A DNA stretch of 32,231 nt from Desulfuromonas sp. (lineage in GTDB: Bacteria > Desulfobacterota > Desulfuromonadia > Desulfuromonadales > BM501): assembly GCF_002868845.1 (NCBI RefSeq), contig NZ_PKUB01000018.1, positions 3,483-35,713 of the forward strand. Direction: 5' to 3'. The notes below the pieces were generated by a model. It had not been told where the DNA came from, ran no database searches, and saw only the letters and a program-made list of their open reading frames with translations. The position numbers and the translations under genes are program-made. Each line of letters starts with the position of its first letter. Positions within the stretch are counted from its first letter, which is position 1. Positions 1 through 32,231 of this stretch are shown here, one piece after another.

Positions 1-80
1 ATCGAAATGGAGCGCCGGGCCTGCACGACCGCTTCAGGAGCATTTTCTGCCGAGTTTCTTTGAGTCTTTTCCTCAGCCAT
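1..80 (-). CDS. pqiB: PqiB/MlaD-family (MCE) transport protein, N-terminal fragment
   Basis: Only the first 26 codons are present; the gene runs off the left edge. It starts at ATG 80-78 and overlaps the end of the upstream PqiA-like gene (stop 75-73) by a few bases, which suggests translational coupling. The visible N-terminus is polar and ends in an arginine pair followed by Ile-Ser, just where PqiB/YebT proteins enter their single membrane anchor before the MCE domains. No MCE domain is visible, so the call rests on gene order: two PqiA-like genes directly upstream, as in pqiAB and yebST (letAB) operons. The family forms tunnels that move lipids between inner and outer membranes. Inference from context. 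Confidence 0.6.
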   Translation of the reverse strand, partial: MAEEKTQRNSAENAPEAVVQARRSIS

Positions 81-711
81 GCTTTTCCTCCAGGGCATCC
101 CAGATCAGCCGTGGGTCGAAACTCTCCGCGGCGAACATGGTGATCACGACCACCGCGGCGAAGTAGACCGCCGCAGGACCGGCATCGACATTGGCCAGCG
201 CCCCGAGCTTGACCAGGGCCACCAGGATGGTGACGACATAGATGTCGACCATCGACCAGCGCCCCACGGCCTCGGTCATCCGGTAGAGCTGGGTCCGCTC
301 CTTCGGCCGCCATTGCGATTTGAACTGCACCGAGAGGAGCAGAGAGGTCAGGATCATCAGCTTCATCAGCGGAACGAAGACGCTGGCGATGAAGATCACC
401 GCTGCGATCTCCCAGGAACCGCTCTTGATGAAGTAGATCACGCCGCTCATGATGGTGTCGGCCTGCTCGCTGCCGAGCGTGGACGAGATGGTGATCGGCA
501 GCACATTGGCCGGGATATAGAAGATAAAAGAGGCGATCAACAGCGCCCGGGTGCGCGCGAGGCTGTTCGGCTTGCGCTGGTGGAGCGCCGCGCCGCAACG
601 GGGGCAGAGGGCCGATTGACCGCGAATCAGCGACGGCTGGCGGACCACGAGATGGCAGTCGTGACAGAGCACCAGGCCGAGCTGCCGGGCGGAGGCCAGC
701 GGCCGGTTCAC
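73..711 (-). CDS. PqiA-like inner-membrane protein, second half of a split PqiA
   Basis: A 212-residue membrane protein. The start chosen is GTG 711-709: it has a good ribosome site (GGAGGA, 6 bases upstream) and forms a GTGA overlap with the stop of the preceding gene; the frame stays open further upstream only by chance. A cytoplasmic zinc ribbon is seen at the N-terminus (Cys16, Cys19, Cys36, Cys39), followed by about four hydrophobic segments and the PqiA-type motif around WSMVDIYVV. E. coli PqiA and YebS/LetA (over 400 residues) carry two such ribbon-plus-membrane modules in one chain; here each module is its own gene. The partner is the adjacent PqiB-type protein, so a role in intermembrane lipid transport is likely (family knowledge). 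Confidence 0.88.
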   Translation of the reverse strand: MNRPLASARQLGLVLCHDCHLVVRQPSLIRGQSALCPRCGAALHQRKPNSLARTRALLIASFIFYIPANVLPITISSTLGSEQADTIMSGVIYFIKSGSWEIAAVIFIASVFVPLMKLMILTSLLLSVQFKSQWRPKERTQLYRMTEAVGRWSMVDIYVVTILVALVKLGALANVDAGPAAVYFAAVVVITMFAAESFDPRLIWDALEEKHG

Positions 712-1307
712 GACTTGTCCTCCAGGCGCTCCCAGACCAGGTGGGAGTCGACCGACGAGACCGCAAAGGTCAGGGCGAAGATCAGCAGGGCGAAGGCGAA
801 GACCGCCAGGCCAGGCACGATGGTCGCCATTTTCCCCAGTTTCACCAGTGACACCAGGATGCCGAGCATGAAGACCTCCATCATGCTCCAGGGCTGGAGG
901 TGCTGAAAAAGCCGGAACACCTGCATGGCAAAAGGGGCCCGCCGGTTCAACTTGAGCGGAATATATACGTAGAACAGGCCAATCATCTGGACCAGGGGCA
1001 CCACCACGCAGGTCAGCAGCACCAGGCACGCCAGGCCGAGCATCCCCTGCCGGTAGATTTCCATGATCCCGGTCAACAGCGCCGTGTGGCGCTTGATGCC
1101 GCCGCTCTCCATTCCGAGGAAGGGGAAAGTGACGGCGACGAGGAAGAGCACCATGCCCGCCAGCGTCCAGGCCAGCGTACGGTTGATACTGTCAGCCTTG
1201 TGTCGGAACAGGAGAGAGCCGCAGCGCAGGCAACGGGCGCTCGCTCCCGGTTGCAGGTCGGGGACGTGCTGAAGGAGGTCGCATTCGTGGCAGGCGGTTT
1301 GATGCAT
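708..1307 (-). CDS. PqiA-like inner-membrane protein, first half of a split PqiA
   Basis: A 199-residue protein starting at ATG 1307-1305, with an AGGAGG ribosome site about 10 bases upstream. It has an N-terminal zinc ribbon (Cys6, Cys9, Cys26, Cys29) and about four membrane segments. Its WSMMEVFMLGILVSLVKLG stretch closely parallels the WSMVDIYVVTILVALVKLG stretch of the next gene, so the two genes are paralogous modules. It is first in an apparent operon with the second PqiA-like gene (GTGA overlap) and the PqiB-like gene. In the family, PqiA/LetA proteins are the inner-membrane partners of MCE tunnels. No promoter is clear in the AT-rich region upstream. Confidence 0.88.
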   Translation of the reverse strand: MHQTACHECDLLQHVPDLQPGASARCLRCGSLLFRHKADSINRTLAWTLAGMVLFLVAVTFPFLGMESGGIKRHTALLTGIMEIYRQGMLGLACLVLLTCVVVPLVQMIGLFYVYIPLKLNRRAPFAMQVFRLFQHLQPWSMMEVFMLGILVSLVKLGKMATIVPGLAVFAFALLIFALTFAVSSVDSHLVWERLEDKS

Positions 1308-1868
1308 GAAAAACAGGCCTCCTGTATTTATGTAATATCAGAGACTTGAACATCTATTACCTATTTATCATATGGGTTTAATTCAATAATTCAAGTTTTG
1401 CTGACATCGGCAAATAACCACCGAAGGAGCAGTGTCACAAACCGGTTTTCGGGAGATACTTTGGGAAGGAGGCCCGTGGCCATTCTGGTGAAAGTTCAGA
1501 GCGTTTTTGTCTCTTGCCGGGGGTCACAGACGGTCTGGGCTTCGAGAAGGTTAGACAACGAGTAGCAGGGGTGTGTGTTTTTTCTGAGCCAAACTAAAGT
1601 ATGAGTTTGTTTGAAACCATTTTTTTTTAAAAGTATAACTTTAAAGCAATTGTGTAAAACCCTTTATCGTTTAAATTTTAGACAATGAATAGTGTGGCAA
1701 GTGGGCAATGTTTGATCTTTTGTGAGGGGGGTTCGAAAAGAAGCAGTGCTCGAAATCGAATCTGTTTCCTGTCACGGTACATGCCGTATGTGCCTTTTGA
1801 AACGGCTGACTCAAATATATTAGCTGGGCAAAGCACTCCCAATCGCATTGAAGGAAAGGAAAAAAGCC
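1308..1868. other. AT-rich intergenic region between divergent genes
   Basis: This 561-base gap separates the divergent pqiA-like operon and the Tat peptide gene. It must contain both promoters, but I see no convincing -35/-10 pair. Base composition drops sharply towards AT around 1590-1690, including a run of about nine T residues near 1622, unlike the GC-rich flanks. A palindrome AAACCGGTTT lies at 1439-1448. An open frame at 1685-1876 has no ribosome site and no recognisable protein features, so I do not call it. No RNA gene was recognised. Confidence 0.5.
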
Positions 1869-2096
1869 ATGAATGAAACGAAGAAAAGGGAGGGAGCGGA
1901 TGAGGGGCGCCGGGATTTTTTACGAAAAAGCGCTTACGCAGCCTATGCGACCCCGGTGATTATGGCCATGCTGGTGGAGAAGGCCAACGCGGCGAAGTCC
2001 TGGAATCCGGGCCGGGGCAACATTCCCAACAACGGGAAGGCGAAACCGCCTCGCGGAAATGGATACGGTCTGTCTAATAACGGCCGCGGGGGATGA
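1869..2096 (+). CDS. Small Tat-signal protein with Gly/Asn-rich mature peptide
   Basis: A 75-residue protein starting at ATG 1869, with a purine-rich ribosome site (AAGGAAAGGA) 8 bases upstream; an in-frame TTG at 1848 is a weaker alternative. Residues about 14-20 (GRRDFLRK) match the twin-arginine consensus. A hydrophobic stretch rich in Ala and Tyr follows, then a likely cleavage site after KANA, which leaves a mature peptide of only about 34 residues. That peptide is rich in Gly, Asn, Pro, Lys and Arg, has no Cys and ends in GRGG. Short Tat-signal proteins of this kind are annotated in many Proteobacteria without a known function. It stands alone and is followed by a strong hairpin. Export to the periplasm is well supported; the role is unknown. 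Confidence 0.72.
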   Translation: MNETKKREGADEGRRDFLRKSAYAAYATPVIMAMLVEKANAAKSWNPGRGNIPNNGKAKPPRGNGYGLSNNGRGG

Positions 2097-2137
2097 GATT
2101 CAGATCGACCATAAAGGCTCCGTAATTTTGCCTGCCA

Positions 2138-2175
2138 GAAGACTGGGGACTCAGGATGCTGAGTCCCCAGTCTTC
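2138..2175. terminator. Perfect 17-bp stem-loop downstream of the Tat peptide gene
   Basis: Arms 2138-2154 and 2159-2175 are exactly complementary over 17 bases with a four-base loop (GATG). The stem begins 42 bases after the stop codon of the small Tat gene. There is no U-run on either side, so it is not a canonical Rho-independent terminator. It could end or stabilise the upstream transcript, or be a small palindromic element. Confidence 0.5.
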
Positions 2176-2361
2176 GTCATGGCCCCTTCGAATCTGGTTT
2201 TCCCCTCCGGTATATCCGAAAATCGATATGGACAAAGGATAGGCTTGTGATTGAATCTTTTCATAAGTGACAGTTTTCCCGAAATATTGGGGCGCCCGAC
2301 ATCAGGGAACCACGGAGAGGTTGAAAGATGCTCCTGTTCCTTAAGAAAGGAGATGGACACC

Positions 2362-2925
2362 ATGGGTTTAAAGAAACCGCCATATCTGGCCCCCTGGCTT
2401 CTGCTGCTCGTTTTGGGATTGGTCGTTTGCGACCCTGCCTGGGCCGCCCGTGCCCGTCCTGACATGGCCAAGAAGGTTGGGGACCGAGCCCCGATCTTCG
2501 CCCTGGCTTCCTCCGAGGACCGCCTGGTCGACTACGACCGCGACTACTACGGGCAGCACCACCTGGTTCTGACCTTCTTCCCCGCGGCCTTCACCCCCGT
2601 CTGAACGGGGGAAATGGAGGGTCATCAGAGGAACCTCGACCTCTATGACCGCTTCAACGCCCGCGTGGCGGGTGTCAGTCGCAACGATGTCGAGACCCTG
2701 AGGTTCTGGACCCGTGAGTTGGGCCTGACCTTTCCCATCCTGTCAAATTCGGTGGGACACCTGGGGATATGGTTCGGCACCCTGAGAGAGGGTTACCCCA
2801 TGTTTTCCCGCAAGTCGGTGGTGATCGACAAGTGGGGGAGGATCCGCTATATGCGCGACGGTTCTCCCGATTACCGGGAGATCCTTCTGGTGCTGAAGAA
2901 ACTCCACCGGGAGGAGGAGATATGA
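2362..2925 (+). CDS. Exported selenocysteine-containing peroxiredoxin (TGA at codon 81)
   Basis: Read through the in-frame TGA at 2602-2604, this is a 187-residue AhpC/TSA-type peroxiredoxin. The start is ATG 2362, preceded by AAAGGAG at 9 bases; the ATG at 2353 lies directly against that site. Residues 1-28 form a Sec signal peptide (cleavage probably after AWA). The peroxidatic motif P-x-x-x-T-x-x-C appears as PAAFTPV-U at 74-81, with the TGA exactly where the catalytic Cys belongs. The fold continues unbroken: TGEMEGH follows, then SRKSVVID with the conserved Arg150. The mature protein has no cysteine, so without Sec it would have no catalytic residue; it would be a one-Sec enzyme reduced by an unknown partner. 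Role: peroxide reduction in the periplasm (family knowledge). A following lipoprotein overlaps by ATGA. A nonsense mutation is the alternative, but the position makes Sec far more likely. Confidence 0.88.
2620..2650 (+). promoter_or_regulatory. Candidate bacterial SECIS hairpin
   Basis: Sixteen bases after the TGA (2602-2604) the mRNA can fold into an outer 6-bp stem (GGUCAU 2620-2625 with AUGACC 2645-2650), a bulged C, an inner 5-bp stem (AGAGG 2627-2631 with CCUCU 2640-2644), and an eight-base loop starting 27 bases after the UGA. This is in the distance range of bacterial SECIS elements. If the top pairs open, the loop begins with G, as expected for SelB recognition. Folded by eye only. 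Confidence 0.5.
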
Positions 2926-3545
2926 AACGACAGATCATGGGGAGTCTACCCTTCTTACTGGTCGGCCTGATGGTTCTCGGCGGGTGTGCTTCATCCGTCA
3001 ATCCTTCTCTTGACCCCTGGGGCACCATGCGCCAAGTTGACGGGAGTGTCGTATGGCAGGAGGAATACGCTTTCGAGCCCCCTCCCTTACCCTGGCGGAT
3101 CCTCGATTTGGACGAAACCGACATCTCTCTCGCCTTCTTCCGGGGCTGCAAGGGGGATGACCCTGGCAGTTATCCCTGCGAAAGCACTTTCGCTTATGCC
3201 GAGGAGCCCTTTGGTTATTCGAAGGAACTTATTCAGCGCCAGGAGGAGTTCTTCAAGCGATTTCTCTGGGCGGCCCGGGTTGACTTCAAGCCTCCTCAAC
3301 TCAGGCCACTTCAGATCCTCGGAGAAGAGGGGCTCGAAGTGGTGACCGAGGGGATTGAACCGGTCCTTCGGCACAAGGTGTACTGCAAGGTTCTTTTGGC
3401 TCGGCGCGGTGAGCGTGTGGTGGCCTTTCATTTTACCCAATGGCGGGCCGCCGATGAGGCGTACGACCTGGCTCTGGTGGAAGACTTCGACCGCTTCGTC
3501 GACTCCTTCCGGTTTCAGAAAATATCCTTCTACGAACTTCTCTAG
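2922..3545 (+). CDS. Lipoprotein of unknown function coupled to the Sec-peroxiredoxin
   Basis: A 207-residue lipoprotein. ATG 2922 overlaps the peroxiredoxin stop as ATGA and is preceded by GGAGGAG within the upstream gene, so the pair is translationally coupled. The signal peptide ends in a lipobox (VLGGC, lipidated Cys22). The mature part is acidic and aromatic, with cysteines in FFRGCKGDDPGSYPC that could form a disulfide and another in KVYCKV. No known family is recognised. Because its translation depends on ribosomes reaching the end of the peroxiredoxin gene, production may be tied to UGA readthrough. A periplasmic or outer-membrane location is likely, with a possible function alongside the peroxiredoxin (inference from coupling only). 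Confidence 0.82.
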   Translation: MKRQIMGSLPFLLVGLMVLGGCASSVNPSLDPWGTMRQVDGSVVWQEEYAFEPPPLPWRILDLDETDISLAFFRGCKGDDPGSYPCESTFAYAEEPFGYSKELIQRQEEFFKRFLWAARVDFKPPQLRPLQILGEEGLEVVTEGIEPVLRHKVYCKVLLARRGERVVAFHFTQWRAADEAYDLALVEDFDRFVDSFRFQKISFYELL

Positions 3546-3922
3546 CGACGGTGCGGCATTTTTAAAATCCTTGCCCGAGGGAGGCCAGTCGGCATGTCTG
3601 TCGGCTGGTCGGGCCGTAAAATTGAAATCTGGTTACGTATTCCGCGGAAGTCGAGTTCAGAGGTGTTGCAGGAACTTACCCTCTGCCAGAGAAATCTGGA
3701 CGATTGAAATCAAAATCGACCTCGCGCCCCTTCCCATTCGCTCACTCAAGCCGCAACGCCGCAAAGAATGACATTGAGCCTCGGTTTGTAGCCCTCCTTC
3801 TTGGCGTCTTTGAGGCTTTGCGTGAGACACGGATCTTGGTTTTGCTTCCGACCGTCATGCTCATTCATTATTGTTGGAGTCGAGTGAATAATCAAAATTC
3901 ATAAATATCAGGGAGGCGAACG
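3546..3922. other. Intergenic region holding one copy of a dispersed repeat
   Basis: A 377-base gap between two lipoprotein genes. Its right part is the inverted repeat at 3737-3828. The left part (3546-3736) has only weak imperfect hairpins, for example around 3590-3615. Open frames here have no ribosome sites or protein signals. The promoter of the next gene must lie between 3829 and 3915, but no clear -35/-10 pair is seen. Confidence 0.5.
3737..3828 (+). repeat. Dispersed ~93-bp inverted repeat, copy 1
   Basis: The left end reads TTCGCTCACTCAAG followed by a CGCAA/GCAAAG-rich arm; the right end reads CTTGGCGTCTTTG followed by GGCTTTGCGTGAGA. The two arms are imperfectly complementary, so the unit can fold as a long hairpin with a less conserved centre of about 40 bases. 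A second copy lies in opposite orientation at 28282-28375, and both ends match it closely. Similar GCAAAG/CTTTGC intergenic repeats are known in other proteobacterial genomes. Both copies sit between genes. Confidence 0.7.
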
Positions 3923-4588
3923 ATGAGAAATAAACTCATTTATTTGGGTCTCTTCGCGGCCATCGGGTTGTGGGTGCTGGCTGGCTGCGCGCAGTCCACC
4001 ACCCTGACCGGAACCTGGATGGATGATGCCTACAAGGAAAGATCATTGAAAAAGGTACTCGTGATCGGGTTCGCCGAAGACGCTGTGGTCCGAAGGATTT
4101 TCGAGACCGAACTGGCCAGGCAGTTCGAGCTGCGCGGGGTGCAGGCAACGCCGGGGCACCGGGTACTGCCTGAAGGGGAGAGGTTGGAGAAGGTCATGAT
4201 CGCCTCGAGGGTGAAGGGGATGGGGGTCGACGGGGTCATCGTCACGAAGTTGGTCCGCAGCAAGACCGAGAGGGAAAGAATCACCGACGTCTCCGCTCGG
4301 AGCTATCCTCCGAGCGGATCGTACTACCCAGGGGTGCGTCCTGCCTATCGCGACTGGTACGGGGACTACGCGGGCAGTTACGGGTCCATAAGAAGGACCG
4401 AGTACATCATCGAATACAAGGTCGTGACCCTGGAAACCAACCTCTACGGTGCCGCGAGCGAGCGGCCGGTGTGGTCCGCCTTGTCGGAGACGGTCGTGGA
4501 GGGAGTCGTCCAGGATGAGATCGTATCCTTCAGCGAAGTGGTGGTGGACAAACTGGCCGAGGACGGCCTGATCAAGGGATCAAAGTAG
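3923..4588 (+). CDS. Lipoprotein of unknown function
   Basis: A 221-residue lipoprotein starting at ATG 3923 with GGGAGG six bases upstream. The signal peptide ends in a lipobox (VLAGC, Cys22). The mature protein starts with a TWMDD segment, followed by KKVLVIGFAEDAVVRRIFE, resembling the alpha/beta start of conserved lipoproteins found in deltaproteobacteria. The middle, around residues 130-155, is Tyr/Ser/Gly/Pro rich and probably flexible; the C-terminal half (VVTLETNLYGAASERPVWSALSETV) looks like beta structure. No enzyme motif is seen. The gene is monocistronic, with a strong terminator 42 bases downstream. Envelope location is well supported; the function is unknown. Confidence 0.82.
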   Translation: MRNKLIYLGLFAAIGLWVLAGCAQSTTLTGTWMDDAYKERSLKKVLVIGFAEDAVVRRIFETELARQFELRGVQATPGHRVLPEGERLEKVMIASRVKGMGVDGVIVTKLVRSKTERERITDVSARSYPPSGSYYPGVRPAYRDWYGDYAGSYGSIRRTEYIIEYKVVTLETNLYGAASERPVWSALSETVVEGVVQDEIVSFSEVVVDKLAEDGLIKGSK

Positions 4589-4629
4589 TCTCTTTCCTCC
4601 CTGCCCGAGTTCTTCTGTCTCCCTCCATC

Positions 4630-4662
4630 AAAGGCCACTCCCCAAGGTGGCCTTTGTTTTTG
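4630..4662 (+). terminator. Rho-independent terminator
   Basis: A perfect 9-bp stem (AAAGGCCAC 4630-4638 with GTGGCCTTT 4647-4655) with an eight-base loop, followed by GTTTTTG. It ends the lipoprotein transcript from 3923-4588 and insulates it from the kinase gene. Confidence 0.85.
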
Positions 4663-4813
4663 TTGCTGGGCCAGAAAGCTCTTCCCTAAAATGATACAAA
4701 TTGTTAATATTTCACAATTTCCTTTCCTGCCCGTCGGGTCGGGCACTGTTTTCTGTTTTTTGGGGAGGGCCGGTGCCGTCCCGGCCAGTGGTTGCTCAGG
4801 GGCTTTGAATTCC

Positions 4814-7312
4814 ATGGGAATTTTCCGGCAAGCGCCGATCAGGCACAAACTGAACCTGCTCATTCTGCTCGTCAGCGTCATCATCCTGCTGCTGACCACA
4901 GTCGCGTTTATTGTTATCGAAACGGTCTCCTACAAGAGAGCCGCTATTTCTGAACTCTCCTCTCTGGCCGAAATCATCGGAGCCAACAGCCGATCGATGC
5001 TGGTTTTTCGTGACCGGGCCGGGGCAGACAAGATGCTGGCAGCCCTTGCCGAAGAACCAAGTATCCGTTTGGCCTATCTTTTCGACAGAAAGGCCCGGCT
5101 CTTTTCCCGGTACGCCAAAACCTCTGTCCACCTGACCGAAGGGGATTCCTCGCGGGGTTCTCTCCCCGGACAGGTTCTTCAGGCTATCGAGGCGAGTCGG
5201 GGTGCCCACCTTTTCACCTCCGACCACCTGACCCTGGCGGCGCCGGTCATACACGACGGGCAGCACCTTGGCATGGTCCTTTTGCAGAGAGACCTGAGCG
5301 TTTTGCAAAAGCGTCTGCTCTGGTTCGGCGTTGCTGCCGTCTCCATTTTCGGTTTGCTCATCCTTCTGGCCTTTCTCATCGGGGCCAAACTGCAGAATCT
5401 GGTCTCCCGTCCCATTCTCAATCTTCTCGATACCGTGAAAGCCGTGGCCGATGAGGAAAACTTCGCATTGCGGGCCCGAAGGGGGAGCGGGGATGAGGTC
5501 GGGCAGTTGATCGACGGGTTCAACGATCTGCTGGCCCGCATTCAGGAGCGCGACTCAGAGCTTCACCAGCACCAGCACCACCTGCAGGAAATGGTCGATC
5601 TTCGGACCGGGGAACTGCTCATGGCCAACGTGGAACTGCAGGAAACCGTTCTCGACCTGGGCAGGGCCAACGAGGCTACCGCCGCCGCTAACGATGAACT
5701 GCAAGTGGTCGTCAACGAACTCGAACGCGCCAAGGCGGAGGCCGAGTCCGCCACCCTGGCCAAGTCGAATTTCCTTGCCATCATGAGCCACGAGATTCGC
5801 ACCCCCATGATCGGGGTCCTCGGCATGAGCGAACTGTTGCTGAAGGGTAAACTCGATTCCAACCAGCGCAGCCTGGTTGAGACCGTACATAATTCAGGGG
5901 ACGCCTTGCTGACCATTCTCGACGACGTTCTCGATTATTCCAAGATCGAGGCGGGCAAGCTGGAACTTGAAAGGGTCGACTTCGACCTGCGCGAGACCGC
6001 CGAGGCCGCTGTCGCTCTTTTTGCCCAGAAGGCCCATGGCAAGGGGCTTGAAATCTCCTGCCAGATCAAGCCGGGCACCCCCGAGTCCCTGCGTGGCGAT
6101 CCGGCACGCCTGCGCCAGGTTCTGCTCAACCTTGTCGGAAACGCGGTGAAGTTCACCGAGAAGGGGGAGGTGGCGATCCGGCTTTCCTCCCTCAGCGAGG
6201 AAGACGGCTCTCTCCTGCTGCGCTTCGAGGTCTGCGACACGGGGGTGGGAATCCCCCGGGAGGTCCAGGAGACGATTTTTGAATCCTTTTCCCAGGCCGA
6301 CAATAACACCACCAGGAAGTTTGGAGGGACCGGGCTCGGGCTGGCTATCACCAAGCAGCTGGTCAGCCTGATGGGCGGGGAGATCTGGGTGGAGAGCGAA
6401 GAGGGAAGGGGGGCGTCCTTTATCGTCGTGGTTCGGCTGGAGAAGCAGGAGCGCCTCCGGTTGTGCCATCGGCCGCTGCCAGAAGAACTCATGGGGGGCC
6501 GTCTCCTTCTCGGGAGCCGCCACGGGGGGACCCGTGACATGCTCCTGAGTCAGTCCGCAGCTCTCGGCGTGGCAGCGGACAGCGCCCCCGATCTTCCCCG
6601 GGTTCTCGATCTGTTGCGCCAGGGCGCTCGGGAGGAGCGTCCCTACCGGGTCGTCCTGATCGATGCCGATCTGGCGACGGGGCCAGGCGGGGGTCTGGAC
6701 TCCGCACTGACCATGGAGGCCTCGGCAGCCGGCACCCGCCTGGTTCTTCTCTGCCGGCAGGATCGGCGCTACGAGGATCTGGACAGGGGGAGGTGTTCGG
6801 ACGTCGAATGTTTGTACAAGCCCGTGCGGACAGCGACACTGGCCCAGTTTCTCGCCCGCGTTGGCAAAGAAAACGAAAATGCGCCCTCGCCCCTTTCCCC
6901 GCTCGCCGGGGAGGGGGCAGCGGACGATCGGAAAACTTCTGGGTGACGAATCCTGATTGCCGAGGACAACGCCACCACCCAGCGCCTGCTGAAAATCCTG
7001 CTTGAGGGAATTGGCTGCCAGGTGACCATCGTCGACAACGGCCTCGAGGCCGTCGAATCGGCCGGTGGGGGGGGGTTCGACTTGATCCTGATGGACGGGC
7101 AGATGCCCCAGATGGACGGCCTGGAGGCGACCCGCAAGATCCGGGAACGGGGCATCTCCGTTCCGATCGTCGCCCTGACCGCCCGCGCCCTGAAGGAGGA
7201 CGTCGATATCTGTCTCGCCTCGGGGATGGACGACTACCTGAGAAAGCCCTTTAAGCAGAAGCAGCTTCAAGGAATGGTGCACAAGTGGCTGGATGCTTCT
7301 CCCGCGGCGTGA
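4814..7312 (+). pseudogene. Hybrid sensor histidine kinase, C-terminal receiver split off by in-frame TGA
   Basis: Start at ATG 4814 (MGIFRQ), chosen because the first membrane segment follows; the ribosome site is weak. Order: membrane segment about residues 15-40, a periplasmic sensor resembling CHASE8, second membrane segment about 165-190, HAMP, coiled coil, HisKA with His326 (SHEIRTP), HATPase with N443, D475 (DTGVGIP) and GGTGLGLA from 504, then a degenerate receiver lacking the acidic pair, then a Pro/Ser-rich linker. An in-frame TGA (6944-6946, codon 711) stops the chain; the same frame then continues as a complete receiver (RILIAEDN, Asp761 in LILMDGQMP, Lys811), ending at 7312. The receiver has no proper start after the TGA; GTG 7022 would lack the acidic pocket. 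The first 710 codons still encode an intact kinase core. Either a nonsense event, readthrough, or a sequence error. Confidence 0.8.
6891..6917. repeat. REP-like GC palindrome inside the kinase linker
   Basis: CCCTTTCCCCG (6891-6901) can pair with CGGGGAGGGGG (6907-6917) around a five-base loop, with two G-T pairs: an 11-bp stem. It is translated as a low-complexity [12 protein letters not shown] linker, typical of REP-type palindromes inserted in reading frames. The in-frame TGA lies 27 bases downstream, in a GGGTGA tail that could belong to the element. Confidence 0.55.
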
Positions 7313-7346
7313 AACCGCCCCCCTGCGGTTTTCCATTATCGAGACC

Positions 7347-10300
7347 ATGAGCAAGAAACTCTTCCTTTTGATTGTCATCGGTATTGCTGCCTGGTCAGGC
7401 CTGCTGGCCTTTCTGGTTCGGCTTGCCATGGAGGCCGACGGCGTGCCGAGCGCACCCGTCATGACCGCGGTCTCGACCCGAACGGTCGATGACGGCGCGC
7501 TGCTGGAGGTTTCGGTTACGGGGGAAGGCCTCGATGAGTCGGTCCGGGCCGCGCTCTACGCGGACCTTTCCAACAGCCGGGCCATCGTCGGCTCGCTGGA
7601 CACCCTCGGGTTGTTTACGGGGGTGGCGGTGGCCGATGGCAGGGCTTACCTGGCCAGCAGCCATTACGGGATGCAGGTTGTCGATGTTTCAAACCCCTCC
7701 AGGCCCCATTTTCTCGGGGCCATGAGCACGCCCGGAAAGGCGATCAGTGTGGTCCTTCAGGGGGATCGGGCCTATGTCGCGGACGGCGAGGGCGGTCTGC
7801 TGATCGTCGATGTCAGCGACCCGGAAAATCCAACCCTGGTCAGTACGGTTCCCCTTCCCGGGGTGACCTGGGAGCTTGCCGTCGCAGGCGACCTGGTGTT
7901 GACGACTAACGGCAAGAATGGAATCCATGTCGTCGATGTCGCCGATCCCTCCGAACCGAAGCTCCTGTCCCGGTTTGACACCGAGGGGTTCGCCTGGTCC
8001 GTTTCGATTGAAGGGGACCGAGCTTATGTCGCCAATGACAGAAAAGGTCTTCTGATCCTGGACATCGGGAATCCGTCCTGCCTGCGGAAGGTTGCCGAGG
8101 TCGACACCCCGGGGATAGCCAGGGGCGTGGCCTCGGCCGGGGACCTGGCACTGATTGCCGACTTTCGTGAGGGACTGCATGTTGTCAGCCTGTCCGGGGC
8201 GCAGGGGCCCGCAATTATTGGTCACGCGGATATCCCAAACTGGGTCACGAAGGTCACCTGCCGGGGGGGGCGCGCCTATATCTCTGCCGGGCCCTCAGGG
8301 CTGGTCGTCGTGAATCTGGATGATCCGGCCAGACCCAGGATCGAGGGAGTGGTCGATACCAAGGGCATAGTCCGTGGGGTGGCCCTCGACGGGGACTTCG
8401 CTTTTCTGGCGGACGGCAGGACGGGGCTGAAAATCTTGGAACTGCCTCTGCCAGAAAGCCCAGAACTCCCAACGGCCCCCACGGCCGGTCGCGTCGGCGC
8501 CTTGGCACCTGCCGGAGACTTGGCCTACGTTGCCAGTGATCATCACGGCCTGCAGGTTTTTGATCTGAAAACTCTAAAAACGCCGAAACTTATCGGCTCG
8601 ACAGGTACGTTTCAGAAAGGGCGAGAGGGCGATGCCCTTGTAAGGAGCCCGACAGCTTCCGTTGATGTTGACGTGGACGGGAACCTCGGTTGCTTCCTTA
8701 ACGATGGGCATGTGATGGCCATCGACCTTCACGACCCGAGGGGGCCTTCGGTCGTCGGTTCGGTCAAGTCCCCCGGCACAGCCATTGGTGTTGCGCTTCG
8801 CGGGGATGTCGCCTATCTGGCCGACGGAGATTCCGGATTTCAGGTTGTCGATCTCACCAACCCGCGTCACCCCCGTCTCGGGGGTTCCGTGGAGACTCCC
8901 GGCAGAGCCTGGGGGGTTGCCCTCGACGGTCCTCGAGCTTATCTCGCCGACGGGGAGGGGGGGCTGCAAGTCCTGGACATTCAGGACCCACTCCGCCCCA
9001 AGGCGCTAGGTCGGCTTCAGACCCGGGGGGTGGCCAGGGAGGTGGCCGTTTCCGGGAACCTGGTCCTGGTGGCCGCCATGGAGGGCGGGGTGCACCTGGT
9101 CTCGGTGGAAGACCCGTCACGGCCTCGTCTTCTCGGAACGGTCCAAACCGAGGGCAGGGCCTTTGGGGTTGCCGTTGCAGGGAACCTGGCCGCAGTCGCC
9201 TGTGGGACTGAAGGGGTTCAGCTTTTTGATCTCCTGGATCCCATGAAGCCCCTGCCACTCGGGCGGCTGAATGTCCCCCTAAACGCCTTGAAGGTGGCCC
9301 TCGCCGGGAGCCAGATGTACGTCACCTGCGGAAGGGGCGGACTGCGGATCGCAGATATCAGTGACCCCCGCATTCCGCGGATCATCGGATCGTCGCCCGC
9401 AGCAAGCAGTTTTGTCGAGGTTTGCCTGGCAAACGATCTGGTCTATCTCGTCGATTCGCTTTTCGGGATCCGGGTTGTCCAGGCCAAAGACCCCTTCCAC
9501 CCCGAAATCGTCGGCAGTCTTCCTGTTTCGGCCCAAGGCAACGACCTGGTACTGGCAGGGGACCTGGTTTACCTGGCCGCGGGGGCCGAGGGAGTAAAAA
9601 CGGTGAACGTTGAGGATCCCCAGCGTCCGGTTTTAACCGGGTCTCTGGCGTTGGAAGGGCTGGCCCACGGCATTGACCGGGGAAACGGTCATCTCTTCGT
9701 GGCCGGCGGCCGTGACGGCCTCTTCGTGCTCGCTCCGGAGGGGCGGGCCGGGTTGCGGCTGGCGGGGCGGCTCGGGACCGCGGGGTATGCAAGGCGGGTC
9801 TGCGTGAAAGACGGCAGGGCCTACCTGGCTGCCGGGAAAGGCGGGTTGCACATTATCGACATCAGGGAACCGGCCCAGCCAAAACTCTTTGCAACCTTTT
9901 CATTGCCCTGGCCCGAGGAGGCATTTGGCTTCGCATTTGATGTGGCCGTTTCCGGGGAGCTGGCTTATGTCGCCCACGGGCGGGGAGGGCTGACCGTTGT
10001 CGACGTTCGCGACCCCCTTCGCCCGAAGCTGATGAGCCAACTGGGCATTCCTGGCTTCTCTCGCGCCGTGGCCATTGACGGGGAGCGGGCCTACCTCGCC
10101 TCCGGCCATGGAGGGGTGGTCGTCGTTGACGTGGCCGACCCGCGGCGACCCGTCCTTGTCGCTTCTTACCTGGGCATCACCGAAGGTCAGGACGTGGCCG
10201 TCCATCGCGGCTATCTGCTCGTTGCCAACGGAGGGGGCGGCGTTTTGTCCGTGCCAACTCCGATGGAAGTTCCCTGCGTCGATGTCCAGAACCGGAACCT

Positions 10301-10412
10301 GGTCACTTTTGAGGTCACCGGCCTCGATCCCTCTTTGGCCTATTCCCTCCGTCTGTTCAATCGTTTCGGTTCCAGTGCGTTTCCGGACGTCCTTCGTCTG
10401 CCCGCAGACTAG
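7347..10412 (+). CDS. Membrane-anchored LVIVD-repeat beta-propeller protein
   Basis: A 1021-residue protein starting at ATG 7347, 34 bases after the kinase reading frame ends; the ribosome site is weak. Residues about 4-26 form one hydrophobic segment (signal anchor or uncleaved signal), so the rest should be periplasmic. I count about 20 tandem repeats of 42-48 residues, each with the LVIVD pattern (G-L-x-V-V-D-V-x-D-P-x-x-P-x-x-x-G) preceded by A-Y-V/L-A. Twenty-one blades would fit three seven-bladed propellers. The last 55 residues are a separate, probably beta, domain. LVIVD propellers are thought to be extracytoplasmic binding or scaffold proteins; no catalytic motif is seen. It converges on the TonB-dependent receptor gene, sharing a CTAG at the stops, so a joint role is plausible but unproven. 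Confidence 0.85.
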   Translation: MSKKLFLLIVIGIAAWSGLLAFLVRLAMEADGVPSAPVMTAVSTRTVDDGALLEVSVTGEGLDESVRAALYADLSNSRAIVGSLDTLGLFTGVAVADGRAYLASSHYGMQVVDVSNPSRPHFLGAMSTPGKAISVVLQGDRAYVADGEGGLLIVDVSDPENPTLVSTVPLPGVTWELAVAGDLVLTTNGKNGIHVVDVADPSEPKLLSRFDTEGFAWSVSIEGDRAYVANDRKGLLILDIGNPSCLRKVAEVDTPGIARGVASAGDLALIADFREGLHVVSLSGAQGPAIIGHADIPNWVTKVTCRGGRAYISAGPSGLVVVNLDDPARPRIEGVVDTKGIVRGVALDGDFAFLADGRTGLKILELPLPESPELPTAPTAGRVGALAPAGDLAYVASDHHGLQVFDLKTLKTPKLIGSTGTFQKGREGDALVRSPTASVDVDVDGNLGCFLNDGHVMAIDLHDPRGPSVVGSVKSPGTAIGVALRGDVAYLADGDSGFQVVDLTNPRHPRLGGSVETPGRAWGVALDGPRAYLADGEGGLQVLDIQDPLRPKALGRLQTRGVAREVAVSGNLVLVAAMEGGVHLVSVEDPSRPRLLGTVQTEGRAFGVAVAGNLAAVACGTEGVQLFDLLDPMKPLPLGRLNVPLNALKVALAGSQMYVTCGRGGLRIADISDPRIPRIIGSSPAASSFVEVCLANDLVYLVDSLFGIRVVQAKDPFHPEIVGSLPVSAQGNDLVLAGDLVYLAAGAEGVKTVNVEDPQRPVLTGSLALEGLAHGIDRGNGHLFVAGGRDGLFVLAPEGRAGLRLAGRLGTAGYARRVCVKDGRAYLAAGKGGLHIIDIREPAQPKLFATFSLPWPEEAFGFAFDVAVSGELAYVAHGRGGLTVVDVRDPLRPKLMSQLGIPGFSRAVAIDGERAYLASGHGGVVVVDVADPRRPVLVASYLGITEGQDVAVHRGYLLVANGGGGVLSVPTPMEVPCVDVQNRNLVTFEVTGLDPSLAYSLRLFNRFGSSAFPDVLRLPAD

Positions 10413-12886
10413 AAAAAGCACTCCACCCCCACCCAGAACTGGCGACCCAGCCGGTATCCAGCCCCTTCCTCGATCCTGATTCTGCTGTTGAAGACGTTGG
10501 AGATCTCTGCGTTCAGGGCGAGGAGGGCCGGACCCAGCTCTCTCTGCCATGCGAGCTTCCAGTCGAAGGTCAGGGCGTCGGGCCTTTTGACCCTTTCGTA
10601 GACCGCCAGGGATTCAACGATCTCCTCCCCCGTTCCCGGGTCGATGCGGCGCTCGCCCTCAGGGACCGGTTTCTCCTCATCGGTGTTGGCCACGTCACGG
10701 TAGCTGCCGGTGTATTTTGTGAAATTGGTGAAGGTCAGGCCAAAGGGCAGGCGGGCGATGTAGGTCAGCTTGCCCTCCCAGCGCTCGTAGTTTTCCTCGG
10801 GCAATTGGCCCAGGTAGACGATCTCGTTTCCGAACCAGACTCGCGCCTCGCCCTCCTCCTCGTTGATGATCTCGTCCAGGTCGGTGTTGGTCGAGCGGGT
10901 CTGGCGCCAGACCGCGTTGAGGGCCAGGGAGTGGCCGGGCCAGTAGCGCTCCCAGGAGAGGCGCAGGCTGTCATGGCGGCTGCAGCCCTCGTTGGTCAGC
11001 CTGTAGTAACGGAGACCGTCCGGCTGCAGGGGGCCGTACTGGCGGGCGAACTCGTCGCTTCCCTCGCGGTAGACGTACTTCAGGCTCAGGCGCCCTCCCA
11101 TCAGGGATTGGTCCAGCCCTAGCGTGGCCTCGTCAGAGCGGGGCGTGTCGAGGCGGGAGAAGCGATGGACATTGGTTCCCTGGAAAGGGGCCGGCTCCCA
11201 GGCGGTCAGGCGGTTTTGATGGGAAGTCCGGGTCTCGGCGGCCGGCGGGGCGATGGCCTCGCGCAGCTTGTAGGTGAGCAGGGTCCGGCCGTAGTAGCGG
11301 TTCAGCCCCCCGGTGATGACCGTTCGTCCCTTGCCCTTCAGGTCGTAGCTCAGGCTGAGCCGGGGGGACAGGTTGGCGTTTTTCATGAAGTCGTCGTAGG
11401 AGAGGCGCAGCCCGGGAAGGGCCTGGAAGTTCCCGAACCGGGCGCGGTCCTCGGCGTAAAGGGCGACCTGGGTGATGGTCGCCTCGGTGGAGCTCTTGCG
11501 GTAGACCTTGCGTTCGGTGAAAAACTGCTCGCCCTCCTCGCAGGCGAACTGGTCCTCCCCGCAGACGATGTCGGGGGAGATCCGTGCCTGTCGGTAGTCG
11601 TAGGTGGTGAGCGGGCGGTCGTAGGTTCCCCGGGTGTTCTCCATGTCCCAGCCGAGGCCGATGCCGTGCTCGGCCGGTCCGGCGAGCAGGGGGGCGAGGG
11701 TGACATCCCCCTTGAATTGCCAGGTCCGCTGGGTTTTTTCGATGTCCCCCCAGCCCCCCTCCTGGCTGTAGTCCGATCCAGCTGCCCGTCCCCAGTCCTT
11801 GGTGTCGGTCGCCGCCCAGCTGCGGAAATGCCGGGGGGCGTCGCGGCTGTTCTCGCTCTGGCGATAGGCCGCCCTCAGGTCCAGGTCTCCCGCCGGGAAA
11901 AAGCGGTAGTAGCGAAGGGCGCTCAACAGGCCGCTGCCTTCGATGCGAAAGTCGCTGCCGAGGGCGTTGGGAATGAAATGGTCGCTCCGGTAGGGGGAGT
12001 AGACGGCGGTCAGGTCGAGAAGATCGTCCGGGGAAAGGTCGCTGGTGGCCTTCAGGGTGTAGTTCTCCAGGCGCCTGATCTGGTCCCGGTAGCCGCCGAG
12101 GTGAGCGAGGGGGATTCGCGAGTGGAGGAGCTGGTAGGCCGGCAGTAGGCCGAGGCGCTCGGTCAGGGGGAGGTCGAGGCTGATGCCGGCGTGCTGTTTT
12201 TCAAAGCGCGGCTGGCGGCTCGCCGTGTTCGAGTGGTCGAAATCGTACCGATCGGCGTCGTCGAGGTGAAACTCTGTCCAGCCGTCACGGGTGGTGCGGA
12301 AAAAGAGATTCCCCCCATATCGTTTGCGGGGGCCCCGGGCCGTGGTCTCCACGACTCCCCCGGTGAAGCCGCCGAAGCGGGCCGGGACGTTGGTGTCGTA
12401 GAGGGTGATCTCCTCCACCAGGGAGGTGTCGAGAAAGATTTCCTGGGGGTGGCCGGGGACGTTTCCGACCGAGTGCGGGTTGCGGGTCGTGGGGTCGAGA
12501 AGGCTGTTGTTGCCGATCCCGTCGATGGTGAAGACGTTCTGGTAGGCCCTCCCCCCGGAGATGGAGACGTCCGGAGGGAGGATCTCCCCCCCGGTGAGGG
12601 AGGAGCGGGCGGGGTCACGGAGCTGGACGTCGGGCAGGACGTCGAGGACTTCGTTGACGCTTCCGTTGCCCCGGGGAAAGCCCTCGAGCACCTCCCTGCC
12701 GATCGTGGTACGGCCCGCGGCCCCGATGTCGAGAATGTGGCCGATGACCGTGACCGGCGCAAGCTCCTGGACCGGCGAAGCCTCCTGGGCCTGCGGCGGC
12801 GGACCGAGGGGGACCAAGAGCAGGGCGGCCCCCCATGCCAGGGCCGCCCAGAAAGGCAGGGATGCAAAGCGGGGAGACGGGGGCAT
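10409..12886 (-). CDS. TonB-dependent outer-membrane receptor
   Basis: 825 residues. ATG 12886-12884 overlaps the stop of the upstream lipoprotein gene as TGATG, so the two are translationally coupled. A signal peptide of about 33 residues (cleavage near PPQAQ) is followed by a TonB-box-like ELAPVTVIG. The plug domain, about residues 45-165, includes SVNEVLDVLPDVQLRDP, a VFTIDGIGNNSLLDP segment and VEEITLYDTNVPARFGGFTGGVVE. The remainder is a beta barrel of alternating aromatic strands that ends in Phe, the usual outer-membrane assembly signal. A Cys442/Cys449 pair in one loop may form a disulfide. The substrate cannot be told from sequence: no siderophore, cobalamin or glycan genes are adjacent. 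The coupling to a large lipoprotein and the nearby tonB suggest a self-contained uptake system. Confidence 0.9.
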   Translation of the reverse strand: MPPSPRFASLPFWAALAWGAALLLVPLGPPPQAQEASPVQELAPVTVIGHILDIGAAGRTTIGREVLEGFPRGNGSVNEVLDVLPDVQLRDPARSSLTGGEILPPDVSISGGRAYQNVFTIDGIGNNSLLDPTTRNPHSVGNVPGHPQEIFLDTSLVEEITLYDTNVPARFGGFTGGVVETTARGPRKRYGGNLFFRTTRDGWTEFHLDDADRYDFDHSNTASRQPRFEKQHAGISLDLPLTERLGLLPAYQLLHSRIPLAHLGGYRDQIRRLENYTLKATSDLSPDDLLDLTAVYSPYRSDHFIPNALGSDFRIEGSGLLSALRYYRFFPAGDLDLRAAYRQSENSRDAPRHFRSWAATDTKDWGRAAGSDYSQEGGWGDIEKTQRTWQFKGDVTLAPLLAGPAEHGIGLGWDMENTRGTYDRPLTTYDYRQARISPDIVCGEDQFACEEGEQFFTERKVYRKSSTEATITQVALYAEDRARFGNFQALPGLRLSYDDFMKNANLSPRLSLSYDLKGKGRTVITGGLNRYYGRTLLTYKLREAIAPPAAETRTSHQNRLTAWEPAPFQGTNVHRFSRLDTPRSDEATLGLDQSLMGGRLSLKYVYREGSDEFARQYGPLQPDGLRYYRLTNEGCSRHDSLRLSWERYWPGHSLALNAVWRQTRSTNTDLDEIINEEEGEARVWFGNEIVYLGQLPEENYERWEGKLTYIARLPFGLTFTNFTKYTGSYRDVANTDEEKPVPEGERRIDPGTGEEIVESLAVYERVKRPDALTFDWKLAWQRELGPALLALNAEISNVFNSRIRIEEGAGYRLGRQFWVGVECFF

Positions 12887-15800
12887 CAGTCGGCGAAGAG
12901 GGGCCGCAGGTCCTCCGCGTCGGAGATGCCGTCCCCGTCGCTGTCTTCGTCCAGTTCGAGGCCCGAGGCGAGGATGTCCTCTTCGGAGGCGAGGGGGTTG
13001 AAAAAGTCGGGCCGGCCGTCCCCGTCCGTGTCGACGTTGGCCACCCAGGTGTCGGCGAAGGCGTCCTGCTGGGCGAAGGCCTCGGCGATGGCCTGGATGG
13101 CCAGGTAGCGGTCCTCGGCGTAGGGGATGGCGTTGGCCAGATCCAGGGCACGTTCCATGTCTCCGGCGTCAGCGTAGCCGCCGACGATATGGTCTTTTTT
13201 GTCGTCCACGTATTTTTCAATCCGGGTGGCCTCGACGAAGATCTGGTCGGCGGTGTCGCGCGCGGCGTCCACGATCGCCAGGGCCCCGGCCCGGTTGCCC
13301 GCCTGGACCATGTACCGGGCCGCGTCGAGAAGATTGTCGACCTCGTCCTCGGCCAGGTCGTCATGGTCGTCGCCGGTGTAGTCCGTCCCCTCGTCGAAGA
13401 TCGCCATCGACCGATCGGCAAAGCGCTCGATGGCGGCCTCCGCCCCGGTAAAGTCCTCCATCTCCAGGTAGGCCCGTGCCAGGACCTCGAAAAGCTCGGC
13501 TCCGTCCTCCGCGCTCGCCCCCAAACCGAAACTCTCGGCGGCAACGAACGCTCCTTCCATCAGGCCGGCCGCCGTCGAATAGTGGCCGAGGAGGTCGTAA
13601 ACGAGGGCGAGGTCCGCAGATCCCTTGACGAGGTATTCGGGCTCGGCCATCTCGCCGAGGACCGCTTCGCCCCGGGCCAGCAACTCGGCGGCAATGTCGC
13701 TCTCCCCGATCTCCCCGTAGAGGTCGGCCACCTTGGCATAGCCCTGTTGGATCAATTGGACATACCTGTCCTTGTCGCTGGAAGGTTCCAGGGTCGCAAG
13801 AAGCTGGGTCGCCGCGTCGAGCGCCCGTTTTGCCAGGGCGAACTCCCCGTCCAGGATGTAGGCCAGGGCGATGTATTCGGCTCCCTTGTTGACCGCGAAA
13901 TAGGTCAGCGCCTCGATCTTGTCCGTGTCGGCCGGCAGGCGTTCGTTCACGATGACCAGGGCGGCGTCGAAGCCGGAGATGAGGGCCTCATAGGTGGCCA
14001 CCAGTTTGTAGGCTTTGGTCTGGTAACTGGTGCCGTTCCTCGTAGAACCGAACTGGTTGACATAGGTGTCCGGGATGGTTTCGGCCAGGGCGAAGGCCCT
14101 TTCAGCCTCGCCGGCCCGGTAAAGGAGTTCCACCAGGGCGGGCACATAGACCCAGGTGGCGTCCAAGGTGAGCCCTTCCAGGCCGTCATCTTCCCGGATG
14201 GCGATGAGCTGGTCGCAGATTTCAAGGGCGACCTCAGACTCACCCAGGTCCGCGAAGCGCTCGGCCGTTTCCAGGAGGTAGAAGGTCTTGAGCCCGTAGT
14301 AGCTCTTGCCCTTGGACTCGTTGGGGGGGGTCTCCAGAGCATAAGCGTAGAGGGAGTCGAGCAGGGGCATGGCGCCTGCGAGGTCCCCATCTTCCAGATG
14401 GGCATCGAGGACTTTCAGGGTCCCGGTCAGCAGGCGGCTGTAGGTTGTGTAGGTGCCGAGATAAGGGACCAGGCTCTCGATGTATTTAAGGACCTCCTCG
14501 GTCCTCTCAAGAGCGCCCGCTCTGCGAAAATCGGCTCCCAGAAATTGAAGGTTCAAAATATCATCTTTGCCGACGCTGGCTTTGCCCTTGGCCTCGATGA
14601 TGTCCAGGTAGAGGGCAAAGGCCAGGTCGAGGGCCTCGACCGCTTCCATGGGCCTGCCGAAGTCCCTCAGGCTCTTGGCCAAATCCCGGTAGGCATCGGC
14701 ACGGACCTGGGATTGGTAGATCTGGGTCGCGATGAGGGATGCCGCCTCGTCAAGGAGACCCGCCTGGGCCTTGCCCCCGGCGACCTCTCGCATGATGGGG
14801 TCGTTGGCGGCGTCGTCGAACACCATGGCCGTCAACTGCTCGGCCCGGTACAGGTGGGAGAGGTCCGAACCGTAGTAGTAGGCGAGGCGCTTGGCGTTGT
14901 CGTCACCGGGAATCTCGTGCAGCAGCAGGGGCTCCGCGCTGCTGTAGAGGGTATCCGTCTCCGCCAGTGATGCGATCTGCGGGTCGGCCTCCAGGGGGAC
15001 GGGAAGGCCATTTTCCTCCTTGACCAGAAGTGCGGAAAAGTCGGCGGGCTCCGCCTCCAGCCACTCCAGGGAAGATAGGCCGTAGCTGAAGAGGACATAG
15101 CGGGTAATGCGCTGTAGCGCGACGCCGTCGAGGGGGATGGTCTTCTCCGCCGCCGCGGTCAAAACCATGTCTGCAATGAGGTCTGACTTTTCATCGACCG
15201 CGAGGCGGGTCTCTTCGGAGAGGCTGCTGCCGGGGCCGGCTTCCAGTAGGCTGCCGAGGGCGTCGGCAAAGCCGGAGGCGATCGACGCTTGTTTGAAGAT
15301 GGTCGCCGGTGAGAGTTGGCTTCCGCCGCAGAGAGCGCTGTAGAGCTTTTGCGCCGAATGGATTTGGGCGTCATCGAGGCCCAGATCGGCGAGCAGGCCG
15401 GGGTCAAGCGACCCGGTTCCGGTGACCAGAGGCTCTTCCCCCGCCTGCCGGGCGAGGTGCGCCAGGGGGTCGGCTATCCCCACCTGTCTCAATTCCAGAG
15501 CCAACCGGCTCAGGAGCAGGGAGCGTTTGAGCAGTTCCGGATCGCTCGACGGCGATGCACCGAGAGCCATTCCGGCTTTCAGCCCGAGCCACGAACGGAT
15601 ACGCTGCTCCGCCTCTGCGGGGCTCTCCCCGCTGTGAAGCGAGGCGGCCAGGAGGGAGGTCGCCGGAGTTACCGTGATGGACTCCTCCAGTCCTGCAAAG
15701 TGGGCCAGGGACGACCGCAGGGCGATCCCGGTGAAGTCGGCCCCGGTTTCGGTGTCCAGGCCGCCGGTGGCGACAACTTCGAGGGGTTCGAGGCTCGCCC

Positions 15801-16113
15801 CTTCAGCCATTTCGAAGGAAAAAGCGCCATGGGGACCCGTTTTCGTTTCGCAGCGCCCCGTACCGCTGGGGCCGCAGAGGCGTGAAACTTCATCCGTATC
15901 GGTGTCAACGATTCGAACGATCGCTCCTGCGATAGGCCCGTCCTCGACGGTTCCCGCGAGGGAAAGGGCACCGGGCCTCGAGTCAGTGCCGTCTCCTCCG
16001 CCGCCACAGGCTCCGAGGAAAAGGGCGAGAAGAAGCGACAGGCAAAGACGATGGTTCAGCGATTTGAGCAGGGTGCCGGCAGCGGGAAGCGAGCGCAGGG
16101 AAAGGCATTCCAT
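12886..16113 (-). CDS. Large lipoprotein with helical repeats and C-terminal calcium motifs
   Basis: 1075 residues. Start ATG 16113-16111 with GGAGGA six bases upstream. The signal peptide ends in LFLGAC (lipidated Cys36), followed by a Gly-rich tether. Residues about 48-130 look like a carboxypeptidase-regulatory/Ig-like beta domain (AGTVEDGPIAGAIVRIVDTDT). From about 440 to 1000 the chain is helical, with repeated TPR-like pairs (for example LVYDLLGHYSTAAGLMEGAF and ARAYLEMEDFTGAEAAIERF). The last 50 residues hold two thrombospondin type-3-like calcium loops (DTDGDGRPD and DEDSDGDGISD). It is coupled to the TonB-dependent receptor by TGATG. By analogy with SusCD pairs it could be the surface substrate-binding lid of the receptor, but it is not a SusD homologue that I can recognise. 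Very acidic overall. Confidence 0.85.
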   Translation of the reverse strand: MECLSLRSLPAAGTLLKSLNHRLCLSLLLALFLGACGGGGDGTDSRPGALSLAGTVEDGPIAGAIVRIVDTDTDEVSRLCGPSGTGRCETKTGPHGAFSFEMAEGASLEPLEVVATGGLDTETGADFTGIALRSSLAHFAGLEESITVTPATSLLAASLHSGESPAEAEQRIRSWLGLKAGMALGASPSSDPELLKRSLLLSRLALELRQVGIADPLAHLARQAGEEPLVTGTGSLDPGLLADLGLDDAQIHSAQKLYSALCGGSQLSPATIFKQASIASGFADALGSLLEAGPGSSLSEETRLAVDEKSDLIADMVLTAAAEKTIPLDGVALQRITRYVLFSYGLSSLEWLEAEPADFSALLVKEENGLPVPLEADPQIASLAETDTLYSSAEPLLLHEIPGDDNAKRLAYYYGSDLSHLYRAEQLTAMVFDDAANDPIMREVAGGKAQAGLLDEAASLIATQIYQSQVRADAYRDLAKSLRDFGRPMEAVEALDLAFALYLDIIEAKGKASVGKDDILNLQFLGADFRRAGALERTEEVLKYIESLVPYLGTYTTYSRLLTGTLKVLDAHLEDGDLAGAMPLLDSLYAYALETPPNESKGKSYYGLKTFYLLETAERFADLGESEVALEICDQLIAIREDDGLEGLTLDATWVYVPALVELLYRAGEAERAFALAETIPDTYVNQFGSTRNGTSYQTKAYKLVATYEALISGFDAALVIVNERLPADTDKIEALTYFAVNKGAEYIALAYILDGEFALAKRALDAATQLLATLEPSSDKDRYVQLIQQGYAKVADLYGEIGESDIAAELLARGEAVLGEMAEPEYLVKGSADLALVYDLLGHYSTAAGLMEGAFVAAESFGLGASAEDGAELFEVLARAYLEMEDFTGAEAAIERFADRSMAIFDEGTDYTGDDHDDLAEDEVDNLLDAARYMVQAGNRAGALAIVDAARDTADQIFVEATRIEKYVDDKKDHIVGGYADAGDMERALDLANAIPYAEDRYLAIQAIAEAFAQQDAFADTWVANVDTDGDGRPDFFNPLASEEDILASGLELDEDSDGDGISDAEDLRPLFAD

Positions 16114-16140
16114 TGAGTATCCTCCATTAAAAAAGATTGG

Positions 16141-16169
16141 AATATACCATGATTGTTGAAAAGATTCAG
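16141..16169 (-). promoter_or_regulatory. Candidate promoter of the lipoprotein-receptor operon
   Basis: On the minus strand, CTGAAT (16169-16164) and TATATT (16146-16141) are separated by 17 bases, placing a start about 20 bases upstream of the lipoprotein start codon at 16113. The -10 is good and the -35 weak. Confidence 0.4.
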
Positions 16170-16221
16170 CAGGTTTAAGATTGGTCGTGTTTAAGAATTC
16201 TTCCGTCTTTTGGACTAATGC

Positions 16222-16250
16222 TTGACCGGCCGGATTCTACGGCGTATAAA
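16222..16250 (+). promoter_or_regulatory. Sigma-70-type promoter of tonB
   Basis: TTGACC (16222-16227) and TATAAA (16245-16250) are separated by exactly 17 bases. The expected start near 16257 favours the ATG at 16286 over the ATG at 16265, which would leave only about 8 leader bases and no ribosome site. It lies back to back with the operon promoter of the receptor locus. Confidence 0.7.
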
Positions 16251-16285
16251 AAAGTCGTCACGGTATGGGGGAGAGATCGGTCGGC

Positions 16286-17119
16286 ATGCGAGGAAAGTCC
16301 CTTGGAATATGGATGTTCGCCTCATTCGGCCTTCATTTGGTGGTCTTGGTCTTCCTTTACAGGATTCCTCATGATTGGGACAGAACGCCTCTGCCCCTTG
16401 AGGTGGGCCTCATCGAGGTGACCCCCGGGAACGCTTCCCCATCCATTGACCCCGAACCCGGCGTGGGACCCATGCCGGTTGACTCTGTCGCCCGGCAGAA
16501 CAATATAGTTGTTCCCGGCCCCGCCAAGAAGGTATCCTTAACGGTGGCGTCCAAACTGCAGGATGCCACCGAAACCAGCAAGGAGGCCGTCTCAGCCCCT
16601 GTAGAGTCGATTCCGGCGGTCCTGTCGGAACGATCGGGGGGGGCGGTCGAAGAAGAGGTTTCCAGTCTGCCCGTCCCTTCCGCCGGGTTCTTGGACGAAC
16701 AGTCTGGCGCAATGTCTCTGCCTGCCAAGGCGGCCTCCCCGGGCAATGCCAGTGAACAGGGGGAGAGCGTTGACCGGCCCGGTTCCCCACCCGAGGGGGA
16801 TGACGGGGGTTCTTCCGCAGGAGAAGGACAGGTTCTGGTCGAGGCTCAAATCGTCCCTGGCCAAAACGCTCCGCCGGCCTATCCGCCGATTGCCCGGCAG
16901 AGGGGCTGGGAGGGGGAGGTCTGGATTCGGGCCCAGGTTGGCGATGACGGCCGGGTCTCCAAGGCCTGGGTCGAAGAGCACTCTGATTACGCGGTTCTCG
17001 ACCGTGCCGCCCTCGACGCAGTTGGTCGGTGGCGCTTTCGTCCTGCCCTGCAGGGCAAGCGTCCGGTGGCCAGCGTGGTGCGGTTGCCGATCCGTTTCGA
17101 GTTGAGGCGGGGTGGTTGA
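16286..17119 (+). CDS. tonB: TonB energy transducer
   Basis: 277 residues from ATG 16286 (GGGGAG lies upstream at a longish 12 bases; the alternative ATG at 16265 adds seven residues). The N-terminus is a single cytoplasmic-membrane anchor (GIWMFASFGLHLVVLVFLY) with the His typical of TonB. A long Pro/Ser/Glu-rich periplasmic spacer follows. The C-terminal 90 residues are a classic TonB domain: PPAYPPIARQRGWEGEVWIR, then VLDRAALDAVGRWRFRPA and a final VRLPIRFEL strand. TonB couples the proton motive force, through ExbB/ExbD, to outer-membrane receptors; exbBD are not in the window. Divergent from the receptor-lipoprotein operon with a shared 172-base promoter region, it is probably the dedicated TonB of that locus. 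Confidence 0.92.
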   Translation: MRGKSLGIWMFASFGLHLVVLVFLYRIPHDWDRTPLPLEVGLIEVTPGNASPSIDPEPGVGPMPVDSVARQNNIVVPGPAKKVSLTVASKLQDATETSKEAVSAPVESIPAVLSERSGGAVEEEVSSLPVPSAGFLDEQSGAMSLPAKAASPGNASEQGESVDRPGSPPEGDDGGSSAGEGQVLVEAQIVPGQNAPPAYPPIARQRGWEGEVWIRAQVGDDGRVSKAWVEEHSDYAVLDRAALDAVGRWRFRPALQGKRPVASVVRLPIRFELRRGG

Positions 17120-17186
17120 TGCTGCAATGAGTGCAATTTCTTAGCCCTTGAGTCTTTCCCCTGACCTGTTGCGCATTGATATCGAA

Positions 17187-19508
17187 ATGACTTCATTCGA
17201 AAGCCAAAAACGAAGAAACGAGTTGTTCCAGATCGGGCTTTCCTGCGTCGTTGGTGCGTTGGTCGTCTGCCTCCTTGCAACTTTTCAATATATCTTTGTC
17301 CTGAGAGTCGATGTTTCCGGCCGTAACTTTATCATTCCTGTCCTTGTCGGTGGGCTGGCCGGGTTTTCCTTGGGATTCTGGTTTTTCAAAATCAAAAAAT
17401 ACACCCGCGACCTTCAGAAAAGCGAATCACGCTACCGGGATCTGTTCGAAAACGCCAGCGACCTGATTCAGAGTGTTGCTCCCGATGGAACGATCCTCTA
17501 CGCCAACCGGGCGTGGCGGGAAACCCTCGGTTACAGTGAAGAGGAAACTTCCAAGCTCTCGGTCATGGATATCATTCACCCTGACTGCCTCGACCATTGC
17601 ATGGCTACGTTCGAGAGCCTGCTGTCCGTGGAAAAGACCGCACGCATGGAGGCCAATTTCCAGACCAAGGACGGGCGGACGATCACCGTCGAGGGGAGTG
17701 TTAATTTTTCCTTTGAAAACGGACGGCCCGTGTCCTCACGGGGGATTTTCCGCGACATCACCGCGCGTCGCGCCACCGAGGAGGCCCTCAAGCGTTCTTA
17801 CGAATTTTCCAAGACCGTCATCGACAGCATGAACGATGCGGTCAGCATCATCGACGTCAGCGATTACAGGCTGGTCGGGGTCAACCGGGTCTTCCTGGAA
17901 GAGTTGGGGATGAAGGCCGAGGAGGTCATCGGCAAGACCTGCTATGAGATCACCCATGACAGGGACACCCCCTGCGCCCTTCCCGACCACTTCTGCCCGC
18001 TTATGGATACGGCCGCCAAGGCCCAGTACGCCTCCGTGGAGCATATCCATCGGGGCGCGGGTGGACGGACCAAATATGTGGAGGTGTCCACCTCGCCCAT
18101 CGTGGACGAGACCGGGCGGGTCCTGCAGGTGGTGCACGTCTCCAGGGATATCACCGACCGCAAGCGGGCCGAGAACGAGATCCAGCAGCTGGCCTATTAC
18201 GACACCCTGACCGGCCTGCCCAACCGGACCCTCCTTCACGACCACCTGAACCTGACCCTGGCTCAGGCCGATCGGAGCAAGGAAGTCGTAGCGATCCTGT
18301 TTCTCGACCTGGACCGTTTCAAGGACATCAACGACACCCTCGGGCACCCCTTCGGGGACAAGCTGCTCAAGTCCGTGGCCGGACGCCTGCGCGATGCGGT
18401 TCGCAAGAGCGACACGGTGGCCCGCCTGGCGGGGGACGAGTTCGTCATGGTCCTGTCCGGCGTCAAGGACGCCGAGGGCCTGCCCGGATTCGCCCAGAAC
18501 CTTCTCCAGGAGTTGGCCCTGCCCCACAAACTGGAGGGCAGGGAGGTATACAGCACCGGGAGTATCGGCATTGCCTTCTATCCCATGGATGGAAAAAATG
18601 TCGACCATCTTCTCAAAAACGCCGATACCGCCATGTACGTGGCCAAGGAGCGGGGACGAAACACCTACCAGTTCTTCTCCGAGGAGATGAACATCCGGGC
18701 CATGGAGCGGCTCAAACTCGAGACCGACCTGCGCGGGGCCATGAAGCGGGACGAACTGTTCCTCCATTATCAGCCCCAGATGGAACTGAGTACGGGCAAG
18801 GTCATCGGGATGGAGGCCCTGGTTCGATGGCGACATCCGGAGAGGGGGTTCGTCTCCTCAGGCACCTTTGTGCCCCTGGCCGAGGAGGCGGGGCTGATCG
18901 TTCCCCTTGGGGAATGGATTCTGCGAACCGCCTGCGCCCAGGCCAAGGCCTGGCAGGAACAGGGCTTCCCGCCGTTACGGCTGGCCGTCAATATCTCCGG
19001 ACTTCAATTCAAACAGCCCAATTTCGTCGATTTGGTCGAGGAGGTCATCATGGAGACCGGGCTCGATGCCGGGTTCCTGGAGCTGGAGTTGACCGAAAGC
19101 ATCATCATGGAGAACGCGGCGGAAAGCATCGAGGTTCTGACCGATCTGAAGGTGAGGGGAATCCACCTCTCTATCGACGATTTTGGCACGGGCTATTACT
19201 CCCTCAGTTATCTGAAGAATTTCCCTTTCGATCGGATCAAGATCGCCCAGTCCTTCGTCAGAGACATCACCACCAGTTCAGACGATGCGGCGATTGTCGA
19301 GGCCATTATCGTCATGGGGAAGAGTCTCGATTTGAAGGTCATCGCCGAGGGGGTCGAAACGAGGGAACAGCTCGAATTTCTCTTTGCCAGGGATTGCAAC
19401 GAGATGCAGGGGTTCTATTTCAGCAAGCCCCTGGCCAGGGAGGACTTTACCCGCCTGCTTCAGGAAGGCCTGGCTCGGGAGGGGGTTTGTCCGTTCCGGG
19501 TGTCCTAG
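17187..19508 (+). CDS. Membrane PAS-PAS-GGDEF-EAL cyclic-di-GMP signalling protein
   Basis: 773 residues from ATG 17187; an in-frame TTG at 17148 is possible, and neither has a clear ribosome site. Two N-terminal membrane segments (about 18-40 and 48-70) are followed by PAS domains (about 85-200 and 210-335; the second holds a Cys-containing loop DTPCALPDHFCPLMD). The GGDEF domain carries AGDEF at 415-419 instead of GGDEF, with an intact RxxD inhibitory site (RKSD) five residues before it. The EAL domain looks complete: EALVRW from 543, the ELELTES strand, DDFGTGYYSLSYL and AEGVE. The phosphodiesterase is therefore probably active; the cyclase may be weak or serve as a regulatory GTP site. 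Membrane-anchored, with an unknown PAS ligand. A strong terminator follows. Confidence 0.93.
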   Translation: MTSFESQKRRNELFQIGLSCVVGALVVCLLATFQYIFVLRVDVSGRNFIIPVLVGGLAGFSLGFWFFKIKKYTRDLQKSESRYRDLFENASDLIQSVAPDGTILYANRAWRETLGYSEEETSKLSVMDIIHPDCLDHCMATFESLLSVEKTARMEANFQTKDGRTITVEGSVNFSFENGRPVSSRGIFRDITARRATEEALKRSYEFSKTVIDSMNDAVSIIDVSDYRLVGVNRVFLEELGMKAEEVIGKTCYEITHDRDTPCALPDHFCPLMDTAAKAQYASVEHIHRGAGGRTKYVEVSTSPIVDETGRVLQVVHVSRDITDRKRAENEIQQLAYYDTLTGLPNRTLLHDHLNLTLAQADRSKEVVAILFLDLDRFKDINDTLGHPFGDKLLKSVAGRLRDAVRKSDTVARLAGDEFVMVLSGVKDAEGLPGFAQNLLQELALPHKLEGREVYSTGSIGIAFYPMDGKNVDHLLKNADTAMYVAKERGRNTYQFFSEEMNIRAMERLKLETDLRGAMKRDELFLHYQPQMELSTGKVIGMEALVRWRHPERGFVSSGTFVPLAEEAGLIVPLGEWILRTACAQAKAWQEQGFPPLRLAVNISGLQFKQPNFVDLVEEVIMETGLDAGFLELELTESIIMENAAESIEVLTDLKVRGIHLSIDDFGTGYYSLSYLKNFPFDRIKIAQSFVRDITTSSDDAAIVEAIIVMGKSLDLKVIAEGVETREQLEFLFARDCNEMQGFYFSKPLAREDFTRLLQEGLAREGVCPFRVS

Positions 19509-19524
19509 GGGGGAAACATATTGA

Positions 19525-19574
19525 AAAAGAGGAGGCCGCCAAACCCTTCGGGTTGGCGGCCTCCTCTTTTTTTT
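19525..19574. terminator. Strong, probably bidirectional terminator
   Basis: A long near-perfect hairpin (GAGGAGGCCGCC paired with GGCGGCCTCCTC, closing on ACCC-TTC-GGGT with one bulged A) is flanked by A-rich and T-rich tracts. It lies between the converging c-di-GMP gene (ends 19508) and the AMMECR1 gene (ends 19604), and can serve both. Confidence 0.92.
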
Positions 19575-19603
19575 GTTTTCGGTGCGATTGGCGCAGAGAA
19601 AAG

Positions 19604-20158
19604 TCAGGCCTTTTCCCCGAATATCTGGGCGCTGAACGTATAGATTTCGGCATCCTCGGCCTGCCAGGCGTCGGTAGGCAGGCCGGCCTTGATGCAGGTT
19701 TGCATGAGAAAGGTCTCCCGGTCCCAACCATGCTCGGTGGCGACCTGGGGCAAAAGAACCCCGCGGTAGTACCCCTTTTCCAGGTATATCCCGTGGGTTC
19801 CCACCTCGATCTCTTCGACGTTCTCTACTTTGGTCAAGGGTGAGAGGACAGAGATTTCGATGGTGAAATCTTTAAGGTCCTCGTCCTTGAAAGGGTAGAA
19901 CCGAGGATCTTTTGTTGACGAAGCCACGGCCATTTCTGCGACTTCGCGAAAGAGGGGCAATTCTGATTGGAAGTTGCCGATGCAGCCTCGGAGTTCACCA
20001 TCCCTTTTGAGGGTGACAAAGCAGCCGTTACGCATGTTGAGGGCTTTTTCCTCGCGTGGCTCCACGTATTCCTGGCCGGTTTGAACCTGGGTTTCTATCG
20101 CCTTGCGGGCGATGGAAAGCAGAATGGTCTTTTCCTTGGCGGTCAGAGCTTTTTCCAC
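19604..20158 (-). CDS. AMMECR1-domain protein
   Basis: 184 residues, the usual length for the stand-alone AMMECR1 (AmmeMemoRadiSam protein A) family. Start GTG 20158-20156 with GGAGG close upstream. Family hallmarks include GCFVTLKRDGELRGCIGNF (the LRGCIG signature), STKDPRFYPF, EISVLSPLTKV, GTHGIYLEKGYYRGVLLPQVA and the C-terminal ETFLMQTCIKAGLP. The protein is probably cytoplasmic. In many bacteria and archaea the gene sits with Memo-like and radical-SAM genes in a system of unknown function; those partners are not next to it here. The biochemical role is unknown; identification is firm. Confidence 0.95.
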   Translation of the reverse strand: MEKALTAKEKTILLSIARKAIETQVQTGQEYVEPREEKALNMRNGCFVTLKRDGELRGCIGNFQSELPLFREVAEMAVASSTKDPRFYPFKDEDLKDFTIEISVLSPLTKVENVEEIEVGTHGIYLEKGYYRGVLLPQVATEHGWDRETFLMQTCIKAGLPTDAWQAEDAEIYTFSAQIFGEKA

Positions 20159-20327
20159 GGAGCCTCCTGGAAAGCATTATACTTCGCATCTCTGGCGGGG
20201 AAGCGGACACACTATAGTCGGATTCGAGAAGATTTTCAAGGAATTTAGCGGGGAACGGGAAGGCAGAGAAAAGCCATGTTTCCCAAGACGATGGGAGGGG
20301 CGCCGGCTTTCGCGGGCCAAGGTACTT

Positions 20328-21431
20328 TTAGCCCTTGCGGTCGAGGACGCAGTATATTCCTCCTTCCTTGAGACCCGGTCGGAAGCACCCGTTGCAGGAG
20401 GTGCATGTGGCACGGTGGGTCGGGTCCTGCCGCCAACGCGACACGAGGTCAGGTTCGCGGATCAGGGGGCGGGAGAGGGCGAACATGTCGGCGACGCCGT
20501 CCCGCAGGAGATTCTGCATGACCGAGCAGGAGCGCAGACCCCCGACGACCATCACCGGGATGTTGATTTTCTTCTTGATGCTCTGGGCAAAAGGTGCGTT
20601 GTAGGCCTCTTTTTCCTCGCTTTCGATTCCCTGGCGCACCGGGGAGAGATCCCCCGAGGCGGCGGTGCCTGAACTGACCTCGATGGCATCAATGCCCATC
20701 TCCTCAAGGCGAATCGCCACCCGAACGCTGTCGTCTATCTCCAGAGCGCCCGGGAGGTTGTCGGCAGCGTTGAGCTTGATGGTGACAGGGTAGCCGGGAC
20801 CGACGGCCCGACGCACAGCCAGGAAAGTCTCTTCGAGAAAACGCATGCGATTTAAAAGCGAACCGCCGTATCGGTCGCTGCGGCGGTTGGTCAGAGGGGA
20901 AAGGAACTGGTTGATGAGGTAGCCGTGGGCACCATGGAGCTGTACTCCGTCGAAACCTGCTTCCTTGGCCCGGCGCGCCCCCTGTGCGAAGGCCTCGACC
21001 AGGGCGGCGATGTCCTCTTCAGACAGCTCCCGTGGGGTTTCGGGGAAATTGGGATTGGAAACGGATGAGGGGGCCAGGGGCGTTGTGCCGATGGTCTTGG
21101 AGGAAGTCTGGCCTCCGGCGTGCACGAGTTGGCAGAAGACGCGCCCTCCGGCCTCGTGAACGGCATGCGGAAGGGCGGCCAGGGCTGGAATCAATGCGTC
21201 GGAGTGGATCCCCATTTTTCCCGGCAGCTGCTTGCCGTCGGGGCGGACAAAGGTGTAACCGGTGATGATCAGGCCGACTCCACCCCGGGCCAGTCGGGCG
21301 TAGAATTGGGCCAGCCGCCGGGTGGGGGTTCCGTCGGGTTCGCACATCCCCTCCCAGGTGGCGCTCCGCACGAAACGGTTGGCCATTTTCAGGGTGCCGA
21401 TGGCGACGGTATCGAAAAGGGTCTTGTTCAT
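20328..21431 (-). CDS. Old Yellow Enzyme-family NADH:flavin oxidoreductase
   Basis: 367 residues from ATG 21431-21429 with GGGAG five bases upstream. A TIM-barrel FMN enzyme: it begins with the FDTVAIGTLKMANRFVRSATWEG substrate/FMN loop and carries HGAHGYLINQFLSP, the NRRSDRYGGSLLNRMRF signature, VVGGLRS for FMN phosphate, and ALSRPLIREPDL. The C-terminus has a cysteine cluster (Cys343, 346, 349, 361) resembling the iron-sulfur motif of the 2,4-dienoyl-CoA reductase branch, but the chain ends where that branch would continue into a pyridine-nucleotide domain. It probably reduces an activated alkene; the substrate is unknown. Cytoplasmic, apparently its own transcription unit; the 169 bases before the next gene show no clear terminator. 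Confidence 0.92.
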   Translation of the reverse strand: MNKTLFDTVAIGTLKMANRFVRSATWEGMCEPDGTPTRRLAQFYARLARGGVGLIITGYTFVRPDGKQLPGKMGIHSDALIPALAALPHAVHEAGGRVFCQLVHAGGQTSSKTIGTTPLAPSSVSNPNFPETPRELSEEDIAALVEAFAQGARRAKEAGFDGVQLHGAHGYLINQFLSPLTNRRSDRYGGSLLNRMRFLEETFLAVRRAVGPGYPVTIKLNAADNLPGALEIDDSVRVAIRLEEMGIDAIEVSSGTAASGDLSPVRQGIESEEKEAYNAPFAQSIKKKINIPVMVVGGLRSCSVMQNLLRDGVADMFALSRPLIREPDLVSRWRQDPTHRATCTSCNGCFRPGLKEGGIYCVLDRKG

Positions 21432-21570
21432 GGTCTCTCCCTGCGGCGATCGTCCTTTGATTCATACCATGGTTCATGCCGGAGCGCCACTCCTTCGGGC
21501 GATACGGCCGTAAAGGGGAGAACCTCTAGGGTTAGCCATGGGGGTTCGATCATGAAGCCCGAAAATACAA

Positions 21571-21597
21571 GACGCCCCGGGGTTCTCCCGGGGCGTC
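21571..21597. terminator. 11-bp GC hairpin, probable terminator of the zinc-ribbon gene
   Basis: Perfect arms GACGCCCCGGG (21571-21581) and CCCGGGGCGTC (21587-21597) with a five-base loop. On the minus strand it is followed by a short T-rich tract (TTGTATTTTC), which fits termination of transcripts coming from the zinc-ribbon gene at 21751-21921. The rest of the 319-base gap (21432-21750) holds another short palindrome near 21660-21680 and no gene I can support. Confidence 0.55.
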
Positions 21598-21750
21598 AGG
21601 GTAAGCTCAATCGGGGCCGCACTTTCTTTCGCCGACGGAAAAGGCGCGAGCGATGCAATGGCTCCCTCTGGGGGGAGCCCCTTCCGCACCGAAAGCCGTG
21701 GTTCAGGATGGCCGCTGTACGGATGACGATTAGGATGCGTGCTCTTGGTC

Positions 21751-21921
21751 TCAGCTGTTGGATGCGGCGAGCTGGGTAGCTCCGTGGACGATGATCTCCT
21801 TGCCCTCCTTGCTGGTCCAGAGGGCCCCGCAGTCACCGCACTCTTGCAGGTTCTCAGCAAAGCCGTCGGAATGTGTGTCGATCTCTACGTGATTCTTTCT
21901 CTTGCAGATGGGGCATTCCAT
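21751..21921 (-). CDS. Small zinc-ribbon protein
   Basis: 56 residues from ATG 21921-21919, with GGAG seven bases upstream; the longer upstream frame lacks a ribosome site. Two CxxC knuckles (MECPICKRKNHVEI and LQECGDCGALWTSKEG) form a probable zinc ribbon, followed by a short beta segment and a polar tail. No catalytic features. Small ribbons of this form may bind nucleic acid or protein partners, but no function can be assigned. It has its own promoter candidate at 21980-22008 and a downstream hairpin, so it is probably transcribed alone. Confidence 0.8.
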   Translation of the reverse strand: MECPICKRKNHVEIDTHSDGFAENLQECGDCGALWTSKEGKEIIVHGATQLAASNS

Positions 21922-21979
21922 GACCGTTCTCCGTGTTTTTTGTGTGCCACTCTGTTGATATTCCCTATAACTTGTAATG

Positions 21980-22008
21980 AATATACTAGGCACATTTCCG
22001 GAGCGCAA
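21980..22008 (-). promoter_or_regulatory. Candidate promoter of the zinc-ribbon gene
   Basis: On the minus strand, TTGCGC (22008-22003) and TATATT (21985-21980) are 17 bases apart, leaving a leader of about 50 bases before ATG 21921. It lies in an AT-rich gap (21922-22319) that otherwise contains only the typA terminator. Confidence 0.55.
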
Positions 22009-22265
22009 GGACAAAAAAACCTAAAACCCTTTTAAAAACAGCTTGTTATGCCTATTTTGTTTTGTTGTACATACCGACTGTTTATTGTATACGTTAAAAA
22101 TACCCACAAGGGGGAGGCGGGAAAACGTTAACTGGCTGAAACCATTGATTATTCGACCCTATAAACCGGTATTATGATTTAACCCTTCGAATTTCGTGGT
22201 AAGTGGTGAAAAGCGCGCAAAAAAAATAAACTTTTTTTTCGCTTTCCGGTTTAAAACAACGTCAA

Positions 22266-22300
22266 CAAAAAAAAAGCCCCGAAAATCGGGGCTTTTCATG
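22266..22300 (-). terminator. Rho-independent terminator of typA
   Basis: On the minus strand, AAAAGCCCCGA pairs with TCGGGGCTTTT around a TTT loop and is followed by a run of T residues. It lies 20 bases after the typA stop codon. Confidence 0.93.
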
Positions 22301-22319
22301 TTCCAAGGCGCGGCCGGGA

Positions 22320-24131
22320 TCAAGGCTTTTTCTTTTCTCTTTTCTTTCTTTCGGTGGCGTCGAGGTACCTCTTGCGCAGTCGAATCGACTCGGGGGTGAC
22401 CTCGACGAGTTCGTCTTCGGCGATGTATTCCAGGGCCTGCTCCAGGGAGAGGGTGGTCGGGGTCGAGGTTTTGGTCGATTCGTCGGTTCCGGAGGCGCGG
22501 ACGTTGGTCAGTTTCTTGCCCTTGCAGGCGTTGACGACCAGGTCGTTGTCCTTGGCGTGCTGCCCGATGATCATCCCTTCGTAGACAGCGGTTCCGGGAC
22601 CGACAAAGAGGGTCCCGCGGTCCTGCAGGTTGAACAGGGAGTAGGAGACCGTGTCACCGGTGTCGATGGAGATCAGTACGCCGTTCTTGCGTCCGGCAAT
22701 GGGGCCCTTGTAGGGAGCGTACTCGTGGAAAGTGTGGTTCATGACGCCGGTTCCCCGGGTGTCGGTGAGGAACTCTGTCCGGAAACCGATGAGTCCCCGG
22801 GCGGGAATGACGAATTCGAGGCGATTTGTGCCGTCCATCGGCTGCATGGAGACCATCTCCGCCTTGCGGGTGCCGAGTTTTTCGATGACGGTCCCCTGGT
22901 GCTCCTCGGGGACGTCGATGACCAGGTACTCCATCGGTTCGGAACGGACGCCGTAGATATCCCGGAAGATGACCTCGGGCTTGGAGACGGAGAGTTCGAA
23001 CCCCTCGCGGCGCATGTTTTCGATGAGGATCGACAGGTGCAACTCCCCGCGGCCGGAGACCTTGAGGGTGTCCGTGGTCTCCGTGTCCTCGACCCGCAGG
23101 GAAACGTTGGTACGCAACTCCTTCATCAGGCGATCCCGGATGTTGCGGGAAGTGACGTACTTCCCCTCTCTGCCGGCGAAGGGGGAGTCGCTGACCATGA
23201 AGTTCATCGACAGGGTCGGCTGGTCGATGGCGAGGTAGGGCAGGGCGATGGGGTTGTCTGCTGCGGCCAGGGTCTCGCCGATGCTGATCTCTTCGAAGCC
23301 GGCGATGGTGACGATGTCCCCCGCGACGGCCTCCTGGAGTTCCACCTGGTTGAGCCCCTCGTAGCCGAGGAGCTTGCTGATGCGTCCCTTTTTGACGGTA
23401 CCGTCCTTGTCGACGTGGGCGACCGTCTCCCCGGCCCGGATCCGGCCGTTGAAAATCTTCCCGGTGGCGATGCGGCCGATATAGTCGTTGTAGGCGATGG
23501 TGGTGACCAGCATCTGAAAGGGGGCTTCGGGGTCGGCCTCCGGGGGAGCGACGCGCTCGGCGATCATCTTGAAGAGGGGCTCGAGGTTGACCGAGTCGTC
23601 TTCGAGTTCGCGCTTGGCGAAGCCCTGCTTGGCGCTGGCGTAAACGACGGGGAAGTCGAGCTGCTCTTCGGCGGCGTTGAGCTCGCAGAAGAGGTCGAAG
23701 ACCATGTCCACGACTTCCTCGGGCCGGGCGCCGGGGCGGTCGATCTTGTTGATGACCACGATCGGCCGGATGCCGAGATCGAGGGACTTTTTGAGCACGA
23801 AGCGAGTCTGGGGCATCGGCCCGTCGAAGGCGTCGACCAGCAGCAGGACCGAGTCCACCATCTTCAGGACCCGCTCCACCTCTCCGCCGAAGTCGGCGTG
23901 GCCGGGGGTGTCGACGATGTTGATCTTGAGCCCCCCGTGGTGAATAGAGAGGTTCTTGGAGAGGATGGTGATTCCCCGCTCCTTCTCAAGGTCGTTGCTG
24001 TCCATCACCCGCTCGGTAATGACCTGATTCTCCCGGAACACGCCGGACTGCTTGAGCATGGCGTCCACGAGGGTGGTTTTGCCGTGGTCGACGTGGGCGA
24101 TAATGGCGATGTTGCGTATGTTTTGCGGCAT
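22320..24131 (-). CDS. typA: Ribosome-associated GTPase TypA/BipA
   Basis: 603 residues, full length for the family. ATG 24131-24129 with AGGAGC nine bases upstream. The GTPase domain shows G1 AHVDHGKT, switch [19 protein letters not shown]4 NKIDRPGA and the G5-like YASAKQG. EF-G-like domains III and V follow ([29 protein letters not shown]), then the TypA-specific C-terminal domain ending in a very basic KKREKKKP tail. It is a translation factor that binds the 70S ribosome and assists ribosome assembly and growth under stress, especially cold (established for the family). It has its own terminator; the promoter lies in the 225-base divergent gap shared with the M48 gene. Confidence 0.98.
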
Positions 24132-24282
24132 GGGGGTAAAGCTCCTATGGTGGTATTGGACGGGGGAGATCCTCCGTCCGGCAAACCTTACGACTATATG
24201 TCAGAATGCGAATGAAAGGCCAGAAAAAAATAGCCGGCTGTCTTTGTCGAAGAGGGGGAGGGCTTTCAAATCGACCGAACAC

Positions 24283-24311
24283 TCTTGCGCGGCCGGGCAA
24301 TGCCCTATAAT
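24283..24311 (+). promoter_or_regulatory. Candidate promoter of the M48 protease operon
   Basis: TATAAT at 24306-24311, a perfect -10, with TCTTGC at 24283-24288 17 bases upstream as a weak -35. The expected start is about 40 bases before ATG 24357. Confidence 0.5.
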
Positions 24312-24356
24312 CTTTTACAGTCGAGAAACCTTCCACTGCTGCCAAGGAGTTTCGCC

Positions 24357-25670
24357 ATGCGTTTCTTCCGGTGTCTGCTGTCCGTATTGCTGATCGGCGG
24401 TTTCGCTGTCCTGGCCGGATGTGCCGTTAATCCGGTGACCGGCAAGCAGGAACTGTCACTTGTATCGGTGTCCACTCCCCAGGAGATCGCCCTCGGCGAG
24501 AAGGCCTTCCCCCAGGCTGTGCAGGAGATGGGGGGGGAGTATCCCGACCCCCAGCTGAGCGCCTATGTGAACCGGGTCGGTGAACGCCTGGGCAGGCTCA
24601 GCCACCGGCCCGACTTGCCGTATCGTTTTGCGGTGGTCAACGACTCTTCGCCCAACGCCTTTGCCCTGCCCGGAGGGTTTATCGCCATCAGTCGCGGGCT
24701 TCTGAGCAACCTGGAGAACGAGGCCCAGCTGGCGTCGGTGCTCGGTCACGAGGTCGGTCACGTCACCGCCCGGCATTCCGTGCAGGGGCTGCAGCGGGGA
24801 ACCCTCTTCAACGTGGGCCTGGCGGTTCTCTCCGGGGTCGCAGGCAACACCGCCTACGGGCCATTGGCCCAGCAGGCCGGGGAGCTGACCGCCGGGCTGT
24901 TGGAGAATTCGTACAGCCGCGGCCAGGAGAGGGAGTCGGACCAGCTCGGCATTGACTACATGGTCCAGGCCGGTTACAACCCTCTGGGAGCGGTCCAGGT
25001 CCAGGAATACTTTTACCGGCAGCTCGAGGGCGGTGCGGAGCCGATGTGGCTGACGGGACTTTTTCGAACCCATCCCTTCTCCAAGGATCGCATGCTGGAC
25101 AACCAGGACTACATCCGAAGCGCCTATCCCCAGGCCCTGACCCAAGAGCGTTATTCTCTTCTGCGCCAGCCCTTTGAATCGGCGACGGCGCGGTTGCGCC
25201 AGGCAAAGGGGGGGTACGAGATCTACGACCAGGCCCGCCGCCTGGAGCAGGAAGGCGACCTGAACAAAGCCATCGCCACCTATCTGCAGGCCGCAGCCGC
25301 GGCGCCCGACGAGTCCCTGATCCTCACCGGCCTGGGCCTGGCCTATCTCAAGGCCGATGATCTCAACTCGGCCCGCATTCACCTCAGCCGGGCCGTTCAA
25401 CTCGGTGGGAAGTACTACCAGTCTCGGCTCGGGCTCGGATACGTCCTGCTGCAACGGGGCCAGGCCGCGCAGGCGGTCCGCGAACTCGAATCGAGCATGC
25501 AGCTCCTGCCGACCATGCAGGGGGCGTTTTTCTTGGCCCAGGCCTACGAAAAAGAGGGCCAGGTGCAGAAGGCCCTCGAGCTGTACCGGGCCGTGGCCCA
25601 GGCCGATCCCAGGGGCGAGATGGGACAGGCCGCCGCTGAGCGGAGCCGGGCCCTGGAGGGAGGTCGATGA
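24357..25670 (+). CDS. M48-family metalloprotease lipoprotein with TPR repeats (BepA-like)
   Basis: 437 residues from ATG 24357, with AAGGAG eight bases upstream. The lipobox is VLAGC (Cys22), followed by AVNPVTGKQELSLVS, typical of this subfamily. The zinc site is HEVGH (His131, Glu132, His135) with the third ligand Glu in RGQERESDQLGIDYM. The C-terminal third has tetratricopeptide repeats (GDLNKAIATYLQAAAAAPDE onwards). The architecture matches E. coli BepA (YfgC), a periplasmic protease and chaperone that controls outer-membrane protein assembly, and Loi-type proteins. It should lie in the periplasm attached to a membrane. It overlaps the next gene by ATGA, making a two-gene operon. Confidence 0.94.
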   Translation: MRFFRCLLSVLLIGGFAVLAGCAVNPVTGKQELSLVSVSTPQEIALGEKAFPQAVQEMGGEYPDPQLSAYVNRVGERLGRLSHRPDLPYRFAVVNDSSPNAFALPGGFIAISRGLLSNLENEAQLASVLGHEVGHVTARHSVQGLQRGTLFNVGLAVLSGVAGNTAYGPLAQQAGELTAGLLENSYSRGQERESDQLGIDYMVQAGYNPLGAVQVQEYFYRQLEGGAEPMWLTGLFRTHPFSKDRMLDNQDYIRSAYPQALTQERYSLLRQPFESATARLRQAKGGYEIYDQARRLEQEGDLNKAIATYLQAAAAAPDESLILTGLGLAYLKADDLNSARIHLSRAVQLGGKYYQSRLGLGYVLLQRGQAAQAVRELESSMQLLPTMQGAFFLAQAYEKEGQVQKALELYRAVAQADPRGEMGQAAAERSRALEGGR

Positions 25671-26176
25671 ACTGGTCCGTCCACCTCGATCCCGGGGAGG
25701 AGGTGCGCTGGCAGGGGCGTCCGGCACCGCGCTGCTATTCATTCCGCAACTGGCGGCATTCACTGTTCGGTCTGTTGTTGCTGGCTATTTGTCTTTGGTG
25801 GACCTGGGCAGGCATCGAACTGGGGCGTGACTACGGTTCCCGGCTTTATCCACTGATCCCGATACCTTTTCTGCTTCTTTCCATATACATGGCCTTCGGT
25901 CACCTGGTTGTTGCCCGCCTGGAATGGGAGAGGGTCTATTACGCCGTGACCGACAGGAGGATCCTCGTCCAGAGGGGGCTCTTCCGCCGGCGCCTGGGGA
26001 GCCTTGCCTTGGGCGAGGTGACCGGTTTTCGGCTCAACCCCCTGGGAGAACACCTCGGGACGGTGCGGGTTCGGGGCGGAACACCGCCGCTCACCCTGGT
26101 TCTTTGCTGTATCGAGTACCCCCGCAAGATGACCGACCTGGTCGAGGAAGCCATGCCCCGGGAGCTCTATATCTGA
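25667..26176 (+). CDS. Membrane protein with bacterial PH-like domain
   Basis: 169 residues; ATG 25667 overlaps the protease stop as ATGA. The start is a short soluble strand (LDPGEEVRWQGRPAPRCYSF). Two membrane segments follow (about 31-50 and 62-80), then a bPH_2-like domain with the typical YYAVTDRRILVQRGLFRRRLGSLALGEV. The family has no settled function. It is probably an inner-membrane protein with its PH-like domain in the cytoplasm. Coupling to the M48 protease suggests an envelope role (inference). Confidence 0.82.
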   Translation: MNWSVHLDPGEEVRWQGRPAPRCYSFRNWRHSLFGLLLLAICLWWTWAGIELGRDYGSRLYPLIPIPFLLLSIYMAFGHLVVARLEWERVYYAVTDRRILVQRGLFRRRLGSLALGEVTGFRLNPLGEHLGTVRVRGGTPPLTLVLCCIEYPRKMTDLVEEAMPRELYI

Positions 26177-26200
26177 TGAATTCCCCCGTTCTGGCCCTTC

Positions 26201-26228
26201 CGCGGGGCCTTTTGGTTTGACTTTTGCC
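26201..26228 (+). terminator. Weak terminator-like hairpin before miaB
   Basis: GGCCC and GGGCC pair around a seven-base loop, followed by TTTTGGTTTG. The stem is short; it could reduce read-through from the protease operon into miaB. Confidence 0.4.
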
Positions 26229-26282
26229 CTTCCTGTTGATTACCCTTTCACTTTTGACCCTAAAGAGAAGGAATTATTCCGA

Positions 26283-27614
26283 GTGGACAGGGAAACGAAC
26301 AGGAAATTCTACCTGGAGACCTTCGGGTGTCAGATGAACGTGGTCGATTCGGAGCGGATCGTCGACCTGCTTCAGGGCATCGGGTATCGGCAGGTCGAGG
26401 CCGCCGATGAGGCCGACCTGATCCTGCTCAACACCTGCTCGATTCGGGACAAGGCCGAGCGCAAGGTGTACGGCCACCTCGGCCGCTTCAAGCCCCTTAA
26501 GGACCGCAACCCCGGTCTGATCCTCGGGGTGGGGGGGTGCGTCGCCCAGCAGGAAGGCGAACGCCTGCTGGAGAAGGTGCGCTACCTCGATCTGGTCTTC
26601 GGCACCCACAACATTCACAAGCTCCCCGACATGGTGCAGGAGGTCGAGGGGCGCCGGGTACGCAGGATCGAGACGGAGTTCCTCGACCGGGAGACCCGTC
26701 TGCAACTCTTTCCGAAGAGGGCCGTGGGGGACACGGTCTCCCGATTTGTGACCGTCATGCAGGGGTGCGACAACTTCTGCTCCTACTGCGTCGTGCCTCA
26801 TGTGCGCGGACGGGAGGTCAGCCGGCCCAGCGACGAGATTCTCGCAGAGGTATGCGAACTGGCTGCCGGGGGGGTGCGGGAGATCACCCTTATCGGACAG
26901 AATGTCAATTCCTACGGCCGCAAGGAGCCCGGCGAGGTCTCTTTTGCCGATCTTCTGCGCCGTGTCCACGAGGTGGACGGGGTCGAGCGCATCCGTTTCA
27001 CCACATCCCACCCCAGGGACCTTTCCGATGAACTGATCGACTGCTTCGGCGACCTGGAAAAGCTCTGCAAGCACATTAACCTGCCGGTCCAGAGTGGGTC
27101 GGACCGGATTCTCGAAATGATGAACCGCGGCTACACCGGCCAGGACTACCTGGCCAAGGTCGCCCGCCTCAAGGCGGCCTGCCCGCAGATTCGACTGACC
27201 TCCGATATCATTGTCGGTTTCCCCGGGGAAACCGAGAACGATTTTGCTGCGACTCTCGAGCTGATGGAGGAGGTGGGCTACGCCGACGTCTTTTCCTTTC
27301 TTTATTCCTCGCGGCCCCAAACCGCGGCGGCTCAGATGCCCGATTCCCTCTCGGCGAAAGCGAAACAGGACCGCTTCGATCGGCTGCTCGCCCTGCAGGA
27401 GAAGATCAGCCGCCAGACTTGGGCCCAGGACGTGGGCCGTGTTCTGCCGGTGCTGGTCGAGGGGGAGAGCCGTCAGGGCGGAGACCAGATATTCGGGCGC
27501 ACCACCTGGAACCGGATCGTCAATTTCCAGGGGGAAAAGACACTCGTGGGCCAGGTCGTTCCCGTCCGCATCACCACCGACTTCCGCAACTCCCAACTGG
27601 GAGAGGCGGCCTGA
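26283..27614 (+). CDS. miaB: tRNA-2-methylthio-N6-isopentenyladenosine synthase MiaB
   Basis: 443 residues from GTG 26283, with AAGGA about 10 bases upstream; this gives the usual start just before KFYLETFGCQMN. An in-frame TTG at 26217 would add 22 unusual residues. N-terminal UPF0004 domain with cluster ligands in ETFGCQMN, NTCSIRDKAE and GVGGCVAQ. The radical-SAM domain has GCDNFCSYC (CxxxCxxC) for the SAM-binding cluster, with YCVVPHVRGREVSRP following. A C-terminal TRAM domain ends the protein. It methylthiolates i6A37 in tRNAs reading U-starting codons, using two 4Fe-4S clusters and SAM. Only 9 bases precede the next gene, so they are probably cotranscribed. Confidence 0.98.
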   Translation: MDRETNRKFYLETFGCQMNVVDSERIVDLLQGIGYRQVEAADEADLILLNTCSIRDKAERKVYGHLGRFKPLKDRNPGLILGVGGCVAQQEGERLLEKVRYLDLVFGTHNIHKLPDMVQEVEGRRVRRIETEFLDRETRLQLFPKRAVGDTVSRFVTVMQGCDNFCSYCVVPHVRGREVSRPSDEILAEVCELAAGGVREITLIGQNVNSYGRKEPGEVSFADLLRRVHEVDGVERIRFTTSHPRDLSDELIDCFGDLEKLCKHINLPVQSGSDRILEMMNRGYTGQDYLAKVARLKAACPQIRLTSDIIVGFPGETENDFAATLELMEEVGYADVFSFLYSSRPQTAAAQMPDSLSAKAKQDRFDRLLALQEKISRQTWAQDVGRVLPVLVEGESRQGGDQIFGRTTWNRIVNFQGEKTLVGQVVPVRITTDFRNSQLGEAA

Positions 27615-27623
27615 GGAGGCACC

Positions 27624-28274
27624 ATGATCGATCTGCACACTCATACGATCTTCAGCGACGGAGAGCTGATTCCGGCTGAGCTGACCCGGCGTGCGGCGGT
27701 GGCAGGGTACCGAGCGATCGCTCTCACCGACCACGGGGATCCCTCCAATATCGACCTGATCATCCCCCGCATCGTGAAGGTGGTCGCCGATCTCGGCGCG
27801 GCATGGGGGCTGACCGTTTTGCCCGGCATCGAGCTGACCCACGTGCCCCCGTCCATGATCGCCGGGGTCGCCCGGGAGGCCCGGGCCCTCGGTGCGCGGA
27901 TCGTGGTCTGCCACGGCGAGACGATCGTCGAGCCCGTCGCTCCCGGGACCAACCGGGCGGCCCTCGAGGCCGACATCGACATCCTGTCCCACCCCGGCCT
28001 GATCAGCGCCGAGGAGGCCGCTCTCGCGGCAAAGCGCGGCATCTGCCTGGAAATCACCACCCGCAAGGGGCACAGCCTGACCAACGGCCACGTTGCGCGG
28101 GTCGCCCTGGAGGCCGGCGCCAAACTGGTGGTGAACTCTGACAGTCACAGCCCAGGCGACCTTTCTTCCCTGGAGACCGCCCGCCTGGTCGCTCTTGGGG
28201 CGGGAATGACGGAGGAGCAGTTCGAGCAGGCCCGTCGCAACGCCGAGGAACTGGTGCGCAAGGCCCAGGGCTGA
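27624..28274 (+). CDS. PHP-domain phosphoesterase (histidinol-phosphatase-like)
   Basis: 216 residues from ATG 27624, with GAGGAGG five bases upstream and nine bases after miaB. PHP metal ligands are visible in order: DLHTHTIFSDGEL, ALTDHGD, LPGIELTHV, VVCHGE, ILSHPG and VVNSDSH. At 216 residues it is a compact PHP of the kind often annotated as histidinol phosphate phosphatase; the true substrate could be another phosphate ester. Cytoplasmic. No his genes are nearby, so the name is only a family label. A copy of the dispersed repeat starts eight bases after its stop. Confidence 0.9.
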   Translation: MIDLHTHTIFSDGELIPAELTRRAAVAGYRAIALTDHGDPSNIDLIIPRIVKVVADLGAAWGLTVLPGIELTHVPPSMIAGVAREARALGARIVVCHGETIVEPVAPGTNRAALEADIDILSHPGLISAEEAALAAKRGICLEITTRKGHSLTNGHVARVALEAGAKLVVNSDSHSPGDLSSLETARLVALGAGMTEEQFEQARRNAEELVRKAQG

Positions 28275-28281
28275 ACCCGCC

Positions 28282-28375
28282 CCACGCAAGACCGCAAAGA
28301 CGCCAAGAAGGGCAAAAAACCCCAGTCTCAAAGTTTTACTTTGCGGCTTTGCGACTTGAGTGAGCGATAGCGAAC
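28282..28375 (-). repeat. Dispersed ~93-bp inverted repeat, copy 2
   Basis: Reverse-complement relative of 3737-3828: read on the minus strand it starts TTCGCTATCGCTCACTCAAG, continues with CGCAAAGCCGCAAAG, and ends CTTGGCGTCTTTGCGGTCTTGCGTG. The arms can pair as a long hairpin. The gap 28275-28534 also holds a T-run (28389-28396) and a fragment reading CTCTGCGCCTCTGCGTGAG (about 28452-28470) that resembles the end of the same repeat type. Confidence 0.7.
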
Positions 28376-28534
28376 GGGCGAGAGGCCGATTTTTTTTGAA
28401 CTACCTGACAGGAAAAGGATCTTGGGATCCAGACCCAGTAATAGCTTTTCTCTGCGCCTCTGCGTGAGGGAGGGCTGCGGACCCGGTTTCTTCTGATATC
28501 GAATTATACTCAATCCTCCAGGAGGAATTTCCCC

Positions 28535-29605
28535 GTGAAAGACAAGGACTTCGCCTTTTTCAAGGAACTCGTCGAGACCCCCAGCCCCTCGGGCTTCGAA
28601 CAGCCTGCCCAGCGCATTGTGCGACGTGAGCTGGGCGGTGTCGCCGACGAGGTGCGCACCGACGTGATGGGCAACGTCATTGCCCGCATCGGGGGCCAAG
28701 GCGAGGACCTGCCCCGGGTCATGCTGGCCGGTCACTGCGACGAGATCGGCTTTATGATCCGCTACATCGACGAGGGCGGGTTCCTTTATTTCGCCCCCAT
28801 CGGGGGGGTGGACGCCCACCTCGTGCCGGGTCAGCGGGTCACCGTTCACACTGTCGGCGGGCCCGTGCTGGGGGTGGTGGGCAAGAAGCCGATTCATCTC
28901 ATCGATCCCAAGGACCGCGAGACGGTGGTCAAGTTCAAGAGCCAGTTCATCGATATCGGTGTCTCCAGTCGGGAAGAGGCGGAGAAAATCGTGGCCGTCG
29001 GCGACCCGGCGACTTTTGCCGTCGGCCTCGAGCGGTTGCAGGGCGACCGGGTCACCTCCCGGGCCTTCGACGACAAGATGGGAGCCTTCATCGTGGCCAG
29101 GATCCTTCAGGAGGTCCGCCGCCGCGGTCCCGCCCCCGTTGAGCTCTATGGGGTCTCCACGGTCCAGGAGGAACTCGGCCTGCGCGGCGGGACCACCAGC
29201 GCCTACGGGGTCAACCCCGACGTGGGGATCGCCGTGGAGGTGGGGGTCGCCACCGACGTGCCCGACATTGACAAAAAAGAGGCCGGTGAGACCAAGGTCG
29301 GCGCCGGCCCCATCCTCGCCCGGGGGGCGAACATCAACCCGGCCCTCTTCGAGTTGCTGCTGCGCGTCGCCCGGGAGGAGGAGATCCCCTTCCAGGTCGC
29401 CGGCGCGCCCCGGGCCACGGGCACCGACGCCAACGTCATGCAGGTCTCCCGCGGGGGGGCGGCCACGGCGCTGGTCAGCGTTCCGCTACGCTACATGCAT
29501 TCGCCGGTTGAGCTCCTCTGTCTTGCCGATCTTGAAAATACGGTGCGTCTGCTGACCGGACTGCTCTACCGCATCGAAAGTCGCCAGGCCTTCATCCCCA
29601 ACTAG
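28535..29605 (+). CDS. M42-family metallopeptidase (glutamyl aminopeptidase-like)
   Basis: 356 residues from GTG 28535, with AGGAGGAA seven bases upstream. Zinc/cobalt ligands and catalytic residues appear in the expected order: MLAGHCDEIGF (His, Asp), SRAFDDKMGAF (bridging Asp), TVQEELGLRGG (Glu-Glu), VAVEV-like strand VEVGVATD, TGTDANVMQ and RYMHSPVE (last His). These enzymes are cytoplasmic, often dodecameric (TET-like) aminopeptidases that finish peptide breakdown; the acidic substrate preference is a family label. It is single-gene, preceded by a repeat-bearing gap and followed by metK with its own promoter. Confidence 0.95.
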   Translation: MKDKDFAFFKELVETPSPSGFEQPAQRIVRRELGGVADEVRTDVMGNVIARIGGQGEDLPRVMLAGHCDEIGFMIRYIDEGGFLYFAPIGGVDAHLVPGQRVTVHTVGGPVLGVVGKKPIHLIDPKDRETVVKFKSQFIDIGVSSREEAEKIVAVGDPATFAVGLERLQGDRVTSRAFDDKMGAFIVARILQEVRRRGPAPVELYGVSTVQEELGLRGGTTSAYGVNPDVGIAVEVGVATDVPDIDKKEAGETKVGAGPILARGANINPALFELLLRVAREEEIPFQVAGAPRATGTDANVMQVSRGGAATALVSVPLRYMHSPVELLCLADLENTVRLLTGLLYRIESRQAFIPN

Positions 29606-29625
29606 CGTCTATCGCTGGGAAAATC

Positions 29626-29654
29626 TTGACAAAAGCCCGGGTTCCCACTAGATT
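29626..29654 (+). promoter_or_regulatory. Strong sigma-70 promoter of metK
   Basis: TTGACA (29626-29631) and TAGATT (29649-29654) are separated by exactly 17 bases. The leader to ATG 29702 is about 40 bases and contains AGGAGG, leaving no room for a SAM riboswitch. Confidence 0.88.
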
Positions 29655-29701
29655 GTTTAGCTTGGAATAAAACGAAATCTTTCTTAGGAGGAGCCGATTT
29701 C

Positions 29702-30871
29702 ATGGCCATGACCGATTTTCTCTTCACTTCCGAGTCCGTCAGCGAAGGGCATCCTGACAAGGTTGCCGACCAGATCTCCGACGCCATCCTCGATGCCATC
29801 CTGACCCAGGATCCCAAATCCCGCGTCGCCTGCGAGACTTTGGTGACCACCGGAATGGCCATGATCGCCGGGGAAATCACCACCAACGCTCGCATCGACT
29901 ATCCCGAGATCGTGCGCCAGACCATCAAGGAGATCGGCTACGACGACTCCTCCATGGGCTTCGACTGGGAGACCTGCGCCGTCATCACCTCGGTCGATCG
30001 CCAGTCGCCCGATATCTCGCAGGGAGTGACCGCGGGGGAGGGGATGTTCCTCGAGCAGGGCGCCGGTGACCAGGGCCTGATGTTCGGCTACGCATGCAAC
30101 GAAACCCCCGAGTTGATGCCGATGCCGATCACCTTCGCTCACAAGCTCACCCAGCGCCTCGCGGAGGTGCGCAAGAGCGGTCTGCTGACCTTCCTGCGTC
30201 CCGACAGCAAGTCCCAGGTCTCCATCGAATACATCAACGACAAGCCGATTCGCGTCGATACGGTGGTCGTCTCCTCTCAGCACATTCCCGAGGTCACCTA
30301 CGAGACCCTCAAGGAGGGGATTGTCGAGGAGGTTATCAAAAAGGTCATTCCCGCCGAACTGCTCGACGAGAGGACCAAGTACTTCGTCAACCCTACCGGC
30401 CGCTTCGTGATCGGCGGGCCGATGGGCGATTGCGGCCTGACCGGGCGCAAGATCATCGTCGACACCTACGGCGGGCAGGGCTCCCACGGTGGCGGCGCCT
30501 TCTCCGGCAAGGATCCCTCCAAGGTCGATCGCAGCGCCTCTTACATGGCCCGCTATGTCGCCAAGAACATCGTTGCTTCCGGCCTCGCCGATAAGTGCGA
30601 GGTGCAGCTCGCCTACGCTATCGGTGTGGCCGAGCCGGTTTCGGTGATGATCAACACCTTCGGCACGGGGAAGATCCCTTCCAACGACATCGCCCGCATC
30701 GCCCAGGAAGAGTTCGACCTGCGCCCCGCGGCGATCATCCAGGTTCTCGACCTGCTGCGGCCCATCTATCGCAAGACCGCGGCCTACGGCCACTTCGGGC
30801 GAGAACTCCCCGAGTTCACCTGGGAGAGGACCGATCGGGCCGAGTCGCTGAAGGCGCGTGCCGGGCTGTAG
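29702..30871 (+). CDS. metK: S-adenosylmethionine synthetase
   Basis: 389 residues, standard length. ATG 29702 lies 10 bases after AGGAGG; a second ATG at 29708 is also usable. Signatures: [11 protein letters not shown] (ATP-binding His), [15 protein letters not shown], the P-loop-like [17 protein letters not shown], and DGKSQV-type [10 protein letters not shown]. It makes SAM from ATP and methionine in the cytoplasm and so supplies MiaB, the radical-SAM enzyme encoded upstream. It is expressed from its own strong promoter and followed by a terminator. No oddity seen. Confidence 0.99.
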
Positions 30872-30898
30872 GGCCAAAAGAAAAGAATTGCAATGCGA

Positions 30899-30930
30899 AA
30901 GGGCGAACCGATATGGGGCGCCCTTTTTTT
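30899..30930 (+). terminator. Rho-independent terminator of metK
   Basis: GGGCG (30901-30905) pairs with CGCCC (30919-30923), followed by TTTTTTTATT. It lies about 30 bases after the metK stop. Confidence 0.8.
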
Positions 30931-31054
30931 ATTCTGTTTTCTTCTCTGGCTGAAAAAATATCGGCCGGCCCAACATAAAGAATTACCTTGAAGGTCTTGC
31001 GGGAATGATTTCAGGCGGTTAGGATGGGCGGTAACCTCCTGAAAAGGGCAAGAC

Positions 31055-32203
31055 GTGGCCGAACCCGTTCTCAGTATCGTTATTCCCGTCCTCAACGAGC
31101 GTGACACCCTGCCGGCGCTGGTCGCTAGCCTGGACGCCCAGCGGGGGGTGGCCTTCGAGGTGGTCGCCGTTGACGGGGGCTCGGACGACGGCAGCCTGGA
31201 GGCGTTGGAAGGTCTTGCGGCGCAGGCGAATTTTCCTTTTCGCATCCTTCGCTCCGAACGGGGCAGGGCCCGGCAGCTCAACGCAGGGGTCGCAATCGCC
31301 CGTGGGGAATACCTGCTCTTTCTTCATGCTGACTCCCGTTTCGAGAGGGCCGAGGCCCTGGCGACCGGCCTGGCGGCGTTGAAGCAGGAGTGTCAATTGC
31401 GCGGAAGCCGCCGGGTGGCGGGTCATTTCCCCCTCCGTTTTTCAAGGCTTGGCGATTCTCCCTCCCTCTCTTACTACTATTACGAAGCCAAGGCGTGTCT
31501 GGACAGGCCGGGCTGCACCCACGGCGACCAGGGGTTTCTGATGGGACGTTCCTTCTTTGAGGACGTCGGCCCGTTCGATTCCGATTTGGGGCTCCTTGAG
31601 GACACTCTTCTGGCCGAGACGATCCGCCGGGAGGGGGCCTGGGTGCTCCTGCCCCTGGAAATCTCGACCTCCGCCCGACGCTTCGAGGCCGAGGGGCTGT
31701 TCGAGAGGCAGGTGCTGAACGCGCTGATCATGAATTCAGTCTTTATCGGCTGGACCGCATGCCTTGCCGAACTCCCTGGTCTCTATCGAAGCCAGGGCCG
31801 CACCGAGCGGCTCCGGCTGCTTCCCTTTCTACGGAAATTCCGCGAAATTCTGAAATCCCTCCCCCTGCGCCAGCGACTTCTCATCTGGTATCGCACCGGT
31901 GGCTATGTGCGGCCCAACGCGTGGCAGATCGCCTTTTTTTTCGATGTGCGGCGCAATTTCCGGAAGGGAATCCCTCCCGGAGAGGGGCGGACTTCCGTAC
32001 TGGATGCCTTCGAACCGTGGTTTGAGCGGTTGACCGACCATCCTCCGGGGAGGGCGGCCGCCGCATTGCTGACCCGCATATGGTTTTGCTGCGCTCATCT
32101 TTATGCCCTGGCGGTGGAGGGCACTATGGGAAGGAAAGCGGGCGCGGCGAAGTCGACCCCGCGGTCGGTCAACGTCGAGAACAAGGACGAGGAGGGGGAA
32201 TGA
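31055..32203 (+). CDS. Family-2 glycosyltransferase with C-terminal extension
   Basis: 382 residues from GTG 31055 with a modest ribosome site (AGGG about seven bases upstream). The N-terminal 230 residues are a GT-A domain: LSIVIPVLNERDTLPALVASL, VVAVDGGSDDGS, GRARQLNAGVAIARGEYLLFLHADSR (DxD-like HAD) and HGDQGFLMGRSFFEDVGPFD. This resembles the TIGR04283 group (named for arsenosugar biosynthesis), which is usually near 220-240 residues. About 150 further residues follow, basic and aromatic with a possible membrane-associated helix (LLTRIWFCCAHLYALAV), not recognised. The acceptor is unknown. The stop overlaps the start of the next gene as ATGA. Confidence 0.88.
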   Translation: MAEPVLSIVIPVLNERDTLPALVASLDAQRGVAFEVVAVDGGSDDGSLEALEGLAAQANFPFRILRSERGRARQLNAGVAIARGEYLLFLHADSRFERAEALATGLAALKQECQLRGSRRVAGHFPLRFSRLGDSPSLSYYYYEAKACLDRPGCTHGDQGFLMGRSFFEDVGPFDSDLGLLEDTLLAETIRREGAWVLLPLEISTSARRFEAEGLFERQVLNALIMNSVFIGWTACLAELPGLYRSQGRTERLRLLPFLRKFREILKSLPLRQRLLIWYRTGGYVRPNAWQIAFFFDVRRNFRKGIPPGEGRTSVLDAFEPWFERLTDHPPGRAAAALLTRIWFCCAHLYALAVEGTMGRKAGAAKSTPRSVNVENKDEEGE

Positions 32204-32231
32204 AACCCGCGACCATGGAATCGGCCAACGC
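32200..32231 (+). CDS. Start of an unidentified gene, cut by right edge
   Basis: ATG 32200 overlaps the glycosyltransferase stop (ATGA) and is preceded by GGAGGGGG. Ten codons are visible (MKPATMESAN), too few to identify. The coupling suggests it works with the glycosyltransferase. Confidence 0.6.
   Translation, partial: MKPATMESAN

Follow-up and report, generated by a model that had tools for sequence, protein, structure and literature searches.

Selenocysteine (Sec) containing peroxiredoxins are an established kind of selenoprotein (Prx, PF00578, with the motif TxxU / PxxxTxxU), and the characterised case given in the available part of PMC13188914 is PrxU of Eubacterium acidaminophilum. 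In PMC1794560, 12 Sec peroxiredoxins are counted in the genomes covered, with Geobacter metallireducens and Syntrophus aciditrophicus among the species for which a peroxiredoxin is listed. The window (by which we mean the whole stretch of 32,231 nucleotides of Desulfuromonas sp. that was analysed) encodes a protein that resembles the PrxU type in being a thioredoxin-fold AhpC/TSA protein with a probable Sec at the peroxidatic site of PxxxTxxU. Unlike the PrxU type, it appears to be exported, its mature chain holds no other Cys and its gene is paired with the gene of a predicted lipoprotein. Against the PrxU equivalog NF040737 (peroxi_PrxU) it scores 32.1 bits, which is below the cut-off of 270.

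The features of the locus are collected in Table 1. According to the initial annotation, an in-frame TGA sits at the peroxidatic position, the frame continues as a peroxiredoxin on either side of it and the mature chain is free of Cys. All of this was borne out: the position 2602-2604 is exact, and in the alignment the Cys of Mycobacterium tuberculosis AhpE is the counterpart of residue 81; the read-through product matches AhpC-TSA in Pfam with 74 bits (cut-off 26, E 1.3e-20) over residues 39-164, a match that crosses the TGA; and the only encoded Cys, residue 23, lies inside the hydrophobic N-terminal signal stretch (MGLKKPPYLAPWLLLLVLGLVVCDPAWA, the signal peptide being judged by eye). Arg150 aligns with the part of AhpE in which the active-site Arg (R116) lies, and the P, T and U as well as the conserved Arg are kept in the window protein and in the main group of its relatives. 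A peroxiredoxin fold is predicted for the enzyme (model pLDDT 93.0), with Bcp4, Bcp1 and AhpE as best matches; of the five enzyme models made, two had a mean pLDDT of 71 and 67. The initial annotation also stated that standard gene callers would split the gene, and indeed the frame breaks at 2602-2604 into two fragments under the standard reading, so that databases probably hold the gene in pieces.

Table 1. Features of the peroxiredoxin-lipoprotein locus (positions in the window)
Feature	Position	Strand	Remarks
Ribosome-binding-site-like AAAGGAG	2346..2352	+	9 nt ahead of ATG 2362, read directly
Exported Sec peroxiredoxin gene (predicted)	2362..2925	+	187 aa by read-through of the TGA, then stop
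Signal peptide, residues 1-28	2362..2445	+	by eye, cut after AWA; predicted helix 11-30
Active-site motif P-x-x-x-T-x-x-U, residues 74-81	2581..2604	+	sequence and alignment
In-frame TGA, very probably read as selenocysteine, residue 81 (PAAFTPVU)	2602..2604	+	relatives, hairpin
Hairpin, candidate SECIS	2616..2655	+	15 pairs, 8-nt loop, -18.5 kcal/mol
Arg150 of the peroxiredoxin	2809..2811	+	aligns with AhpE region holding active-site Arg
Lipoprotein gene, 207 aa, LGGC lipobox	2922..3545	+	only conserved neighbour; predicted Mog1/PsbP fold
ATGA overlap: lipoprotein start / peroxiredoxin stop	2922..2925	+	

Elsewhere in the window, a short ORF at 1848-2096 has a Tat-like signal (RRDFLRKSAYAAYATPVIMAM), a Gly/Asn-rich tail and no match in Pfam, and a 1039-aa ORF at 7293-10412 carries nine LVIVD repeats above threshold. 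On the minus strand, an 825-aa ORF (10409-12886) with only a weak beta-barrel match adjoins a 1075-aa ORF (12886-16113) for which no Pfam match was found.

To specify the identity of residue 81, relatives were collected in several ways. Peptide patterns that did not include the TGA gave 47 matches, of which 26 were confirmed, and all 26 carried TGA as the corresponding codon. When 395 phylum genomes were searched with a profile, 21 matches turned up in 20 genomes (E <=4.7e-50), each with an internal TGA and well separated from the other peroxiredoxins, which start at E 1.3e-28. The 136 genomes of the order gave 25 matches, spread over 22 genomes; 21 of the matches have the TGA and four are free of a stop, and these four have a Cys exactly at the TGA position. 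Within one family, all 16 matches, which came from 15 of the 17 genomes, had the TGA; the phylum, order and family samples overlap. Of the 72 loci examined 71 fitted the pattern, and these 71 collapse to 48 distinct members; L105 (pattern mismatch, one TGA in the family search) and a fragment on G237:C96 with one TGA were left out of the collection. The codon at the peroxidatic position is TGA in 44 of the 48 and Cys in the other 4, which agrees with the expectation that the aligned residue in homologues should be Sec or Cys only. On a quick tree the Sec/Cys difference amounts to one change, with the Cys clade as sister to the Sec gene L106, a placement that falls under the long-branch warnings given for these trees. 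The nearest named relatives are metagenome-assembled genomes of the Desulfuromonadales. As for the TGA that ends the gene (2923-2925), a role as C-terminal Sec was rejected: it is mostly part of the ATGA overlap, and TAA takes its place in L030 and L048.

The earlier finding of one redox residue, no resolving Cys and an export-type N-terminus turned out to apply to the whole family. In all 47 complete members (L035, the remaining one, is truncated) the U is followed by no Cys, and any Cys ahead of it is at least 55 residues away; a mature chain that offers no resolving Cys fits a 1-Cys (1-Sec) peroxiredoxin. In a few members (L010 and, less clearly, L013, L014, L035, L085 and L093) an N-terminal Cys could be lipid-bearing.

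The genome contains what Sec insertion requires by the initial annotation, namely selA (615 bits), selB (391 bits), selD (340 bits; the gene itself has one TGA) and the tRNA-Sec, selC (75.7 bits against a cut-off of 47; anticodon tca according to ARAGORN). The four genes lie within about 8.2 kb on contig C56, which is not the contig of the window. Of the 42 genomes with the module 40 have selA, the two misses being drafts that are 78 and 81% complete, and selA is still present in G397, a genome with the Cys form only. Two other AhpC-TSA genes of the genome have an in-frame TGA: L109 (G000:C42:26131-26502) encodes FTPVU, lacks a signal peptide and looks cytosolic, and L114 (G000:C21:39592-39942) encodes a UxxC protein with HWUPFC.

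The candidate SECIS hairpin and the downstream lipoprotein gene were both absent from the initial annotation. When the stability of the hairpin was compared with that of synonymous recodings (400 per gene for the 44 TGA members, 1000 per gene for the 4 Cys members), the hairpin was stronger in all 44 TGA genes (z -5.52 to -2.26, mean -4.27). In the 4 Cys genes it was weaker or absent (z -2.36, -0.80, +0.42 and -0.68), with an overlap of the classes at the Cys gene L098 (z -2.4) and the weakest Sec gene, L085 (z -2.3). These Cys members without a strong hairpin provide natural controls for both the Sec and the SECIS claim. The excess stability was not seen in L109 (z +0.5) and L114 (z -0.4), and the stability test is therefore no general detector of Sec genes. 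Synonymous codon identity reached 0.70 over the first 17 codons behind the UGA (16 columns) versus 0.47 elsewhere (62 columns), based on 34 of 35 distinct members with the truncated L035 left out; the Mann-Whitney p of 3e-4 treats the columns as independent, and the sequences are related. Considering the 44 TGA and 4 Cys codons, the Sec genes in the genome and the hairpin in the 44 TGA genes, the UGA at 2602-2604 is very probably read as Sec.

In the hairpin alignment, which leaves out L057-L060 (hairpin shifted by one base), 91.7% of the cells are paired, a level reached in 0 of 500 shuffles, and columns 30/39 show G-C in 27, A-U in 8, G-U in 3 and a mismatch in 2 of the 40 sequences. Covariation as such was low: one of the 15 pairs changed on both sides, which 478 of 500 shuffles reach as well, the further pair types numbered 4 against 5.0, and controls slid by -3, -1 and +3 outscored the hairpin on the covariation score. 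Only 2 independent coupled changes fall on well-supported branches of the tree, too few for coupled changes to reach significance. RNAalifold, applied to the 40 distinct hairpin sequences, returned a different and weak consensus (-6.1 kcal/mol), and an Rfam scan of the window gave no match. The bSECIS model, as described in the available part of PMC13188914, allows a loop of 3-9 nt, a stem of 4-16 bp, a spacing of 16-37 nt and an energy <=-7.5. The hairpin stays within these size and energy limits, with an 8-nt loop, a 5-bp upper stem and a spacing of 27 nt from the UGA. The model also calls for a G among the two leading nucleotides of the loop; no such structure was found in the window within 4 kcal/mol, and one is present within that range in 20 of the 44 members. 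According to the same review, a subset of bacterial elements fails the model.

Clustering of the ORFs around 27 loci brought out, apart from frames of the peroxiredoxin gene itself, a single conserved neighbour, the downstream gene, which occurs in 26 (the 27th locus is cut). A search for partners upstream gave none conserved family-wide; overlapping shadow frames aside, the clusters cover at most 12 of the 27 loci. Among the 48 distinct members 46 have the downstream ORF, in 38 cases with a 4-base overlap and in 8 after 12-37 nt, and the two without a readable partner are L035, which is cut, and L101, where the partner lies beyond unreadable letters. For L101 an apparent gene fusion (a 414-aa frame) was discarded, as the frame crosses the unreadable letters between the two genes. 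A lipoprotein profile matches all 46 downstream ORFs whose DNA could be read (25 of them built the profile and 21 did not), and 44 of the 46 pass a simple lipobox pattern. The pair is present in 20 of the 395 phylum genomes and in 22 of the 136 order genomes. The lipoprotein was recovered in 21 of the former, namely these 20 and G150, in which the contig start truncates it, and in 23 of the latter, namely these 22 and G491, where it is a 48-residue remnant; in the phylum and order genomes searched it was thus found alone only twice. The remnant (L120, G491:C1:2350832-2350975) lies in a single-contig genome in which no peroxiredoxin match of the window's family was found, and it is possibly a relic of a lost pair.

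The partner has no Pfam match below E 0.09 in 25 members and no PDB sequence match at E 1. Its structure model (pLDDT 84.6) has PsbP as best Foldseek hit (E 6.5e-5), and its invariant residues include E48, W58, Y92, E94, R106, R113, R162, Q173 and W174. The location of the peroxiredoxin gene beside the lipoprotein gene suggests that the two proteins act jointly against peroxides at the cell envelope.

The Sec/Cys position, the export-type N-terminus, the hairpin, the insertion machinery and the linkage of the two genes were established by computation. As to function, we infer that the protein is probably a one-Sec envelope peroxidase of the AhpE/BCP type with a dedicated lipoprotein, and this covers the activity, the cellular side, the donor and the role of the partner. 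The UGA would be decoded as Sec with the aid of the hairpin directly downstream, and the enzyme would be made together with the predicted Mog1/PsbP-fold lipoprotein, whose gene follows with an overlap. Once in the envelope, the enzyme would use its selenolate to reduce H2O2 or organic hydroperoxides, and the selenolate would thereby become a selenenic acid, which would be reduced back by an external donor, needed because the chain of the enzyme has no resolving Cys. The lipoprotein would most likely dock, recruit or present the enzyme at a membrane. On contig C9, a CcdA-like gene (C9:84056-84712) lies 110 nt from a gene for an exported CPPC thioredoxin-like protein (C9:84822-85160), and a plausible candidate for the donor is this CcdA/TlpA-like reducing branch.

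A bolder version, which we put forward tentatively and which has the lesser chance of being right, is a dedicated, selenium-dependent redox unit of two parts in the envelope, in which the exported Sec peroxiredoxin, its SECIS hairpin forming a class of its own, works only with a lipid-anchored Mog1/PsbP-fold protein, the latter serving as reductant adaptor or as receiver of the oxidation. If true, it would amount to peroxide defence or sensing of a new type outside the cytoplasm.

Alternatively, the pair could be a peroxide sensor or relay, in which the Sec protein is oxidised and passes the oxidation on to a signalling or acting lipoprotein without bulk clearance. The near-obligate pairing would suit such a role, as would an enzyme free of a resolving Cys and a Cys pair near residues 70-86 that is found in 18 of the 46 partners, including that of the window. 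However, Cys is missing beyond residue 36 in 7 of the 46 partners and the Cys positions differ between clades, so that a Cys relay cannot be general. The reading as a whole is unlikely. The same 7 partners led us to reject a partner Cys as universal resolving thiol.

Still less probable is a role as exported Sec thiol oxidoreductase, or in the handling of selenium or sulfur, with little peroxidase activity. This idea draws on a divergent group (L098, L100, L101, L102 and L106; four with Cys, and L106 with Sec) that has lost the P and T of PxxxTxxC/U and stays paired, with partners that carry Cys beside the invariant TQW; peroxidase chemistry would thus be dispensable in some pairs. Against it, the window protein and the main group keep the complete set of P, T, U and Arg, and the best fold matches are peroxiredoxins. 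The least credible reading takes the TGA for a genuine stop or a pseudogene lesion, with the frame behind it not made as part of one chain. It would account for the two fragments of the standard reading, but is opposed by the TGA that 44 of the 48 members share within a protein conserved to either side of it and by Cys in the other 4, by the Sec genes of the genome and by the conserved hairpin.

Sec peroxiredoxins as such are already known. The pairing of an exported Sec peroxiredoxin with a lipoprotein was not found in the literature searched, mostly without subscription papers and in the parts available of PMC13188914, PMC1794560, PMC2398784, PMC9312934 and PMC1914089, and within that literature the new element, which we did not find in print, is the exported subfamily paired with a lipoprotein. 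The initial annotation regarded a signal peptide on a Sec peroxiredoxin as unusual. Export indeed extends across the family, but it is not unique to it, since a second group of exported Sec peroxiredoxins (L061-L064) also has a signal-peptide-like N-terminus, FTPVU (FTPVUTGEMQAFQ) and no other Cys in the matched stretch; export is therefore not peculiar to the window's family. This second group falls outside the branch of that family (support 98), and the lipoprotein was not matched in its genomes.

The lipoprotein resembles the Mog1/PsbP/DcrB-like fold: its model aligns with 3lyd_A at Z 12.4 (rmsd 3.6, 139 aligned) and with Mog1 (1jhs) at Z 12.1 (rmsd 3.6, 157 aligned), with about 10% identity to Mog1/PsbP-like proteins, and such a shared fold shows no function. 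For the enzyme itself, the best structural and sequence matches are AhpE of M. tuberculosis and the archaeal Bcp1/Bcp4. AhpE likewise lacks a resolving Cys (the title of 1xvw names a 1-Cys peroxiredoxin). It differs in having Cys instead of Sec, and the matched PDB sequences have no signal peptide. The thiol donors of AhpE are cytosolic. Peroxide handling in the periplasm or at the outer surface of anaerobic, Sec-rich bacteria is, to our knowledge, poorly known, and a Sec enzyme outside the cytoplasm without a resolving thiol raises the question of its reductant there, for which the linked lipoprotein provides a named suspect.
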